From: Streptomyces sp. 71268
GTDB lineage: Bacteria; Actinomycetota; Actinomycetes; Streptomycetales; Streptomycetaceae
DNA: 64,000 bases
Reading direction: 5' to 3'
Assembly (NCBI RefSeq): GCF_029392895.1
Contig: NZ_CP114200.1
Span: 7,942,501 to 8,006,500, forward strand
The notes beneath the pieces were generated by a model. That model was given only the letters and a program-made list of their open reading frames with translations, was not told the origin of the DNA and searched no databases. Of the stretch, positions 1 to 64,000 are shown one piece after another. Both the position numbers and the translations under genes were made by a program. The first letter of the stretch is position 1. Each line of letters starts with the position of its first letter.

Positions 1-352
1 TGTCCTCCAGGTGGCCCGCGTCCCGCGCCACCACCCGCGTCATGAGGTCGCCGCCGCCGGTGATCGAGAACGCCTCGATGATCTCCGGCACCTCGGCGAG
101 CGCGTCCCCCACGTCGTCCAGGTGCCCCTGGGTCACCTCGACGTGCACGAAGGCCAGCACCGGATGGCCCAGGGCGGCGGCCGACAGGCGTGGCCCGCTA
201 CCGGTGATCACCCCGTCGCGCTCCAGCCGGTCGAGCCGTGCCTGCAGGGTGCCGCGGGCGACGCCGAGCAGCCGGGCGTACTCCCGCACGCTGGTGCGCG
301 GCTGCTCCAGGAGCAGCCGCAGGATCTTCGCGTCGAGGGCGTCCACGGCCAC
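1..352 (-). CDS. Lrp/AsnC family transcriptional regulator (partial, C-terminus off the window)
   Basis: This is the first 117 residues of a feast/famine (Lrp/AsnC) regulator; such proteins bind DNA as dimers or octamers and sense amino acids through a C-terminal RAM domain. The sequence shows the family opening (LDAKILRLLLEQPR), a winged helix at about residues 20-45 (SVREYARLLGVARGTLQARLDRL), and the start of the RAM domain (VEVTQGHLDDV, then EAFSITGGGDLMTRVVA). The GTG at 352 is chosen because AGGAG lies about 10 nt upstream and no ATG is in frame before it. The gene is cut by the window edge, so its target is unknown. Confidence 0.88.
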   Translation of the reverse strand, partial: MAVDALDAKILRLLLEQPRTSVREYARLLGVARGTLQARLDRLERDGVITGSGPRLSAAALGHPVLAFVHVEVTQGHLDDVGDALAEVPEIIEAFSITGGGDLMTRVVARDAGHLED

Positions 353-479
353 GGGCCACCGGCTCCTGTTCGTCGTTGCTCGTCCCGCTCGTCCGCACGG
401 GCCCAGAAGGTCCCCTATGCGGCCTGGTGACTGTACCAACGGCCCCCGGTGGCCCGGGCGCCGCGCGGGGTCACGCCCG

Positions 480-1133
480 TCATCCGGGGGCGTGGGCGGC
501 CCGCAGGGTGTCGATCACCTCGTCGTCGCTGACCTGCTCGAAGTCCGCGTACCACTGGCCGACCGAGCCGAAGGGTCGTGGCTGGTGCGCGCACACCACG
601 TCGTCGGCCTCGGGGCCGAGCGCGGTGGCGGCCTCGACGGAGCAGACCGGGGCCGCGAGCACCACCCGGGCCGGCCGCATGCGGCGCACCGCCCGCAGCG
701 CGGCGTGGGCCGTGACGCCGGTGGCGAGCCCGTCGTCCACCACGATGACCGTGCGGCCGCGCAGGTCGGGCGCCGGACGCCCGCCCCGGTACAGGTCCTC
801 GCGGCGGTGCAGCTCGGTGCGCGCCCGCGCGACCTGCGCGCCCAGTCGGTCCGCCGTCAGGTCCAGCATGGCCAACGCCCGCTCGTCGTACAGCGGCGGG
901 TCCTCGCCGGTCAGGGCCCCGACACCGAGTTCGGGGTTGAACGGTGGGCCGATCTTGCGCACCACCAGGACGTCCAGCGGCGCGTGCAGGACCCTGGCCA
1001 CCTCGTCGGCCACCGGCACCCCGCCGCGCGGCAGGGCCAGCACGAAGGGGCTGGCGACCTCGGAGTGGAGTTCGCGGTCGGCGAGCTGGGCGGCCAGCTC
1101 CCGGCCGGCTGCCCGGCGATCGGAGAAGAGCAT
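480..1133 (-). CDS. Phosphoribosyltransferase family protein
   Basis: A 217-residue protein of the type I phosphoribosyltransferase fold. The PRPP-binding loop is clear at residues 129-140 (VIVVDDGLATGV), with ALPRGGVPVADEVA at 33-46 forming the first strand and loop. Stand-alone proteins of this type are common in actinomycetes and usually have no proven substrate, so nucleobase salvage is only one possibility. The ATG at 1133 follows AGGGAGG at good spacing; longer in-frame readings run back over the hydrolase gene and are rejected. The upstream hydrolase gene ends 59 nt away on the same strand, and these two domains are often neighbours or fused, so co-transcription is likely. Confidence 0.85.
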   Translation of the reverse strand: MLFSDRRAAGRELAAQLADRELHSEVASPFVLALPRGGVPVADEVARVLHAPLDVLVVRKIGPPFNPELGVGALTGEDPPLYDERALAMLDLTADRLGAQVARARTELHRREDLYRGGRPAPDLRGRTVIVVDDGLATGVTAHAALRAVRRMRPARVVLAAPVCSVEAATALGPEADDVVCAHQPRPFGSVGQWYADFEQVSDDEVIDTLRAAHAPG

Positions 1134-1192
1134 GGCGGTTCCTCCCTTCCGCCCGTGCGGCGCCCGGTCGCCCCGGCGCCGCACGGGCACGG

Positions 1193-1864
1193 TCATCGGT
1201 CGTCCCCGCGGCGCATGCCGAGGAACCAGTCCCGGGCGGCGTGCGCGACGACCTCCAGGGCACCCGGCTCCGCGAAGAGGTGTCCGGCGCCCGGCACGAC
1301 GCGCAGGGTCCACGGGGCGGTCAGGCGCTCGGCCGCCTCCTCGTTCAGGCGCAGCACCCGCGGGTCCGCGCCGCCGACGACGAGCAGTACCGGCGCCCGT
1401 ACGGCGGTCAACGCCGGGCCCGCCAGGTCCGGGCGCCCACCACGGGAGACCACGGCGGCCACCCGGTCGGCCCGCTCGGCCGCCGCGACGAGCGCCGCCG
1501 CGGCCCCGGTACTGGCGCCGAAGAGGCCCACCGGGACCTCGTGCGTGTCGGCCCGGCGGTCGAGCCAGTCCACGACCGCCGCGACGCGTCGGGCCAGCAT
1601 CGGGATGTCGAACCGCAACTCGGCCGTCACCTGGTCGACGCGCTCCTCCTCCGGGCTGAGCAGGTCGACGAGTACGGTGCCGAGACCGGCCTCGTGCAGC
1701 GTCCCGGCCACCGCCCGGTTCCGCGGGCTGTGCCGCGAGCTGCCGCTGCCGTGCGCGAAGGCGACCACGCCGAGTGGTTCGGCGGGCAGCGTGAGGTCGC
1801 CCGGCAGCGCCACGTCATCGACGTCCACGCTGATGGCCTGCGTCGTGGTGGCTGTCGTCGCCAT
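1193..1864 (-). CDS. Alpha/beta hydrolase, dienelactone-hydrolase-like
   Basis: A 223-residue cytoplasmic alpha/beta hydrolase without signal peptide. A likely triad can be read: Ser118 in the nucleophile elbow GASTG, Asp167 in GGADPRV and His195 in GAGHLF; the oxyanion region is FAHGSGSSRHSPRN at about 37-50. The short length without a lid domain fits the dienelactone-hydrolase-like group, whose members cleave small esters or lactones. The substrate is not evident. It lies just upstream of the phosphoribosyltransferase gene on the same strand, probably in one transcript. Confidence 0.85.
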   Translation of the reverse strand: MATTATTTQAISVDVDDVALPGDLTLPAEPLGVVAFAHGSGSSRHSPRNRAVAGTLHEAGLGTVLVDLLSPEEERVDQVTAELRFDIPMLARRVAAVVDWLDRRADTHEVPVGLFGASTGAAAALVAAAERADRVAAVVSRGGRPDLAGPALTAVRAPVLLVVGGADPRVLRLNEEAAERLTAPWTLRVVPGAGHLFAEPGALEVVAHAARDWFLGMRRGDDR

Positions 1865-2547
1865 GCTGGATGCCTCCCACCCCGCCCGACCGCCCGCCGG
1901 GGAAACCTCCGGACGGTCCGGCGTGTGCTGCTGTCGCGTCTGGCTCGGTGGCTACCGGGCCCGGCTCGCCCGTGTCGGGCGGCCGGCGCCGGATGCCGGC
2001 TCTCGGTTCCTGGTTCTCGGGTACGGGATGTCGCCGGCCGACCCGTGACGGTCGGCGTACGGCGCCGGGCCCGCGACCCGGCCGGCCACGCCTGCGCCCG
2101 GTGCCGGGGCCCGGCGCGCGGGCGCCGAGGCGTGCCCGCCGGCCGGGTACCCACCCTCGCCGGGGCGCACCACCCCTGGGCCCGACGAATCCGCCGGCTC
2201 GCGCGGGGCGCCAGCCACGCGGTGGGGCGCGGGCGGCGCGGGCTCGTCGCGGGCCGGGGCGGTGGGTGACGGCGGTGGGTGGTGGGCGCCGTGGTGACAC
2301 AGGTGCGTGCGTGGCCCGGCTCTGTGGTCCGTTGGCTCGCTTCTGGCCCGGTCGGAGCGGCCGATAGTGGGCCAATGGCCCAGCGGTCGCGGGGTGTGTT
2401 GAGCCAACGAGGACGTCAATGCTGTGATGGTCCCGTCGATGGCGCTGCGGAACCCTCCGCGGCGTCATTTTTCGTGCTGACGCGCGCGGACCGTGGGAAC
2501 GCGCGCCGTCCGCTGTTCGCGCTGGATGACAGAAGGGGTGGGAAACC
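1865..2547. other. Intergenic region between divergent genes
   Basis: About 680 bases between the leftward hydrolase and the rightward FUSC gene. Several long open frames cross it on both strands, but their translations are Pro/Arg/Gly-rich with no domain and look like GC-rich shadows. It must hold promoters for both flanking genes; I see no clear operator or hairpin. Confidence 0.5.
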
Positions 2548-4065
2548 GTGCTCAAGAAGATGTTCGTGGCTCCGGACCCGGGGCGGCTGCGCCTGCGCAG
2601 CGCGGCCCGGTCCGTCCTCGGCATCGGTTTGGCGGTCGCCGTGTGCGGCCTCGCCGGCCACTCGCTCGTGGCCGCCATCACCGGCGGGCTCGCCGCCTTG
2701 CTCGCACTCTTCACGGTCCTCGACACGACGGTGCGCGGGCAGGCCGTCACCACCGCGCTGCTGCCCGTGGCCGGCTTCCCCGTGCTGGCCCTCGCGGCCG
2801 GGCTGCACGACTATCCGCTGGCCCGTGACATCGCCTTCCTGGCCGTCGTCGGGGCGGGCGTGTACGCGCGCCGCTGGGGCCCGCGCGGCCATTCCCTGGG
2901 CGTGTTCGCGTTCATGACCTTCTTCGCGACGCAGTTCCTGCACACGGTGCCGGGACAGCTACCGGAGCTGTACGCGGCCGTCACGCTCTCCCTGCTCGCC
3001 GCCTCCCTCGTCCGCTTCGGCCTGTGGTGCTACGAGCGGCGCCTGCCGCCGCCCGCCGTCCCGGCCCCCGCGCCACCCGAGGGCCGGGGCCTGGCCCGGA
3101 TCACCACCCGGCAGGCGGTCCAGGCGACCGCCGGCGGGGCGTTCGCGCTCGTCGTGGGCCAGGTGCTCTCGCACGAGCGTTGGTACTGGGCCGTCGGCGC
3201 CACCTGGTGGGTGTTCGTGAACACCGCGTCGCGGGGCGAGACCCTGGTCCGCGGCTTCCGCCGGGCGCTCGGCACCGTCATCGGCGTCGCCCTCGGCCTG
3301 GTCATCGCCGTGCCGCTGGACGGAGCCCCCGTCCCCACCGCGATCCTCGTCGCCCTCTGCGTGTTCGGCATCTTCTACACGGCCGCCGTCTCCTACACCT
3401 GGATGATGCTCGCGGTGACCCTCATGGCGGGGCTCCTCTACGGGTCGCTGGGCGTGCTGGACCCGGGGCTGCTCGGGCTGCGGGTGACCGAGACCGCCGT
3501 GGGCGCGCTCGGCGCCGCGCTGGCCGTGCTGTGCGTGCTGCCCGTCACCACGCACGCCACCACCGACGCCTGGGTCCAGCGGGCCGTGCGCTGCGTGCAC
3601 GCCTGCACCGCCGAGGCGGCGGCGCGCCTGGCCGGCTCGGCCACCGCCGACCCCGCGCCGCGCGTCGCCGAACTGGAGGCACTCCTCGGCAAGGTGCGGC
3701 TGTCGCTCGCCCCGCTGGTGCACCCGCTGAGCCCGCTGCGCGCCCGCAAGGCGCGCGCCCGGCAGGTGCTGGCCCTGCTCGACGACTGCGCCCGCGAGGT
3801 GCGCGGCCTCGCCTCCATCGCCGGCGACCCGGAGGCGTCCCACGACGCCCGGCTCACCGCCGCCTGTCAGCGCGTCGAGGCCGCCGTCGAGTCGCTGACC
3901 ACCCCGGACCGGGTCCGCGAGGTGGTGTCGCCGGCCCCGGCCGCCGCGGCGCAACCGGTCGCGACGGAGCCCGCGCTGGTCCACCTGCACGGCTTGGAGC
4001 GGGCGCTGACCGAGCTCGCCGCCCCGTTGCGCAGCTCCCCGCGCGCGCCCCTGGCCGACGCCTGA
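2548..4065 (+). CDS. FUSC family membrane protein (putative aromatic acid exporter type)
   Basis: A 505-residue integral membrane protein. Hydrophobic segments fill about residues 25-160, a charged loop follows (YERRLPPPAVPAPAPPEGRG), and a second membrane block spans about 190-340 with the characteristic stretch WYWAVGATWWVFVNTASRGE followed by RGFRRALGTVIGVALG. That arrangement, ending in a cytoplasmic helical tail of about 150 residues, fits the FUSC (fusaric acid resistance/AaeB) superfamily, whose known members export aromatic acids. The substrate here is not known. The start is GTG at 2548 behind a weak AAGGGG. A strong hairpin follows the stop codon. Confidence 0.82.
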   Translation: MLKKMFVAPDPGRLRLRSAARSVLGIGLAVAVCGLAGHSLVAAITGGLAALLALFTVLDTTVRGQAVTTALLPVAGFPVLALAAGLHDYPLARDIAFLAVVGAGVYARRWGPRGHSLGVFAFMTFFATQFLHTVPGQLPELYAAVTLSLLAASLVRFGLWCYERRLPPPAVPAPAPPEGRGLARITTRQAVQATAGGAFALVVGQVLSHERWYWAVGATWWVFVNTASRGETLVRGFRRALGTVIGVALGLVIAVPLDGAPVPTAILVALCVFGIFYTAAVSYTWMMLAVTLMAGLLYGSLGVLDPGLLGLRVTETAVGALGAALAVLCVLPVTTHATTDAWVQRAVRCVHACTAEAAARLAGSATADPAPRVAELEALLGKVRLSLAPLVHPLSPLRARKARARQVLALLDDCAREVRGLASIAGDPEASHDARLTAACQRVEAAVESLTTPDRVREVVSPAPAAAAQPVATEPALVHLHGLERALTELAAPLRSSPRAPLADA

Positions 4066-4103
4066 CCGGCCGCCCCGACGCGCCGGCCGCCTCCGCCGAG
4101 GGC

Positions 4104-4144
4104 AACGGGCCCGTACCCGGTCACGTACCGGGTACGGGCCCGTT
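4104..4144. terminator. Bidirectional terminator between convergent genes
   Basis: A perfect 17-bp inverted repeat, 4104-4120 (AACGGGCCCGTACCCGG) with 4128-4144, around a 7-nt loop. It lies between the ends of the convergent FUSC and YciI-like genes, so it can serve both strands. Confidence 0.85.
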
Positions 4145-4168
4145 CGCGTACGCGCTCGCCGGGCGACG

Positions 4169-4558
4169 TCAGCGCGGCAGGTCCGTGGGCAGCTCGTGCA
4201 CCTCCACGGGGAAGTTGTGCGAGTCGCCGGGGCCGGGCGCGGCCGACGCCCGGGCGGCGATCTCGACCGCCCGGTCGAGGTCGGCGACGTCCACCACCCA
4301 GTAGCCGGCCAGCAGCTTCTCCCGCCCGTCGTGCGTGCCGTCACTGACCCGTGGGGGCCCGTCGTCCCTGGCCCACACGCTGGTCACCAGCGCCGGACCG
4401 CCGAGGCCGCGCGCCTCCACCAGCTCGCCGGAGGCGGACAACTCCTCGTTGAGCCGCCCCATGTGCTCGACCATCGCCTGGAACTCCTCGGGCGAGTACG
4501 CGGCGATCTCCTCGTCCCACCGCGTGGCACTGCCGAACAACTGCACCATGTACAGCAT
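4169..4558 (-). CDS. YciI-like / DGPF-domain protein
   Basis: A 129-residue protein of the YciI-like (DGPF, dimeric alpha-beta barrel) family. It opens MLYMVQLFGSATRWDEEIAA, has a central helix (FQAMVEHMGRLNEELSASG), the family segment VSDGTHDGREKLLAGYWVVDV near residues 75-95 and a typical end (AVEIAARASAAPGPGDSHN). In actinomycetes such proteins are often encoded near ECF sigma factors, but none is present here and the reaction is unknown. The ATG at 4558 follows GAGGAGG; the 18-residue longer frame has no ribosome site and is not used. Confidence 0.85.
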   Translation of the reverse strand: MLYMVQLFGSATRWDEEIAAYSPEEFQAMVEHMGRLNEELSASGELVEARGLGGPALVTSVWARDDGPPRVSDGTHDGREKLLAGYWVVDVADLDRAVEIAARASAAPGPGDSHNFPVEVHELPTDLPR

Positions 4559-4746
4559 CGTTGCCGCCTCCTCGGGTCTCAGCAGACCTCCCCCCGAGGC
4601 TTTTCCGCCCATCCGCCGCTCCCCTCCGTGCTACCCGATCTCCGTCGTGGTCGCATGCATCTAGAGCCGTGCGGGTGAACCGGGCATCCTGGTCCGGACC
4701 TACGGCTACGGCCCGTCCTCATCCGGCGGGCCGAGAAAGGTGCGAC

Positions 4747-5862
4747 ATGGCGAGCGCCACGAGCGATGAGAGCAAGACCGGCGACGGGGCGACCCCCGGT
4801 GACCAGCGGGCGTACATCGGCTCGTTCACCTCGGCGGGAGGCTGGGGCGTCAGCGTCGCCACGGTCGAACCGGACAGCGGGGCCCTGACCGTCAAGTACT
4901 CGACCGACATCGTGGAGAACCCCTCCTACCTGGCCCTCTCACGGGAGCAGGGGGTGTTGTACGCGGTGAGCGAGACGCCCGACGGCTATGGCGCGGCCTT
5001 CTCCCTGGGCGACCCCGACCGGCCGGCCCCCCTCGGCCTGCCGGCGGCCGTCGGCGGCGACGACCCCACGCACCTGTCGCTGACCGAGGGCCACGTGCTG
5101 ACCGCCCACTACTCGTCGGGCACCATCAGCGTCCTGCCCTACCTCCTGGACCCGGAGGGGCACGGCACCTGGTGTGGCCTGGCCCGGCCCACCGACGTAC
5201 GACAGCACGAGGGGTCGGGCCCCGACCCGGAGCGGCAGCGGGGCCCGCACGCGCACGCCGTGCTGCCCGACCCGTCCGGGCGCTGGGTGCTCGCCGTTGA
5301 CCTGGGCACGGACACGGTCCACAGCTACGAGCTGGACGCCGAGCGGGGCACCCTGCGCCCGCACCACGCCGCCCGCTTCACGCCGGGCGCCGGCCCGCGC
5401 AGCCTGGCCTTCCACCCGGGCGGTGAGTGGGCCTACGTGACCAACGAACTGGACTCCACGGTCACCGTCTGCCGCTGGGACGCCGCCACGGGCGAGCTGA
5501 CCCCCGGCGCGGCGGTCAGCGTGCTGCCGCCACGGGAGGGCGAGGACCTGCCGCGCAACTACCCGTCCGAGCTGGTCGTCGCGCCCGACGGGCGGTTCGT
5601 GTGGGTCGCCAACCGAGGCCACGACAGCATCGCCGTCCTCGCCCTCAACGCGACGGGCGACCAGCTTGAGCTGCGGACCACGGTGGACTGCGGCGGGCAC
5701 TGGCCCCGGCACCTCGCGCTGTCGGCGACGGGGGAGCGGCTGTACGTGGCCAACGAACGCTCCGGCGGGGTGGCCTGGTTCACCGTCGACGCCGAGACGG
5801 GGGTCCCGACCTGGTCGGGCTCGGTCGACGCCCCCGCGGCGTCGTGCGTGGTGCTCGCCTGA
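4747..5862 (+). CDS. Lactonase family protein (6-phosphogluconolactonase-like beta-propeller)
   Basis: A 371-residue protein of the Pgl/YbhE seven-bladed propeller family, in which the characterised members hydrolyse 6-phosphogluconolactone in the pentose phosphate pathway. Family signatures are YIGSFTSAGGWGVSVATV near the N-terminus, NPSYLALSREQGVLYAVSE, HAHAVLPDPSGRWVLAVDLGTD in the middle, and YPSELVVAPDGRFVWVANRG and WPRHLALSATGERLYVANE towards the end; the conserved His-Ala-His and Asp/Glu positions are retained. Start is ATG 4747 after GAGAAAGG; a 62-residue upstream extension is low complexity and rejected. No signal peptide is seen, so it is probably cytoplasmic. Another lactone as substrate is possible. 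Confidence 0.85.
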   Translation: MASATSDESKTGDGATPGDQRAYIGSFTSAGGWGVSVATVEPDSGALTVKYSTDIVENPSYLALSREQGVLYAVSETPDGYGAAFSLGDPDRPAPLGLPAAVGGDDPTHLSLTEGHVLTAHYSSGTISVLPYLLDPEGHGTWCGLARPTDVRQHEGSGPDPERQRGPHAHAVLPDPSGRWVLAVDLGTDTVHSYELDAERGTLRPHHAARFTPGAGPRSLAFHPGGEWAYVTNELDSTVTVCRWDAATGELTPGAAVSVLPPREGEDLPRNYPSELVVAPDGRFVWVANRGHDSIAVLALNATGDQLELRTTVDCGGHWPRHLALSATGERLYVANERSGGVAWFTVDAETGVPTWSGSVDAPAASCVVLA

Positions 5863-5879
5863 CACCGGCCGCGCGCCGA

Positions 5880-5930
5880 CCGGCGACGGGCACCGCGCCC
5901 CGGACACGGGGTGCGGTGCCCGTTCGCCGG
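5880..5930 (+). terminator. Terminator after the lactonase gene
   Basis: Long imperfect hairpin 17 nt past the lactonase stop: the left arm starts CCGGCGACGGGCACCGC and pairs with the right arm ending GTGCCCGTTCGCCGG, with one bulged base and a short ACA-centred loop. Confidence 0.75.
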
Positions 5931-5957
5931 CCAGGGGGAATTCGGAAGGAACGCGGC

Positions 5958-6026
5958 GAAGGACCCGGCTCGTACCGCCCCCACCTGGGGCGGCCCGCCC
6001 ACGAGGGGCGGCGAGCCGGGTCCTTC
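5958..6026. repeat. Long inverted repeat with inner hairpin
   Basis: Arms GAAGGACCCGGCTCG (5958-5972) and CGAGCCGGGTCCTTC (6012-6026) pair perfectly over 15 bp around a 39-nt interior that itself contains CCGCCCC/GGGGCGG complements. It may be a second terminator between the convergent lactonase and CbiX-like genes. Confidence 0.65.
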
Positions 6027-6219
6027 CATGTGTCCTGGTTCCGACGCCGGGTTCGGGCGAGCCGCGCGCGAGGTGGCGTACGGGCGGCGCACGGTGAGGC
6101 GCCGTCACCGGCGTCGACCGGCTGCACCGCTGGTGGCAGGAGCCTGGGGCCGTCCGTGTCGGCCCGGTGCGGTCCGCGTACCGCCCGGGCCGGCGGCCAC
6201 GGCCTGGCCGGCCGGCGGG

Positions 6220-7209
6220 CTAGCGGTTGGGCGTGCCGGGGAGCGTGAGGCCGAGCGCCGCGGCGTACGCGGACAGCACCAGGCGGCCCACGGCCGGGTA
6301 GGCGCCCAGCGGCTCGGCCGCCGCGCAGCCCGCCTCGTTGGCCGCCGTCTCGATCAGCTCGGCGGACACCTCGGGGCCGATCAGGTACGGGGCCAGCGCG
6401 AGGCGCTGCGAACCGGCGCCGAGCAACTGCTCGGCGGTGCGGGCCACGGCGCCCTTCTCGTCGAGCGGCGCGGCCAGTACCGGCACGGCGAGGCGCGCCG
6501 AGAGCAACATGCCGGTGATGCCCGCCGCCTGCACGGCCTCCGGACCACCGACGGTGGCCAGGATGATGCCGTCGGCCGCGGTGGCCACCGTGAACAGGCG
6601 GGCGCGGTCGGCGCGGGCGAGCCCGGCCTCCGAGAGCCGCACGTGCAGCGCCTCGGCGAGCAGCGGGTGCGGGCCGAGCGGGTCGGTGAACAGGGCGGCG
6701 CAGCCGCTGCCCTCGACGGCCTGCCGCGCGCGGGCCACCAACTCGCTGTCGGGACCGGCGAGGAGCGGTACCACCACGGCCGCCGGCCCGTCCGCGTCGA
6801 TCGCGGCCTGTCGCTGGGCGCCGTACGCCGCCTCCTGGGCCGCGGCGTCGGACGCGTCCGTGGCCGCCTCGCTCGGCTGGCCCGCGGCGCTGGTCTGCGC
6901 GGCGGCGAGCAGGGCCGCGCGGTCGCGCGCGGCCTGAGCCAGCGTCGCCTCCAAGGCCGGGGCCTGCTCGTCGGCGCCGCCGACGTAGCCGACCCGGGCG
7001 TCGAGGCCGGGCAGCTCGGAGCGCGCGATGCTCAGCACCTCGTCGACCACCGCGCGCGTCACGGGGTCGGGAGCCCCGGGCACGGCGAGCACCAGCGGCG
7101 GCGCGCCGACGGGCGCCGCGGCGGGCTCGGGTCGCCGGTGCCGTCCGGACTGGCGAGGTCGTGGCGTTCGTACAGGCAGGCCGGACGCGGGCCCGGTGGG
7201 GGAACTCAT
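6220..7209 (-). CDS. CbiX/SirB-like (sirohydrochlorin chelatase family) protein
   Basis: A 329-residue protein built as two chelatase-like halves, as in actinomycete proteins annotated as sirohydrochlorin chelatase. The first half begins at about residue 38 (LVLAVPGAPDPVTRAVVDEV), includes a linker rich in Ala/Gln, and continues with AVVVPLLAGPDSE. The second half includes GPHPLLAEALHVRLSEAGL and LALAPYLIGPEVSAELIETA. The usual metal-binding HGSRD motif at the start is replaced by VPGAPDP, so activity as a cobalt or iron chelatase is doubtful. No cobalamin or siroheme genes are adjacent. The N-terminal 35 residues are basic and probably disordered. Confidence 0.72.
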   Translation of the reverse strand: MSSPTGPASGLPVRTPRPRQSGRHRRPEPAAAPVGAPPLVLAVPGAPDPVTRAVVDEVLSIARSELPGLDARVGYVGGADEQAPALEATLAQAARDRAALLAAAQTSAAGQPSEAATDASDAAAQEAAYGAQRQAAIDADGPAAVVVPLLAGPDSELVARARQAVEGSGCAALFTDPLGPHPLLAEALHVRLSEAGLARADRARLFTVATAADGIILATVGGPEAVQAAGITGMLLSARLAVPVLAAPLDEKGAVARTAEQLLGAGSQRLALAPYLIGPEVSAELIETAANEAGCAAAEPLGAYPAVGRLVLSAYAAALGLTLPGTPNR

Positions 7210-7348
7210 GGCGCCGCATGTTAGCCGTTTGACGAGGAGCGCTGTTCAGGTGGGTATAACTAGGCCGAATCCGTCCCGTTTTATCCGGCGTTTTGGGTCG
7301 TGTGTGGCGCGCTACCCGAAATGCAGCGGTGACTACGGGCCGGTCCCG

Positions 7349-7374
7349 GGGCCGGGGCGCGACCGCCCCGGCCC
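7349..7374 (-). terminator. Terminator after the sugar-kinase gene
   Basis: Perfect 11-bp stem GGGCCGGGGCG / CGCCCCGGCCC with loop CGAC, 14 nt downstream of the stop of the leftward kinase gene. Confidence 0.75.
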
Positions 7375-7387
7375 TCGCGGGCAACGG

Positions 7388-8473
7388 CTAGAGCACCTGG
7401 AGCAGTTCCCCGTCCACCGGTAGCCGCAGCGCGTCCGCCGCGAGCGCCGACGCCACGCGCAGCGCCCCCGCCAGCGGGTCGCCGGCCGCCTCCGTGACCG
7501 GCACTCCGGGCAGGCGGCGGGCCAACTCCCGCCGTACCGGGTCGACCAGCGGCGCCCCCATCCGGAAGAGCCCGCCGGTCAGCGCCAGCGCCCCGGCGTC
7601 GTCGCCGCGCGCCGCCTGGTCGGTGCTGGGCGGGTGGGGGAAGGCGGCCTGCGCGGCGCGTGCGATGTGGTCCGCCGCCTCGTGCAGGATGGCGGCCGCC
7701 ACCGGGTCGGTGGCCGCGCAACGGCCGACCTCCGGGGCGAAGGAGGCCAGCACGGCTGGCCGGTCGGGGCGCGGGTACAGCAGCCCCGGCAGGTGCTCCG
7801 GCGGCCCGAACACGGCCTCGAGGCGGGACAGCAGCGGCTGCGAGCCGCCCGCCCGCCCGTCGTGGGCGCGCATGGCCGCCTCGAGTCCGGCCCGGCCGAT
7901 CCACGCGCCACCGCCGCAGTCGCCCAGCAGGTGACCCCAGCCGTCCACGCGCCGCCAGGCGCCGTGCGGGCCGTCACCGAGGTCGGTGCCGAGGGCGATC
8001 ATGCCGGTGCCAGCCGCCACGACGGCGCCCGGGCGCTGGCCGAGCGCCCCGACGTAGGCCGTGACGCCGTCGGCCGCCAGCGCGAGCCGTCGCAAGCCGA
8101 GGGCGTCGGTGAGCGCGGCGGGCAGGTGGGCCCGCAGGTCGTCGCCGAGGCTGGCCATGCCGGCCGCGCCCACGCAGACGGCGGCCACCCGCTCGGCGCC
8201 GACCTGGCGCAGCAGCCGCTGGGCCGCCGGCAGCACCCGGGCGAGCAGCCCGGCGGCGTCGATGCCGTGCTCCCCGACGAGGGCGGGGCTGGGGGAGTGC
8301 CAGGTCAGCGGCTCGGTGGCGGGGGCGCCCAGCGGCCCGACGGAGCCGAGGGCGATGCGTACGCCCGAGCCGCCGGAGTCGATGCCCAGGGCGTAGTGGA
8401 CGGCGGGGGCGCGCGGGCCGGGCTCGGGGGCGTGGCCGGCGGCCGGGGCCGGCTGGGGGTCGAGGGCGCTCAT
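7388..8473 (-). CDS. N-acetylglucosamine kinase / BadF-type ATPase family protein
   Basis: A 361-residue sugar-kinase-like ATPase of the ASKHA fold. Phosphate 1 motif ALGIDSGGSGVRIALG follows a Pro/Ala-rich N-terminal 27 residues; VAAGTGMIALG is the phosphate 2 region and GWGHLLGDCGGGAWIGR is the family hallmark of GlcNAc-kinase-like BadF ATPases; ALTGGLFRMGAPLVDPV is the adenosine motif. The likely reaction is phosphorylation of GlcNAc or a related amino sugar recovered from wall or chitin, inferred from the family. Its ATG is 4 nt beyond the stop of the upstream DUF2510 gene, so the two are probably co-transcribed. Confidence 0.82.
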   Translation of the reverse strand: MSALDPQPAPAAGHAPEPGPRAPAVHYALGIDSGGSGVRIALGSVGPLGAPATEPLTWHSPSPALVGEHGIDAAGLLARVLPAAQRLLRQVGAERVAAVCVGAAGMASLGDDLRAHLPAALTDALGLRRLALAADGVTAYVGALGQRPGAVVAAGTGMIALGTDLGDGPHGAWRRVDGWGHLLGDCGGGAWIGRAGLEAAMRAHDGRAGGSQPLLSRLEAVFGPPEHLPGLLYPRPDRPAVLASFAPEVGRCAATDPVAAAILHEAADHIARAAQAAFPHPPSTDQAARGDDAGALALTGGLFRMGAPLVDPVRRELARRLPGVPVTEAAGDPLAGALRVASALAADALRLPVDGELLQVL

Positions 8474-8477
8474 CGGC

Positions 8478-9296
8478 TCATCCGAACCCGCGGGCGTCCT
8501 GCTTCAACGCCGTGTCCACCGTCAGCGCGGTCGCCACCACGAGGCTGAGCAGCGGCTCGGGGAGCTGCTGGTGGATCTGCAGCACGTAGTTGTCCGCAGT
8601 GGTGAACATGGTCTTGGCGAGGCCCTCCCAGGTCTTGGTGATCCGGGCGATCTCGCGGTCGGTGTGGTCGACGATGGCGAAGTTCCAGGCGCGCCAGTTC
8701 TCCGCCTTGATGGCGCCGACCTGCTGTCCCTGCGCCATGATCGCGAAGTTGATCTTCCCGATCACGTTCTGCTGGTGGATCTCGCCGACCGGCTGGCCGT
8801 CCGGGCGGGCGACCAGGACCTTGGACTTCATGAACTTGGCCGGCCGGGTCATCACCAGGTGCGGCTGCCCGTGGGCGTCCCGGATCTCCAGCCGGTGGGT
8901 CATGAACTGGTCAAGGCTGGAGACGAAGCGCGCCACCTTCTTCAGCGTGCTCTGCCCCACCTGGACCACCGAGCCGATGGTCTGGCCGTGCTGGTCGAAG
9001 ACGCTGTACTCGTTGGTCAGCTCGATGAGCTTGGCCTTCTGGTTCACCACCAGCACCGGCTCGGTGAACAGCGTCCCGCCGCCCTGCGGGGTCGAGGTGC
9101 CGAGCCCGGCCTGCTGCTGGACCTGACGCTGGATCTTCTCGGGCGGCGGCCCGGCGGCCGGCTGCTGGGCGGCCTGGCCGGGCTGGCCCGGGTGCGTGTG
9201 CTGGGTCCACTGGGCGCCGTCCCACCAGCGCAGCAGGTGAGGGGTGCCCTGGGGGTCGGCGTACCAGCCGGCGGGCGTGGCGTTGTGCGTTGTCAT
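8478..9296 (-). CDS. DUF2510 domain plus LURP-one/scramblase-like domain protein
   Basis: A 272-residue protein with two parts. Residues about 8-35 form a DUF2510 motif (PAGWYADPQGTPHLLRWWDG and WTQHTHPG). After a Pro/Gln-rich linker, residues about 80-272 match the LURP-one-related/phospholipid-scramblase-like beta-barrel: LVVNQKAKLIELTNEYSVFD, IGSVVQVGQ, THRLEIRDAHGQPHLVMTRP and ARPDGQPVGEIHQQ. It ends in a hydrophobic helix (LLSLVVATALTVDTAL), as tubby/LURP proteins do. Its function is unknown; membrane association through that helix is an inference. It directly precedes the sugar-kinase gene. Confidence 0.82.
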   Translation of the reverse strand: MTTHNATPAGWYADPQGTPHLLRWWDGAQWTQHTHPGQPGQAAQQPAAGPPPEKIQRQVQQQAGLGTSTPQGGGTLFTEPVLVVNQKAKLIELTNEYSVFDQHGQTIGSVVQVGQSTLKKVARFVSSLDQFMTHRLEIRDAHGQPHLVMTRPAKFMKSKVLVARPDGQPVGEIHQQNVIGKINFAIMAQGQQVGAIKAENWRAWNFAIVDHTDREIARITKTWEGLAKTMFTTADNYVLQIHQQLPEPLLSLVVATALTVDTALKQDARGFG

Positions 9297-9448
9297 GCCC
9301 CGACACTATCGCTCGTACTTCCGAACGCGGCCGGCCAGGCGTGAGGCACCGCGACGCGCGGGCGGTCGGGCGGCGGTGCGCGCGCGGGCGGTCAGGCAGC
9401 GGTTCACGCGCGGGCGCGCCGCGTGCAGGTTCGCGCGGGCGCGCGGGG

Positions 9449-10135
9449 TCAGGGCAGTCGCCACTCCACCGGCTGCGACCCCTGCCGCACCAGCAGGTCG
9501 TTGGCCCGGCTGAACGGGCGTGAGCCGAAGAAGCCCCGGTCGGCCGACATGGGTGAGGGGTGGGCGGACTCGACGGCGGGCAGGTTGCCGAGCAGCGGGC
9601 GCAGGTTGCGCGCGTCGCGCCCCCACAGGATCGACACCAGCGGCTTGCCGCGCTCGACCAGCGCCCGGATGGCCTGCTCGGTGACCTCTTCCCAGCCCTT
9701 GCCCCGGTGGGCCGCGGGCTTGCGCGGGGCGGTGGTGAGCGCCCTGTTGAGCAGCAGCACGCCCTGCTCGGTCCAGGGGGTCAAGTCCCCGTTGGAGGGC
9801 CGGGGGTGGCCGAGGTCGGTGTGCAGTTCCTGGAAGATGTTCTGCAGGCTGCCGGGCAGCGGGCGTACCTCGGGGGCGACCGCGAAGCTGAGCCCGACGG
9901 CGTGCCCCGGGGTGGGGTAGGGGTCCTGCCCGACGATCAGCACCCGGACGTCGTCGAAGGGTTGTTGGAAAGCACGCAGGACGTGCTGGCCCGCCGGCAG
10001 GTACGTACGGCCCGCCGCGATCTCGGTGCGCAGGAAGGTCCCCATCGCCGTGATGCGTTCGGCTACGGGCTCAAGTGCCTTGGCCCAGCCGGGTTCTACG
10101 ATTTCGTTCAACGGTCGTCCAGCCACGGCCGTCAC
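9449..10135 (-). CDS. ung: Uracil-DNA glycosylase, family 1
   Basis: A 228-residue base-excision-repair enzyme that removes uracil from DNA. Both family 1 motifs are intact: [16 protein letters not shown] at 70-85 with the water-activating Asp71, and [20 protein letters not shown] at 190-209 with catalytic His192 and the DNA-intercalation loop. LLLNRALTT around 127-135 contains the uracil-recognising Asn. Length is normal for the family. It appears monocistronic: the old yellow enzyme gene upstream ends 263 nt away on the same strand. The product acts in the cytoplasm on the chromosome. Confidence 0.96.
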
Positions 10136-10398
10136 TCTACTGGCCCACGAGGGGCCCGCTCACCCGACCGTGGCCGCCCGTACGCGCGGCACACCGGCAG
10201 GTGGCGGGCGGGCGCCGGGTGTCACCGTCGAGGATCCCGCCCCGGCCGACGCAGCGGAACGGCCCCGTCCGGCCCGGTCCTCACCTCCGGGACGCCGCCG
10301 TCCCAGCCGTCGCCTGCTGCCGCCAGTGTGCGCCCGGCCACTGACAACGGCGTTCCCGGAGTGTGCCCGCGCAGGTCGGCGCGGTTACGGAGCGGAGG

Positions 10399-11517
10399 TC
10401 AGGCGGCCCAGGAGTAGGGGTCGGGGTAGCTCGGAGTGCGACCGAGGGCGCGCGCCGCGCGGTGCGGCCAGTACGGGTCGCGCAGCAGCTCCCGGCCGAG
10501 CAGGACCGCGTCCGCCTCGCCGGACTGGAGCACCTTCTCGGCCTGCTCCGGCTCGGTGATCTTGCCGACGGCCGCGACCGGAAGGTCGGTCTCCGCCTTC
10601 ACCCGGGCCGCGAAGGGGACCTGGTAGCCGGGGCCGGTGGGGATGTGGACGCCGGTGGCGTTCCCGCCGGTGGAGACGTCGAGCAGGTCCACGCCGTGGG
10701 CGTGCAGGTCGCGCGCGAAGCGCACCGTGTCGTCGGCCGTCCAGCCGAGCGGGCCATCGGCCTCGGCGCCGTCCGCCCGCGCGGTCTCCTGCAACCAGTC
10801 GGTCGCCGAGATCCGGAAGAAGACCGGCAACTCCTTGGGCCACACCGCGCGTACCGCGTCCACCACCCGCAGCGCGAAGCGGGTGCGGTTCTCGTACGAG
10901 CCGCCGTACGCGTCCGTGCGGTGGTTGCTGTGCGGGGAGAGGAACTCGCCGATCAGGTACCCGTGCGCGCCGTGCACCTCGACGACCTCGAAGCCGGCGG
11001 CGAGCGCGCGCCGGGCCGCGTCCGCGAACTGGCCGACGATCTCGTCTATACGCTCCTCCGTCAGCTCGTCGGGGACCGGGTGGTCGGCGTCGAAGGCGAT
11101 GGGGCTCGGCCCGACCGGCTGCCAGCCGTGCTGCGCGGGGTCGGTGATCGGGGCGCCGCCGCGCCAGGGGCGGTCGGTGCTCGCCTTGCGCCCGGCATGT
11201 GCGATCTGGATGCCCGGGACGGTGCCGTGCTCCTTGAGCGATGCGGTGATCCGGCGCAGCGCCTCGACCTGGGTGTCGTTCCAGATGCCCAGGTCGGCGG
11301 GGCTGATCCGGCCCTCGGGGGAGACGGCGGTGGCCTCGACCAGGATGAGGCCGGCGCCGCCGACGGCCCGCGAGGTGTAGTGCGTGTGGTGCCAGTCACC
11401 GGCCACGCCGGCGTTCGGCCCGAAGACCTCGGCGGAGTACTGGCACATCGGGGCCATCCAGACGCGGTTCGGGATGGTCAGTGTCCGCAGGGTGTACGGC
11501 TCGAACAGGGCGCTCAC
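10399..11517 (-). CDS. NADH:flavin oxidoreductase, YqjM-like old yellow enzyme
   Basis: A 372-residue FMN-dependent ene-reductase that would reduce activated C=C bonds with NAD(P)H. Features of the YqjM (thermophilic-like) subclass are visible: MAPMCQYSAE with Cys25 near the flavin, QIAHAGRKAS at 105-113, VHGAHGYLIGEFLSPHSNHR with the substrate-binding His pair, and RISATDW and the C-terminal LLGRELLRDPYWPHRAA. It is probably cytoplasmic and involved in electrophile or quinone detoxification, by analogy. The promoter carries two copies of an operator motif also found before the ArsR-type gene at 20981, so repression by that protein is likely. Confidence 0.92.
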   Translation of the reverse strand: MSALFEPYTLRTLTIPNRVWMAPMCQYSAEVFGPNAGVAGDWHHTHYTSRAVGGAGLILVEATAVSPEGRISPADLGIWNDTQVEALRRITASLKEHGTVPGIQIAHAGRKASTDRPWRGGAPITDPAQHGWQPVGPSPIAFDADHPVPDELTEERIDEIVGQFADAARRALAAGFEVVEVHGAHGYLIGEFLSPHSNHRTDAYGGSYENRTRFALRVVDAVRAVWPKELPVFFRISATDWLQETARADGAEADGPLGWTADDTVRFARDLHAHGVDLLDVSTGGNATGVHIPTGPGYQVPFAARVKAETDLPVAAVGKITEPEQAEKVLQSGEADAVLLGRELLRDPYWPHRAARALGRTPSYPDPYSWAA

Positions 11518-11552
11518 GACTACTCCACTTCGCGGGGCGACGGGGTGCGGGT

Positions 11553-11608
11553 TTGTACGGTGCTGATCGTAGTACGTCGCTCATCAAATTACGAGACCCC
11601 TCGTACAA
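11553..11608 (-). promoter_or_regulatory. Double operator upstream of the old yellow enzyme gene
   Basis: Two inverted repeats of form TACGR-N6-TCGTA: 11556-11571 (TACGG-N6-TCGTA) inside the longer TTGTACG...TCGTAGTACG (11553-11576), and 11590-11605 (perfect TACGA-N6-TCGTA), which read on the minus strand extends to TTGTACGA. Centres are 34 bp apart and lie about 45 and 80 bp upstream of the GTG/ATG region. The same element occurs at 20892-20915. Confidence 0.65.
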
Positions 11609-11684
11609 ACGCCGTGGGGCGAGGTGGGGCCCCACGCCTCCACCCCGCCCCACGCCATCCCGCCCGCCCCCGGGTGCGCGCCCC

Positions 11685-12788
11685 TTACGACACCCGCGAT
11701 GCGCCCCGCGCCCCGTCGGCCGCCCCGCCGCCCGCGCCCCGCTGCTTGGGCCAGGCCGGCACCGGGCCGCCCCACACGCGACGCCGTCCCGGCCGCTCCG
11801 CAGCGCGCGTGGACTCCCAGACCCGGCGCCACCGCGCCGCGCGCCGTACCCCGGCCGTCGGCGGCGCCGAGGCGGGGGTCGGCGGCGCGTCGGCGGCCTC
11901 CACCGCGCCGCGCAGCGCTCCGTACCACCCCACGTCCGTCTCCGCCCACAACGCGTTGACCTCGCGCATCATGCGATCGCGGAAGGCCGGCGCCGTCTCG
12001 TCGGGGCCCGCCACGATCGGCCGGCCGAAGCGCACGCTGATCGGCGCGGCGTCGCGCCGGGGCAGCACGTCACCCGGCGGCAGCGCCGCGAACGTGCCCC
12101 GTACCGCCACCGGCACGGCCGGCACCCCGGTGTCCAGGCACAGCCGCGCGGCGCCCAGCCGGAACCAACTCATCCAGCCGTCGCGGGAGCGCGACCCCTC
12201 GGGGAACAGCAACACGCTCCAACCACTGCCGATCAGCCGCGTCGCCAACCCGGCGCCGTGGCCGCGCCGCCCGGCCCCCCGGTCGCGGCGCCGGTCCACC
12301 GGGAAGGCGTTGAACAGCAACGCCGTCGTCACCCCGGTCAGCCGCGAGGCGAAGAAGTGGTCGGCCGCCGCGCCCACCGTCGTCCGGGCCGCGACGGGCC
12401 CCGGCAGCGCCCCCAGGATCAACGGCGTGTCGAGGTGGCTGGCGTGGTTGGCCACGAACACCACCGGTCCGCGCAGCCCCGCCAGGTGCTCGCGCCCCGT
12501 CACCACGGGCCGGACGTGCGCCCACAGCAGCGGCTTCAGCACGCCGGTGCGCAGCGCGTCACGAGCCAGCGCGGCCGGCGCCGACCGGGCCCAGGCGGTA
12601 CGGAACGGCGCCCGCGCCGCGTACTGCTCGGGCGGCAGTCCGCGCGGCGGCCTGGCCCGCCCCCGCCAGTCGCGTCCCTGGCGCAACAGGGCCAGGTCAC
12701 GGCGCAGGCCCCCGCCGTTCCCGCGCGCCGCGCCGCCGAGCCACCGGGCGGCCCGGTTGCCGGGCCCGCCCTCCCGTCCGCCCGTCAC
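11685..12788 (-). CDS. 1-acyl-sn-glycerol-3-phosphate acyltransferase-like protein (PlsC family)
   Basis: A 367-residue glycerolipid acyltransferase-like protein. The catalytic HX4D motif is NHASHLD, followed by FFASRLTG, the phosphate-binding motif FPEGSRSRDG and the VPAVPVAVRGTF block, in the family order. It would transfer an acyl group, perhaps from the acyl carrier protein encoded in the same locus, to a hydroxyl on a lipid precursor at the membrane. The N-terminal 80 residues and the C-terminal 90 are basic, Ala/Pro-rich extensions outside the core. The start is GTG 12788, overlapping the stop of the LarA-like gene by 4 nt (GTGA), so translational coupling is likely; the 851-residue reading that continues upstream is rejected. 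Confidence 0.86.
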   Translation of the reverse strand: MTGGREGGPGNRAARWLGGAARGNGGGLRRDLALLRQGRDWRGRARPPRGLPPEQYAARAPFRTAWARSAPAALARDALRTGVLKPLLWAHVRPVVTGREHLAGLRGPVVFVANHASHLDTPLILGALPGPVAARTTVGAAADHFFASRLTGVTTALLFNAFPVDRRRDRGAGRRGHGAGLATRLIGSGWSVLLFPEGSRSRDGWMSWFRLGAARLCLDTGVPAVPVAVRGTFAALPPGDVLPRRDAAPISVRFGRPIVAGPDETAPAFRDRMMREVNALWAETDVGWYGALRGAVEAADAPPTPASAPPTAGVRRAARWRRVWESTRAAERPGRRRVWGGPVPAWPKQRGAGGGAADGARGASRVS

Positions 12789-14362
12789 GAGACGTCCGCC
12801 AGGGTCAGCGGCGGGGCGTGCAGATAGGTGATCTCCGGACTGCCGCCCACCGTGTGCGAGGCCAACTGGAGGGCGTCGGCCAACGTGCTGGCCGCGCGGA
12901 ACCCGAGGCGGGAGGCGACCGCCGGATCGGCACCGACGAAGATGACGTCGCCCAGGTGCTCCCTGGCGTGCGCGCACCAGTACCACATGTAGAACGGGTG
13001 CACCCCGTGGTACGCGTAGCTCCTGCGGTACAGGTGGACGTACCACGGATCGGTCGCGAACTGCTCCTCGAACTTGCCCTCCACCACGGCCGGGTCGGTC
13101 GACTGGGTCAGCACGTCCTCGTAGAAGTCGAGGTAGCTCGGGTGGTGCACGGTGTGGAACTCGTTCGGCAGCGGGTGGTAGAAGATGCCCACCCCACCAC
13201 GCCGGACGATGGGCTTGTTCAGGTACATGTTGAACAGGTAGCCGAGGCCCATCGAGGCCACCAGGATCGGGTTCATCACCGAGTTGACGTTGTACGGGCA
13301 CAGGTACGGCACGCCGAACACCCCCACGTCCGCCTGGCCCGACACCGGCGTGACCTGTTGCCGGTGCACGTGTCGCAGTGTGATGGGGTGCACCGCGCTC
13401 GGCGCGCCCGCGGCGACGCTGGTCACGCCCCAGGGTGCGGCCACCCGGTGGAAGGCGCGCCGGCGCAGCGCGGGCGGGAGCAGCCGGGAGCCGCGCCGCG
13501 CACCGATGAACGCCGCCTGGTCCGCCGCGTTCCACTCCCACTCGCGCTTGCTGAGGAAGCCCAGCGGCTGCGGGAAGGCGTCGTTGTTCAGCGCGGTCTC
13601 GATCGTGAACACCCTGACCTGACCGCCGATCAGGTCCTGCATGCGGTCGTAGGAGCGGTGCATGGCCGAGTGGGCCGGGTCGTTGAAGGAGCGCGAGTTC
13701 CGCAGGGTGTCCACGTTGTGGTGGTGGCGCAGGCTGCGGTAGCTGGCCAGGCCCACCGACACCGACTTCGGCCCGCCGTTCATCGCCACCAGCGTGATGT
13801 TCACGTACACGATGAGATCGCTCTCCGCCGCCCGGCGGTTGATCTCCACGTCCTCGCCGTGCCCGGTCTGGCCGAGGTGGAGCAGGTTCTCCTGGTCCTC
13901 CGCGTCGTGGTTGCGCAGGTGCTGGGGGAAGAACGAGCGGAAGACCCGGTCGCCCACCACGTGCCGCAGCTCGGCCGGCGTCATGCGCCGGTGCAGCGCG
14001 TTGGCCGCGATCAGCTCCACGTCGTCTACCCGGTGCGCGGCGGCCAGCTCCAGCACGTGCTCGATGATCCGCTGCCGGATGTCCGGGCTGCGCATGGGCG
14101 GCAGCGGCAGCGACAGGTCGTCGAAGACGATGGTCAGCCGCATGCCGGGGCGCAGCAGCGCGGGCAGCGGATCGCTGCCGTGCGGCTGGTGCAGCGCCCG
14201 TGTGATCGCCGCGTCCAGGTCCCGGATGCCGGGCAGGCACGCGGGCGGGTAGACGACCCGAGCGCCGTGCGGCAACTGTTCGAGTCGGAAGCCCTCCCCC
14301 TCACACACCAGCAACGGCGGTGTGCGCTCGTCGACTTCGAGGACCAGTCCGGGTCTGCTCAC
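12785..14362 (-). CDS. LarA-family (lactate racemase domain) protein
   Basis: A 525-residue protein with the nickel-pincer-nucleotide-dependent LarA fold; known LarA racemises lactate by hydride transfer on a Ni-pincer cofactor bound through a lysine. Aligning from memory with Lactobacillus plantarum LarA: VFDDLSLPLPPM (79-90) matches the nucleotide-binding loop, ANALHRRMTPAELR keeps a His at 124 (H108 equivalent), GGPKSV keeps the pincer lysine at 199 (K184) and LRHHHN (211-216) can supply the nickel His (H200). The second catalytic His (H174) appears lost, the local sequence being VNITLVAMNGG. The C-terminal 300 residues are longer and more divergent than in LarA. GTG 14362 overlaps the upstream stop by 4 nt. 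Substrate unknown; context suggests a lipid-linked hydroxy compound. Confidence 0.8.
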   Translation of the reverse strand: MSRPGLVLEVDERTPPLLVCEGEGFRLEQLPHGARVVYPPACLPGIRDLDAAITRALHQPHGSDPLPALLRPGMRLTIVFDDLSLPLPPMRSPDIRQRIIEHVLELAAAHRVDDVELIAANALHRRMTPAELRHVVGDRVFRSFFPQHLRNHDAEDQENLLHLGQTGHGEDVEINRRAAESDLIVYVNITLVAMNGGPKSVSVGLASYRSLRHHHNVDTLRNSRSFNDPAHSAMHRSYDRMQDLIGGQVRVFTIETALNNDAFPQPLGFLSKREWEWNAADQAAFIGARRGSRLLPPALRRRAFHRVAAPWGVTSVAAGAPSAVHPITLRHVHRQQVTPVSGQADVGVFGVPYLCPYNVNSVMNPILVASMGLGYLFNMYLNKPIVRRGGVGIFYHPLPNEFHTVHHPSYLDFYEDVLTQSTDPAVVEGKFEEQFATDPWYVHLYRRSYAYHGVHPFYMWYWCAHAREHLGDVIFVGADPAVASRLGFRAASTLADALQLASHTVGGSPEITYLHAPPLTLADVS

Positions 14363-16674
14363 GCGTAGCTCCTTGTCGCTGTGCTGGCACCGCCGGCCCG
14401 CACCGTCTCGGTCAGCGCCTCCCACCGGGTGCCCGCGTGCGCGCCCCAGCGCACGACGGGCCAGTGCCGGCGCGCGGCGTACCGGTACAGCCGCAGGTCG
14501 GGATTGACCGCGCAGGGCCGGCCGACCGAGGCCAGGAAGGGCCGGTCGGAGTAGCTGTCGGCGTACGCGTACGAACGCCGCAGGGACAGCCCGTGCTCGC
14601 GCGCGTACTCGCGCAGCCACGCGGCGCGCGCCTCGCCGACCACCGGTGGGGCCACCAGCCGGCCGGAGAGCACGCCGCCCCGGCTCTCCATCCGGCAGGC
14701 CACGATGTCGTCGAAGAGCGGGCGCAGCGGCTCGACCAGCAGGTCGAGGCTGCCGGTGACCAGGACGGTGCGGTGCCCGGCCGCGCGGTGCTCGCGCGCC
14801 CGGCGCACCGCCTCCGGCAGCGCCCGCCGCAGCATCGCGTCCGCCAGCGCGTCCCGCACCAGGTCCCGCAGCGCGGCGGCGTCGGCGCCCTGGTAGCGGC
14901 GCAGGAAGGCGCGGACGAACGCCGCCCGGTCGGTGCGCTCCGCGCGCAGGTAGCGGGGGACCGCGCGGGCCAGGTCGAGCAGCTCGGCCGCGTGGCCGGG
15001 CAGCGAGCCGGAGCCGAGGCGGGCCCACAGGTAGGACTCGACCATGTCGGCGGCCACGAAGGTGCCGTCGAGGTCGAAGACGGCGGCGACGTCGTCCGCC
15101 GGCGGCAGCGCGCGGGGCGCCGCGCGACCGCGCCCGGCCGCCGCCCCGCGCAACCCCATGGCGTCGCGCAGCCGCCGGGTCACCGCCGGGCAGTGCACCT
15201 CCTCCAGGTAGTCGCGCCAGTCCAGCCCGCGCGGGTCGAAGCCGCGCTCGGCCGCGAGCCGTGGCGGCAGGGAGCGGTGCAGGGCCATCAACTCCCGGTC
15301 GTCATAGCGGCCCTGCGCGCCGGTGTACGGCTGGTACACCTCGAAGTAGTGCCGCTGACGGGCGAGTTCGCCGCGCCGGTGGCGCAGCCCGCGCTCCCGC
15401 TCCTGGACCCGCTCGCCACCGGGCAGCCACTCCAGCGCGCTACCGGCCGCCGCGACGGCCCGGTCGGCGAGGTCGAGCGCCGTCCGCACGCGCGCCGGGC
15501 TCTGGAACCGCCACCGCGCGTGCCGCAGGTGACCGCGCCCCGACGGATCGGGCAGCGGATGCCGGGTGAAGTACGCGTCCAGGTGGTCGTGGAGCGCCCC
15601 GTAGGTCAGCGGGTTGCCGGCGCCCGAGCCGACGTGGAAGTAGTGCGGCGCGTCCGCCGGCGGCACCGCGGCGGCGGCGGCCAGGATCGCGTTGACCACC
15701 AGGTCCGCCGGGATGACGTCCAGGACGGCGTCCGGATCGCCCGGCAGGTCCCACATGGCCCCCGTCCCGTAGTCGATGATCAGCGGGTCGAGCATCTTGT
15801 GCCCGTCGATCCAGCCCGGGTACGGGTGGCGCAGCGCGCTCTCGACGATGGCCGGCCGCAACACCGTCAGCGGTCGCCCGGCCCAGCCCTCCTCGGTGGC
15901 CCGCTCGGCCAGCGCCTTGGTGAAGGTGTACACGTCCGTCCACCCCAGCGCGTTGGCCCGGGCCCGCCCGTAGGCGACCAGCCGCCGCGCCACCCACGCC
16001 CGCCTGGCCTCCTCGGCGTGCCCGGCCACCACCTGGTTGCCGCACGGCGCGTGCGCCCGGCCCGCCTCCCGCAGCAGCCGGCGCAGCACCTCGGGGCGCC
16101 GCGAGTCCCGCTCGACCTCCGCGCGTACGGTCTCGCTGGCGGCCAGCTCCTCCCGCCAGTCCACCGTGTGCCGCAGCGGCTCCTCGCGCACCGTTCCGTG
16201 GCCGGGCGCCGACACGTAGGCGGTGGAGACGTAGACCAGGTGCGGCGGCACGGGCTGGCGGGCCAACTGCTCGCAGAGCCGGACGGCCCCGGCGACGTTG
16301 GAGCCGAACGCCTCGTCGATGGGCGGGTCGAAGGTGACCGCCGACGCGCAGTGGATGACCGTGTCCAGGTCGTCCGGCAGCCCCGTCACGCTCTCCAGGT
16401 CACCCTCGACGACCTGGACCCGGCGCGCCGCCTCGGCCAACTCGTCGTCACCGCCCGGCCGTTCGTGCCACCGCCGGAACACGTCCTTCCGGAGCAGCCG
16501 CACCAGGCGGTCACGGCCACCACACCCGCCCCGGCCGCGCAACAGGAGGCTGACGCGGGTGTCGGGATGGTCGGCGAGCAGCCGCTCCAACACGGCCTGC
16601 CCGATGAACCCGGTGGCCCCGGTGAGGAGGACGTGCGCCCCCTCCAGGCTGGTGACGGCGTAGGTGCGCGGCAT
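14359..16674 (-). CDS. Fatty acyl reductase-like SDR fused to HAD-IB phosphatase
   Basis: A 771-residue two-domain protein. Residues about 10-400 form an extended short-chain dehydrogenase of the fatty acyl-CoA/ACP reductase type: NAD(P) site LLTGATGFIGQ, CASAVTFDPP, YVSTAYVSAPG and the Tyr-x3-Lys pair in VYTFTKALAER. A FAR-type C-terminal helical part follows. From about residue 530 a HAD-IB (SerB-like) phosphatase begins: FDLDGTFVAAD with the nucleophile Asp, VLVTGSLDLLVEPL, and YADSYSDRPFLASVG. The first half should reduce an acyl thioester to aldehyde or alcohol; the second should remove a phosphate. ATG 16674 follows GAGGAAG. It is the first gene of the FAR/LarA/PlsC overlap chain and lies 217 nt after larC. 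Confidence 0.83.
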   Translation of the reverse strand: MPRTYAVTSLEGAHVLLTGATGFIGQAVLERLLADHPDTRVSLLLRGRGGCGGRDRLVRLLRKDVFRRWHERPGGDDELAEAARRVQVVEGDLESVTGLPDDLDTVIHCASAVTFDPPIDEAFGSNVAGAVRLCEQLARQPVPPHLVYVSTAYVSAPGHGTVREEPLRHTVDWREELAASETVRAEVERDSRRPEVLRRLLREAGRAHAPCGNQVVAGHAEEARRAWVARRLVAYGRARANALGWTDVYTFTKALAERATEEGWAGRPLTVLRPAIVESALRHPYPGWIDGHKMLDPLIIDYGTGAMWDLPGDPDAVLDVIPADLVVNAILAAAAAVPPADAPHYFHVGSGAGNPLTYGALHDHLDAYFTRHPLPDPSGRGHLRHARWRFQSPARVRTALDLADRAVAAAGSALEWLPGGERVQERERGLRHRRGELARQRHYFEVYQPYTGAQGRYDDRELMALHRSLPPRLAAERGFDPRGLDWRDYLEEVHCPAVTRRLRDAMGLRGAAAGRGRAAPRALPPADDVAAVFDLDGTFVAADMVESYLWARLGSGSLPGHAAELLDLARAVPRYLRAERTDRAAFVRAFLRRYQGADAAALRDLVRDALADAMLRRALPEAVRRAREHRAAGHRTVLVTGSLDLLVEPLRPLFDDIVACRMESRGGVLSGRLVAPPVVGEARAAWLREYAREHGLSLRRSYAYADSYSDRPFLASVGRPCAVNPDLRLYRYAARRHWPVVRWGAHAGTRWEALTETVRAGGASTATRSYA

Positions 16675-16768
16675 GGCTTCCTCTGGGTCGGCGATGACGG
16701 GGGACGGGGAGGGGACGCGGGCACGGCGCGGCGCGCCGGCGGATGACATGGCGACGGCGCGGGCACCA

Positions 16769-16799
16769 GCCTCCCGCCGCGAGGCTGTCGGCGGGAGGC
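16769..16799 (-). terminator. Hairpin between larC and the acyl reductase gene
   Basis: Perfect 11-bp stem, GCCTCCCGCCG (16769-16779) with CGGCGGGAGGC (16789-16799), 9-nt loop, about 93 nt past the larC stop and 95 nt before the reductase ATG. It could end or attenuate transcription from the cofactor genes. No U-run is seen, as is usual in this GC range. Confidence 0.6.
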
Positions 16800-16891
16800 G
16801 GCCGTGGGGGAGCGGCCGAGCGGTGGTGGCCGCGTGCGGTCGGTGGCCGGCGTGCGCCCCGCGCGGGGAGGTGAGGGGGGCCGGTGGCTGA

Positions 16892-18388
16892 TCAGGTGTG
16901 GCCCGGCGGCTGGCGCGGGACCGCGCGGGCGGGGGGCTCGCGCAGGTAGTTGCTGATGGCCGCCGCGCAGACCTGCCGGACCGGCCACCCAAGGGCCCGC
17001 GCGGCGCGCTCCGCGTCGGCCAGCTCCGGCTGCACCGTGACCTCACCGCCCGGCACGTCGGCGATCTTGACCGGCACGTACTGCTCCCGCCCTGGCGGAC
17101 CGACGGCCACCGTTACCACCCGGCGCGGCAACGTCGTACGCCGCTGCACGGACCAGCGCACGCCCAACGTCGTGGTGTGCCGCAGCAGTACGTCGGTGAC
17201 GGCGGGCCGCACCTCGGCCGCGCACAGCGCCGTCACCAGCCGACCCGGCCGACCACGGCGGCCGACGGTACCGATCGTCCAGCAGTCCCACGCCCCGGCC
17301 GCGCGCAACGCGTCGAGCACCGACGGCCACAACCGCGGGTCCAGGTCGTCCACGGTGCTCTCGACCACCACGACCTCACCCGAGACCGCGGCCGACGGCA
17401 CGTCAAGCGCCTCGCCCAGCACGACGCGGGTGATGTTGGGCCCCTCGGCGGTGTCCCGGCCGCCCCCGCCGACGCCGACCGCGCGCACCGTCATCGCGGG
17501 CATGGGCCCCGGCGTGGCCACCGCCGCCACCAGCGCGGCCCCGGTCGGCGTCGTACGCTCCCCGGTCAGCTCGCCCGCGGCCAGCGCGAGCCCGTGCCGC
17601 GCGGCGATACGGAGCACGGCGGGCACCGGCACCGGCAGTTGGCCGTGGGCGCTGTCGACGTGCCCGCTGCCCGCCGCCAGCGCGGAGCACGTCACCTGGG
17701 CGTCCGCGGCCAGCAACCCCAGGTCGGCCAGGGCCGCCGCGCAACCCACCACGTCCGCCAGCGCGTCGTGCGCGCCGACCTCGTGGAAGTGCACCTGCTC
17801 CGGCGTCGTGCCGTGCACCCGCGCCTCGGCCTCCGCGAGCAGTTCGAAGACCCGGCGCGCGAAGCGGGCGACATCGGGCGCGAGGCGCGCGGCGGCGAGC
17901 AGCGCGAGCACCTGCGGCAGACGCCGGGCCCGATCGGGGACGGACGGCTGTTCCACGTGGGCCCGCAGGCAGGCGAACCCACCGCGCCGCGCGGGCCGGG
18001 TGCGCACCGCGAGGCCGGGCACGTCGAGGGCGGCCACCGCGTCGGCCACCACGCGCGGGTCGGCCCCCGCGTCCACCAGCGCGGCCAGCAGCATGTCGCC
18101 CGCGACGCCGGCGGTGCAGTCCAGGTGCGCCGCCCGCACCGGCGCGCCGTCCACGCCCGCCGGCGCCGACGCGCCCGGGGCCGCCTCGGTGCCCGGCGGC
18201 CCCTGCGGCTCGGCCGTGTCGCAGGGCTCCGGGGCGGCGGGCACGGCCGGTGGCGCGGAGCCCTGCCGGGGCTCGGCCACCGGGCGGGACCCGGCGCGCG
18301 GGGGAGCCTGCGGCGGCTGCGGCGCGGTGGGCGCCGGTCGCTCCGTGGGCGTGGTCGAGGCCGGCCCCGCCTCGGGGGGTTCGCTCAT
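16892..18388 (-). CDS. larC: Nickel-pincer cofactor biosynthesis protein LarC (nickel insertion)
   Basis: About 498 residues. LarC inserts nickel into the dithiocarboxylated nicotinate nucleotide, the last step of pincer cofactor synthesis. The family start is clear (HLDCTAGVAGDMLLAALVDAG), with VHFHEVGAHDALADVVG, GSGHVDSAHGQLPVPVPAVL, ERTTPTGAALVAA and, in the C-terminal domain, ESTVDDLDPRLWPSVLDALR and a final VPVKIADVPGGEVTVQPE. Both halves are in one frame, unlike Lactobacillus, where larC needs a programmed frameshift. The first 85-90 residues are a Pro/Ala-rich extension. ATG 18388 has GGAG at 9 nt; GTG 18523, overlapping larB by 8 nt, is the alternative start. Confidence 0.88.
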   Translation of the reverse strand: MSEPPEAGPASTTPTERPAPTAPQPPQAPPRAGSRPVAEPRQGSAPPAVPAAPEPCDTAEPQGPPGTEAAPGASAPAGVDGAPVRAAHLDCTAGVAGDMLLAALVDAGADPRVVADAVAALDVPGLAVRTRPARRGGFACLRAHVEQPSVPDRARRLPQVLALLAAARLAPDVARFARRVFELLAEAEARVHGTTPEQVHFHEVGAHDALADVVGCAAALADLGLLAADAQVTCSALAAGSGHVDSAHGQLPVPVPAVLRIAARHGLALAAGELTGERTTPTGAALVAAVATPGPMPAMTVRAVGVGGGGRDTAEGPNITRVVLGEALDVPSAAVSGEVVVVESTVDDLDPRLWPSVLDALRAAGAWDCWTIGTVGRRGRPGRLVTALCAAEVRPAVTDVLLRHTTTLGVRWSVQRRTTLPRRVVTVAVGPPGREQYVPVKIADVPGGEVTVQPELADAERAARALGWPVRQVCAAAISNYLREPPARAVPRQPPGHT

Positions 18389-18515
18389 CGCGTGCGTCTC
18401 CATGTCGTGTCGCGGCCCGCTGTCCACGCGGGCCAGTGGCGCCTGGTACGCCTCGTCCGTCCCGGGCCGAGCGGGCCCCGCGCCCAGCGGCCGCGCGCCG
18501 TGGGCCGGACCCGGC

Positions 18516-19205
18516 TCAGTCACCGTGCACCGCGTTGATCACCTTCGCCGCGTGGACCGCGGCCCCGAAGCCGTTGTCGATGTTGACGACCGTCAGGCCG
18601 GGCGCGCAGGCGGAGAGCATCGAGCCCAGGGCGGTGACGCCACCCGACGCCACCCCGTACCCCACGCTCGTGGGCACCCCGACCACCGGCGCGCGCAACA
18701 GTCCGGCCACCACGCTGGGCAGGGCGCCGTCCATGCCGGCTACGACGAGCGCGCAGTCGACGTCGTGCAACCGTGGCAACTGCGCGAACAGCCGGCCGAT
18801 ACCCGCGACGCCCACGTCGTCCACGAGCGTGGCCCCCACCCCCAGCGCCGCCAGCGTGGCCAGGCACTCGCGCGCCACCGGCAGGTCGCAAGTTCCGGCC
18901 GTCAGCACGCCGACCCTCCCGCGCGGCGGCGGCAGCGGGCCCACCGTGACCGTCCGCGCCACCTCGTCCACGCGTACGGGGTCGGTGCCGAACGCGGTGG
19001 GCGCGGCGGCCAGCACCTCCTTCGGGCACCGGGTTGCCAGGGCCGGCGCGCCCGGGTCACCCGCGCGCAGCTCGGCCAGCAGCCGCAACGTCTGGGCCAC
19101 CGTCTTGGCCTGCGCGAACACCACCTCCGGCACCCCGGTCCGGTCGCGCCGCGCCACATCGAGCCTGGCGTAGTCGGCCACCCGCAGGGCCTCGGTCTCG
19201 CTCAC
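18516..19205 (-). CDS. larB: Nickel-pincer cofactor biosynthesis protein LarB
   Basis: A 229-residue LarB, which carboxylates and hydrolyses nicotinic acid adenine dinucleotide to pyridinium-3,5-biscarboxylic acid mononucleotide, the first committed step. The N-terminal part (ARLDVARRDRTGVPEVVFAQAKT) is typical, and the PurE-like C-terminal domain shows GVLTAGTCDLPVARECLATL, VVAGMDGALPSVVAGLLRAPVVGVPTSVGYG and the closing VVNIDNGFGAAVHAAKV. GTG 19205 overlaps the larE stop by 4 nt (GTGA), implying coupled translation. A 598-residue frame that joins it to the larE region is an artefact of overlap. Confidence 0.93.
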   Translation of the reverse strand: MSETEALRVADYARLDVARRDRTGVPEVVFAQAKTVAQTLRLLAELRAGDPGAPALATRCPKEVLAAAPTAFGTDPVRVDEVARTVTVGPLPPPRGRVGVLTAGTCDLPVARECLATLAALGVGATLVDDVGVAGIGRLFAQLPRLHDVDCALVVAGMDGALPSVVAGLLRAPVVGVPTSVGYGVASGGVTALGSMLSACAPGLTVVNIDNGFGAAVHAAKVINAVHGD

Positions 19206-20218
19206 GAGGCGCCCTCGACCACCGCGCGCGGGGCGCCACCCTGCCGCGGGCCGGCGGGCCGCGGCACGAGAGGGCCGGCGCGCCCCGTACGGCACCGCCC
19301 GGGGCCGGGCCCAAGACCAGGTCCGGCGTGCCCCGGCCCGAGGCTCACGGCGCCGGAGCGGTAGCGGGCCACCGAGCCCGGGCCGAGCCGCGTCGCCACC
19401 GCCACGCGGCGCAGCAACGCGCCGGCCCGCTCCGGCCGCCCGTCGAGCCAGTCGTACGCGGGCGGCCCCAGCTCGACACGGAAGTCCGCCGCCAGAAGTC
19501 GCACCCGTACGTCGGTGACCGGTACGCGGCCGGCCGCCAGCTCCGCGCGGACCAACTCCTCGGCCCGCTCCACCAGCGCGAGCCGCTCGCGCGTCACCGG
19601 CACCCCGACCGCCACCCGCGACGAGAGGCAGGGCGTGCCCGGCTTCTCCGCGACCGACAGTCCCCACGCGGCGGCCACGGCGCGCACCTCGCGCTTGCCC
19701 AGGCCGGCGTCGGCCAGCGGCTCGGCGACGCCGAGTTCCGCCGCCGCGCGCAGCCCCGGCCGGTGCGCGGCCCGCCGGTCGTCGCGGTGCGTGCCCGTCG
19801 CGACGCCGTGGAACCCGCGCTCGGCCGCCACGTCGGCCACGCGCGCCAGCACGGTGCGCTTGCAGAAGTAGCAGCGGTCCCCGGAATTCTCCCGGTAGCC
19901 GGGGACCGTCCACTCGTCGGTGGCCACCACGACTAGCTCGGCGCCGATCTCCGCCGCCGCGCGCCGGGCGCCGCGCAGTTCGTCCCTGGCCAGAGCCGGG
20001 GAGTCCGCGATGACCGCGAGTGTGCCCGTACGACCCCAGGTCCGTACCGCGGCGGCGAGGACCACCGTGGAATCGACGCCGCCGGAAAACGCGACGGCCA
20101 GGGGGGCGTGCCCGGACAGACTCGAAAGCAGGGCGGCCGCCCCGGGGATGTGCCCGGTTCGTTGCTCGCTCCCGCTTTCGCTTTCGCCTTCGCCGAGCAT
20201 CGTGCTCTTGCGCGTCAA
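19202..20218 (-). CDS. larE: ATP-dependent sulfur transferase LarE
   Basis: A 338-residue PP-loop enzyme that adenylates the cofactor precursor and introduces sulfur during pincer nucleotide synthesis. The PP-loop is SGGVDST at 45-51; ADSPALARDELRGA follows as in LarE. Cysteines sit at 116 and 119 (CYFCK) and at 197 (KPGTPCLSSR, the position of the sacrificial Cys176 in L. plantarum). A three-cysteine pattern is what LarE enzymes using an iron-sulfur cluster show, so catalytic rather than sacrificial sulfur donation is possible; this is inference. The C-terminal 60 residues are a Gly/Pro/Arg tail. TTG 20218 is preferred because GAGGAGAAAGG precedes it; ATG 20200 is the alternative. Confidence 0.92.
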   Translation of the reverse strand: MTRKSTMLGEGESESGSEQRTGHIPGAAALLSSLSGHAPLAVAFSGGVDSTVVLAAAVRTWGRTGTLAVIADSPALARDELRGARRAAAEIGAELVVVATDEWTVPGYRENSGDRCYFCKRTVLARVADVAAERGFHGVATGTHRDDRRAAHRPGLRAAAELGVAEPLADAGLGKREVRAVAAAWGLSVAEKPGTPCLSSRVAVGVPVTRERLALVERAEELVRAELAAGRVPVTDVRVRLLAADFRVELGPPAYDWLDGRPERAGALLRRVAVATRLGPGSVARYRSGAVSLGPGHAGPGLGPGPGRCRTGRAGPLVPRPAGPRQGGAPRAVVEGAS

Positions 20219-20388
20219 GAATCCGCGCCTTTCTCCTCAGGAGTGATCGGTGGCACGTTCGGCGGCGACTCGGGCCGCGCGGCACCGCGCGGGGCGGGCG
20301 CCGACGACGCACGCCGCGCCTCCGCCGTCGGGTCGCCGCCCGGGTCGCCCACTGTCAGTCGGCCGCCGGGCGTCGGTCGCGCGCCCTG

Positions 20389-20646
20389 TCAGGTCCGCAG
20401 TCCGGCCTCGGCGAGGTCGCGGCCGGTCTCGATCCATTCCGCGATCTGCCGCAGGGTGAGGTCGCGGGTGACGTCCTCGTCGCTGACCCGCAGGCCCGTG
20501 CGTTCCGCGAGCACCAGGGAGAATTCCAAAAGGGCGAGGGAATCCAGCTCCAACTCCTCAAGCGTGGCTTCCGGGCGCAGTACGGCCTGGTCCACCTCGA
20601 ACTGTTCGGCCAGAATTTCCGTGATGACGCCAAAGGCATCGCTCAT
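20389..20646 (-). CDS. Stand-alone acyl carrier protein of the lar/lipid locus
   Basis: An 85-residue acidic acyl carrier protein. The phosphopantetheine attachment site is Ser36 in ELDSLALLEF, and the four-helix pattern (FGVITEILAEQFEV, LALLEFSLVLAERTG, TLRQIAEWIETGRD) is normal. It is not the fatty-acid-synthase ACP, which lies beside fab genes, so it probably carries a dedicated acyl chain to the reductase or the acyltransferase encoded downstream. It is the first gene of the leftward locus, 170 nt before larE; that gap shows no convincing terminator. The ATG follows a GGAG-type site. Confidence 0.9.
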   Translation of the reverse strand: MSDAFGVITEILAEQFEVDQAVLRPEATLEELELDSLALLEFSLVLAERTGLRVSDEDVTRDLTLRQIAEWIETGRDLAEAGLRT

Positions 20647-20709
20647 CGATGTGCACTCCTCGCCTGGTGGTGCTGCGCGTTCTCAAAGCGCTGTGCGCGC
20701 GGCCTCAAG

Positions 20710-20730
20710 TGTCCCGACAGGGGCGGGACA
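20710..20730. promoter_or_regulatory. Inverted repeat upstream of the lar/lipid locus
   Basis: TGTCCCG (20710-20716) and CGGGACA (20724-20730) are perfect complements around 7 nt, 64 bp upstream of the acyl carrier protein ATG. It differs from the TACGA-type operator, so a second regulator could act here. Confidence 0.45.
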
Positions 20731-20891
20731 TGAACAAACCGGCCGGCGATCTTTCACTCATTTGCAGTCGTGGCCCGGAACGCGAAAACGAAAAGCATAT
20801 CGAGCGACTTTCACGCGCGATCGTCGTCGGCGGCGAGGAGCGCGGGTCCCGTATCGAGACGACGAAGGCCCTTCGCTTTTCCCGGGCGGTG

Positions 20892-20915
20892 TTGTACGAT
20901 TTCCGTCGTAGTACG
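20892..20915 (+). promoter_or_regulatory. Operator upstream of the ArsR-type gene
   Basis: TTGTACGA, six bases, then TCGTAGTACG; the core TACGA-N6-TCGTA (20895-20910) is a perfect inverted repeat. It ends 66 bp before the GTG start. The same sequence and spacing occur at 11553-11576 before the old yellow enzyme gene, indicating one regulator for both. Confidence 0.65.
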
Positions 20916-20980
20916 GCGGATGGCAAAATACGGCGCGCCCCTGCCGTGCCCCGCCGTTCGGAGCAGCGTGAGGAGCAGCC

Positions 20981-21343
20981 GTGGCAACTCAGCAGGCCCC
21001 CGCCCCGTCGGGCCGGGTACTCGACCACCCGGACGTCGACGAGATCCGCCTCGAACACGTGCTGCACGCGCTGTCCGACCCCATGCGCCTGCGCATCGTG
21101 TGCCGGCTCGCCACCGACGGCGGCGAGCTGGCCTGCTCCGTCTTCGACCTGCCGGTGAGCAAGTCCACCTGTACCCACCACTTCCGCGTGCTGCGCGAGA
21201 GCGGCGTCATCCAGCAGATCTACCGCGGCACCGCCAAGATGAGCCTGCTGCGCGAGCAGGAGCTGGAGCGCCTGTTCCCCGGCCTGTTGGACAGCGTGCT
21301 GACCGCCGCCCACCACCAGGAACAGCGCCTGGCCGCGCGCTGA
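20981..21343 (+). CDS. ArsR/helix-turn-helix family transcriptional regulator
   Basis: A 120-residue winged-helix regulator. The DNA-binding core is LHALSDPMRLRIVCRL, then VSKSTCTHHFRVLRESGVI as recognition helix and wing. The classical ArsR metal motif (ELCVCDL) is absent; two cysteines (ACSVFDLPVSKSTC) and a C-terminal His pair (AAHHQ) exist, so metal or thiol sensing cannot be excluded. Proteins of this subgroup are often encoded next to NADH:flavin oxidoreductases, and the shared operator links this one to the gene at 10399-11517. GTG 20981 has AGGAG 5-6 nt upstream. It is divergent from the lar/lipid locus and may control it too. Confidence 0.88.
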   Translation: MATQQAPAPSGRVLDHPDVDEIRLEHVLHALSDPMRLRIVCRLATDGGELACSVFDLPVSKSTCTHHFRVLRESGVIQQIYRGTAKMSLLREQELERLFPGLLDSVLTAAHHQEQRLAAR

Positions 21344-21350
21344 ACCACGA

Positions 21351-21385
21351 GCCCCGCCGCGGCCGACCGGGCCGACGGCGGGGGC
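21351..21385. terminator. Terminator between convergent genes
   Basis: CCCCGCCG (21352-21359) pairs with CGGCGGGG (21376-21383), just past the ArsR-type stop and 10 nt from the end of the leftward ferredoxin reductase gene. Confidence 0.65.
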
Positions 21386-21394
21386 CCCGTGCCC

Positions 21395-22798
<1,404 letters not shown>

Positions 22799-22989
22799 GG
22801 CGGAACTCCTTCCCGCTGGGTTTCCAGCATGGCACCGGCGCGGGCGCGGCGGGAGGCGTGCGCCCACCGGAGCCGACCGCCCCCACCACCGGCGCGACCG
22901 CGGCTCGGGCGCCGGGCGCCCCGCCGCCGAGCTCACCCGAGCCCACGGGCCGCCGCTCGGAGCACGCGCCGGCGTACGCTCCCCGGCGG

Positions 22990-23745
22990 TCAGGTGTGGG
23001 ACACCGCGGGCCCGGCAGCGTCCGCGTCGTCATCGGAGGCGGGCGTGGGCCCGCTCCGGCCGGCCGGCGTGGTCGGCGGGGCGGACGCCTGCGGGGCGGA
23101 CGTACGTTGCGGGGCTCCGGTGGGCGCGTCCGGCGCGTCGTCCGAGGCCGGCGGGTCACCCTGTTCCCAGTCGAGGCCGTAGCGGTGGAAGAGTTCCGCG
23201 CGCAGCCGCGCCGTCGGCATCGGCGCACCGGGCAGCAGGACGGCCACGACGGCGCCCATCAGGAGGGCGCGCAGCAGCCGGTAGTCGGTGTCGGGGTCGT
23301 CACTGCCGTACGCGACCACCGTCTCCCGAAGCAGCTCGGCCAGCCGTTGCTGCTCGGCGCACTGGATGAAGCCCTCCGCCTGCAGGATGCCCGCCATGTG
23401 CGTACGCATCAGCCGGGGCCGGTCCCGGGCGAGGCCGAGGATCGCGTCGATGGCCCGGGCCAGCAGCTCGCGCCCCGCGTCGTCGCCGGTCGGTACGGGT
23501 TCGCGGGCCAGCGCCGCCGCCAGTTCGGTGTGCATCAGCCGGTGCACGGCGGACTGGAGGAGCTGGCGCTTCCCGGGAAAGTAGTACGACACCAGGCCGC
23601 GTGCGGCGCCCGCGCGATCGGCGATGCTCGCGAGCGTCGTGGCCTCGTAGCCGTACTCATCGACAAGATCGACGGTCGCCTGGAGCAGACGCTGTTGGGA
23701 GCGTCGGCGCAACTCCTCATTGACCGATGCGCTGCGCGGGGACAT
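22990..23745 (-). CDS. TetR family transcriptional regulator
   Basis: A 251-residue TetR-type repressor. The N-terminal helix-turn-helix is ATVDLVDEYGYEATTLASIADRAGAARGLVSYYFPGKRQLL, split by the normal turn; the ligand domain follows to about residue 195, and the last 50 residues are a Pro/Ala/Ser/Asp-rich tail without structure. ATG 23745 follows AGGAG at good spacing. A 13-bp palindrome sits between its likely -10 box and the start, as expected for autorepression. The genes it controls are not evident; the divergent neighbour is a small unknown gene at 24158. Confidence 0.9.
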   Translation of the reverse strand: MSPRSASVNEELRRRSQQRLLQATVDLVDEYGYEATTLASIADRAGAARGLVSYYFPGKRQLLQSAVHRLMHTELAAALAREPVPTGDDAGRELLARAIDAILGLARDRPRLMRTHMAGILQAEGFIQCAEQQRLAELLRETVVAYGSDDPDTDYRLLRALLMGAVVAVLLPGAPMPTARLRAELFHRYGLDWEQGDPPASDDAPDAPTGAPQRTSAPQASAPPTTPAGRSGPTPASDDDADAAGPAVSHT

Positions 23746-23765
23746 GCTGTAACTCCTGCGTTGAC

Positions 23766-23784
23766 TGGCTCGAAGCCAATATAC
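23766..23784 (-). promoter_or_regulatory. Promoter and palindrome of the TetR gene
   Basis: On the minus strand a TATATT -10-like box (23784-23779) is directly followed by TGGCT-TCG-AGCCA (23778-23766), a perfect 5+3+5 palindrome 21 bp before the ATG. This fits autorepression by the TetR protein. Confidence 0.5.
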
Positions 23785-24157
23785 TCAGTGGGTCTCCGGT
23801 TGTCCGCCCCTTCTGAACAGGGCGAACGCCGGTTTGGCCGCCGATTTCGGGCGACGCGGGGGATCGTCCGAAATCGGCGGTCGCTACGAGGGCAAGACAG
23901 CCAGCGACCGTGGTCACAGCCGTGGGTGGAAGCGGACTCGCGGTCGGCCCGGCGCTCTCGATTGGGCCGCGGCGGCGGAAACCGCCGGCCGGCAAGCGGG
24001 TCGACATGACCGCGCTGTCGCACCGGCCTCGGTGACCCCACCCTCGCACCGCGCACCCAGCACGCACCCCCGCCACGCAGCACTCTCCCGTCCCCGGGAC
24101 CCCGGTCTACCCGCGAGTAGGCGTTCTCGCCCGGGCGGCTACGGGAAGGCTGACCGC
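23785..24157. other. Divergent intergenic region with a long inverted repeat
   Basis: About 370 bases between the TetR promoter and the small gene at 24158. The only notable structure is the 13-bp inverted repeat at 23838-23880; open frames across it look spurious. Confidence 0.5.
23838..23880. repeat. 13-bp inverted repeat in a divergent region
   Basis: CCGCCGATTTCGG (23838-23850) and CCGAAATCGGCGG (23868-23880) are perfect complements separated by 17 nt. Both flanking genes point away from it, so it is not an ordinary terminator; an operator or structured RNA is possible. Confidence 0.6.
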
Positions 24158-24415
24158 GTGAACGCATACGAGTGGGATCGCACGACGATGGCCATGATCG
24201 CTTGCGCACTCGCCAACGACAGCGACGGCGCGGGCGCCCTACTGGAGCCCCTGGACGACCGTGACCTGCGCCACGTCGTCGTCCGGCTGGCCGCGATGGC
24301 CGCCGAGGCGCTCGTCACCGAGGCCGACCACGCCGGCTCCGACCGCGAGGAGGTCATCGCGCGCTGGCGCGCCAGCATCCTCGCCCACGAGGCCCGGCAC
24401 GACGCCGCCGGCTGA
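24158..24415 (+). CDS. Small conserved-looking protein of unknown function
   Basis: An 85-residue acidic, soluble, mostly helical protein (MAMIACALANDSDGAGALLE, LRHVVVRLAAMAAEALVTEA, IARWRASILAHEARHDA). I do not recognise a named family; short helical proteins of this make-up are common in Streptomyces. GTG 24158 follows GAAGG at about 9 nt, and third-position GC is high, both supporting a real gene. The longer frame reaching 23834 crosses the inverted repeat and is rejected. It is convergent with the HAD hydrolase gene. Confidence 0.65.
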   Translation: MNAYEWDRTTMAMIACALANDSDGAGALLEPLDDRDLRHVVVRLAAMAAEALVTEADHAGSDREEVIARWRASILAHEARHDAAG

Positions 24416-24587
24416 CCGCCCGGCGGCGAGCCCGCCTCGCCGCCCCGCCCATCGCGGCCGGCAGGGGTGACGCCCTCGGCCCGGCTGCCGGGCCGGGGCC
24501 CAGTGCCGTACCGGGGCGCGCGCCCGCGTGTGCCCGCCGGCCACCGCCCGGGGTGGGCCCGGGCGGTGGCCGCGACCGGCTCGGGCC

Positions 24588-25283
24588 TCAACCGGCGAGG
24601 TCGAGCACGGGCCGCAGGCCGTCGGGGCGCTGGTCCACCGGGAGGTGGTCCACGAAGTGCACCTGGCAGCCGATCGCCGCCGCGCCGCCGTCCGCCCGCC
24701 GGCTGTCACCGACCATGACCGTCTCGGGCGCGCTCGTCCCGAGGGTGGCGCAGGCGAGCTGGAACAGGGCGGGGTTCGGTTTCGTGATGCCGTGCTCGAA
24801 GGAGAGCAGGTAGGCGTCGACGAACCGGTCGAGCCCGTGCCGGTGGAAGACCGGGCGCAGGTCCCACCCGATGTTGCTCACCACGGCTATCCGTACCCCG
24901 CGCTCCCGCAGCCCGGCCAGCACCTCGGCGGCGTCGGGGTACGGCTCCCAGGCCACCGGGTCCTTGTGGCGCTCGTACAGCGCCTCGTGGAGCCCCGCGT
25001 ACGGGAGGCTGACCTGGCGGGCCTGCGCGAGATAGGCGGCGCGGTGCTGGCTGCCGCTCAGGTCGCGCGCGTGCCAGTCGGCGGCCAGGTGGGCGGGCAC
25101 GTCGCGCGGCGCGGTGCCCCCGGGTTGGGCGCCCACGGCCCGCAACTCGTGGAGGGCGCGGGCGAACTCCGGTGGCGCCAGGTCGAGCCCCACCGCGTCC
25201 AGTCCGGCGCGCAGCCAGCGCTCGGCCGGCTCGACGCGGAAGAGGGTTCCGGAGAAGTCAAAGAGTGTGCCCTTGGCCGTCAT
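24588..25283 (-). CDS. HAD family hydrolase
   Basis: A 231-residue haloacid-dehalogenase-like phosphatase. All four motifs can be read: DFSGTLF at 8-14 (Asp nucleophile position, second Asp replaced by Ser), VVSNIGW for motif II Ser, KPNPALF for motif III Lys, and GDSRRAD for motif IV Asp. A helical cap lies between motifs I and II. The second Asp (acid/base) of motif I is missing (DxSGT), which is seen in dehalogenase-like and some phosphatase members, so the reaction is open. ATG 25283 begins MTAKGTLFDFSG. It is divergent from the TetR gene at 25459, which may regulate it. Confidence 0.85.
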   Translation of the reverse strand: MTAKGTLFDFSGTLFRVEPAERWLRAGLDAVGLDLAPPEFARALHELRAVGAQPGGTAPRDVPAHLAADWHARDLSGSQHRAAYLAQARQVSLPYAGLHEALYERHKDPVAWEPYPDAAEVLAGLRERGVRIAVVSNIGWDLRPVFHRHGLDRFVDAYLLSFEHGITKPNPALFQLACATLGTSAPETVMVGDSRRADGGAAAIGCQVHFVDHLPVDQRPDGLRPVLDLAG

Positions 25284-25422
25284 GGCGGCATGATGCCCGC
25301 CCGCGACGCCCCCGTGTTCCGTCTCCCGAACACGGCCGGATTCCGCCAGCGAAGCCGCGCCGTCGCGCCACGCCCCCGCACCACCCCGCGCGCCGGCGCG
25401 AGCCCGTCGGCCGGGTTGTCGT

Positions 25423-25467
25423 TCGACAGCGACTGAACAAGCGTTTAATCTATTGAACGTGTGTTCA
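25423..25467 (+). promoter_or_regulatory. Leaderless promoter with tandem TetR operators
   Basis: TCGACA (25423-25428), 17 bp, then TAATCT (25446-25451) form a good -35/-10 pair. Transcription would start at or near the GTG at 25459, so the mRNA is probably leaderless. Two operator-like palindromes overlap it: TGAAC-N4-GTTTA (25434-25447) and perfect TGAAC-N4-GTTCA (25454-25467), 20 bp apart. Confidence 0.6.
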
Positions 25468-26097
25468 GCTTCGGATGACAGGACCGCTCGGGCGACCATT
25501 CGGGACGAGGCCTCGCGGTTGTTCGCCGCACACGGCCCGGACAGGGTCACGGTGCGCCAGATCGCCACCGCTGCCGGGGTCTCGCCGGGCCTGGTGGTGC
25601 ACCACTTCGGGTCCAAGGACGGGCTTCGCGCGGAGTGCGACCGCTGGGCGGTGGAGACCTTCGAGAACCTGCTCGGCGAGCTCACCCGCGAGGAGGGCGG
25701 GGCGGCCCGGGACCCGGAGGCGACCGGCTCGCTGCACGAGGCGCTGGTGCGCCACCTGCCTCCCGACTCGCCCCTGCCCGCGTACCTGCGCGGGCTGCTG
25801 ATGTCCGACGAGGAGGCCGGGCGGCTGCTGTTCCGGCGGCTGTACGCGGTGAGCCGGGCCGCGCTCGACGACCTGGCCCGCGCCGGACGGGCGGAACCGG
25901 GTCCCGATCCGGCGGTTCGCGCCGCGCTCCTCCTCGCCAACGACCTCGCCGTCCTGCTGCTGCGCGAGCGCCTCGCCGACGTGCTGGGCGTCGATCCGCT
26001 GACGCGCGAGGGCATGGCCCGCTGGGCGCCGGAGGTGCTCGACCTCTACGCCGTCGGCCTGGGCGCCACGACCCGCGCCCCGGGGGAGGGTGTTTGA
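25459..26097 (+). CDS. TetR/AcrR family transcriptional regulator
   Basis: A 212-residue TetR regulator. The helix-turn-helix is IRDEASRLFAAHGPDRVTV with RQIATAAGVSPGLVVHHFGSKDGL; the remaining helices form the ligand domain with hydrophobic segments near ALLLANDLAVLLLRERLAD. No ribosome site precedes the GTG at 25459, or the TTG at 25453, but a promoter is placed so that a leaderless message begins at the GTG. The flavin monooxygenase gene starts 144 nt downstream on the same strand and is the likely target together with this gene. Confidence 0.88.
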   Translation: MCSASDDRTARATIRDEASRLFAAHGPDRVTVRQIATAAGVSPGLVVHHFGSKDGLRAECDRWAVETFENLLGELTREEGGAARDPEATGSLHEALVRHLPPDSPLPAYLRGLLMSDEEAGRLLFRRLYAVSRAALDDLARAGRAEPGPDPAVRAALLLANDLAVLLLRERLADVLGVDPLTREGMARWAPEVLDLYAVGLGATTRAPGEGV

Positions 26098-26241
26098 GCT
26101 GTCTCGTTCCCTCGGCCCACCCCGGCGCGGTGACCGGCCCACCCTGGCGCGGCGACGGGGCGCCCGCCTGGCGCACGGGCGCCACGGCGCGCCGAACCAT
26201 GCCGGCCCGGTCGGTCGGCCGGAGCCCATCGGAGGTACACC

Positions 26242-27477
26242 ATGCTCGAACACGCCAGTCTGGAGAGTCAGTTGGCGGCCGCCGCGACCGACCGGTTGCG
26301 CGTGCTGGTCGTCGGCGCCGGCGCCGCGGGGCTGACGCTGGCACAACTCCTGCGCCGGCAGGGCCTGCACCCCGTCCTGGTGGACAAGGCCGCCCCGCAC
26401 GCCGCCGCCGGTTACATGCTGGCCCTGATGCCCCTGGCCGACCCTGTACTCGACGCCCTCGGCGCCATGGACGCGTACCTGCGCCACAGCACCCCGATGC
26501 GCCGCTACCGCATCCGTGGGCGGCACGGACAGCCCCTGCGCGAATACCCCATGGGCCGCCTGCTGAGCGAGGCCGGCCACTACCGTGGCATCTCCCGGGG
26601 TGCGCTCATGGACGTGCTCGCCTCCCCGGGCGGCACCGTCACCCACCACACCACGGTCACCGCCATCGAACAGACGCCGACCGCAGCGCGCGTCACCCTC
26701 GACACACGCGGGCGGTCGTACGCCGGCGCCTTCGACCTCGTCGTCGCCGCCGACGGCCTGCACTCCAGCACGCGCCAACTCGTCCTCGCGCCCACGGAGG
26801 TCAGCACCTACGACACCGGCTGGGGTGGCTGGGTCGGCTGGGCGGACCCGGACGCGGAGCCCGACCTGGGCTGGGAGATCTGGGGGACGGGGATGTTCAT
26901 CGGTACCTACCCGGTCAAGGACCGGGTCGGCGTCATCGTGTGCGGGCCGCGCGCCACCACCCGGCACGGACCCCGCCCCTTCGTCGCGCACGCCCGTGCC
27001 GGCCTCGACGGGGTGGACGCCCGGCTGGACCGGGCCCTGCGCCAGGTGGCGCACGGCGACCAGACCTACTTCTGGCCGCTCACCGACTGCCGCGCGGCCC
27101 GCTGGGCGGACGGCAGGGTGGTGCTCGTCGGCGACGCGGCGGCCGGGTTCCTGCCCACCGCCGGCATCGGAGCCTGCATGGCCATGGAGTCGGCCGGCGT
27201 GCTCGCCGCCCACCTCGACGGCGCCGCCCGCGACGAGGTGCCGCGCCGACTGCGCGGCTACGAGCGGGCCCAGCGCCCCCGGGTGGAGGCGGCGCAGACC
27301 AATTCGCGCGACCTGGCCAAGCTTATGTTCCGCGGCGGTCGCGCTTACTCGTTGGCCCGCGACCTCGCCTTGCGGAGCGTCCCCCTGGAGGCCGCGATCC
27401 GTCCGATCCGCCGGCTGCTCCGCACCCGGCCCAGCATCACGCCCGGCGTGCGCCGGGGCGACCGTACGCCTGGCTGA
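26242..27477 (+). CDS. FAD-dependent monooxygenase (PHBH-like)
   Basis: A 411-residue group A flavin monooxygenase-like protein, expected to hydroxylate or epoxidise a small substrate with NAD(P)H and oxygen. The FAD-binding GXGXXG is VVGAGAAGLTLAQLL at about 23-37; VVAADGLHSSTRQLVL is the DG motif and VVLVGDAAAGFLPTAGIGACMAME is the GD motif. The C-terminal helices are normal in length. ATG 26242 follows GGAGG. It probably forms a unit with the TetR gene before it; the leftward methyltransferase gene converges from the right and a shared hairpin lies between them. The substrate is unknown; resistance by inactivation is one possibility. Confidence 0.88.
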   Translation: MLEHASLESQLAAAATDRLRVLVVGAGAAGLTLAQLLRRQGLHPVLVDKAAPHAAAGYMLALMPLADPVLDALGAMDAYLRHSTPMRRYRIRGRHGQPLREYPMGRLLSEAGHYRGISRGALMDVLASPGGTVTHHTTVTAIEQTPTAARVTLDTRGRSYAGAFDLVVAADGLHSSTRQLVLAPTEVSTYDTGWGGWVGWADPDAEPDLGWEIWGTGMFIGTYPVKDRVGVIVCGPRATTRHGPRPFVAHARAGLDGVDARLDRALRQVAHGDQTYFWPLTDCRAARWADGRVVLVGDAAAGFLPTAGIGACMAMESAGVLAAHLDGAARDEVPRRLRGYERAQRPRVEAAQTNSRDLAKLMFRGGRAYSLARDLALRSVPLEAAIRPIRRLLRTRPSITPGVRRGDRTPG

Positions 27478-27570
27478 CGCGCGCCCGCCCGCGCGTCCCA
27501 GCCGCCCGCGCCGCGACCGGCCACGGCCGGCGCGGCCCCCGCCGCACGGCGCGCGGGCCGGCGACGCACC

Positions 27571-27606
27571 CGTAGCGCGCCGTCGCGACCGCCCCGGCGC
27601 GCTACG
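27571..27606. terminator. Terminator between convergent genes
   Basis: GTAGCGCGCC (27572-27581) pairs perfectly with GGCGCGCTAC (27596-27605) around 14 nt. The right arm covers the stop codon of the leftward methyltransferase, so it probably serves the rightward monooxygenase gene. Confidence 0.6.
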
Positions 27607-28402
27607 GCTTGCGCCCGACGCCCGCGTACATGTTCACGGCTGTCGCCTCCGCCAGTTCCTCGCCCGGCTCGGGCCGCCAGTGGTGCATGGGCACGACGCC
27701 GGGGGACAGGAGTTCCAACCCCGCCCCCGTGAACAACTCCTCGACATCGGAGCGGGTGCGGAGATACATGGGGATGCCGCGACGCGTGTAGGTGGCGGCC
27801 AACGCGGCCGATTCGGGAGCGAGTTCGGCGGTCGCGAGGGTGAGCGCGAGGTAGCTGCCGGACGCCAACGGCTCCAGCAGGCGCTGGATGAGCCCGCCGG
27901 CGTCCTCCACGAACTGCAGCACCGCGATGATGGTGAGCGCGACCGGTCGGCTCAGGTCCAGCGTCTCGTGCAGGTCGGGGGCGGAGAGGATGTTGTCCGG
28001 CTCGCGCATGTCGGCCTCGATGTAGGCCGTGCGACCCTCGGGCGTGCCGGTCAGCAGGGCGCGCGCGTGGGCCAGCACGATCGGGTCGTTGTCCACGTAC
28101 ACGACCCGCGCCTCGGGCGTCACACCCTGCACCACCTGGTGCAGGTTGGGGGCGGTGGGGATTCCCGTGCCGATGTCCAGGAACTGGTCGACCTTCGCCT
28201 CGGACGCCAGCCAGTTGGCCATCCGGTGCATCACCGCGCGGTTGATGTGCATGCTGGTCCGCAGCCCGGGCCAGGCTTCGAGCGCCGCGGCCGCCGCCGC
28301 CCGATCGGCCTCGTAGTTGTCCTTGCCGCCCAGGATGAAGTCGTACACCCGCGCCGAGTGTGCCCGGGAGAGGTCGATGCGCTCGGCGTTGTTGCCCGTC
28401 AT
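27602..28402 (-). CDS. SAM-dependent methyltransferase, DUF574 family
   Basis: A 266-residue member of the actinomycete S-adenosyl methyltransferase family DUF574 (Methyltransf_19). The opening is typical (RIDLSRAHSARVYDFILGGKDNYEADR), the SAM site is FLDIGTGIPTAPNLHQV, VVYVDNDPIVLAHARALL and YIEADMREPDNIL follow, and SRPVALTIIAVLQFVEDA is the family's strand 4 region. No member has an assigned substrate that I know of. ATG 28402 follows GGAAGG; a 19-residue upstream extension is rejected. A second member of the family is encoded at 31063-31905. Confidence 0.92.
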   Translation of the reverse strand: MTGNNAERIDLSRAHSARVYDFILGGKDNYEADRAAAAAALEAWPGLRTSMHINRAVMHRMANWLASEAKVDQFLDIGTGIPTAPNLHQVVQGVTPEARVVYVDNDPIVLAHARALLTGTPEGRTAYIEADMREPDNILSAPDLHETLDLSRPVALTIIAVLQFVEDAGGLIQRLLEPLASGSYLALTLATAELAPESAALAATYTRRGIPMYLRTRSDVEELFTGAGLELLSPGVVPMHHWRPEPGEELAEATAVNMYAGVGRKP

Positions 28403-28598
28403 GTCCGTCTGCCTTCCGATGTCTTCCGTGTTCCGTGGTGGGTGACCAACCCTGGGCACCCGGGCCCTGACCCTTCGTCGGCGTGCGCGTGGACGCGGCG
28501 TCCACAGGGACCACGTGCAGGGTCCCGCATCCTACGGTCGGTTGGGTACGGCTCGTCGCTCATCCGTGCCCAACGCACGGGAGTTGGGTGGCGCGCCC

Positions 28599-29063
28599 TC
28601 ATGGCGGCGGTTCCTCTCCGCCTGACAGCGTGGCCGGGAACGGCGTGCGCTTGCTGACCGTCAGCAGGTCGTGGTGGAAGTCGTGCAGCGACAGGGCGAC
28701 CCGCGCGTGGCGGTCGATGACCGCGCCGTGCTCGGCGCTCACCACCCTTCGCGACCGACCCGCCAACCAGTCCTCCAGGCCCACCCCGTACTGGTACCAG
28801 GTGGGCAGGCCGAACAGGTTGGCCGTCGACCGGGCGTGCTCCGGGCGAAGTTCGCGTTCCGTGAGCGGTACCCGCTTCACGAACACCGGCACCCCCTCGA
28901 CCTCCAGCACGGACGACCTGCCGCCGATACCGGAGCCGAGCGGCGTGGCGCCAGCCAGCAGGTCAGCGAGGCGGCGATCCGCCAACCCGGACAGTGACGC
29001 GCCAACCTTCCGCCACGCCGACACGCGCGCCGCACGCCGCTCGGCGGGGTGGCGACGGCGCAT
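28599..29063 (-). pseudogene. Internally deleted kinase-like protein gene
   Basis: A 154-residue frame that joins the two ends of what I recall as a longer (about 400-residue) Streptomyces protein-kinase-like family. The N-terminal piece is VFVKRVPLTERELRPEH and TANLFGLPTWYQYGVG, normally followed by the kinase core with its catalytic Asp. Here the sequence jumps after about residue 100 to a stretch (IDRHARVALSLHDFHHDLL, then KRTPFPA) that resembles the family's last 40 residues. No HxD or DFG-type motif remains, so kinase activity is very unlikely. ATG 29063 keeps a good GAGGAG site, so a short protein may still be made. Confidence 0.55.
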
Positions 29064-29264
29064 GAACGGCTCCTCGGGACGGGCCCAACGCGGGGCACGG
29101 ACTGGCCTCATGATCCCTGCCCCGCCGCGCGCCGCGCACCTGACCCCACCCTTCGCGCCCCGCGCCGCCGGTCCGCCCCTCGCGACGGGCCGACGTCCAG
29201 GTCCCGTACGAGCCCCAAAAGGGTCACATCCGCCGCGAGTTGTGGCACGCCAGTCGCGACGGTC

Positions 29265-29549
29265 TCACGGCCGGTGTTCGGGTGGGGTCCAGGCGTGTGG
29301 CCAGCGCACCCACAGTCCCGGCTCGTGCGCGTCCGCGCTGGGTGGGGACCAGATCAGCGCCTCACCGGGCAGCAGCACACCCATTTCCCCCCAACCGCCG
29401 ATGGCGGGCGAGGGGGCACACCCGGTGGGGTCGCCGACCGGATACGGGGTCTGGCCCAGGGCCTCCAGGCGGGTGAGCGCGTCCTGGAGGTCGCGTACGG
29501 CACGCTCGATCTCGGCGGCGTGCACATCGTGCCTGGGGTCGGGCGGCAT
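29265..29549 (-). CDS. Small protein of unknown function
   Basis: A 94-residue protein: a short amphipathic helix (IERAVRDLQDALTRLEALGQ), then a Trp- and Pro-rich half (WGEMGVLLPGEALIWSPPS and GLWVRWPHAWTPPEH) without known motif. ATG 29549 has AGAAGGAG at ideal spacing. It ends the leftward pair that starts with the ATP-binding protein gene 28 nt upstream, so it may be its partner in the same signalling unit. I do not recognise a family. Confidence 0.65.
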   Translation of the reverse strand: MPPDPRHDVHAAEIERAVRDLQDALTRLEALGQTPYPVGDPTGCAPSPAIGGWGEMGVLLPGEALIWSPPSADAHEPGLWVRWPHAWTPPEHRP

Positions 29550-29576
29550 GGGCGCTCCTTCTCGCGGGGGGTGGGG

Positions 29577-30053
29577 TTACAGCTCGGCCCAGACCAGACG
29601 GTTGACGCGTCCCATCCGGGTGCCCCAGGCGCGGGACATGGCCGCCACGATCAGCAGCCCGCGCCCGGATTCCGGCAACGCACGGACCTCGCCCGGGCTG
29701 ACCTCGGGGGAGCGCCGGGGGCTGGGAACGGTGGTGCCCGGTGGTCCCCACACGCTCAACCGCACCGTGTCGGTGGTGCGTTGGATGTGACACCACACCA
29801 AGCGCGGCGGGCTGCCCCGGTGGCGCGCGCCGTGCACGATCGCGTTGGTGACCAGCTCGCTGACCAACAGGGCCGCCCGCTCCACGGAGTGCTCGTCAAG
29901 TCGCCAGTGGCGTAGGGCACTTCGCACGTGCTCGCGCGCGATCGACGCCCCCTCGGGCACGGCCGGAATCCAGCGCGAACAGTCACCACCCTCGCCCCCG
30001 CGACGGCGTTGACGATCGCGGGGGGACTCGGGGGTGAACGCCTCGTCAGCCAT
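29577..30053 (-). CDS. ATP-binding protein, anti-sigma-factor-like HATPase
   Basis: A 158-residue GHKL ATPase of the serine-kinase anti-sigma type abundant in Streptomyces. The N box is ALLVSELVTNAIVHGARH; the G1 region is weak (VRLSVWGPPG, without the usual DxGxG) and the G2 region is ALPESGRGLLIVAAMSRAWGT. Such proteins may phosphorylate or bind regulators. ATG 30053 (MADEAF) has GGTGG just upstream; ATG 30065 is also possible. Neither has a good ribosome site, and a 29-bp palindrome ends only 3 nt before ATG 30065, so transcription may begin almost at the start codon. It is divergent from the XRE regulator gene. Confidence 0.85.
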   Translation of the reverse strand: MADEAFTPESPRDRQRRRGGEGGDCSRWIPAVPEGASIAREHVRSALRHWRLDEHSVERAALLVSELVTNAIVHGARHRGSPPRLVWCHIQRTTDTVRLSVWGPPGTTVPSPRRSPEVSPGEVRALPESGRGLLIVAAMSRAWGTRMGRVNRLVWAEL

Positions 30054-30067
30054 AGCCACCACCATGC

Positions 30068-30096
30068 GTGTGAATCACATGCCATGCAATTCACAC
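30068..30096. promoter_or_regulatory. 29-bp palindromic operator between divergent genes
   Basis: Outer arms GTGTGAAT (30068-30075) and ATTCACAC (30089-30096) are perfect, inner CATG/CATG arms flank a central C, and only the two base pairs between them mismatch (12 of 14 pairs). It lies between the ATPase gene and the XRE gene and is the natural binding site for the XRE protein. Confidence 0.7.
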
Positions 30097-30163
30097 AGTA
30101 CGATTCGCGATGATCGGTTTTCGTGTGGTGCGGAGACCGGCCCGGCGAGCGTGGAGGAGTGAC

Positions 30164-31066
30164 GTGAGCAGGCCACGGTCGGGGCCGACGGTGGAGCACC
30201 GGGTGCTCGCCGCACGACTGCGGCTCCTGCGTGAGGTGGCCGGCAAGTCACTGGCCGACGCCGCCGCTGAACTGGGCAAGCACACCATGACCGTGCGGCG
30301 CATCGAGGCCGCCGAAACCGCCCTGGACATCGGCCAGATCGAGACCCTGCTGCGGCTGTACGGCGTGCCACCCCACGAGATCGACGCGACGCTGACGCAG
30401 GTCGCGGCGGCGAGCCGGGCGGGCTGGTGGCACCGCCACCGCGCCGCCATGCCACCCGGCCAACACCGGTGGATCGGCATCGAGTCGTCGGCCTCCTTCA
30501 TCCGCCTCTGGCACCCCAGCCTGGTGCCCGACGTGCTGCGCACCCCCCGCTACGCCGCCGCCCTGCACGCGCTGTGCCCCGGGACCAGCACGGCTTCGAC
30601 CGACGAGGCCGTCGCCTTCCTGCTGGCACGCCAGCGGCGACTGCGCGAGCGCGGCGTACGCGTGTGGGCGCTGCTCGGCGAGGCGGCCCTGCACGCCGTG
30701 GTCGGCGACGCGGAGGTGATGGCCGAACAGCGCCAGGCGTTGTGCGAGGCGGCCCGGCGCGCGGGTTGCACGGTGCAGGTCATGCCGCTGGCCGCGCCAC
30801 CCCACCCGCTGAGCGAGACGCCGCCGCTACGGCTGCTGCGCATCCCGGCGCCCGAGATCGACGACCACGCGGTGTGGCAGTCACCCGGCGGGAACGAGGA
30901 GGTCACCGACGCCCCGGACACCGTGGGCGCGCTACGTCAACGCCTGGACGCCGCCTGTGCCTCGGCCCCGCCCCCCGCGACCCCGCTCCCCACCCTCGAC
31001 GGACCCGAAGAACTCCAAGGACTCGACGGACCCGAAGGACTCGAAGGAAAGGCTGCACAGCGATGA
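30164..31066 (+). CDS. XRE-family regulator with DUF5753-like sensor domain
   Basis: A 300-residue Streptomyces regulator. Residues about 10-65 are a Cro/C1-type helix-turn-helix (LAARLRLLREVAGKSLADAA and LGKHTMTVRRIEAAETALD). The rest matches DUF5753: a GWWHRHRAAMPPGQHRWIGIE stretch split by normal turns, FIRLWHPSLVPDVLRTPRYAAAL, LLARQRRLRERGVRVWALLGEAALH and VQVMPLAAPP. GTG 30164 is preferred over ATG 30110 because GGAGGAG lies 5 nt before it. The C-terminus has a duplicated LDGPE(E/G)L(Q/E)G unit. The stop overlaps the ATG of the methyltransferase gene (ATGA). Such genes usually pair with a DUF397 gene; none is seen here. Confidence 0.87.
   Translation: MSRPRSGPTVEHRVLAARLRLLREVAGKSLADAAAELGKHTMTVRRIEAAETALDIGQIETLLRLYGVPPHEIDATLTQVAAASRAGWWHRHRAAMPPGQHRWIGIESSASFIRLWHPSLVPDVLRTPRYAAALHALCPGTSTASTDEAVAFLLARQRRLRERGVRVWALLGEAALHAVVGDAEVMAEQRQALCEAARRAGCTVQVMPLAAPPHPLSETPPLRLLRIPAPEIDDHAVWQSPGGNEEVTDAPDTVGALRQRLDAACASAPPPATPLPTLDGPEELQGLDGPEGLEGKAAQR
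30995..31048 (+). repeat. Two tandem 27-bp repeats in the XRE gene
   Basis: Units 30995-31021 and 31022-31048 both begin CTCGACGGACCCGAAG and differ at only two bases. They encode LDGPEELQG and LDGPEGLEG at the protein's C-terminus and overlap the ribosome site of the next gene. Confidence 0.8.
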
Positions 31067-31905
31067 CATCCGCCGCCCCGGCCCAGCCGGCCGAGCCGCA
31101 CCAGCCAGCGCCCTCCGACCACCACGTGCCCACCGGCGTGGACCCCTCCGTGCCGCACTCGGCACGCGTCTGGGACTGCCTGTTGGGCGGCAAGAACCAC
31201 TACGCCGTCGACCGGCAGGCCGCCGCGGCCTTCGAGGAGGCGATACCCAAGGTCCGCGCCTACGCCAGGTCCGGCCGCGGGTTCCTCACGCGCAGCGTGC
31301 GCTACCTGGCGGCGGAAGCGGGGGTGCGCCAGTTCCTCGACGTCGGCGCCGGCCTGCCCACCGCGTACAACACGCACGAGATCGCGCAGAGCGTCGCCCC
31401 ACAGTCCCGCATCGTCTACGTCGACCACGACCCGATGGTCCTGCTGCACGTGGGGGCGCTGCTGACCAGCGCCCCCGAGGGCGCCACGGCGTACGTCGAG
31501 GCCGACATGCGCGACACCGCCACCGTCCTCGGCGCCGCGAGCCGCACCCTCGACCTCAGCCGCCCCGTCGGCCTGGTCCTGTCCGACGTGCTCGGCCACA
31601 TCGTCGCGGACGACGAGGCACACGCCGTCGTACGCCGCCTCGCCACCGCCCTGCCCACCGGCAGCTACCTCGCCCTCAGCCACGCCACGCCCGGCGACCC
31701 AGCCGCCGTCGCGGCCCAGGAGGCGTACAACGAGAGCGGCGCGATCCCGTACGTCCTGCGGGACCGGGAGACCATCGCCCGCTTCTTCGAGGGGTGGGAA
31801 CTGGTCGAACCCGGGCTGGTCACCTGGCCCCGGTGGCGCCCCGACGCCGCGACCGAACAGCACGAGCACGTCCCCGGCTACGCCGCCGTCGCCCGCCTCC
31901 CCTGA
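31063..31905 (+). CDS. SAM-dependent methyltransferase, DUF574 family (second copy)
   Basis: A 280-residue DUF574 methyltransferase paralogous to the one at 27602-28402. It has PSVPHSARVWDCLLGGKNHY, the SAM site FLDVGAGLPTAYNTHEI, IVYVDHDPMVLLHVGALL, YVEADMRDTATVL and SRPVGLVLSDVLGHIVADD. The N-terminal 25 residues are a Pro/Ala/His-rich extension. ATG 31063 overlaps the XRE stop codon and is preceded by GAAGGAAAGG, so the two are one operon, presumably controlled through the palindrome at 30068. Its substrate is unknown. Confidence 0.92.
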   Translation: MTSAAPAQPAEPHQPAPSDHHVPTGVDPSVPHSARVWDCLLGGKNHYAVDRQAAAAFEEAIPKVRAYARSGRGFLTRSVRYLAAEAGVRQFLDVGAGLPTAYNTHEIAQSVAPQSRIVYVDHDPMVLLHVGALLTSAPEGATAYVEADMRDTATVLGAASRTLDLSRPVGLVLSDVLGHIVADDEAHAVVRRLATALPTGSYLALSHATPGDPAAVAAQEAYNESGAIPYVLRDRETIARFFEGWELVEPGLVTWPRWRPDAATEQHEHVPGYAAVARLP

Positions 31906-31916
31906 ACTCTCCGGTG

Positions 31917-31963
31917 CCCGCGACGGGCGCGTCGGCCCGCGCGCCCGGCCCGCCCGTCGCGGG
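31917..31963. terminator. Terminator between convergent genes
   Basis: Perfect 13-bp stem CCCGCGACGGGCG (31917-31929) / CGCCCGTCGCGGG (31951-31963), between the methyltransferase stop and the end of the leftward response regulator. Confidence 0.8.
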
Positions 31964-31969
31964 TGAGGC

Positions 31970-32623
31970 TCACACACCCAGGCCCGCGTCGCGGGCCAGC
32001 AGCGCGGCCTGCACGCGGTTCTCGCAGCCCAGCTTGGCCAGGATGCGGCTCACGTACGTCTTCACCGTCGCCTCGCTCATGTGTAGCCGCTGGCCGGCGT
32101 CCGCGTTCGACAGGCCCTCGCCGAGCAGCGCGAGGACCTCGCCCTCGCGGGCGGACAGCGCCTCCAGGCGGCGGCGGGCCTGCTCGGCGCGGCGCGCGTG
32201 CTGGCCCGAGGCCAGCGAGTTCACGACGTGTCGGGTGGCGGCGGGGGACAGGTAGGCGTCGCCGGCCGCCGCGGCCCGTACCGCACCGATGAGCTCGGCC
32301 GGCGCCGAGTCCTTCAGCAGGAACCCCGCACTGCCCTCCGCCAGCGAGCGCAGCACGTTCTGCTGCTCGCCGAACGTGGTGAGGACCAGCACGTTCGTCT
32401 CCGGCACGGTCCGCCGCAGCTCGGCCAGGGCGGTCAGGCCGTCCATCACCGGCATCTGGAGGTCGAGCAGGACGACGTCGACGCGACCGGACTGGGCCCG
32501 CTGGACGGCCTCGCGCCCGTTCGCCGCCTCGCCGACGACGTCGATGTCGTCCGCCGAGGCCAGGATCATCCGGATGCCCGCTCGTATGAGCGGCTCGTCA
32601 TCCGTGACGAGAACCTTGATCAC
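31970..32623 (-). CDS. LuxR/NarL-type response regulator
   Basis: A 217-residue response regulator. The receiver domain has the acidic pair in VTDDEPLIRAGIR, phospho-acceptor Asp in VVLLDLQMPVMDGL, the Thr in VLTTFGEQ and the Lys in FLLKDSAP. The C-terminal LuxR helix-turn-helix is LSAREGEVLALLGEGLSNAD and LHMSEATVKTYVSRILAKLG. GTG 32623 follows GGGAG; longer frames add a poor N-terminus. It lies 196 nt downstream of the sensor kinase gene on the same strand and is its obvious partner. No target operator is identified. Confidence 0.92.
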   Translation of the reverse strand: MIKVLVTDDEPLIRAGIRMILASADDIDVVGEAANGREAVQRAQSGRVDVVLLDLQMPVMDGLTALAELRRTVPETNVLVLTTFGEQQNVLRSLAEGSAGFLLKDSAPAELIGAVRAAAAGDAYLSPAATRHVVNSLASGQHARRAEQARRRLEALSAREGEVLALLGEGLSNADAGQRLHMSEATVKTYVSRILAKLGCENRVQAALLARDAGLGV

Positions 32624-32665
32624 GACTCTCCCGGGCTCCCTCGAAGCGATCATCCATCCGGCCAC

Positions 32666-32819
32666 GGGACATCATCCCCGATCAGGGCGCCGGGCCGGCC
32701 GGGCACCCGGCGAAGCCCCCCGCCGTAACCGCCGTCACCCGGGCACCGACACTCAGGCACTGGCACCGGGGTGTCGATACCGAGGTACCGATACGGGGTG
32801 CCGACACCCACACCGCGCC
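32666..32819 (-). other. Spacer between kinase and regulator genes with short repeats
   Basis: About 150 bp rich in repeated CGGTA/GTGCC words, including GGTGTCG (32770-32776) and CGACACC (32802-32808) as an inverted pair. It could attenuate transcription into the response regulator gene or carry its own promoter. Confidence 0.4.
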
Positions 32820-34589
32820 TCACGTGTCGACGTCGAAGGACTTCTTCTCGATCAGCTTGCCGTCCCTGAAACAGAACCGGAACACCGGCTCGGTGTCCCA
32901 GCCGCCGACCTCCGTGGACATCAGGGTCAGGCACGTCGAACCGGCCGGCTCGGGTGGCGCGCCCTTGGTCAGGTCCTCGGCCAGGAACGACTTCCCGTCG
33001 GGCAACCGGTCACGCACCTCGGCCTCGGACTGGCCCACCCGCACCGCGTCGAACTCCCCGCGGTCGATCATGGCCTTCTCGGCCTCCTGCGCCAGGAACC
33101 ACACGCCCACCCCCGCGGCGACCACGAGCAGCAGTCCGATCCCGACCGCCACCCCGCAGCCGACCGCCACGCGACCGCGTCGCCTGCTCTCCCTCATCGC
33201 CTTCACCAGCTCCTTCGGCAGACCGTCCTCGTCGATGACCGGACCACCCTCACCGCCGGGGCCGGACGGGAACTGCCGCCGAACGTCGCCCGAAGCGTCG
33301 ACGAAGGTCGCCGTCGCACCGCGTGCCGCGCGCACCGGTGCGGCGCTCTCCGCCGGGGTGTACGGCAGGACCCCGGCCAGCCGGAAGCCGCCGCCCGCCG
33401 TCGGGCCCGCGTGCACCATGCCGCCGACCAGCCGCGTACGCTCGCCCAGCCCGGTCAGCCCCTGGCCGCCACTGACCACGCCGTGCGCGGCCTCCGACGT
33501 CGCGGGGCCGTTGGCGACCTCGACGATCAGGGAGTCCGGCTCGTAGCGCAGGGCCACGGTGATGGCGGCGCCCGGGGCGTGCTTGTGCGCGTTGGTCAAC
33601 CCCTCCTGCGCCACCCGGTACGCCGCGTGGTCGACGGCCGGCGCCAGCGGGCGGGGCCTGCCGGAACTCCGCAGCTCCACCGTGGTCCCGGCCCGCCGGG
33701 ACGCGGCCACCAGGTCCTCGACGCCGGCCACGCCGCGCGTCGCCGCCTCGGCCTCCTCCGGCGACTCGGGGACCGGCGTGCCGTCCCGCAGCAGCCCGAC
33801 CACCTCGCGCAGCTCGTGCATCGCCGCCACCGACGCCTCGCGCAGCACGCGTACGGCCTCGCGTTGCCGGTCCGTCAACTCGCGGTCCACTTCGAGCGCG
33901 CCGCTGTGCACGGACATCAACACGAGCTGGTGACCGAGGCTGTCGTGCATGTCCTGGGCGATGCGCTGGCGTTCGCGCAGCCGCGCCTGCTCCGCGGTCA
34001 TCTCGCGCTCGCGCAGCAACTGGGCGTTGTACTCCCGGAAGGTGTCCACCAGCGCGCGGCGCTGCGCGGAGTAGCGGCCGACGAGGCCGGGCAGCACGAC
34101 GAAGACCAGCAGCAGGAGGGCCGCGAACACCCAGGCCGCCGGCGTCCGGGGCAGGTCCGTCACCGCTGTCAGGACGAGGCCGGTGAGGTAGGCGGCGGCG
34201 AAGGTGCCGACGGCCGCGCCGACCCCGGCGATCCGCCGCCCCGCCGACCACGCGAGCACGGGCACCAGCGGGGCGAGCCCGGCGAACTCGGTCGAGGCCG
34301 CGATGACCGCCAGCAGGACCGTCGCGGGCAGCACCCGGCGCAACGGCGCGACCAGCGCCGTGGCCAGCGTCACCGCGGTCACCCGCGGGCCACTGCCGTC
34401 CAGCGCCAGTTCGGCACCGGCCGCCAGCACCGCCGCGACCACCATCAACAGGACTTCCCCGACCACGCGTCGGGGCGGCCACATGCCGCGGGTGAACAGC
34501 CGCCGCACGGGCCCGGCCAACCACCTGACCGCCCCGCTCCATCCTGTCGCCCCAGCCTGTCGGGCCTTCGCCACACCCTGCGCACGCAT
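32820..34589 (-). CDS. Sensor histidine kinase (NarL-type partner) with extra C-terminal membrane and sensor-like domain
   Basis: A 589-residue membrane kinase. Four to six membrane segments occupy about residues 40-165 (for example VVGEVLLMVVAAVLAAGAEL and AAWVFAALLLLVFVVLPGLV). The HisKA_3 dimerisation helix has the phospho-His in RIAQDMHDSLGHQLVLM; the ATPase domain has AYRVAQEGLTNAHKHAPG and GQGLTGLGERTRLVGG. Unusually, after the kinase come a linker, another membrane helix (VAVGCGVAVGIGLLLVVAAG and WFLA) and about 90 residues starting FDAVRVGQSEAEVRDRLPDG, which recalls the BamE/SmpA-like fold and would be outside the cell. Start is ATG 34589 or the preceding GTG. It pairs with the regulator downstream. 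Confidence 0.88.
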   Translation of the reverse strand: MRAQGVAKARQAGATGWSGAVRWLAGPVRRLFTRGMWPPRRVVGEVLLMVVAAVLAAGAELALDGSGPRVTAVTLATALVAPLRRVLPATVLLAVIAASTEFAGLAPLVPVLAWSAGRRIAGVGAAVGTFAAAYLTGLVLTAVTDLPRTPAAWVFAALLLLVFVVLPGLVGRYSAQRRALVDTFREYNAQLLREREMTAEQARLRERQRIAQDMHDSLGHQLVLMSVHSGALEVDRELTDRQREAVRVLREASVAAMHELREVVGLLRDGTPVPESPEEAEAATRGVAGVEDLVAASRRAGTTVELRSSGRPRPLAPAVDHAAYRVAQEGLTNAHKHAPGAAITVALRYEPDSLIVEVANGPATSEAAHGVVSGGQGLTGLGERTRLVGGMVHAGPTAGGGFRLAGVLPYTPAESAAPVRAARGATATFVDASGDVRRQFPSGPGGEGGPVIDEDGLPKELVKAMRESRRRGRVAVGCGVAVGIGLLLVVAAGVGVWFLAQEAEKAMIDRGEFDAVRVGQSEAEVRDRLPDGKSFLAEDLTKGAPPEPAGSTCLTLMSTEVGGWDTEPVFRFCFRDGKLIEKKSFDVDT

Positions 34590-34592
34590 CAC

Positions 34593-35116
34593 CTGGTCAC
34601 GTTAGACACACCCCCAGGCCGGCCACGATCGCCGTTCGGCGCGCCGCCGCACGACGAAAGTCGTATGGCGGGAGCCGAGCGCGCCCGCCGGCCGGCGCAC
34701 CGTGGCTCGGTTCGGCCCGCTCCGACCCACGGGTGCGTCGGGACGTGCGGGCGCTCGTGAGTACGGGCGGCTACCGCGGGCACTCGTGGTGGGGGAGCGG
34801 TACGACGGTGTGGTGTGGCGGGGTGACGGAGTGTCTGGTTCCGGCCGGGTGCCCGGCGTGCCCGACTGCCGCACCCGATCGCGACCGCAGGGGGCGCGAG
34901 CGGGCCTCAGTAGCGGTCACCACACACCCATGCGCTGGGCTACATCCAGCCAAGTTGTCTGATTCGCATGGGGTGAGTGGGCGCTCGCGGGGTGAGGGAC
35001 ATCTCACATGATCACGCCAGAATCGCGATGGTCAGGCCGCTGATCAGCTACGGAGCAAGTTGTCTCACTAGGTGTGGACAGCTCGGAGGGCGTCTTCGCG
35101 GGGTATGGGAGGAGAC
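34593..35116. other. Intergenic region, no recognisable gene
   Basis: About 520 bases upstream of the sensor kinase. Open frames here give no recognisable protein. GC content falls after about 34900. Beyond a presumed kinase promoter nothing specific can be assigned. Confidence 0.45.
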
Positions 35117-35320
35117 GTGTCCGAAGCGGTCATAGATCGGGCATGGTTGGACCACAAACGGGCGCGATATATCGCTGGCGCACTCAAGCGCCCTGCGGTG
35201 GGGCCCGGGTCGCGATATGACGAATTGTTTCAATTGCTTATGCAATTTCCACAGCACTCTCCCAGGTTGCGAGCGCTCATGGCATTTGCTCCGGCGAATA
35301 GTTGGACATTCGCGCCATAG
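35117..35320 (+). CDS. Possible small protein (low GC)
   Basis: A 67-residue frame beginning at GTG 35117 with GGAGGAG 3-8 nt upstream. The product is basic and helical (IDRAWLDHKRARYIAGALKR, then YDELFQLLMQFPQHSPRLRA). Third codon positions are far less GC-rich than in neighbours (many TTG, CAA, TTT, GCA), which argues either for foreign origin or against coding. No family is recognised. It lies 247 nt before the PAS-LuxR regulator gene. Confidence 0.35.
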   Translation: MSEAVIDRAWLDHKRARYIAGALKRPAVGPGSRYDELFQLLMQFPQHSPRLRALMAFAPANSWTFAP

Positions 35321-35567
35321 TGCCTCGCCGCATAACACACCCCTAGTGAATCCCCTGGCAAAACGGCAAATGTCCACAGCGGGCCGGGGTGGAACGGGCC
35401 GTGCGGCTGGGGCTAACGTCGGATCGAATCGAACAACGAACACCGCAATTCCCAGCCCACTTGATATGTCCGCGTCGGAATAGGCCATTCCGGGCGTCGC
35501 TCTATCGGCTTTACGGTCGATCCGCATGGCACTGCTCAGAGGCCACGCGAAGGGATGACAAGGTCTA

Positions 35568-36266
35568 GTGACACAAGAGGTAAGTTTCCGCACTTCCGAG
35601 CTGACGCACTCGGCGAACAGAGGAGGGTCGAGCAAGGCCGTCGACTACGCCCAGGTCGGGCACGCCATCCTGCAGTACTCCGGCCTATGCATCGCGAACC
35701 TGGACCCCGAGTTGCGCCTCCTGGAGGCCAATCGGGAATTCATCTACCACTTCTCCGGCGCTGCCACAAGCTACTCCGGGAAAAGCTTTCTCGCATTTCT
35801 CAACCCCGGCACGCAGGAGCGGGCCCGCCGCCACTTCGGCCGGCTCGCCAGCGGTCACCGCTCCGCCTTCACCGACTACCTGGTGGGCATCGACCCCGAA
35901 GGCGGCCAGTTCACCGGCCATCTGACCGCCATAGCCACTCACTCCGACACCGGGGCGATGAGCGGTGTGACCGTCATCGTGCGGCCGGACGCCGTCGCCA
36001 CGCAGCCCTCCAGGCCGGTGCGTGAGACGCGGGCACTCGCCCCGCTCGACGCTCGGATACTGGAAGGCATCGCGGCCGGTGCGTCCACCATCCAGCTCGC
36101 GGCCAGACTGCACCTGAGCCGCCAGGGAATCGAGTACCGCGTCTCGTCGCTGTTGCGCAAGCACCGCGTTCCCAACCGCGCGGCTCTCGTTTCGCGCGCC
36201 TACTCCACCGGTGTTCTCACCATCGGCGCCTGGCCTCCCGTGGTGCGGCCGGAACTCATCGAGTGA
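35568..36266 (+). CDS. PAS-LuxR family transcriptional regulator
   Basis: A 232-residue regulator of the PAS-LuxR type, known from antibiotic clusters (PimM and relatives). The PAS-like domain spans about residues 25-135 (AILQYSGLCIANLDPELRLL, ANREFIYHF, SGKSFLAFLNPG). The LuxR helix-turn-helix is LDARILEGIAAGASTIQLAA followed by LHLSRQGIEYRVSSLLRKH and VPNRAALVSRAYSTG, close to the PimM pattern. GTG 35568 follows AAGG. The gene is the first recognisable one on the left of the acyl-AMP-ligase cluster on the same strand, so it is a good candidate for its pathway-specific activator, though almost 1 kb separates it from the exporter gene. Confidence 0.85.
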   Translation: MTQEVSFRTSELTHSANRGGSSKAVDYAQVGHAILQYSGLCIANLDPELRLLEANREFIYHFSGAATSYSGKSFLAFLNPGTQERARRHFGRLASGHRSAFTDYLVGIDPEGGQFTGHLTAIATHSDTGAMSGVTVIVRPDAVATQPSRPVRETRALAPLDARILEGIAAGASTIQLAARLHLSRQGIEYRVSSLLRKHRVPNRAALVSRAYSTGVLTIGAWPPVVRPELIE

Positions 36267-36272
36267 CCCCGT

Positions 36273-36288
36273 GACCGGCTCGCCGGTC
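36273..36288 (+). terminator. Short hairpin after the PAS-LuxR gene
   Basis: GACCGGC (36273-36279) pairs with GCCGGTC (36282-36288), 7 nt past the stop codon; two nominal loop bases mean the outer 6 pairs would form. Confidence 0.5.
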
Positions 36289-37045
36289 GGCAGGCATCGA
36301 CGCTTTTTCCAACACGCGTTCGATGTCGCCGGCCGGCGGGCCGACCGTGTTCCCGCCCCCGTTGGCCATGTGCCGTCGCGGAGGCGTATGTGTCGCGTTA
36401 ACGGCGCGTAAGAAAAAGCAATCCGTTGGAACCGGCTTTCGGGAATTCGACTCTTCCTGCATTGCGGCACGGCCACCGTCCCTCCACAACGCCCGAGTCT
36501 GCCCGTTCAGGGTCCCTGCCTGCCCGGTCTCGACGCTTGTTCAGGTGTCCCGCCGAGGCTCTGCTCACCGTACGCACGCGACGTCGCCGCCGCCACGTCT
36601 CGCGCCTCGGTCGGCGGAAGACTAGTGATTTCCGCACCTTCCAGCCGATGTAAATGTCCTGTTCGGCCGGGAATCTGAGTGCGACGCGACTGGTGACGAA
36701 TCCAGGCCAACCGACGTACGGACGTACGGGCGTGGACGCGGAAGGTCGTGGGCACCGTGCCCGGGGCGAGGCGATCGCCATCATCGGACTCTCCTGCCGA
36801 CTGCCGACTGCCGACTGCCGACTGTCGACTGGCGACTGCGGGCTGCCGGGGCCGCCGATCCGGCGGGCTTCCGGTGACTACCGGCGGACGGAGCCCACGG
36901 ACTCGGCCCGACACCTGACGACCGGTCGGACCCGTCACTGCTCGGTCGTGACCAGGCGCGCCACCTCGACGGCGCGTGTCGTACGGGAGGGGATCGCGGC
37001 GCGGGGCTCCTGACGCCCGGCCGGTCAACGGGGTTGGCCTGACGT
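36289..37045. other. Long intergenic region before the biosynthetic genes
   Basis: About 760 bases with no convincing gene. The first part (to about 36660) has lower GC than the surroundings; the middle holds a heptamer tandem repeat (36794-36849). It probably carries regulatory sequence for the exporter operon. Confidence 0.45.
36794..36849. repeat. Tandem heptamer repeat
   Basis: Eight consecutive 7-bp units: four exact CTGCCGA, then CTGTCGA, CTGGCGA, CTGCGGG and CTGCCGG. This is a simple sequence tract in non-coding DNA. Confidence 0.85.
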
Positions 37046-37083
37046 GGAGCGGGGGCTACTACCAAGGTAGTAATCCCCGCTCC
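37046..37083. promoter_or_regulatory. Nested inverted repeat upstream of the exporter operon
   Basis: Outer arms GGAGCGGGG (37046-37054) and CCCCGCTCC (37075-37083) enclose the perfect 16-bp palindrome TACTACCAAGGTAGTA (37057-37072). It lies about 145 bp before the MFS start. The inner palindrome looks like a repressor operator; the whole could also fold as a terminator. Confidence 0.6.
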
Positions 37084-37227
37084 CACCAAGGGCGCTTTCG
37101 GGTGGCGGTAGGGACCGACCCCGTCGCGGCCCGTTGCGGGAGACGTCCGCCTCGCATGGGCTGGGGGCGCACGCGGCGGGTGGCGTAGTGGCCCGCCGAT
37201 CACCCCGCGCCCCGGGAGCCGCTCGTC

Positions 37228-38727
37228 GTGTCGACCCAGATCGGTCCAGATCAGCCGAGGCCGCCCGAGGCGCGCCCGCTGCCGGGGGCGAGGCCGCCAG
37301 TGGTCGCGCCGCAGCGGCTCGGCCTGTCGCTGGCCGTGCTGTCGGTGGCGGCCTTCGTGGCCGGGCTCGACCTGTTCATCGTCAACGTGGCCTTCGAGGC
37401 CATCAGCCGGGACTTCGGCGGTGCCGCGCTGGCGGACCTCTCCTGGGTGCTCAACGGTTACGCGATCGTCTTCGCCGCCCTGTTGGTCCCCCTCGGCCGG
37501 CTCTCCGACCGCCTCGGCCGCAAGCGCGTCTTCGTGCTGGGCCTCGCGCTGTTCACGGCCGCGTCGGCCGCCTGCGCCCTGGCGGGTGGGCTGTGGACCC
37601 TGGTCGTCTGCCGGGTGCTCCAGGCCGTGGGCGCCGCCGCCCTGACCCCTGCCAGCCTCGGCCTGCTGCTGTCGGTCTTCCCGGCGGAGCGGCGACAGGC
37701 GGCGGTGCGCGTCTGGTCGGCCAGCGCGGCGTTGGCCGCCGCGGCCGGTCCCGTCTTCGGGGGCCTGCTGGTCAGCGCGTCCTGGCGGTGGGTCTTCCTG
37801 GTCAACATTCCGATTGGCGCGCTGGCCCTGCTGGTGGCCGTACGGGTGCTGCCCGAATCGCGCGAGGCCACCGCGCGCCACCTGCCCGACCTGGCCGGGA
37901 CCTGCCTGCTGACCGGCTCGATCGGGCTGCTGGCCCTGGGCCTGGTCAAGGTCAACGACTGGTCCGCCGGCCTCACCTCGACGCTGCTGGTCGCCGCCGC
38001 TGCCGGCGTCGCGGCCTTCTGGCGGCGCTCGCTCCACCATCCCGCGCCCGTCATCGAGCCGGCCCTGTTGCGCGTACGGGCCTTCGCCTGGTCGAACGTC
38101 ACGGCGCTGGTCTTCACCGCGGCCTTCGCGGCCAACCTGCTGACCGCCACCCTGTGGATGCAGCAGGTGTGGGACTACTCGGCCCTGCGCACCGGGCTCG
38201 GCATCGCGCCCGGCCCCCTGATGGTGCCCGTCGCTGCGCTCGTCGCCGGCAGCCTGGCACCGCGTCTCGCGCCCGGGGTGCTGACGGCGGCGGGCTGCCT
38301 GCTGTGCGCCGTCGGCGCAGCGACGCTGGCGCTCGGCATCGGGCGCACCCCGCACTACGCCACCGAACTGCTGCCCGGCTGGCTGATCGGCGGCGTCGGC
38401 GTGGGGCTCGCGCTGCCCACGGTCCTGGCGTCGGCCACGGCGGACCTGCCCGAGGCCCGGTTCTCCACGGGCAGCGCGGTGGTCAACATGAGCCGGCAGA
38501 TCGGCAGCGTGCTCGGCATCAGCCTGTTGATCGCGATCCTCGGCACCCCGCACACCTACGACGCGACGCACCGGGCCTTCGTGCACGCCTGGGTCGCGAT
38601 CGGGGCGCTCATGCTGCTCGGTGCCCTGGCCGCCCTCGGCATGGCGCCGCGTACCGCCGCCGGGCGAGTGCCCGCCGGGCCCGCCGAGGAGCGCCCAGCA
38701 CCTCCACTCCGAAGGGAAATACCATGA
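37228..38727 (+). CDS. MFS transporter, DHA2 (EmrB/QacA) type
   Basis: A 499-residue multidrug-type exporter with about 14 membrane segments. Signatures are LDLFIVNVAFEAISRDFG (motif D1), SWVLNGYAIVFAALLVPLGRLSDRLGRKRVF (motif A, with normal turns between), RVLQAVGAAALTPASLGLL, and VFGGLLVSASWRWVFLVNIPIG (motif C). As the first gene of the FAAL/diiron cluster it probably exports the product or gives self-resistance. GTG 37228 is used; GGGAG lies 14 nt upstream. Its stop overlaps the next ATG (ATGA), so it is translationally coupled to the diiron protein. Confidence 0.88.
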   Translation: MSTQIGPDQPRPPEARPLPGARPPVVAPQRLGLSLAVLSVAAFVAGLDLFIVNVAFEAISRDFGGAALADLSWVLNGYAIVFAALLVPLGRLSDRLGRKRVFVLGLALFTAASAACALAGGLWTLVVCRVLQAVGAAALTPASLGLLLSVFPAERRQAAVRVWSASAALAAAAGPVFGGLLVSASWRWVFLVNIPIGALALLVAVRVLPESREATARHLPDLAGTCLLTGSIGLLALGLVKVNDWSAGLTSTLLVAAAAGVAAFWRRSLHHPAPVIEPALLRVRAFAWSNVTALVFTAAFAANLLTATLWMQQVWDYSALRTGLGIAPGPLMVPVAALVAGSLAPRLAPGVLTAAGCLLCAVGAATLALGIGRTPHYATELLPGWLIGGVGVGLALPTVLASATADLPEARFSTGSAVVNMSRQIGSVLGISLLIAILGTPHTYDATHRAFVHAWVAIGALMLLGALAALGMAPRTAAGRVPAGPAEERPAPPLRREIP

Positions 38728-39917
38728 GCACGACACGCATCGTCTTCGTCGACTGCCTGCCCGGCGTCACGCTCGCCGAGCAGCTCTCCCTGGCCCGCTT
38801 CGGCGAGATCGGCCTCGACCGCTCCCAGCCGGACACCTTCGAGCGCTACCTGCACGAGCTGGAGCCGGGCACCGAACTCGCCGTGGCGTACGTCGGCGGC
38901 AACGGCACCTCCATACCGTCGGCGGTGCGCACGCTGCGCGGCAAGACGGAGTTCACCAAGACCCGGGTGTTCGTCGTCGGCGAGGCCGCGGGCGGCCCCG
39001 TGCCCGGCTGGGCCGAGGCGTTGGACGTCGAGGACATCGTGGCCCCCTCCGCCCTTGAGGGGTTCGGGTTCACCGACACGGTCGAGATCGGCCTGCGGGC
39101 GTACAACTCGCTGGTCCTTGACCCGCTGTACACCGACTTCTACCTCGACATGACGTGGAACAAGATCTTCGACTGGTTCGAGACCACCCGCTGGGACTGG
39201 CGCGAGCTCGACCTCGACCGGCTCGACCCGCACCTGATGAGTCCGGAGGAGGTCGACTTCCTCACCGAGGCCGCCATCATCGAGTTCGGCACCCTGCCCG
39301 GCGCGCACAACTTCCTGCGCGAGTGGCAGGGTGAGACCAGCTTCTCCTCCTGGGCGCTGAGCTGGGGCGCGGAGGAGGCAAGGCACTCGCTGGTACAGGC
39401 CCGCTGCCTGGACAAGCTGGGCATCAAGGTGCGCTCCAAGCACGCGCTGTACAAGCGCGAGCCGTACCCGATCGGCGACACCCGCACCGGCACCCTCATG
39501 ATGAACATCATCTCCGAGGCCCGCGCGGCCGAGCTGTACCGGTGCCTGGCCGCCGAGACCAGGGAACCCGTGGTCCGCAACATCTGGAAGCTGCTCGGGC
39601 GGGACGAGTCGCGGCACGCGCGCGCCTTCTTCGTCTTCGCCCAGGAACTGTGCGACGACAACCGCGCGAGCCAGATCGCCGCGCTCAAGATGGCCTACGT
39701 CTGGCTGGCCGACCGCAGCGAGGGGCTCAAGCACCCGGCCGGCCACTTCTACCCGCACTCCACTTCGGCCAAGGGCATCCGACGCATCGAGTCGGTCAAG
39801 CAGGAGGCCACCGACTCCGCCGACGGCAAGGTGTTGCAGATGCTGCGGCGCCTGGTCGAGGACGACTCGATCGAATCGTCGCGGGACATCAAGCGCAAGC
39901 TGCGCTCGCTCATCTGA
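38724..39917 (+). CDS. Ferritin-like diiron protein (acyl-ACP desaturase/oxygenase-like)
   Basis: A 397-residue protein. Residues 1-115 form an alpha/beta domain resembling a receiver-like fold (RIVFVDCLPGVTLAEQLS, KTRVFVVGEAAGGPVP) of unclear role. Residues about 125-397 are a ferritin-like helical bundle with diiron ligands: Glu187 (AIIEFGTLPG), Glu218-x-x-His221 (EEARHS), Glu265 or Glu270 (SEARAAEL) and Glu295-x-x-His298 (DESRHARAF). This pattern is that of acyl-ACP desaturases and related diiron oxygenases. With an ACP and an acyl-AMP ligase nearby, an ACP-bound fatty acyl chain is the likely substrate. The product chemistry cannot be told from sequence. Confidence 0.82.
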   Translation: MSTTRIVFVDCLPGVTLAEQLSLARFGEIGLDRSQPDTFERYLHELEPGTELAVAYVGGNGTSIPSAVRTLRGKTEFTKTRVFVVGEAAGGPVPGWAEALDVEDIVAPSALEGFGFTDTVEIGLRAYNSLVLDPLYTDFYLDMTWNKIFDWFETTRWDWRELDLDRLDPHLMSPEEVDFLTEAAIIEFGTLPGAHNFLREWQGETSFSSWALSWGAEEARHSLVQARCLDKLGIKVRSKHALYKREPYPIGDTRTGTLMMNIISEARAAELYRCLAAETREPVVRNIWKLLGRDESRHARAFFVFAQELCDDNRASQIAALKMAYVWLADRSEGLKHPAGHFYPHSTSAKGIRRIESVKQEATDSADGKVLQMLRRLVEDDSIESSRDIKRKLRSLI

Positions 39918-40050
39918 CACCACCGGCCCACGCCGGCCCGCGCCACCGCGCCCGCGCACCCGCCGACCCGGCCCCGGGCCGGCGGGAACAGGCCGGGCGC
40001 CCACGGCCCGGGCCAGCCCGTACCACCCACCCTGACGAGGAGTGAGTCGC

Positions 40051-40557
40051 TTGCCGGAGTCAGCCTCCTTCGACCCACGGACCGACAACCCGTCCAACTG
40101 CTTCGGCTGTGCCCAGCACAACCCCATCGGCCTCCGACTCCACTTCGACGCCGACGGCGACGGCTTCCGCACGCGGTTCACGCTCGGCCGCGACTACGAG
40201 TCCTTCCCCGGCGTCATCCACGGCGGCATCGTCGCCACCATCCTCGACGAGACCCTGGCCCAGGCCGTCTACCGGGCCGGCTGGATCTCGGCGTTCACCA
40301 CCGGCCTGCGCGTCCGCTACGGCAAGCCCATGGAGACCGGCGTCGAGTACACCGCACGCGCCGAGATCACCCGCCGCGACGAGCACGCCGTGCGGGCCAG
40401 CGGCGAACTGCTGCACGGCCGAGACCTCGTCGCCGCGGCTGACGGCACCTTCCGCCTGCTCACCGAGCAGGTCCTGACCGACCAGGGCCGGCACCTGCCG
40501 AGCCGGCTCGTCACCGCGCTACGTACCGCCAACCAACCAGCCAACCAGGGGGAATGA
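40051..40557 (+). CDS. PaaI-like hotdog-fold thioesterase
   Basis: A 168-residue hotdog-fold protein. NCFGCAQHNPIGLRL, FPGVIHGGIVATILDETLAQAV and TGLRVRYGKPMETGVEYTARAE are typical of acyl-thioesterases of the PaaI group; the HGG stretch and the following Asp/Glu (LDE) are the catalytic region. It may hydrolyse the acyl-ACP product, or, as with hotdog proteins in some lipopeptide clusters, act on an unsaturated acyl-ACP. TTG 40051 is preferred because GAGGAG lies 8 nt upstream; GTG 40042 is too close to that site. The stop region overlaps the next gene's start area. Confidence 0.82.
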   Translation: MPESASFDPRTDNPSNCFGCAQHNPIGLRLHFDADGDGFRTRFTLGRDYESFPGVIHGGIVATILDETLAQAVYRAGWISAFTTGLRVRYGKPMETGVEYTARAEITRRDEHAVRASGELLHGRDLVAAADGTFRLLTEQVLTDQGRHLPSRLVTALRTANQPANQGE

Positions 40558-40562
40558 GCCAG

Positions 40563-40811
40563 ATGGACGTCCACGAGAAGGTCCTTGAGATCATCGCCCA
40601 GGAGATCGACGTACCGGTCACCGACCTGTCGGGCGACCAGCACTTCCGGGCCCTGCCCAACGTCGACTCGATGCGGGTGCTCCAGGTCATCCTGAAGACG
40701 GAGAAAGCCTTCGACATCGAGATCGAGGACGACGTCACCTTCCGCATCCAGACCGTAGGCGAGTTCCAGAAGCTGGTCGCCGAGCTGTACCGGCAGCGAG
40801 CCGCCGCGTGA
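40563..40811 (+). CDS. Acyl carrier protein of the FAAL cluster
   Basis: An 82-residue acyl carrier protein. The phosphopantetheine Ser36 lies in LPNVDSMRVLQV, a DSM variant of the usual DSL. Helices are VHEKVLEIIAQEIDVP and GEFQKLVAELYRQ. It should be loaded by the acyl-AMP ligase encoded next. ATG 40563 has GGGGGA at about 9 nt; ATG 40554, which overlaps the thioesterase stop, is the alternative. The stop overlaps the GTG of the ligase gene. Confidence 0.9.
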   Translation: MDVHEKVLEIIAQEIDVPVTDLSGDQHFRALPNVDSMRVLQVILKTEKAFDIEIEDDVTFRIQTVGEFQKLVAELYRQRAAA

Positions 40812-42532
40812 GCCTGGTCCGCGCGCTGGCCGAGGTGGCGGGCCGCGACACCGGGCACGGCATCCGGCTGTTCCGTGGCGACGCGGAGGCCGAGCACGTC
40901 AGCTACGACCAGTTGTACGAGGAGGCCGGGAGGCTGGCCCAGGGGCTGCTGGAGCGCGGGGTGCGGCGGGGCGAGCGGGTGGCCATCGCCCTGCCCACCT
41001 CGATCGACTTCGCCCGGGCGCTGTTCGGCGTGTGGGCGGCGGGCGCGGTGGCCGTCCCGCTACCGCCGCCCGTACGGTTCGCCTCGCTCGACATCCACCT
41101 GCGCCGGATCGCGCTGGCCATGCGACAGTCCCAGGTGCGCGTGGTGCTCTCCGACGCCACGCTGGGCCGACTGATCGGGCCCGAACTCGGCGGAGACGCA
41201 GGAGAGTTCGAAGTTCTCGACGTGGCGCGCACCGTGGCCGCCACGGCCCACCACCTGGAGGTGTCCGACCAGGAACCCGGGCTCGTCCAGTACACCTCGG
41301 GGACCAGCGCGCACCCCAAGGGCGTGGTGCTCAGCCACGCCAACCTGCTGGCCAACGTCACGGCCATCGGCAAGGCGCTCGGCGTCACCGAGGCGGAGGT
41401 CTCCTGTAGCTGGCTGCCCCTCTTCCACGACATGGGGTTGATCGGCATGCTGCTCACCCCCGCGCTGCACGGCGCGCAGACCCTGCTGCTGCCACCCGAG
41501 GACTTCCTGCGCGACCCCGGCCGCTGGCTGCGCCTGATCAGCCGCCACCGGGCGACCGCCGCCACCGCCCCCAACTCCGGCTACCTGTACGCGATGCGCA
41601 AGGTGCCCCCGTCCGAGGTACGCGGGCTCGACCTGTCGTCCTGGCGGGTCGCCCTGAACGGGGCGGAGGCCATCGACCCGGACATGCTGCGCCGGTTCTC
41701 CGCGCACTTCGCCCCGGTCGGCTTCCGCCCGACGGCCTTCCTGCCGGTGTACGGCCTGGCCGAGGGCAGCCTCGCGGTCACCTTCCCGCCGCTCGGACGT
41801 CCGGTGCGCAGCCTGTGGGTACGCCGCGGGCCGCTCGCCGACGGAGTGGTGGAGCCGGTGCCCGAGCAGGCCGCCGGGAGCGCCGGTACGGGCGGGGTGG
41901 GCGCTGGTGGCGCGGGTGACGCGGGTGTCGGTGACGCCGCCACGGCCCGGGAGCTGGTCTCGGTCGGGTACCCGGTGGCCGACACCGAGGTACGTCTCGT
42001 CGCCGGCCCGGGGGGCGAGCCCGCCGGCGAGGGGCGGGTGGGTGAGGTCCAGATCCGGGGCGCCGCGGTGATGAGCACGTACGAGGCGGGCGAGGCCGCC
42101 AACCGTGGCGTGGTGCACGCGGACGGGTGGGTGTCCACCGGGGACCTCGGGCTGCGGCACGACGGCGAACTCTTCATCGTGGGCCGCACCAAGGAGGTGA
42201 TCATCGTCTTCGGGCAGAACTACCACGCCAGCGACATCGAGTTGGTCGCCGGCCGAGTGCCCGGGGTGGCCAACCACGCCGTTCTGGCCACCTCCCTCGC
42301 CACGCCCGACGGCGAGGGGCTTGCCCTGGTCGCCGAGACCAAGGAGTCTGATCCGACGGTACGGGCCGAACTCGTCAGCCAGCTCAGGAACGCCGTCTCC
42401 GACGCGGTCGGCATCTCGCCGCGGAAGGTCGTCCTGGCTCGCAGGGGCGCCCTGCCGCGTACCTCCAGCGGAAAGCTACAACGACACGGCATCGGGGCCC
42501 TGCTGGATGCCGAGGAGCGGGCCAGCCGGTGA
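40808..42532 (+). CDS. Fatty acyl-AMP ligase
   Basis: A 574-residue adenylate-forming enzyme that would activate a fatty acid with ATP and load it on the adjacent ACP. Core motifs: YTSGTSAHPKGVVLSH at about 161-176 (P-loop), WLPLFHDMGLIGMLL (typical of the FAAL/FACL group), LNGAEAIDP, VYGLAEGSLAVTF and GWVSTGDLG; GRTKEVIIVFGQNYHASDIE and the C-terminal Lys region RTSSGKLQR complete the fold. QNYHASDIE rather than the acyl-CoA-ligase pattern supports the FAAL class. A Gly/Ala linker (about residues 355-380) interrupts the N-terminal domain. GTG 40808 overlaps the ACP stop. Confidence 0.9.
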   Translation: MSLVRALAEVAGRDTGHGIRLFRGDAEAEHVSYDQLYEEAGRLAQGLLERGVRRGERVAIALPTSIDFARALFGVWAAGAVAVPLPPPVRFASLDIHLRRIALAMRQSQVRVVLSDATLGRLIGPELGGDAGEFEVLDVARTVAATAHHLEVSDQEPGLVQYTSGTSAHPKGVVLSHANLLANVTAIGKALGVTEAEVSCSWLPLFHDMGLIGMLLTPALHGAQTLLLPPEDFLRDPGRWLRLISRHRATAATAPNSGYLYAMRKVPPSEVRGLDLSSWRVALNGAEAIDPDMLRRFSAHFAPVGFRPTAFLPVYGLAEGSLAVTFPPLGRPVRSLWVRRGPLADGVVEPVPEQAAGSAGTGGVGAGGAGDAGVGDAATARELVSVGYPVADTEVRLVAGPGGEPAGEGRVGEVQIRGAAVMSTYEAGEAANRGVVHADGWVSTGDLGLRHDGELFIVGRTKEVIIVFGQNYHASDIELVAGRVPGVANHAVLATSLATPDGEGLALVAETKESDPTVRAELVSQLRNAVSDAVGISPRKVVLARRGALPRTSSGKLQRHGIGALLDAEERASR

Positions 42533-42561
42533 CGCGGGCCCACGGACCGGAGGAAGAGACC

Positions 42562-43089
42562 ATGACCGACGCGGCACAGCCGCCGGAGCACCTCACGGCC
42601 ACGCAGCGAGAGGAACTCCTGCGCCGCTCGTGGATGGCCACCGACGGGCTCTGGTACTACCAGACCGCCACCCAGCGCGGCATCGACGGGGCCAACGAGG
42701 CGAACATCGAGGTGGTGCGCGAGTTCGGGCGGCAGGAGATGGTGCGGCTGATGCGCGGCCTCGGCATCGAGAAGGTCGAGACCGTCGAGCAGTACCGCCG
42801 TCTGTTCCAGACGGCGGTGGACCTCTACCTCGGCTCGCTGTTCGCGGCGCGCGAGTCGTACGCGGACGGCGTCCAGCACCTGGAGGTGACCACCTGCTTC
42901 GCGTACAAGGGGGTCAAGCGCGCCGGGATCGAGAAGGTCTACCACTGCGGTCCGGGCGAGCGCCTCACCGGCTGGTTGCAGGCCATGGACCTGCCCGCCG
43001 AGATCGACCCCGGCGTCGGGCTGTGCCAACTGGCCCACACGGGCGCGTGCGGCTACCGGCTCACCGTCGCCCTCCCGCACGAGTCCTGA
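42562..43089 (+). CDS. Unassigned protein, possibly DUF6125/ATC-hydrolase-like
   Basis: A 175-residue soluble protein: RSWMATDGLWYYQTATQRGI, NEANIEVVREFGRQEMVRLM, a helical middle (VEQYRRLFQTAVDLYLGSLF) and a C-terminal half with TTCFAYKGVKRAGIEKVYHC and CQLAHTGACGYRL. The opening and the Cys-containing end recall proteins near the L-2-amino-thiazoline-4-carboxylate hydrolase family (DUF6125), but I hold this only loosely. Three or four conserved-looking Cys could be functional. ATG 42562 follows GGAGGAAGAG; GTG 42529 overlapping the ligase stop is less likely. It closes the rightward operon. Confidence 0.72.
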   Translation: MTDAAQPPEHLTATQREELLRRSWMATDGLWYYQTATQRGIDGANEANIEVVREFGRQEMVRLMRGLGIEKVETVEQYRRLFQTAVDLYLGSLFAARESYADGVQHLEVTTCFAYKGVKRAGIEKVYHCGPGERLTGWLQAMDLPAEIDPGVGLCQLAHTGACGYRLTVALPHES

Positions 43090-43153
43090 GGTGGCGGCCG
43101 GGGCCCGGTCGGCGTCGACCGCCACCGCGCGGCGCTTCGCCGGTCCCGGCGAC

Positions 43154-43172
43154 GCGGTGCGCCACGCACCGC
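43154..43172. terminator. Terminator between convergent operons
   Basis: Perfect 8-bp stem GCGGTGCG / CGCACCGC with loop CCA, between the end of the biosynthetic operon and the end of the leftward response regulator gene. Confidence 0.65.
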
Positions 43173-43216
43173 GCCGCCGTGGCGGCCGCTCGGTGGCACG
43201 CCCGGCCCGTGCCGCG

Positions 43217-43906
43217 TTACGGGTAGGGCTCCAGGATTCCCGCCTCGTGGGCGCGGCGGATCGCGTCGACCCGCGAGGTGGCCCCCAACTTGCGGTAGAT
43301 GTTGGTCAGATGCCGCTTGACGGTCGTCTCGGCCAGGAACAGCGCCGCCGCGACCTCCGCGTTGCTGTGCGCCTGGGCGACGTGGCGCAGGATCTCCACC
43401 TCCCGGGTGGACAGCGGCGGGGTGCCGCCGTCCGGCGCGTCGAACGCCTTGATCATGGCGCGCGAGATGGAGAGGTGGATGCGGTCCGGGGCGGTGACCA
43501 CCGAGCGGATGGAGGCGAGCAACTCCCGGCTGGAGACGGACTTCAGCAGGTAGGCGGCGGCTCCGGCGTCGATCAGGCTTCGCAGGAGCGCCGGGTCGTC
43601 GCGCATCGTCAGCACGACGCAGTGGGTCCGCGGGCTGTGTCGGTGGATCTCCAGGACGGTGGTGCGGATGCCCGGGCCCGGCATCTGCACGTCAAGCAGC
43701 GCGATGTCCGGCCGGTGCCGCCGGGCCAGGGCCACGGCCGCCGGGCCGCTGTCCCCCTGGGCCACCACGTCGAGCCAGGGTTCCTGGGCGAGGAGGCCGG
43801 CCAGCAACTCCCGGAAGAGCGTGTGGTCGTCGACCACGATGGCCCTCGTCCGGTCGGTAGGGCCGGTGGTCTCAGTGGTTTCGGTGGGTTCGGTGGTCTC
43901 GGTCAT
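43217..43906 (-). CDS. LuxR/NarL-type response regulator
   Basis: A 229-residue response regulator. The first 19 residues are a Thr/Glu/Pro repeat tract (TETTEPTETTETTGPTD). The receiver shows the acidic pair in IVVDDHTLFREL, phospho-Asp in IALLDVQMPGPG, Thr in VVLTMRDDP and Lys in AYLLKSVSS. The LuxR helix-turn-helix is LSTREVEILRHVAQAHSNAE and LFLAETTVKRHLTNIYRKLG. It starts 3 nt after the kinase stop, so the two are co-transcribed. It converges on the FAAL cluster and may regulate it or sense its product. Confidence 0.92.
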   Translation of the reverse strand: MTETTEPTETTETTGPTDRTRAIVVDDHTLFRELLAGLLAQEPWLDVVAQGDSGPAAVALARRHRPDIALLDVQMPGPGIRTTVLEIHRHSPRTHCVVLTMRDDPALLRSLIDAGAAAYLLKSVSSRELLASIRSVVTAPDRIHLSISRAMIKAFDAPDGGTPPLSTREVEILRHVAQAHSNAEVAAALFLAETTVKRHLTNIYRKLGATSRVDAIRRAHEAGILEPYP

Positions 43907-43909
43907 CGG

Positions 43910-45001
43910 TCACCAGTTGACCAGTGGAATGGACACGCCGACGGTGGTGCCGCGCCCCACCGCGCTGTGTACCCGCGCCTTTCCGCCGAGCAGTTCGCTC
44001 CGTTCACGGAGGGAGGTGAGTCCGTCGTGTCGCGCCCGCGAGGCCGTCCGTACGTCGAATCCCCTGCCGTCGTCGGAGACCAGGGCCCGCACGAGCAATC
44101 CCGACACGCGCAGCGTGATCCGGATGCGGCGCGGAGCGGAATGTCGCAGCGCGTTTCTGATCGCCTCCCGCAGCATGTAGTACAACTCTTCCGCCACCGG
44201 CGCGGGCAGTCCGCCAACGTCTCCGGTGGCCACGAAATCGACCCGCACATCCTCCGGAATTGCGGATTCGAGAAACTGCTTGAGCGAGCGTTCCAAGTCC
44301 GTGTCCGACGTCGAATCGCGAAGCTCGCCGGAGAGTTCGCTGATCACCCGCAGCGCCTCGCGGAGCGCCTGTTCGGTCGATTTGAGCCGGGTACGGACGA
44401 GTTCCGGATCACGGGCCAGCGCCCCGTCACACAGTTCGGTGCTGAGCAGCGCCACCAGGATCTCGTGCGAGACCCGGTCGTGCAGGTCCCGGGCGATGCG
44501 GCGGCGCTCGTCGCGGTGCGAACTGTGGATCTTCTCGCGCAGGAACGTGATGTACCCGACGCAGCCGAGCGCGATCTGCGTCATCACCGCGTCGTGCAGG
44601 TCCAGCGCCAGATCGAGCACCGCCTCGGGCGCGGCCGCGTCGCCCAGCGTCTCGCGGACCAGCACGGGCAGCGTCAGCTCGTAGAAGAGGCCGGCGGCGC
44701 GCACGGTCTCGGTCGGATGGATCTCGAGGGAGGCACGTCTTCGGCTGAATTCGGCGGCGCTCCGCAGCGATTCCTCGCTCGGTCGCGAACGATGCCCGTC
44801 CCCGGCCGCGTCATCGCGACCGAGATCGCCCAGGAGTAACCGGACCTGTCTGCGTAACAATTCGCTCAGCGATGCCTCGCTGACCAGGGGGCTGCCGATG
44901 ATCCGCAGCCGCCGAAAGAATTGCTCGGCCACTTCGGCCCGGGCCGCCGGCGATAACTCGGCCCTCGTCTTCCACCCCGCCGCGTTGGACACCATAGTCA
45001 T
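43910..45001 (-). CDS. Cytoplasmic sensor histidine kinase
   Basis: A 363-residue HisKA_3-type kinase. No membrane segment or signal peptide is seen, so it is probably cytoplasmic and senses an internal cue through its helical N-terminal 170 residues. The phospho-His is in RRIARDLHDRVSHEILVALL; the ATPase domain has MLREAIRNALRHSAPRRIRI (N box) and VSDDGRGFDV (G1), then DGLTSLRERSELLGGKA (G2). It is first in the leftward operon with its response regulator. ATG 45001 is used; ATG 44995 is equally possible. Confidence 0.9.
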   Translation of the reverse strand: MTMVSNAAGWKTRAELSPAARAEVAEQFFRRLRIIGSPLVSEASLSELLRRQVRLLLGDLGRDDAAGDGHRSRPSEESLRSAAEFSRRRASLEIHPTETVRAAGLFYELTLPVLVRETLGDAAAPEAVLDLALDLHDAVMTQIALGCVGYITFLREKIHSSHRDERRRIARDLHDRVSHEILVALLSTELCDGALARDPELVRTRLKSTEQALREALRVISELSGELRDSTSDTDLERSLKQFLESAIPEDVRVDFVATGDVGGLPAPVAEELYYMLREAIRNALRHSAPRRIRITLRVSGLLVRALVSDDGRGFDVRTASRARHDGLTSLRERSELLGGKARVHSAVGRGTTVGVSIPLVNW

Positions 45002-45416
45002 TCCCCCGCCTTCGTCACCCTGCAGCGTATTCGTGGTGCCGTGGTCCCCGCGCTTTATGCGGCCCAGGCTACCGCCGCCGGGCCGGAATTCGACAGGTCA
45101 GGAACGGCGACCGATCTTGTGGGAGTTCCTCGCGACACCTGACCACCGACCGGCTGATCCGGGTCGGGGCGCGCGTCCCACCCCCGGGGGCGCGTGCGTG
45201 CGCACGCGCTTGCCGCGCGGTCGCGGCAGGCCGCGGGCACGGACGCGAGCCGGGCCTGACGCGACACCAGAAGCCCTTTCCGTTGGGGGCGCTCGGAGCG
45301 TGAGCGCTCGGTCGCGCAGCGCGCTGGCGGATGCCCTACCGTAAGAGCCGTCCGGTGCGTTCGCGCGGCTCAACCGGCGGACGGGCGTGGTGCGTTGGAA
45401 GCGGTGGGCGGGCAGC
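45002..45416. other. Divergent intergenic region
   Basis: About 415 bases between the leftward kinase and the rightward WD40 gene. It contains an imperfect palindrome near 45208-45229 (TTGCCGCG/CGCGGCAG) and no gene. Promoters for both neighbours must lie here. Confidence 0.5.
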
Positions 45417-48400
45417 GTGGGACGTCGTGAGATTCCGTTGGACCCCGGTGCCGGCCCGGTACAGGGGTTCGCGCACGCGCTCCGCGAGCTGCGGCGCGGG
45501 GCGGGGAGCCCCACCTACCGGGCCATGGCGCAGCGCGCCGGCTACTCGGTCACCGCCCTGTCGCAGGCCGCCGCGGGGGAGAAGCTGCCGTCGCTGGCGG
45601 TCACGCTCGCGTACGTACGGGCCTGCGCGGCGGACCCCGCCGAGTGGGAGGGCCGCTGGCGCCGGGTCGACCAGGCGGTGCCGCGCTCCGCGGAGCAGGA
45701 CGAGACCAGCGCGCCCTACCGGGGGCTCACCCGCTTCGACGTGGACGACGCCGACGTGTTCTTCGGCCGCCAGGCGCTCACCGAACGCCTGGCGGACCTC
45801 GCGCGCGAGCACCGCTTCATCGCCGTCTTCGGGCCGTCCGGCAGCGGCAAGTCGTCGCTGCTGCGGGCCGGCCTCGTACCCCGGCTGCGCGCGGGCGACG
45901 ACGCCCGGCGCCCGGTGGCCGCGGTCCGCATCCTCACCCCCGGCGCCCACCCGCTGCGTACGCACGCCGCGCGCCTGGAGGCAGCCGATGGCGTGGGCGA
46001 CACCTGGTTGCTGGTCGACCAGTTCGAGGAGCTGTTCACGCTGTGCGACGACCCCGCCGAACGCTCCGCGTTCCTGGACCGCCTGCTGGCCGCGCGCGAG
46101 CCGCGACACCGGCTGGGCGTGGTGATCACCGTACGGGCCGACTTCCTCGACCGGTGCACCGAACACCCGGGGCTGACCGCCGCCATGCAGGACGCCACCG
46201 TGCTGGTGGGGCCGATGAGCGACGCGGAGCTGCGGGAGGCGATCACCAGGCCCGCCCGCAGCCGGGGCCTGGTCGTCCAGCGCTCTCTGACCGACCGCGT
46301 CCTGGCTGAGGTCCAGGGCGAGCCGGGCGGCCTGCCGCTGATGTCGCACGCCCTCCTGGAGACCTGGCGCCGGCGCAAGGGCGCGGCGCTCAACGAGGTC
46401 GCGTACGAGGCCGCCGGGGGGCTGCGCGGCGCCATCGCGCGCACCGCGGAGGACGCCTACGGACGGTTCACCCCCAGCCAGGCCGAGCTGGCCCGGCAGA
46501 TCCTGCTCCGCATGGTGGCTCCGGGACGGGGCGCGGCGGCCACCCGCCGACCCATCGACTGGGGCGAACTCGACTTCGAGGCGGCCGAGGACGCCACCGC
46601 CGTGGTGGAGCGGCTGGCCGCCGCCCGGCTGCTCGTCATCGACGGCGACACCGTCGAGCTGGCCCACGAGGCCTTGATCAGCTCCTGGCCCCGGCTGCGC
46701 CGCTGGGTGGAGGCCGAACGCGACCGGCTGCGCCTGCACCGCAGGCTCACCGACGCGGCCCGGGCCTGGCACGACCTGGACCGCGACCCGGGCAGCCTGT
46801 ACCGAGGCAGCCGGCTGGCCGCCGCCACCGAGGCGTTCCCGGCGGGCGGCCAGCGCGAACTCACCGCGCTGGAACAGTCGTTCCTCGCCGCGTCGGTGCG
46901 CCACCACCGGCGCTCCCTACGGCTGCGACGCTCGGCCATCGCCGGCCTCGCCACCCTGGCCCTGCTGGCCACCGGCGCCGCCGTCGTCGCCGTCCAACAG
47001 CGCGGCACGGCACGCTCCGAGCGCGACACCGCCGTCTTCCACCAGATCACCGCCGAGGCTGACGCGCTGCGCGGCTCGCGGACCTCGCTGGCCGCCCAAC
47101 TCGACGCGACCGCCTACCACCGGCGCGCGAGCGACCGGCTCTACACCCGCCTGGTCACCGACGCCCACGGCCCGCTGTCCGCACCGCTCACCGGCCACCG
47201 GGGGTTCATCCCCGCCGTGGCCTTCAGCACCGACGGGCGGCTGCTGGCCAGCGCCAGCCAGGACCGTACGATCCGGCTCTGGGATGTCTCCGACGGGCGG
47301 CGCAGGCCCGTGGGGCGACCGCTGGCCGGACACGGCGACGAGGGGCCGCGCGCCCTGGCGTTCAGCCCCGACCGCGCGTTGCTCGCCAGCGCCGGGCACG
47401 ACAACGCGGTGCGACTGTGGGACGTCTCCGACCCGGCCCGCGCGGTCCCGGTGGGCCGGCCCCTGCTGGGGCACGAGGACGGCGTCATCTCGCTCTCGTT
47501 CTCACCCGACGGGCGGACCCTGGCCAGCGGCAGCGATGACAGCACCGTACGGCGCTGGGACCTCAGCCGGCCGGAGCGGGCCCGCCCGCTCGGCAAGCCC
47601 CTGGTCGCCGACGGCGCCGACGGCGTGCGCGCCGTGGCCTTCAGCCCGGACGGGGCGACGCTGGCCAGCGCCGGCTTCGACGAGAGCGTCCGCCTGTGGG
47701 ACATGACCGACCCCGCCCGCCCGACCCCGCGCGACCGTCCGCTCACCGGGCACCAGGAGCCGGTGTGGGCCCTGGCCTTCAGCCCGGACGGACGCACGCT
47801 GGCCAGCGCCGGCTACGACCGGAGCGTCCGGCTGTGGAACGTGACCGACCCCGACCAGCCACGGCCGCGGGGCGAGCCGGTGACGGGCCACGACGACGCC
47901 GTCTGGTCGCTGGCTTTCAGCCCGGACGGCCACACCCTGGCCAGCGCCGGACTCGATGACACCGTACGGCTGTGGTACGTGAGGAACCCGGACTACCCGC
48001 GCGTACTGGGCCGGCCGCTGACCGACCACACCGACGGAGTGTGGACGGTCGCGTTCGCCGCCGACGGCCGCACCCTGGCCAGCGCGGGCCGGGACCAGAC
48101 CGTACGGCTGTGGCGCCTGCCCGACGCGCTGCTGACCGGGCACACCCAACCCGTCAACACGGTCGCCTTCCACCCCCGGGGAGGGTTGCTGGCCAGCGCC
48201 GGCACGGGGGGCGACATCCGGCTGTGGGACACCTCTCACCCGGCCCGGCCGCGCGGGGCCGCCGACCTCGTCGGACACCAGGGCGCGGTGACCTCTCTCG
48301 CCTTCAGCCCCGACGGCCGCTACCTGGCCAGTGCCGGCCAGGACGAGACGGTGCGGCTGTGGGACGTGGCCGACCCTGCCCACCCGCGACCGGCGGGTGA

Positions 48401-49169
48401 GCCGCTCGCCGACCACCACGCCCCCGTCACCGCCCTGGCCTTCCGGCCAGACGGCCGCCTGTTGGCCAGCGCCGGCGATGACGACACGATCCGGCTGTGG
48501 AGCCTGGCCGACCCACGCCACCCGCGACGCACCGGGCGCCGGCTCACCGGCCACCGGGACAAGCCGACCGCCGTGGCCTTCAGCCCCGACGGGCGCACCC
48601 TCGCCAGCGGCGCCGAGGACGACACCGCGCGCCTGTGGGACGTGGCCGCGCCGGACCGCCCCCGTCCGCTGGGCGGTCCGTTGGCCGACCACGACGGCTT
48701 CGTCACCTCCGTGGCGTTCAGCCCGGACGGCGCGACGCTCGCCACCGGCAGTGTCGACCGCAGGATCCGCCTGTGGAACGTCACCGACCGCCGGCGGCCA
48801 ACGCCGGTCGGTAGGCCGCTGACCGGGCACGAGGAACCCGTGCACGCCCTGGCCTTCAGGCCCGACGGGCGCCAACTGGCCAGCGCCGCCAGCGACAACG
48901 CCGTACGGCTGTGGGACACCAGCCGACCGGCCGCCGCGCGCCCCGTGGGAGACGGGATCACCGGCCACAACGACTCCGTGACCTCCATCGCCTACCACCC
49001 GAGCGGCACCGCCCTGGCCACCGGCAGCTACGACGCCACCACCCGCGTCTGGCTGCTCCCCGTCACCCACGCGCTCGCCCGCACGTGCGCCGCCTCCGGC
49101 GCCACCCTCACCCGCGCCACCTGGCGGCGTCACGTCCACCACCTGCCCTACGACCCACCCTGCCGCTGA
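45417..49169 (+). CDS. HTH plus STAND-type NTPase with 14 WD40 repeats
   Basis: A 1250-residue regulatory or surveillance protein of a family widespread in Streptomyces. It opens GRREIPLDPGAGPVQGFAHA with an XRE-like helix-turn-helix to about residue 75. The NTPase has Walker A FGPSGSGKSSLLRAG at 138-152 and Walker B WLLVDQFEELFTL. A membrane helix (AIAGLATLALLATGAAVVAV) lies at about 508-527. From about residue 585 to the end there are 14 WD40 units of the type AFSPDGRTLASAGYDRSVRLW, enough for two seven-bladed propellers. Ligand and output are unknown. GTG 45417 fits the family's usual start; GTG 45387 would add ten residues. Confidence 0.87.
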   Translation: MGRREIPLDPGAGPVQGFAHALRELRRGAGSPTYRAMAQRAGYSVTALSQAAAGEKLPSLAVTLAYVRACAADPAEWEGRWRRVDQAVPRSAEQDETSAPYRGLTRFDVDDADVFFGRQALTERLADLAREHRFIAVFGPSGSGKSSLLRAGLVPRLRAGDDARRPVAAVRILTPGAHPLRTHAARLEAADGVGDTWLLVDQFEELFTLCDDPAERSAFLDRLLAAREPRHRLGVVITVRADFLDRCTEHPGLTAAMQDATVLVGPMSDAELREAITRPARSRGLVVQRSLTDRVLAEVQGEPGGLPLMSHALLETWRRRKGAALNEVAYEAAGGLRGAIARTAEDAYGRFTPSQAELARQILLRMVAPGRGAAATRRPIDWGELDFEAAEDATAVVERLAAARLLVIDGDTVELAHEALISSWPRLRRWVEAERDRLRLHRRLTDAARAWHDLDRDPGSLYRGSRLAAATEAFPAGGQRELTALEQSFLAASVRHHRRSLRLRRSAIAGLATLALLATGAAVVAVQQRGTARSERDTAVFHQITAEADALRGSRTSLAAQLDATAYHRRASDRLYTRLVTDAHGPLSAPLTGHRGFIPAVAFSTDGRLLASASQDRTIRLWDVSDGRRRPVGRPLAGHGDEGPRALAFSPDRALLASAGHDNAVRLWDVSDPARAVPVGRPLLGHEDGVISLSFSPDGRTLASGSDDSTVRRWDLSRPERARPLGKPLVADGADGVRAVAFSPDGATLASAGFDESVRLWDMTDPARPTPRDRPLTGHQEPVWALAFSPDGRTLASAGYDRSVRLWNVTDPDQPRPRGEPVTGHDDAVWSLAFSPDGHTLASAGLDDTVRLWYVRNPDYPRVLGRPLTDHTDGVWTVAFAADGRTLASAGRDQTVRLWRLPDALLTGHTQPVNTVAFHPRGGLLASAGTGGDIRLWDTSHPARPRGAADLVGHQGAVTSLAFSPDGRYLASAGQDETVRLWDVADPAHPRPAGEPLADHHAPVTALAFRPDGRLLASAGDDDTIRLWSLADPRHPRRTGRRLTGHRDKPTAVAFSPDGRTLASGAEDDTARLWDVAAPDRPRPLGGPLADHDGFVTSVAFSPDGATLATGSVDRRIRLWNVTDRRRPTPVGRPLTGHEEPVHALAFRPDGRQLASAASDNAVRLWDTSRPAAARPVGDGITGHNDSVTSIAYHPSGTALATGSYDATTRVWLLPVTHALARTCAASGATLTRATWRRHVHHLPYDPPCR

Positions 49170-49226
49170 CCGGTCGCCCTCGCCCCGGCCGCCGACTACC
49201 CCGGGTGGGTCGGGGAGAGCCGGGTG

Positions 49227-50095
49227 TCAGGATGAGGCGGGGGAGTACGGGTAGACCCGCGCCCAGTCCACCTCGTACACCGCGCCCTGCAAGGTCGAGC
49301 CGTAGACGTTGTCGAGCTGGATCGTCTGGTGCATGGACCGGGCGCACTGGACGCACTCGCGGTCGGCGTTCGCGCCACCGGAGAAGCTGTACCACTGGAC
49401 GCCGTCGACGAAGCCGCGCACGTGGTCGGGCGTCCACTCGATGGCGATGTTGTGCCACGCCGACAGGTCGACGCCGCACTTGCGCGCGAACTCCTGCTGC
49501 ACCGGCACGTCGGGATCGTGCGGTAGTGGATGAACGCCTCCGTGCACTCCTCGCCCGGCGCGCCGTTCTCCAGGTAGTCGTACTCCCCGTCCTGCGGCCA
49601 CCGCTCCGAGTCCGGCCACAGGATCAACAGCGGGTGGTACTGGCGGCCGTTGTTCTCGCCGACGCCCTCGGAGCGCACCCGCGCCTCCCAGCGGCCGTAA
49701 CGCTGCCCGTACCGCGAGGCGAGCCAGCCGCTGTCGCCGTCCGCCTCGCCAATCTGGCGCAACACCCCGCCGTACACCCGGGTGTTCTTGTCGCACCGTC
49801 TGCCGTTGCCCGCGTGCCCGGGCCAGCACCTGCCGACCCCGCCGCCCGCCGGCTTCCACTTGTCCAGGTCGGGCACGGCCGGCCTGCCGGCCGAGCCGTA
49901 GTCGAACTCGTCCGACCACCTGCCCAGCGGTGGGCCCCAGCCGTGGCGCACCGCGGCCGTGCGCGCCGCCTCGTTGAGCGCCGGCCCGGCCGGCGTCGCG
50001 GTGCCGTCGTCCGCCGGCACCGCCACCACGAGCGCCGCCACCGAGACGGCGGCCAACACCCCTCGGGCTATACCCGGGCTGCCCTTCTTCCGCAT
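49227..50095 (-). pseudogene. Secreted GH16 family glycoside hydrolase gene with a frameshift
   Basis: Two frames together encode a normal secreted family 16 glucanase-like protein of about 288 residues. The first, from ATG 50095, has a signal peptide (MRKKGSPGIARGVLAAVSVA), DEFDYGSAGRPAVPDLDKW and the catalytic EYDYLE motif. After IHY the reading must move by one base into the frame carrying VQQEFARKCGVDLSAWHNIA, IEWTPDHVRGFVDGVQWYSF and VYEVDWARVYPYS to the stop at 49227. The shift is at about 49522, where one G of a short run (C on the coding strand) seems missing; restoring it gives HYPHDPDVPVQQ. It is either a true mutation or an assembly error. Confidence 0.8.
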
Positions 50096-50550
50096 GTTCA
50101 CGACCCCTCTCGGCGGTGCGCAGCACACCGCACACGACGCTGTGGAGTACGGGGTGGGCCTGTTTCCACCCTGCCTGCCGGGCCCCCTCCCGGGGCGCCC
50201 CGGAGCCAGCGGCGCCGGATGCCCTGCCCCGCGCCCGGGGGCGCCGGCCCAACACAGGTCAGCGGCGCGCGGATTGTTCAGCAAGCCGCGTCGCGCCCCC
50301 TGAACAACGCGGGTCACGCCCGTCGCTCCGCCGCCCCTTCCGCCCCACAAATCGATCGACGCCCCCGGACCCACGGGCTAGGGTCCCGCTGTGACTGACG
50401 CCCACCACGGCCTCGGGTGCCTCCTGCCCGGCGCCGCCCTCCGCCCTGCCACCGCGCCGGCCCGCCCGCGCCCGAGGGGCTTCGGGCCGCGTCCCGCCGA
50501 CCCCCACCGCGAGCGCCTCGCGGGCGACGGCATCCGGCGCGCGGGCGGCG
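50096..50550. promoter_or_regulatory. Divergent intergenic region with inverted repeat
   Basis: About 455 bases between the GH16 and MFS genes. It holds TTGTTCAG (50274-50281) and CTGAACAA (50300-50307), a perfect 8-bp inverted pair over 18 nt, the only clear regulatory candidate. The rest has no gene. Confidence 0.5.
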
Positions 50551-51936
50551 ATGACTGACCGCGCGCTGGCCCCGGCCGAAGCCACCGACGAGCGCCTGTT
50601 CTCCCGGACGTACGCGACCGCCACCGCCAGCTTCGCCGCGGTGATGTTCCTGACCGGGCTGGCCGCGCTGGCCGTGGTGCCCACCCTGCCGACCGCGGCC
50701 CGGGCCCTGGACGGGGTGAGTCTCTACCCCCTGGTCGCCGGGTGTTTCGTGGCCGCGAGCCTGCTCGGCGGCGTGCTGGGCGGGCACTGGGCCGACCGCG
50801 CCGGGGCGCACCGCCCGCTGGCCGTCGGCCTGGTGCTGGCCGTGGCCACCCTCCTCGTCTCCGGCGCCAGCACCACCATCTGGCAACTGGCCGCCGGACG
50901 CTTCCTGGACGGCGTGGCCGGCGGCATGGTCGCGGTGGCGATCAACACCGCCATCGGCCAGGCGTATCCCGAGTCCCTGCGCCCGCGCGCGCTCGCGCTG
51001 ATGAGCGCCTGCTGGATCGTCCCGTCGCTGGTCGGCCCGCCGCTGGCCGGCCTGGTCACCGAATGGTGGTCCTGGCGCGCCGTGTTCTTCGGCCTGGCCG
51101 GCCTCACCCTGCTGCCCACGCTGGTCGTCATGGCGGCGCTGCGCGGCCACTCCCGCCCGCGCTCCGACGAGCCGGACGCCGACCAACCCGCGCGCCCCGC
51201 GCTGCTGGTCGCCCTGGGCGTGAGCGTGGGCGCGGCGCTCGCCCAGTACGGCGTCTCGGCCTGGGACCCGCGCCACCTGCTGTTCGCGGCGGGCGGGATC
51301 GCACTCCTCGTCCTCTTCGCACCGCGACTGCTGCCGTCGGGCACCTGGCGCGCGGCGCGCGGCCTGCCGGCCACCGTGTTGCTGTGCGGACTGGGTTCGG
51401 GCGTCTTCTTCACGCTGGAGGCGTTCGTTCCGCTGCTGTTGGTGACCGACCGCGACGCGCCCCCCATGGTGATCGGCCTGGCCTTCACCGGAGCCGCCCT
51501 GGCCTGGGCCGCCTCCTCCTGGGTGCAGGGCCACCTGCTTCCGCGCTGCCCCCGCCACCGGCTGGTGGTGGCCGGCGCGTTGGTGCAGATGGTGGCCGTG
51601 GTGATCGCCGCCGTCGGGACGCTGGCGGCAGTGCCCGCGTACACCGCCGCGGCGGCCATGCCCGTGGCGGCCGTCGGCATGGGCATGTACGCCCCCTCCC
51701 TCACCGTGCTCTCGCTCGCCCACAGCCCGCCGGGCCGGCAGGGTTACGCCAGCAGCGCGATGCAGACCAACCAGAACCTGGGCCAGATCGGCGTCCTCGG
51801 CCTCACCGCCGCCCTGTTCAACGCCTGCCTGGGCGCCGGCTCATCGGACCCGGCCGGGTACGCCGCCGCCTTCGCGCTGCTCCTGCTGCCGACCGCCCTG
51901 GCCGCGGCGCTCGCCGTACGCGCGCGCCACGCGTGA
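50551..51936 (+). CDS. MFS transporter
   Basis: A 461-residue membrane transporter with about 12-14 segments. Motif A is read as GGHWADRAGAHRPLA, with GRFLDGVAGGMVAVAINTAI and IVPSLVGPPLAGLVTEWWSW (motif C region) following; the second half has FFTLEAFVPLLLVTDRDAPP and MYAPSLTVLSLAHSPPGRQG. It resembles drug-efflux MFS proteins of the type without a long central loop, but the substrate is unknown. ATG 50551 (MTDRALAPAE) has only a weak GGCGGCG upstream. No regulator is directly linked; the GntR gene lies 500 bp downstream. Confidence 0.85.
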   Translation: MTDRALAPAEATDERLFSRTYATATASFAAVMFLTGLAALAVVPTLPTAARALDGVSLYPLVAGCFVAASLLGGVLGGHWADRAGAHRPLAVGLVLAVATLLVSGASTTIWQLAAGRFLDGVAGGMVAVAINTAIGQAYPESLRPRALALMSACWIVPSLVGPPLAGLVTEWWSWRAVFFGLAGLTLLPTLVVMAALRGHSRPRSDEPDADQPARPALLVALGVSVGAALAQYGVSAWDPRHLLFAAGGIALLVLFAPRLLPSGTWRAARGLPATVLLCGLGSGVFFTLEAFVPLLLVTDRDAPPMVIGLAFTGAALAWAASSWVQGHLLPRCPRHRLVVAGALVQMVAVVIAAVGTLAAVPAYTAAAAMPVAAVGMGMYAPSLTVLSLAHSPPGRQGYASSAMQTNQNLGQIGVLGLTAALFNACLGAGSSDPAGYAAAFALLLLPTALAAALAVRARHA

Positions 51937-52438
51937 GCCGACCGCACGCCACACGGCGGCTGCCCTCCCGTCGTGACCCGGGTGCACGCCATGCCAAGGA
52001 ACCGTGCACTCTGAGCCCATGACGAGCCGACCGCCCGCGCGGCACAGTGGACCGTGAACGGGGAGCGGGACACGTCTTCAAGGCACCACCTCCGGCTCGC
52101 CGTTCAGCAGGGGGCCACACGGCCCGGAGCACGGGGGTAACCGCCCGGTCGCTTCGTCCGCGGACACGACGCGACCAGGTCGCCACGCCCGGCCAGCCCA
52201 CTGCGCCGGCGCCACCGCGACCGCTGAGCAGGACGAGCGGCGCGGCCCGCGCCGCTGCGGCCAGGGGAAGCCGCAGCCTGGAGAGGCCGCTGTCCGCCCG
52301 CGCCAAGCACGCCCGAGGGGGGTTGCGTGGACGGCGGCGGCTGCTCCGCCCCGCCCGCGGGGCGCGCTCGCGCCGTGCCCCGTGGTCAACCCGGAACGCG
52401 CCCGCACGGGCGGGCGGGTGAGGGGTTACGTTCGGGGC
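51937..52438. other. Intergenic region, nothing recognised
   Basis: About 500 GC-rich bases between the MFS and GntR genes. Open frames on both strands give Arg/Ala/Gly-rich products and look like shadows. No hairpin stands out. Confidence 0.45.
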
Positions 52439-52837
52439 ATGGAGCGGATGCGAAAGTTGCTGAGGTCGGACGAGGTCGTGGCGCGGGTGCGGCGCGACAT
52501 CGCCGACGGCGTCTACCGGCCCGGTGACGCCCTACCGGAACCCGAGGAACTGGCCGCCGAGTTGGGCGTGCTCACCAGGGCGGTCGCCACCGCCTACCAG
52601 CGGCTCGCCGATGACGGGGTGCTCCTGGAGAACCTGCTGACGCCGGGGGTCGTGGTGGCCGATCCGGAGCTGGACCCCACGGTCCGCTCCCTGGTGCACG
52701 CCGTCGCCGCGATGCGGCGCCACCTGGAGCGACTGGACGCGCGGCTCGACGACCTCACCGAGCGCGTGGACACCGTGGGCCGCAGCGTGCACGAGTCACG
52801 CCTGGAGGCCGAGCGCGGGGTGAACCACCGGTACTGA
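52439..52837 (+). CDS. GntR family transcriptional regulator (short form)
   Basis: A 132-residue regulator. The GntR winged helix covers about residues 8-75: VVARVRRDIADGVYRPGDAL, EELAAELGVLTRAVATAYQR and LADDGVLLENLLTPGVVV. Only a short helical, probably coiled-coil, C-terminus follows (HAVAAMRRHLERLDARLDDL), as in YtrA-like GntR proteins, with no ligand domain. ATG 52439 is chosen; ATG 52448 is possible. Its targets are not evident: the flanking genes point the same way and encode a transporter and a secreted protein. Confidence 0.85.
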   Translation: MERMRKLLRSDEVVARVRRDIADGVYRPGDALPEPEELAAELGVLTRAVATAYQRLADDGVLLENLLTPGVVVADPELDPTVRSLVHAVAAMRRHLERLDARLDDLTERVDTVGRSVHESRLEAERGVNHRY

Positions 52838-53005
52838 GCGCCACCTGACCGACTTAGGTAGCGAGTCTCCCCACCCCGCTCATCCCTTGGTCGCCCTGCG
52901 CTGGCCCGAGGGATGACGCGGGGTCGTACCCGCGCTTCCCACACTGGAGCCACGCCCGGCGGGTCCGGGCGTGGACCGATCGCGGGACGACACGAAGGAG
53001 GCGCG

Positions 53006-54181
53006 GTGCGCAGCGACGGGATCAGTCGGGCACGGTTCCTGGCCCTGGCGGGAGCCGCCGGGGGCGCGGCGGCGTCGGGGACGCTGCTGGGCGCGGGCCC
53101 GGCGGCGGCATCGGGCGGGGGAGCGACGCCGACACCGGGAGCGGGAGGCCCCACGGCCGGGGCGCGGCGAGGAGGCGGGCTCACCCACCGGGGTGTGTGC
53201 TACGAGGTCGGCGCCGAGGCCGTCGACGCGGGGTGGACCCTGACCAGGATGCGTGCCGACATCCGGGCCATCAGGGACGATTTGCACGCGAGCACCGTCT
53301 CCGTCTGGGGCGACGGCATCGACCACCTGGCGGCCACCTCGTCGGAGGCGGCCGAGCGCGGCTTGCACGTCTGGCTCCAACCCCGGCTCGCGGACCGCCC
53401 CGAACAGGAGATCCTGGACCACCTCGCGGAGGCCGGCCGGCACGCCGAGCGGCTCCGCCGCGCGGGCGCCGAGGTCCACCTCAGCGTCGGCTGCGAGTTC
53501 GTGCTCTACGTGCCCGGCATCGTGCCGGGCGACAACGTGCTGGAGCGCGTCGAGAACCTGCTGAACGGTACGTACGACCGCGAGGAGATGACGCGCCGGC
53601 TCCGGGCGTTCACCGCCCGCGCGGCAGCGGTGGGCCGGTCCGTCTTCCGGGGCGCGCTGACGTACGGCGCGGCGCTCGACGAGGAGGTGGACTGGAGTCT
53701 CTTCGACATCGTCAGCGTCAACTACTACGGGTACCACCCACGGCGCGCCGACTACGTCCGCGAACTGCGGCCCTTCCAGCGGTGGGGGAAGCCGGTGGCC
53801 ATCGCGGAGTGTGGCACCTGCACCTTCGTCGGCGCGCCCGAGCACGGCGGCATGGGTTGGAACGTCGTGGACTACGACGTGCGGCCGCCGCGCGTCAAGG
53901 GCGGCCTCGTGCGCAGCGAACGCACCCAGGCCGCCTACCTGGGCGAGGTGTTCGGCGTCTTCGAGTCGATGGACCTGTACGCGGCGACGGCGTTCAGCTT
54001 CGTCAGCCCGGACTCGCCACACGTCGCCGACCCGCTGTACGACCTCGACATGGCGAGCTACAGCATCGTCAAGACCATCAGGGCGCGGTCCGACGACCCC
54101 GCGTCCGACTGGCACTGGGAGCCCAAGGAGTCCTTCCACACCCTGGCCCAGCACTTCGAGCGCGCGCGACGCGTGCGCTGA
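53006..54181 (+). CDS. Secreted TIM-barrel glycosidase-like protein
   Basis: A 391-residue exported protein. The N-terminus is a signal sequence (SRARFLALAGAAGGAAASGT), close to but lacking the twin Arg of Tat signals, followed by a Gly/Pro/Thr-rich linker. The rest resembles Streptomyces proteins often labelled abortive infection protein but more like a clan GH-A barrel: THRGVCYEVGAEAVDAGWTL, LHVWLQPRLADRPEQEILDH, LSVGCEFVLYVPGIVPGDN, IVSVNYYGYHPRRADYVREL and KPVAIAECGTC, where the Glu residues in GCEF and AECG could be acid/base and nucleophile. No substrate is known. GTG 53006 follows GAAGGAG. Confidence 0.78.
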   Translation: MRSDGISRARFLALAGAAGGAAASGTLLGAGPAAASGGGATPTPGAGGPTAGARRGGGLTHRGVCYEVGAEAVDAGWTLTRMRADIRAIRDDLHASTVSVWGDGIDHLAATSSEAAERGLHVWLQPRLADRPEQEILDHLAEAGRHAERLRRAGAEVHLSVGCEFVLYVPGIVPGDNVLERVENLLNGTYDREEMTRRLRAFTARAAAVGRSVFRGALTYGAALDEEVDWSLFDIVSVNYYGYHPRRADYVRELRPFQRWGKPVAIAECGTCTFVGAPEHGGMGWNVVDYDVRPPRVKGGLVRSERTQAAYLGEVFGVFESMDLYAATAFSFVSPDSPHVADPLYDLDMASYSIVKTIRARSDDPASDWHWEPKESFHTLAQHFERARRVR

Positions 54182-54611
54182 ACCCGCCCCGACCCCCCGC
54201 CCCGCGCTCTCGCCCCGCCCCCGTCCCCGCTCGTCCCCCGCTCGCCCGTCCCCGCGCGCTCCGCCCCGCCCCCGCCCTATCGCCATCCCCGCGTACCCGG
54301 CCGCACCGCTCGACGTGCCGGGCGCGCGCCGGCGCTCGGGCGGGGAGCGGGGCCCATGTCATGTCGGTGACGGCCACGTCAGCGCGGTGCGGTGGGGGGT
54401 GTGCGGGGCGCCCGTCCCACGATGCGGCGGGTCGCGGGCCGCGCGGGGCGGGCTCCCACATCACCTGTTCGGGCGCTACTGCGCTCGCGCCGTGCGCGAT
54501 AGATAAGCGCTAGATGCAGCATGTGCCTGCTCGCGGCGGTTGGCCCCCCGGGCAGGTGGCCGCTCTTGCTCCGCCTCCGCCCATCCCCGAGCGCACGGCC
54601 CGAGGGGCATC
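54182..54611. other. Intergenic region with C-rich tract, upstream of the giant operon
   Basis: About 430 bases. The first 100 (54184-54284) are almost all C with few purines on the plus strand. Near 54490-54515 GC drops (GATAGATAAGCGCTAGATG), a plausible promoter area for the large operon starting at 54612. Confidence 0.45.
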
Positions 54612-57600
54612 ATGAGCACACCGTCACCACTCCGCGTACTACGCGGCACCGACCTGCTGGACCTCGCCTTCGGCTTCGTCGGCCTCGTCATCGAGAACCG
54701 GCTGGGACGCCGCTACCTGATCCGCGCCGACGCGGAACGCGACGGCCTCCTCGTCGTCACCTTCGGCCCGCAGCACGTGCTGGAGGAGGTGTTCCAGGAA
54801 GAGAGCCCGACCCCACCGGCCGACCCGCCCGTCGGCTCGCTGATCAGCGGGCGCAGCGTGCTGGTCTTCGAGGTGGGCCCCGACGACGCCGTCGAGTACG
54901 CCGAGGACGGGCTGCTCGACGCCATGCGGACGCTGCCGCTGCGCGTCGTGGACGCGGCCCGCGAACCCGACACCCCGACCACCCTCCGCTTCACCGTCCC
55001 CGACCCGCCTGCCATTGAGGACGCCGCCGCCGGCCGCGACGCGGACCCGGCGCTCCGGGCCGCCGCCTTGCTGCGCCTGCTGCGTACCACCGCCGAGCTG
55101 AGCGCCCGCTACGGCACCGAGGCGACACTCGCCGCGGCGACCGCCGCCGGCGCCGAGGTGGAGGCCGCCGCGCCCGGGCCGGCCGCCACCGGCGCGGCCG
55201 GGCGCGTACCGCAGGACCCGCTGGCCGACCCCGCCCGCCCGCACACCGGCATCGAACTGCCCTACCGACTCCTGCTCTCGCCCTCGCAGCGGGCGCGGTG
55301 GGTCCACCGCGGGGCGATCGACCCGGAGCCGGGGGAGCGGGTCGAGCTGTGGCACACCCGGCTGACCCACCCGAGCGGGCGGCCCGCCGACCGGACCGTG
55401 CGCGCGGTGTGGAACCGGGACCGCGACCCCGACCCGGGCGCCCCCGAGACCTTCACCGCCTCGATCAGCGGCCCGCAGCGCACCGCCATCGTGGACCTGA
55501 CTGCCAACGACGGCCTGACGACGCCCGAGGGGCAGCCGTTCACGCCGCTTCCGGTGGCGGTGGAGAACCTCATGCTGTCGGCCGTCGGTGGCTGGCTCGA
55601 CAGCCTGGGCCAGTGGCAGGACCAGCGCCCCCAGGGCGTCACCCTCTCCGAGTGGCGACACCGCGCCACCATGGGCCGCGACCACTACGTGCGCCTGATG
55701 TTCTCCGGCTTCCTGTGCCCCTTCGGACACCGGGCCGACCTCATCCAGGTCACCGAGCGCAAGTTCGACGACGCGCGCGCCGGCTACCTCCTCCAGCGCC
55801 GGTTCATCGTCGTACGCGAGCCGCTGCGCACCTACGACCCGAAACGCGACCTGCCGATCGGCGACCCGGCGACCGGCCCCCTGGCCAACGCGCTGTTCCC
55901 CTTCACCACCGTACGCATCGACACGCTGGTCACCCCCAACCTCACCAACGACATCCCCACCCCCGAGTCCTGTGACTTCTTCCCCACCACCCGTTCCGAG
56001 AGCCCCTTCCGGTTCAAGGTCACCGCCGTAGACCACGAGGGGCGGACCGTGGAGTTCCGTACGCCGCTGCTCTTCCTTACCGAGGACCGTGGCAGCCGGG
56101 ACAAGCTCGCCGCCGTCGTGGCCAGGTACAACGGGCTGAGCCCGCTCCCCCTGGCCACCACCGACGCGGCCCTGGAGCCGGCCCCGGAGACCAAGGCCGA
56201 CCTCCTCGGGCAGGCCGTGGCACTGGCCCCCAGCGCCAAGCCCGACGACACCAGCCTGGACGTGGCCCACATGGTGTGGGGTGTCGCGGCCCCACCCGGG
56301 CTCGCCAGCCCCTCGCCGCGCCAGGCCCAGTTCCTGCCGCAACTCCGCTGGGCCGCCGTCACCGTGCCCGCGGTCAGCCAGCTCAGCGGCAACGACCTGA
56401 CCGTGCCGGTGACGTACGCCCAGCGCTACGCCCAGTCCGGTTTCCGCCAGGTCGACCAGGGTCTGCGCAAGGCCAACCTGGGCGAGGTCTTCCTCAACGT
56501 GCTGCCCGTGCTCGGCGCCCCGGACACCCCGCTCACCATGAACTTCAGCGGCCAGAGCGACCGCTCGGGCGGGCTGGTCGCGCCCAGCTTCGACGTGGCC
56601 GGCCTCTCCCGCAGGACAGGCCCGGTCTCCGGGGTCGCGGCCGGCGGCGCGGACGCGTTGGAGTCCGTCGCCAACGGCGACTTCAAACCGGCCGACTTCT
56701 TCCACGCGTCGGACGTCATCGGCGCCCTCGGCGCCAACCTGCTCGGCATCCTGCCGCTGGCCGACCTGATCAAGGAAGCCGGACTCGACCAGCCGCTGAA
56801 GGTGCCCAACTTCTTCACCGAGACCATCAACGCCGTCACCGGCTTCCTCTCCGAACTGCGCCGGGTCCGCGACCTGATCCGCAACGAGGCCGAGCGCTAC
56901 GCGGCGGTCGGCCGCCGCGTGACGCAGACCGCGGACGCGCTGGTCACGATCATCGGCGACTACCTCGCCCAGTCCCTGGCCGGCCACCCGGGGCCCATCA
57001 GGCTGACCGACGTCGACAACGCCTTCAACGCCTTCAGCACAGCCCTCACCGACCTGCTGAACACCCTGCCGCCCGGCGCCGACCCGGGCGTGCGCGCCCT
57101 CCTTGAGCGGGTCCGGCAGACGGTCGCGACCTGGAACAACGGGGCCGGACAGGTGCTCTCCGTGCGCCAGGCGCTGGAGAAGGCCGGGCGGGGCGCCAAG
57201 CTGCCCGAGACCGTCAACGCGCGCCTGGAGTGGAACCCGGAGATCAAACCCTTCCCCGCGCGCGACCCGGTCTTCGTCCCCCACCAGGACGACCAGGGCA
57301 GGACCACCGGGCGCTTCTCACTCATCGTCGACCTGCGCGGGTCACTGCGCTCCGACCTGACGGCCGGCGCCGACATCACCTGCAGCCTGGAAGAGTTCGA
57401 CCTCGTCCTCATCCCCGGTTTCAAGGCCATGCGGCTGGACTTCGAGCGCATCCGCTTCACCGCGCGGGCGGGCAAGAAGCTCGACGTCGACGTCGCCTTC
57501 CGTGGCGTGGAGTTCACCGGCCCGCTGTCCTTCGTGGAGACGCTGCGACAGCTCATCCCCATCGACGGCTTCAGCGACCCACCCGGCATCCAGGTCACCA

Positions 57601-58298
57601 GCAGCGGCAGCGTCGCCTCGTACGCGCTGCCACTGCCCAACCTCGCGGTCGGCGTGTTCAGTCTGGAGAACCTGCGCCTGGCCGCCTACCTCGACCTGCC
57701 GTTCGTCGGGAAGTCGCTGGAGGTCGGGTTCTCCTTCTGCACCCGGCAGGCCCCCTTCCGGCTGACCGTCTCCATGCTGGGCGGCGGCGGGTTCTTCGGC
57801 ATCGTGCTCACCCCCAAGCGGGTGGCCGTCCTGGAAGCGGCCCTGGAGTTCGGCGCCGCGGTCTCCATGAACTTCGGCGTGGCCAGCGGCAGCCTGTCGG
57901 TGATGGCCGGCATCTACTTCCGGCTGGAGCTGGACACCGGAGAGGCCCGGCTCAGCGGCTACTTCCGGGCCCGAGGCGAGGTCGACGTGCTCGGCATCGT
58001 GTCGGCCTCCATCGAGCTGTACCTCGAACTGACCTGGCAGCCCGGCCGCGTGTCGGGCCGGGCCAGGATCTCGGTCAGCATCCATATCGGCTTCTGGTCA
58101 CAGTCGGTCACCATCGAGTGCGAGAAGACCTTCGTGGGCGGTGGCGGCGACAGCCTGGCCGCGCTCGGCGGGGCGGCGGCGGACGCGGTACGGCCACCCA
58201 CCTTCGCCGAGATGATGAGCCCCTACCCCGACCCGGTCACCGGCGTCCAGCGCGTGCCCGTAGACGAGTACTGCACCGCCTTCGCGGAAGTGAGCTGA
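54612..58298 (+). CDS. Giant protein of unknown function, first of a pair
   Basis: A 1228-residue protein that I cannot assign to a family. There is no signal peptide or membrane helix. Residues 1-110 form an alpha/beta-like domain (LRGTDLLDLAFGFVGLVIEN, LLVVTFGPQHVLEEVFQEE). Residues about 210-480 are beta-rich (IELPYRLLLSPSQRARWVHR, VELWHTRLTHPSG). A helical segment lies near 740-870 (LRRVRDLIRNEAERYAAVGR). The last 350 residues are long amphipathic strands (ARLSGYFRARGEVDVLGIVS, IELYLELTWQPGRVSGRARI), suggesting an extended beta sheet or groove. ATG 54612 follows GAGGGG. The second giant gene starts 3 nt after its stop. Confidence 0.85.
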   Translation: MSTPSPLRVLRGTDLLDLAFGFVGLVIENRLGRRYLIRADAERDGLLVVTFGPQHVLEEVFQEESPTPPADPPVGSLISGRSVLVFEVGPDDAVEYAEDGLLDAMRTLPLRVVDAAREPDTPTTLRFTVPDPPAIEDAAAGRDADPALRAAALLRLLRTTAELSARYGTEATLAAATAAGAEVEAAAPGPAATGAAGRVPQDPLADPARPHTGIELPYRLLLSPSQRARWVHRGAIDPEPGERVELWHTRLTHPSGRPADRTVRAVWNRDRDPDPGAPETFTASISGPQRTAIVDLTANDGLTTPEGQPFTPLPVAVENLMLSAVGGWLDSLGQWQDQRPQGVTLSEWRHRATMGRDHYVRLMFSGFLCPFGHRADLIQVTERKFDDARAGYLLQRRFIVVREPLRTYDPKRDLPIGDPATGPLANALFPFTTVRIDTLVTPNLTNDIPTPESCDFFPTTRSESPFRFKVTAVDHEGRTVEFRTPLLFLTEDRGSRDKLAAVVARYNGLSPLPLATTDAALEPAPETKADLLGQAVALAPSAKPDDTSLDVAHMVWGVAAPPGLASPSPRQAQFLPQLRWAAVTVPAVSQLSGNDLTVPVTYAQRYAQSGFRQVDQGLRKANLGEVFLNVLPVLGAPDTPLTMNFSGQSDRSGGLVAPSFDVAGLSRRTGPVSGVAAGGADALESVANGDFKPADFFHASDVIGALGANLLGILPLADLIKEAGLDQPLKVPNFFTETINAVTGFLSELRRVRDLIRNEAERYAAVGRRVTQTADALVTIIGDYLAQSLAGHPGPIRLTDVDNAFNAFSTALTDLLNTLPPGADPGVRALLERVRQTVATWNNGAGQVLSVRQALEKAGRGAKLPETVNARLEWNPEIKPFPARDPVFVPHQDDQGRTTGRFSLIVDLRGSLRSDLTAGADITCSLEEFDLVLIPGFKAMRLDFERIRFTARAGKKLDVDVAFRGVEFTGPLSFVETLRQLIPIDGFSDPPGIQVTSSGSVASYALPLPNLAVGVFSLENLRLAAYLDLPFVGKSLEVGFSFCTRQAPFRLTVSMLGGGGFFGIVLTPKRVAVLEAALEFGAAVSMNFGVASGSLSVMAGIYFRLELDTGEARLSGYFRARGEVDVLGIVSASIELYLELTWQPGRVSGRARISVSIHIGFWSQSVTIECEKTFVGGGGDSLAALGGAAADAVRPPTFAEMMSPYPDPVTGVQRVPVDEYCTAFAEVS

Positions 58299-58301
58299 CC
58301 C

Positions 58302-61300
58302 ATGCCCGAGTCGATCCGGTGGACCGTCCTGCCCGACGGGCTCACCACCGATGCCAAGCTCCGCCTGACGGTGCTGGTCACCCCCCGCCTGACCGGCGGG
58401 ACCACCCTGGGTGACTTCGCCGACTTCGTCGACTGGCCCCGGACCCTGGCCCGCTACGCCGGCGCCCTCCAGGTGGAGTTCCGCGCGGCGCCGGGCGGGG
58501 CGAGCGCCACGGTCCCCACCACCGTGCGGCCCGACCGCTACCCGCCGCCCGACAGCACGCTGTGGTGCGAGCTGTTCCCCACCGACACCAGGGTCACCGT
58601 GCCCACGGCCGCGCTCCTCGCGGCCGACGCCGAGCCGATCACCCTCCGGTCCTTCCCGAGCCGGGCCGTGCACGCCCAGGTCACGACGTTGTACGAGAAC
58701 GCCGCGACCGCCACCGCGGCCCGCCGGGCCTTCCCCGACCCGGGCGGCGAGGGCGTGGCGGCGCCGGGTGGCGCGCCGAGCGTGCCGCCGCAGCCGCCGC
58801 CCAGTTGGGACCACCCCCAGACGGACGACCTGACGACGCCGCTGACCGAGCCCGTCCGCGACCTCGCCCGCTCCGTCGGCGCGTCCTACCAGCGGCTCGA
58901 CCGGCTCATCGGGCGCGCCCCGACGGAGGGCTCGGGCGAACCGGCCACCGAGGCCGCCGCCAACCCGTACCGGCCCCGCTACATCGACCGCTCGCACCCC
59001 GACTACGCGCCCTTCCAGGCCGAACTCGGCCTCGCCGAGGCGTACCGCTTCTACGACCGGCGCCCCGCGCCTCCCGAGCCCGGCGCCGAGCCCGACCCGC
59101 CGCCACCCCCACCGGAGCGGCCGGACCTCGACTTCCACGCGGCCTGCGCGCTCCTCGCCGACTACCCCGAGCTGCTGCGGCGCTTCGGCCTCGCCCTCGA
59201 CCTGCTGGTCACCCCGCCGCCCGGGCTCGCCGACCAGTGGCAGGCCCGCGTCACCTTCGCCCCACCGCACGAGGGGCTGAACGGGGACGAGAGCCTGCGC
59301 CCGTGGACCCGGCTGCGCCACGTGGCGGGGCAGCGGTTCGAGGCGTACGCGGACGACGCCGGCCCGTACGGGCACCGCATGCTCGGCCTCGGCGACAGCC
59401 GCGTGCACGTCACCGACCTCGACGTGGACGGCGCGGCGATGAAGTTCGTCGAGTTCTCCCGGATCTTCGACCAACTCTTCACCAGCCCGTCGGAGCCCGC
59501 CGGCGCGATCGCGCCCGAGACCACCGCGCCCCCAGCGCTGCACGGCGCGGGTCTGACCGTGCTCGTCGAGGGGCGGGACGCGGACCTCGCCGACCAACTG
59601 GAGGCCGACGCGCGCCACGTGGCCGGCGTCGACCAGAGCGGCATCCCCCTCTCCGCAGCCGTCCTGGACGCGTCGCACCTCGTCCGTGGCTACCGGGTGG
59701 ACGTCGGCGTTGTGGACGACGCCACGGGCCAGGTGGCCCGCTGGTACCCGCTCTGCGCCCGCACCGGCAGCTACGCCATCAGGCGCCCCGGCAAGCCCCC
59801 GGTCACCATCCAGGCCGAACCCGACGAGGGACACGTCAAGGCCAGCACGCTCACCCAGGACCGGACCGACGAGCGCCACCACTACGTCCACCAGGCGCTG
59901 TTCGGCTGGCACGGCTGGAGCCTGGCCGCACCGCCGCCCGGCCGCACCATCGGCGAGGACAACCTGCCCCAGGTGCCCGAGCCCGACCTCTCGCCGGACT
60001 TCCCGCTCGACACCAGCTTCCGGCCGCGCCCCGGCAGCCTGCCCGCACTGCGCTACGGGCGCACCTACCGCCTGCGCGCCCGCCTCGTGGACCTCGCGGG
60101 CAACGGGCCCGACCTCGACGCCGACACCCCGCCGAACGCCGTCACCCAGGCGCTGACCTACGGCCGGTGGGAGCCGGTGCCGCCGCCGGCGGTCATCCCC
60201 CGCTGGCCCTTCCTGGAGGGCGAGTCGGAGCCCCGGCTGGTGATCCGGAGCACCGTCTCCGACGACGGAACGCCCCTGCCGCCCGACATGTGGGCCATCC
60301 AGCGCAACGCCGAAGTCCCCGACCACGAGGCCCAGACGCCGGTGGACAAGCTCGACCGGCGCTACCGCCCCTTCGACGAGCGACACGTCAGCCCACCCAA
60401 GACCGCGCTCCAGATGGCCGAGCAACACGGCCTGTACGACGCGGCCTTCGGGCCCGGCAAGCCCCCGGCGCAGCGGCGGCAGTTCTTCGCCGCGGCCTCC
60501 CGCGAGGCTGGCAGCTACCTGGACACCAGGGTCAGCCTCGCCGAGGACCCGGACCGTGTCATCGACCTCAAGGCCATCGGCGCCATCCACGTCGCCAAGC
60601 ACGGCCCGCACGACCCGGTGCCGCTCACCCCGCTACCGGTGCCCCGTGGCGCGGGCCTCGCCCCCGGCGAGTACGTCGTCCACGACGGCCGCGGACTGCT
60701 CCTGCCGTACCTGCCCGACGTGCTCGCGCGCGGCGTCTCCTTCCGGGGGCTGCCCGGTGGCAAGCCGACCGAGACGTACGCTTTCCCCGGCCCGTGGCCG
60801 CAGGCCAGGCCGCTGCGGCTGAAGATCGAGGAGGGCAGCGGCCCGCCGGTCTGGCGCGGGCTCGTCGACCGGGAGCTGACCGTCTTCCTGCCCAAGGCCA
60901 CCTTCGCCACCGTCCGCATGAGCTGCCACGTGCACCGCGACGACCTGACCACCTTCCACCAGTGGCGGCTGCTGACCGGCACTCCGCTGTGGAGCGACCC
61001 GACGACCGGGCTGCCGCCGGAGAAGCGGGAGGAGTTGACGGACGCCGCCGCCGACGGCGAGAACTGGCTGATCACCCCGTGGGTCGAACTCACCCTGGTG
61101 CACGCCGTGGAGAAGCCGCTGGAGCGGCCGGTCATCGGCGACCTCACCTTCCGCCGCAGGGCCGAGGAGACCTTCGCCGACCTGGGTGGCAGCGTGCGCA
61201 ACCACGCCGGGAGCACCGGCCGGGTCGACGTGGACGCGACCTGGCAGGAGTGGATCGACGACGTCACCCAGGACGCGCCGGAGCGCGTCACGGTCCACGC

Positions 61301-62543
61301 CCACGTCGGGGACGTCACGGTGGGGCCGGCGCAGGACAGCCGCTCGCTGTCCGGCGTACGCCACGAGTTCCGCGACACCCGGCACCGCGACGTCACCTAC
61401 ACGCCGACCGCCACCACCCGGTTCCGCGAGTACTTCCACCCGGACATCACCCGGCGCACCGAACTCGTCACCCGGCGCGGCCCGGACAACCCGGGCCCCA
61501 CCGGCCAGGGCTGGCCCGTACCCAGCACTCGCAGGCCGGAGCCGCCGGAGTTGAGCCACCTCGTGCCCACCTTCACCTGGGAGCGCGAGGTGGACCACGA
61601 GCGGCACCGGGTGACGCGCACCCGCCACCGCGCCGGGGTGCGGGCCTACCTCAAGCGCCCCTGGTACTCGTCGGGCGACGACGAGATGCTGGCCGTCGTC
61701 CTCGACCCGGGCGCCGCCCCGGGCCCCGACCTGCCCGACCACCTGGTGACCCGCTACGCGACGGACCCGCTGTGGGCGGACCGCACCGCCTCGCCCCTCC
61801 TCGCGCCCGCCAACTTTCCCAACGCCACGGCCACCGCGACCGATCGCGCGCTGGCCGAGCCGGTCGACGGACAACAGGTGACGGCCGCCGTCGCGGCGTT
61901 CACACCGGAGTACGACGAGAGCCTGCGACTGTGGTACTGCGACATCGACGTCAGCCTGGGCGAACTGGCCGATGCCACCGCGTACTTCCCGTACCTGCGG
62001 CTGGCCCTGGCGCGCTACCAGCCGCACTCCATCGATCCGCTGCACCTGTCGAAGGTGACTACGACGGAGTTCACCCAACTGGTGCCGCGACGCACGGCCA
62101 CCGGGTCCATGACCTCCGACGGCAGGATCCAACTGGAGCTGGCCGGCCCGTTCGCGGCCAACTCGCTCGGCGAACGCGCCGGGACGGGCCTGCCAGGCAT
62201 CGCGGCCAGCCGGCGCGTGCGGGCCACCTTCCAGCGGCGCGAGGTGGCCGCCAGCGACCTGGCCTGGACCGACGTCGGGCCACCGGTGGAACTCGGCTGC
62301 GCGGCACGCGACGGCGGCTTCGTCTGGACCGGGCTGCTCACGCCCCCGTCCCCGCCCCTCGCGCCGCTGACGGCGCACCGGCTGCGGATCGAGGAGCACG
62401 AGACGTACCTGACCGATACGGCCACCGCCACCGACACGGTCACCGTGGGCGGCGGGCCGCTCCCGGTGGGCCGCCGGCTGATCCACGCCGACCACTTCGC
62501 CCTGACGCGCACACTGCTGGGCAAGCTCGTGCTCCAGGAGTGA
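58302..62543 (+). CDS. Giant protein of unknown function, second of a pair
   Basis: A 1413-residue protein without known domain, signal peptide or membrane helix. It opens RWTVLPDGLTTDAKLRLTVL and VTPRLTGGTTLGDFADFVDW, continues with a beta-rich N-terminal region, a Pro-rich linker at about 155-165, and an acidic section (PAPPEPGAEPDPPPPPPERP at about 250-270). The middle has HHYVHQALFGWHGWSLAAPP and LRYGRTYRLRARLVDLAGNG, the latter like an Ig or fibronectin-type strand. Late sections (FREYFHPDITRRTELVTRRG, HLVPTFTWEREVDHERHRVT) include repeated beta strands. Start ATG 58302 is 3 nt after the first giant gene, so the two are one operon and probably one complex. Confidence 0.85.
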   Translation: MPESIRWTVLPDGLTTDAKLRLTVLVTPRLTGGTTLGDFADFVDWPRTLARYAGALQVEFRAAPGGASATVPTTVRPDRYPPPDSTLWCELFPTDTRVTVPTAALLAADAEPITLRSFPSRAVHAQVTTLYENAATATAARRAFPDPGGEGVAAPGGAPSVPPQPPPSWDHPQTDDLTTPLTEPVRDLARSVGASYQRLDRLIGRAPTEGSGEPATEAAANPYRPRYIDRSHPDYAPFQAELGLAEAYRFYDRRPAPPEPGAEPDPPPPPPERPDLDFHAACALLADYPELLRRFGLALDLLVTPPPGLADQWQARVTFAPPHEGLNGDESLRPWTRLRHVAGQRFEAYADDAGPYGHRMLGLGDSRVHVTDLDVDGAAMKFVEFSRIFDQLFTSPSEPAGAIAPETTAPPALHGAGLTVLVEGRDADLADQLEADARHVAGVDQSGIPLSAAVLDASHLVRGYRVDVGVVDDATGQVARWYPLCARTGSYAIRRPGKPPVTIQAEPDEGHVKASTLTQDRTDERHHYVHQALFGWHGWSLAAPPPGRTIGEDNLPQVPEPDLSPDFPLDTSFRPRPGSLPALRYGRTYRLRARLVDLAGNGPDLDADTPPNAVTQALTYGRWEPVPPPAVIPRWPFLEGESEPRLVIRSTVSDDGTPLPPDMWAIQRNAEVPDHEAQTPVDKLDRRYRPFDERHVSPPKTALQMAEQHGLYDAAFGPGKPPAQRRQFFAAASREAGSYLDTRVSLAEDPDRVIDLKAIGAIHVAKHGPHDPVPLTPLPVPRGAGLAPGEYVVHDGRGLLLPYLPDVLARGVSFRGLPGGKPTETYAFPGPWPQARPLRLKIEEGSGPPVWRGLVDRELTVFLPKATFATVRMSCHVHRDDLTTFHQWRLLTGTPLWSDPTTGLPPEKREELTDAAADGENWLITPWVELTLVHAVEKPLERPVIGDLTFRRRAEETFADLGGSVRNHAGSTGRVDVDATWQEWIDDVTQDAPERVTVHAHVGDVTVGPAQDSRSLSGVRHEFRDTRHRDVTYTPTATTRFREYFHPDITRRTELVTRRGPDNPGPTGQGWPVPSTRRPEPPELSHLVPTFTWEREVDHERHRVTRTRHRAGVRAYLKRPWYSSGDDEMLAVVLDPGAAPGPDLPDHLVTRYATDPLWADRTASPLLAPANFPNATATATDRALAEPVDGQQVTAAVAAFTPEYDESLRLWYCDIDVSLGELADATAYFPYLRLALARYQPHSIDPLHLSKVTTTEFTQLVPRRTATGSMTSDGRIQLELAGPFAANSLGERAGTGLPGIAASRRVRATFQRREVAASDLAWTDVGPPVELGCAARDGGFVWTGLLTPPSPPLAPLTAHRLRIEEHETYLTDTATATDTVTVGGGPLPVGRRLIHADHFALTRTLLGKLVLQE

Positions 62544-62556
62544 CCTGCCCGCGCGA

Positions 62557-62577
62557 GGCGCCCCGGGCGGGGGCGCC
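62557..62577 (+). terminator. Terminator after the giant operon
   Basis: Perfect 8-bp stem GGCGCCCC (62557-62564) / GGGGCGCC (62570-62577) with a 5-nt loop, 13 nt past the stop codon. Confidence 0.65.
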
Positions 62578-62587
62578 CCGCCGGGGC

Positions 62588-63036
62588 TCAGCCGAACCTG
62601 ACGCCGTGCGCGACGGTCAGCGTCGGACCGCCGTTCCAGGTGCCACCGCGCGCCGGCACGGTGGCGATCCTCCCGGAGGCGCGACAGTCGGAGAACCGGT
62701 AGACGGTGGCCACCGTGTCCGTGCGGTTGCTGGCGTTGGCCGCGCCGCCGTTGAGCGTGCGGCACCCGTTGGGCGGGTCGGAGATGGTGTCCGGCCTGTT
62801 GTTGTCCGCCCGGAGGGGATGTGGGGGGCGATGCCCACCGGAGAGGTCGTCAATCCGGGCTCACCCGAATGGACCTGCACCCAGGGGCGGAAGCGGCTGC
62901 CGCGACACAGGTAGGTGAAGCGGAGGTGGCACGCGCGTCGGGAGGGGGGGCGGTGCACGGGCCGCGCGCCGCGGAGTGTTAACTGTTTGTTGCGCTGTCC
63001 GGCGCTCCAACGGCCCTTCCGTGTGGCCCGGTTCAC
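62588..63036 (-). pseudogene. Frameshifted remnant of a small Cys-containing protein gene
   Basis: Two minus-strand frames read as one protein if joined. The upstream one gives CHLRFTYLCRGSRFRPWVQV and HSGEPGLTTSPVGIAPHIPS; near 62810 one extra G shifts the frame, and the downstream one gives DNNRPDTISDPPNGCRTLNG, ANASNRTDTVATVYRFSDCR and a final LTVAHGVRFG before the stop at 62588. The downstream piece alone has no start codon before an in-frame stop. I do not recognise the family; the paired Cys and Gly/Asn/Thr content suggest an exported or viral-structure-like protein, which is inference. The N-terminal boundary is uncertain. Confidence 0.42.
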
Positions 63037-63520
63037 ACCCGCACGCCTCGTTGTGAAACCCGTTTCGTCGTACGGCCACCGCGCTGACCACCACAGTTCG
63101 CGCGGGAGACGCAGGTCCGCGCCCTGATGCGCGCCGGGGCGCGGCGCGTGGAGGGCGCGGCCGGCTCGCGTGAGCGTGCATCACTGTGGAAAACGGCCTT
63201 CAGTGCGCTCTTGTGTCATGTACGCGGGGTGCGCCAAGGTTCAGCCACGGCAGCCCGTCACCCACCTCGTACCGACCGCCTGCACCGGCGCTCGCCCCCA
63301 CGGGAGCGACGGACTGCCTGAGCTGCCGCGACACCTCCGGCGGGGGCCGGCACACCGACCTCCACCAGACCGCGACAGCACGGCTCGGCTCGGCAACACG
63401 GTCCGTCCCAGGCACCTCCCTCGGCCACTCCGTCGCCGAGCCCGAAGAGAACCGCGCATGCAGACCCTGCATCCCCAGCGCGCGTACCGCAGCGCGCCAC
63501 GATGAGGAGGACCCCTCACC
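63037..63520. other. Upstream region of the protease gene
   Basis: About 480 bases without a convincing gene. It should carry the promoter of the secreted protease. No hairpin or operator stands out. Confidence 0.45.
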
Positions 63521-64000
63521 ATGGCAATACCCATGCGCAAGTCCCGACTGGCCACGGCGGTCGCCGCAGTGGCCGCCGTCACCGCCATCGGCGCCGTCTC
63601 CGCGCTCCCCGCCCAGGCCACCGAGGCCAAGGCCGCCGAGGGCCGGATCGTCGACGCGGGCACGGCCGGCGCCATCAAGGGCAGCTACATCGTCACCCTG
63701 AACAAGGCCGCCGGGATCGCCTCCACGTCGGGCGAGGGCAAGAGCCTGATCGCCGAGTACGGCGGCACCGTCAGACACACCTACACGGCCGCCCTCAACG
63801 GCTACTCCGCGCAGCTCAGCGAGCGCGAGGCGAAGAAGCTCGCCGCCGACCCGGCCGTCGACCAGGTCATCCAGGACACCGCGGTGCACGCGACCGCCAC
63901 CCAGACCAACCCGCCCAACTGGGGCCTGGACCGCATCGACCAGGCCAACCTGCCGCTGGACCAGAAGTACACCTACCCCGACAGCGCGGGCGGCGGCACC
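63521..64000 (+). CDS. S8 family (subtilisin-like) secreted serine protease, partial
   Basis: The first 160 residues of a secreted subtilase; the gene runs off the right edge. A Sec signal peptide is clear (KSRLATAVAAVAAVTAIGAV, cleavage near LPAQATEA). Residues about 50-125 are an I9-type propeptide inhibitor domain (GSYIVTLNKAAGIA, YTAALNGYSAQLSEREAKKL, DPAVDQVIQDTAVHA). The mature enzyme begins around NPPNWGLDRIDQANLPLDQK, typical of the proteinase-K-like subfamily of Streptomyces. The catalytic Asp, His and Ser lie beyond the window. ATG 63521 follows GAGGAGG; ATG 63532 is a possible alternative. Confidence 0.92.
   Translation, partial: MAIPMRKSRLATAVAAVAAVTAIGAVSALPAQATEAKAAEGRIVDAGTAGAIKGSYIVTLNKAAGIASTSGEGKSLIAEYGGTVRHTYTAALNGYSAQLSEREAKKLAADPAVDQVIQDTAVHATATQTNPPNWGLDRIDQANLPLDQKYTYPDSAGGGT

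Follow-up and report, generated by a model that had tools for sequence, protein, structure and literature searches.

A nickel-pincer LarA homologue in a candidate fatty-alcohol glycerolipid operon of Streptomyces sp. 71268

The seven genes and their surroundings

The DNA considered here, hereafter the window, is a stretch of 64,000 nucleotides from Streptomyces sp. 71268 (contig NZ_CP114200.1, positions 7,942,501 to 8,006,500). Seven genes, all on the minus strand between positions 11685 and 20646, form a block inserted between a gene for an OYE-type reductase and a gene for an ArsR-type regulator:

10399..11517, minus strand: OYE-type reductase, left flank, outside the operon (PF00724)
11685..12788, minus strand: PlsC-type acyltransferase, 367 aa (PF01553, 3e-17; HX4D and FPEG motifs)
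12785..14362, minus strand: LarA homologue, LarAH14/15/16, 525 aa (NF052592, 889.6 bits, cut-off 740)
14359..16674, minus strand: FAR-HAD, a fusion of fatty acyl reductase and HAD-IB phosphatase, 771 aa (PF07993 and PF12710)
16892..18523, minus strand: LarC, 543 aa (TIGR00299, 177 bits, cut-off 90; NF052512; also LarC2)
18516..19205, minus strand: LarB, 229 aa (NF033503, 234 bits, cut-off 175)
19202..20200, minus strand: LarE, sulfur transferase of nickel-pincer synthesis, 332 aa (TIGR00268, 230 bits, cut-off 150)
20389..20646, minus strand: acyl carrier protein (ACP), 85 aa, DSL motif (PF00550, 9.2e-11)
20981..21343, plus strand: ArsR-type regulator, right flank, by family match; it adjoins OYE in other genomes

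Profile matches and motifs confirm what an earlier note on this DNA had proposed, namely seven genes on one strand, transcribed in the order ACP, LarE, LarB, LarC, FAR-HAD, LarA and PlsC. Its description of them as mostly overlapping is fair, since neighbouring genes share 4 or 8 nt at four of the six junctions; the ACP–LarE and LarC–FAR junctions have gaps of 188 and 217 nt, respectively. A scan of the locus for promoters and terminators found none.

LarE, LarB and LarC are the makers of the nickel-pincer cofactor, and all three genes that the LarA superfamily requires for it are present in the operon; the genome has a single Lar_N protein. A motif search finds in LarE a CxxC and two additional cysteines. 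The LarC1 and LarC2 parts share one reading frame, and the positions of methionine residues in LarC are compatible with about 130 aa of proline-rich sequence added at the N-terminus, or else with a true start further downstream. FAR-HAD matches the NAD_binding_4 (6.8e-44) and HAD (9.9e-35) profiles, PF03015 staying under its cut-off, and its residues 10-514 match a solved fatty acyl-CoA reductase (PDB 7eoz, 1.2e-62). There is no acyl-CoA synthetase among the seven genes.

A role for the ArsR protein as nickel sensor of the operon is unlikely, because the OYE and ArsR genes are divergent neighbours in 19 of the 28 loci from relatives (six of the others have OYE otherwise placed in the flank, and three lack it). 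Before the block came between them, OYE and ArsR were probably partners. The cluster is rare close to the window, a LarA passing the cut-off in two of 61 relatives.

The LarA homologue and its conserved neighbours

At 889.6 bits, the LarA homologue belongs to the same family as the Frankia LarAH14. It keeps H124 (the catalytic His108), K199 (Lys184, cofactor), H215 (His200, nickel) and D82 (Asp72), the fold and the last three residues being those of NPN-binding LarA proteins. The residue map places no histidine at position 174, and L85 takes the position of Arg75, where 83 of the 87 aligned rows have Leu or Ile. LarA of Lactiplantibacillus plantarum, which shares with it the fold, the cofactor lysine, the nickel histidine and one catalytic histidine, differs from it in having 433 residues instead of 525, together with the second catalytic histidine and Arg75. 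The AlphaFold2 model of the window's protein (mean pLDDT 89.6) finds its best fold match in 9q3k (TM 0.75/0.82). This entry is one of the single-histidine LarA enzymes (PDB 9q2u/9q3k and 9q3j; PMC12611868) that are the closest solved structures by sequence (1.3e-34) and by fold (2.9e-30), and that have in common with the window's protein one catalytic histidine, the cofactor lysine and the nickel-binding histidine. Identity is however 20-23%; position 174 is Asn in the solved enzymes and Ile/Val or Thr/Asn here, position 75 is Lys there and Leu here, and the solved proteins, whose substrate is given as unknown in the accessible part of that paper, have neighbours involved in sugar metabolism.

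In the earlier note, the cofactor serves a racemase or epimerase whose substrate, a hydroxy acid or a polyol, ends up in an acylated or ether-type lipid; taken as a rival explanation, LarA would act in this way on a hydroxy acid or polyol acid and so provide an acylated lipid with its backbone or head group. In line with this, characterised LarA homologues act on alpha-hydroxy acids (from the available text of PMC11770544); LarB, LarC and LarE are all present, and the zinc dehydrogenase found at related loci resembles polyol dehydrogenases, every match lying below cut-off. The NCBI label of NF052592, 'hydroxyacid isomerase', agrees with it as well, and counts against the explanation that we prefer below, as does the D-mannonate epimerase activity of a Phytophthora LarAH15 (PMC11770544), which may be a member of the same family. 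Against it stand the missing histidine, the replaced arginine, which in the Isosphaera LarA contacts the NPN phosphate and the substrate carboxylate (PMC12611868), and the Frankia LarAH14, which showed none of seven assayed activities (PMC7583248, Table 1); nor does it predict the distribution of alkyl-DHAP synthase described in the next section. Groups 14 and 15 as a whole are without His174, and groups lacking the second histidine are termed uncharacterised in what we have of PMC12611868. Because both that histidine and the carboxylate-binding arginine are missing, simple hydroxy-acid racemisation by this protein is unlikely and we have downgraded it from its place as the main reading; the use of such an acid, or of a polyol acid, for a lipid backbone or head group seems to us rather improbable.

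Conservation was assessed in 80 related actinobacterial loci, those 'with room' being the loci where the neighbour's position lies inside the fetched DNA. FAR-HAD, scored by its HAD half, is directly upstream of LarA in 74 of 74 loci with room and PlsC is downstream in 77 of 78, while a zinc dehydrogenase (MDR), absent from this genome, occurs in 74 of 75. The linkage of FAR-HAD with LarA is far beyond chance. Of the 80 loci, 25 have LarB, LarC and LarE together in the neighbourhood covered by the fetched DNA, and the ACP, present also in the close relative G031, is found at none of the 80, which rules it out as a core gene. What is conserved is therefore not the seven-gene set of the earlier note, of which FAR-HAD, LarA and PlsC stand, but a core made of these three and of a dehydrogenase missing here. 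Its wider claim, that a nickel-pincer LarA and lipid genes make one conserved unit, holds, and the failure of reductase and PlsC to be conserved with LarA, which it had named as a ground for abandoning the idea, was not observed.

Were the cofactor genes and the lipid genes simply adjacent by chance, one would expect the low counts seen for the three cofactor genes and for the ACP, but not a LarA that almost every related locus with room places between FAR-HAD and PlsC, and that co-occurs with FAR-HAD in the class sample. Such a neighbourhood by chance is very improbable for the locus as a whole: it is already refuted for LarA, FAR-HAD and PlsC, and is still possible for the ACP.

LarA and alkyl-DHAP synthase across the class

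The ether-lipid enzyme is alkyl-DHAP synthase (AGPS), and we may look at its distribution in 393 genomes of the class, two or three candidates per genome having been scored in the FAR-HAD and AGPS searches. Full-length FAR-HAD was found in 69 genomes, LarA in 48 and a close AGPS in 35; among the 69, LarA is present in 46, the close AGPS in 32, both in nine and neither in none. These genomes are not independent, the exchange between LarA and the close AGPS resting on two or three lineages, and Fisher values for the pattern ignore kinship. A second AGPS search, which covered 39 LarA genomes and scored almost every candidate (35 of 45 in G230), likewise gave no close AGPS.

Twelve of the 23 LarA-less FAR-HAD loci were fetched, and 11 of them (L133-L138, L140-L144) carry an AGPS with an adjacent PlsC. 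This AGPS matches PDB 2uuu at 1.4e-108 and has the HHH motif in 11 of 11 cases, so that its clusters presumably make ether lipids; L047, with a 25% match only and no HHH, is not an AGPS (ADPS) locus. A ferritin-like protein, c17, is common to five of the 12 fetched loci. The close-AGPS clusters have the same FAR-HAD as the window, and a PlsC-type acyltransferase, but in them AGPS and its own PlsC replace the zinc dehydrogenase, LarA and PlsC. A careful FAR-HAD tree, comprising 45 of the 91 rows of an earlier one and ten of the eleven AGPS-type loci, L047 being omitted, unites these ten in one nested clade (100/100); a LarA-type protein is its sister (100/98), and the set that encloses both also includes the window's FAR-HAD (95/98). 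The PlsC proteins of the two cluster types fall into separate groups (tree of 44 of 101 rows), and it is therefore a whole module that was exchanged, not a single gene; the close AGPS of three Frankia-like loci has no PlsC with it. The pattern suggests that LarA and the close AGPS can do related jobs, and points to a redox step at the position of alkyl-DHAP synthase.

What happens to LarA beside the close AGPS goes in the same direction. Where the latter is absent, the histidine, lysine and histidine of the LarA site are kept in 36 of 36 readable class genomes, and in G031; where it is present, the cofactor lysine is lost in nine of nine. The cofactor genes follow: among the 48 LarA genomes, LarB above cut-off is found in 37 of 38 without the close AGPS versus one of ten with it, and LarC likewise in 37 of 38 versus one of ten (a 46-residue fragment in G306 being excluded). 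Eight of the nine genomes that combine FAR-HAD, LarA and the close AGPS are without LarB and a full LarC, whereas G424 has an eroded LarA and yet retains both. The 23 close-AGPS genomes without LarA have LarB in five cases and LarC in four. Of 106 conserved polar positions, the eroded genes have lost 36 and kept 70; they are still open frames, so that their proteins may retain some role. The LarA tree (41 of 97 rows) groups G424 with the Frankia-like rows (92/81) on a long branch, and the careful tree separates their FAR-HADs; a single origin of the eroded genes is thus doubtful and two or three separate losses are possible. They may correspond to group 16, which PMC7583248, in the part accessible, left out for its lack of conserved cofactor residues.

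The picture is complicated by another AGPS-like protein, more distant than the close kind. It is mostly 36-39% identical to the query, has the HHH motif in 20 of 20 sequences read and, in the one case tested, matches solved AGPS at 6.6e-81; counted together, the distant and close kinds occur in 209 of the 393 genomes. Since the distant kind is found in 31 of the 39 LarA genomes that are without the close one, the statement that AGPS is absent from LarA genomes is true of the close kind only. If the distant protein makes alkyl-DHAP, most LarA genomes need no LarA for that, and ether synthesis may be covered in them. The genome of the window has no AGPS-like protein of either kind at E <= 1e-40, 28 of 28 candidates having been scored.

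We may consider that the two cluster types have two end products, the alcohol made by FAR-HAD going to a lipid of another kind (a diol, hydroxy or sugar-type one) with LarA and to an ether lipid with the close AGPS, the lineages swapping one lipid for the other. The distant AGPS-like protein fits this well, and so do the separate PlsC groups, the zinc dehydrogenase, present in 42 of 48 LarA genomes against none of 23 with the close AGPS, and the ties of the nearest solved LarA relatives to carbohydrate metabolism (PMC12611868, as far as available). The erosion of the LarA site in place, the rest of the operon being kept, in nine readable close-AGPS genomes is better accounted for by the takeover of a step. 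We regard two end products as a possibility well short of even, though the coexistence of the distant protein with LarA has raised it from a somewhat lower estimate; the same coexistence has lowered the explanation that we prefer from somewhat better than even to an even balance, and ether formation by the nickel enzyme from unlikely to more unlikely still.

A possible pathway and its meaning

The explanation that we prefer, and that we hold with about equal measures of confidence and doubt, is a fatty-alcohol glycerolipid operon, probably of the alkyl-ether kind, in which a nickel-pincer LarA homologue takes the place that the close AGPS has in sister clusters; gene families and their distribution suggest the reaction and the product. 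The acylated or ether-type lipid of the earlier note is still the best guess. LarE, LarB and LarC would supply the cofactor to LarA; the FAR domain would turn acyl-ACP or acyl-CoA into fatty alcohol, PlsC would acylate the lipid backbone and the HAD domain would take off a phosphate. The step carried out by LarA itself would be redox-assisted and free of inversion. H124 would serve in it as the one remaining histidine of the known acid/base pair, and the substrate is probably other than a simple alpha-hydroxy acid. In the most specific form of the proposal, an acyl-glycerol phosphate would give up its C2 hydride to LarA, the transient ketone so formed would permit O-alkyl to replace O-acyl, an exchange that AGPS performs on acyl-DHAP, and the hydride would go back to the face of C2 from which it came. 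That the nickel-pincer enzyme should thus form the glycerol ether bond itself, as an AGPS-independent ether-lipid synthase, is a doubtful if concrete suggestion. We know of no NPN reaction other than net isomerisation, nor of any lipids from these strains.

The comparison with known ether-lipid systems is instructive. An AGPS-type cluster has a fatty acyl reductase, an acyltransferase and a phosphatase, all present here as FAR-HAD and PlsC, but also the synthase, absent here. In Myxococcus xanthus, the Elb operon (ElbB, a HAD protein; ElbC, of unknown function; ElbD, with FAR, ACS, ACP and AGPAT parts) makes alkyl-ether lipids mostly without AGPS, according to the portion of PMC9131029 at hand, a paper in which 'lactate racemase' does not occur. 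The kinds of parts are the same as in the window (FAR, ACP, acyltransferase and HAD), but ElbD joins them in one large protein with an acyl-CoA synthetase domain, whereas the window has separate genes. The accessible part of PMC7583248 does not mention a link of LarAH14 to FAR-HAD or PlsC, and a literature search covering few subscription journals returned nothing on this locus, on LarA or the nickel pincer in Streptomyces, or on lactate racemase together with ether lipids.

Many actinobacteria have a member of this LarA group, Frankia, Kribbella, Nocardioides and Actinomadura among them, and the close-AGPS pattern assigns a concrete pathway to one uncharacterised group of this superfamily. 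The question whether LarA forms the ether bond is most pressing in genomes which, as here, have FAR-HAD and an intact LarA with no AGPS-like protein of either kind; if true, it would be the first NPN reaction beyond net isomerisation. The pathway suggested by the close-AGPS pattern would tie nickel supply to membrane or storage lipids in aerobes, and the finding may bear on how alkyl ethers arise without AGPS, for example in the Elb pathway of Myxococcus (PMC9131029).

The lar-lipid block and its conserved core

The seven genes that the earlier note had described are all present, in its order and on its strand: reading along the minus strand from 20646 to 11685, they encode an acyl carrier protein (ACP), LarE, LarB, LarC, a fatty acyl reductase fused to a HAD phosphatase (FAR-HAD), LarA and PlsC. 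Each product matches its own family, on a Pfam basis for ACP, PlsC and FAR-HAD, the ACP and PlsC scoring under the NCBIfam cut-offs. The chemistries of nickel-pincer nucleotide (NPN) synthesis, FAR, HAD and PlsC are predicted from what is known of their families. Ahead of its family match, LarC carries a proline-rich N-terminal extension of about 130 residues (18094-18523), and its true start may be a later ATG, at 18388 or 18403. LarA is the single Lar_N protein of the genome; the nearest named relatives of LarA and FAR-HAD (98% and 97%) are those of Streptomyces buecherae. The LarA cut-off is passed in 2 of 61 relatives, the window genome and its close relative G031, and the cluster is rare among near relatives. 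Other Streptomyces have the flanking OYE and ArsR genes adjacent and in divergent orientation at 19 of 28 loci, and here the block lies between the two (10399-21343); it is therefore most likely that the whole block, ACP included, is an insertion which separated them. The ArsR beside it is most likely the old regulator of OYE.

A scan of public genomes yielded at least 575 stretches encoding a LarA relative, of which the best 80, its closest relatives, were kept. Among these 80, FAR-HAD (scored by its HAD half) is directly upstream of LarA at all 74 loci with room and PlsC directly downstream at 77 of 78, with a zinc-dependent dehydrogenase (MDR) sitting between FAR-HAD and LarA at 74 of 75; the ACP occurs at none, and the fetched DNA holds all three cofactor genes (LarE, LarB, LarC) in 25 cases, two in 2 and none in 53. 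The earlier interpretation, lar genes embedded in a lipid-type locus and a cofactor made for a racemase or epimerase of an acylated or ether-type lipid pathway, is supported in part: FAR-HAD and PlsC do flank LarA, but the ACP does not travel with them, and the full cofactor set does so at a minority of loci. An orthologous MDR is absent from the window genome, G031 and the Streptomyces altiplanensis genome of locus L030, the best matches having about 35% identity; none lies at the FAR-HAD/LarA junction of the window (14359-14362), nor at that of L030.

LarA or alkyl-DHAP synthase beside the reductase

What is new with respect to the earlier note is that intact LarA and an alkyl-DHAP synthase (AGPS) are distributed complementarily around the same FAR-HAD. 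Because the 80 loci are LarA's closest relatives, the fairer count comes from a class sample of 393 actinobacterial genomes (requested completeness at least 90%). Full-length FAR-HAD is found in 69 (at least 594 bits, next match 95), LarA in 48 (E < 1e-80, a cut chosen for this analysis) and the close AGPS, the kind standing beside FAR-HAD in sister clusters, in 35 (at least 622 bits, next match 373); the latter matches the solved AGPS 2uuu at 1.4e-108. The 69 FAR-HAD genomes comprise 46 with LarA, 32 with close AGPS, 9 with both and none with neither, a distribution whose Fisher values ignore kinship. Where FAR-HAD is missing, LarA is on a contig of about 4 kb (two genomes), and close AGPS belongs to draft genomes of group g35, in 560 to 880 contigs (three genomes). 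Twelve of the 23 LarA-less FAR-HAD loci were fetched: 11 have AGPS with an adjacent PlsC, and in the twelfth genome, G243, AGPS adjoins PlsC elsewhere. Counting against this arrangement, three Frankia-like genomes (L200, L201, L204) have close AGPS without a neighbouring PlsC. MDR (E <= 1e-60) is found in 42 of 48 LarA genomes versus 0 of 23 LarA-less FAR-HAD genomes, 5 of which have LarB and 4 LarC.

This picture meets an objection in a second, weaker-matching kind of AGPS-like protein. G031 and 38 genomes of the class sample have LarA but lack close AGPS, and 31 of these 39 carry the second kind. All 20 proteins of this kind that were examined, from LarA genomes and others, have the HHH motif of AGPS, and the one compared, from G102, matches 2uuu at 6.6e-81. 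If these proteins make alkyl-DHAP, most LarA genomes own an AGPS anyway, and the exchange is limited to the AGPS kind beside FAR-HAD. The objection leaves the window's own genome untouched; it and G031 are among the 8 without any AGPS-like protein. This distant family, with its HHH motif, is widespread in actinobacteria, intact-LarA genomes included (L206-L225).

The cofactor site, its erosion and module replacement

LarA scores 889.6 bits (cut-off 740) against NF052592, which NCBI names 'NPN-dependent hydroxyacid isomerase'. Mapped on lactate racemase, its H124, K199, H215 and D82 correspond to His108, Lys184, His200 and Asp72, while L85 stands at the place of Arg75 and position 174 has no histidine (Ile/Val if read ungapped, Thr/Asn by HMMER alignment). 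Across 87 LarA rows K199 is kept in 84, H124 in 85, and Leu/Ile at position 85 in 83. The best solved match to its AlphaFold2 model (mean pLDDT 89.6) is 9q3k, a single-histidine LarA. According to PMC12611868, His174 is missing in LarA groups 14 and 15, such enzymes being called uncharacterised; PMC7583248 gives 0 of 7 activities for a Frankia LarAH14, and PMC11770544 an epimerase activity on D-mannonate for a Phytophthora LarAH15, which may or may not be of the window LarA's family.

LarA and close AGPS occur together in ten genomes, nine of g35, which is Frankia by tree position, and G424. In all nine that are readable (G239 is not), K199 is lost to Gly or Ala and H214 to Val, or to a gap in G424. 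H124, K199, H214 and H215 are kept in G031, the window and 36 of 36 readable LarA genomes without close AGPS (among 38, G166 being unreadable and the window's own counted apart). Where close AGPS is lacking, 37 of 38 LarA genomes have a LarB above its cut-off, against 1 of 10 where it is present, G195 showing a partial match under the cut-off; the LarC counts are likewise 37 of 38 and 1 of 10, leaving aside a fragment of 46 residues in G306. The eroded genes retain 70 of 106 conserved polar positions, on account of which they seem still to be under constraint. Homologues without the cofactor lysine, their frames open and partly conserved, stand beside FAR-HAD at L145, L146, L147, L155, L156 and L158-L161. 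They have perhaps found a second life as non-NPN proteins, and are perhaps the group 16 of PMC7583248.

In a careful FAR-HAD tree (45 rows, rooted at midpoint) the ten AGPS-type rows form one clade (100/100), sister to the LarA-type L018 of Haloactinopolyspora (100/98), and the window FAR-HAD joins this set (95/98). As the LarA tree, in which the distant LarA rows join elsewhere, nests both L018's relatives and those of the window deep within it, LarA is probably the older state. The PlsC proteins of the two cluster types form separate groups, a topology which argues that the whole module MDR-LarA-PlsC gave way to PlsC-AGPS.

A putative role in ether-type lipid synthesis

A further family, c17, lies near FAR-HAD in both cluster types, at 9 of the 80 LarA loci (the best 80 of at least 575) and at 5 of the 12 LarA-less loci. 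Examples are:

L020, 2762-3637, c17 protein
L011, 2157-3071, c17 protein
L136, 10939-11727, c17 protein
L137, 7993-8793, c17 protein

Its scanned members have no Pfam or NCBIfam match, and the 64-kb window contains none. It has two ExxH motifs, and its predicted model weakly resembles acyl-ACP desaturases and R2-like oxidases (best E 2.6e-3), suggesting a ferritin-like family.

An AGPS-independent ether-lipid synthesis is described, its individual steps unresolved, for the Elb system of Myxococcus (PMC9131029; also PMC11948995). That system resembles the window operon in its FAR, ACP, acyltransferase and HAD components. We may propose that LarA takes the slot held by close AGPS in the sister clusters. 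Its substrate would have no carboxylate at the usual place, and its single catalytic histidine would suffice because the step would need no inversion; as a proposal, LarA may carry out the exchange of acyl for alkyl.
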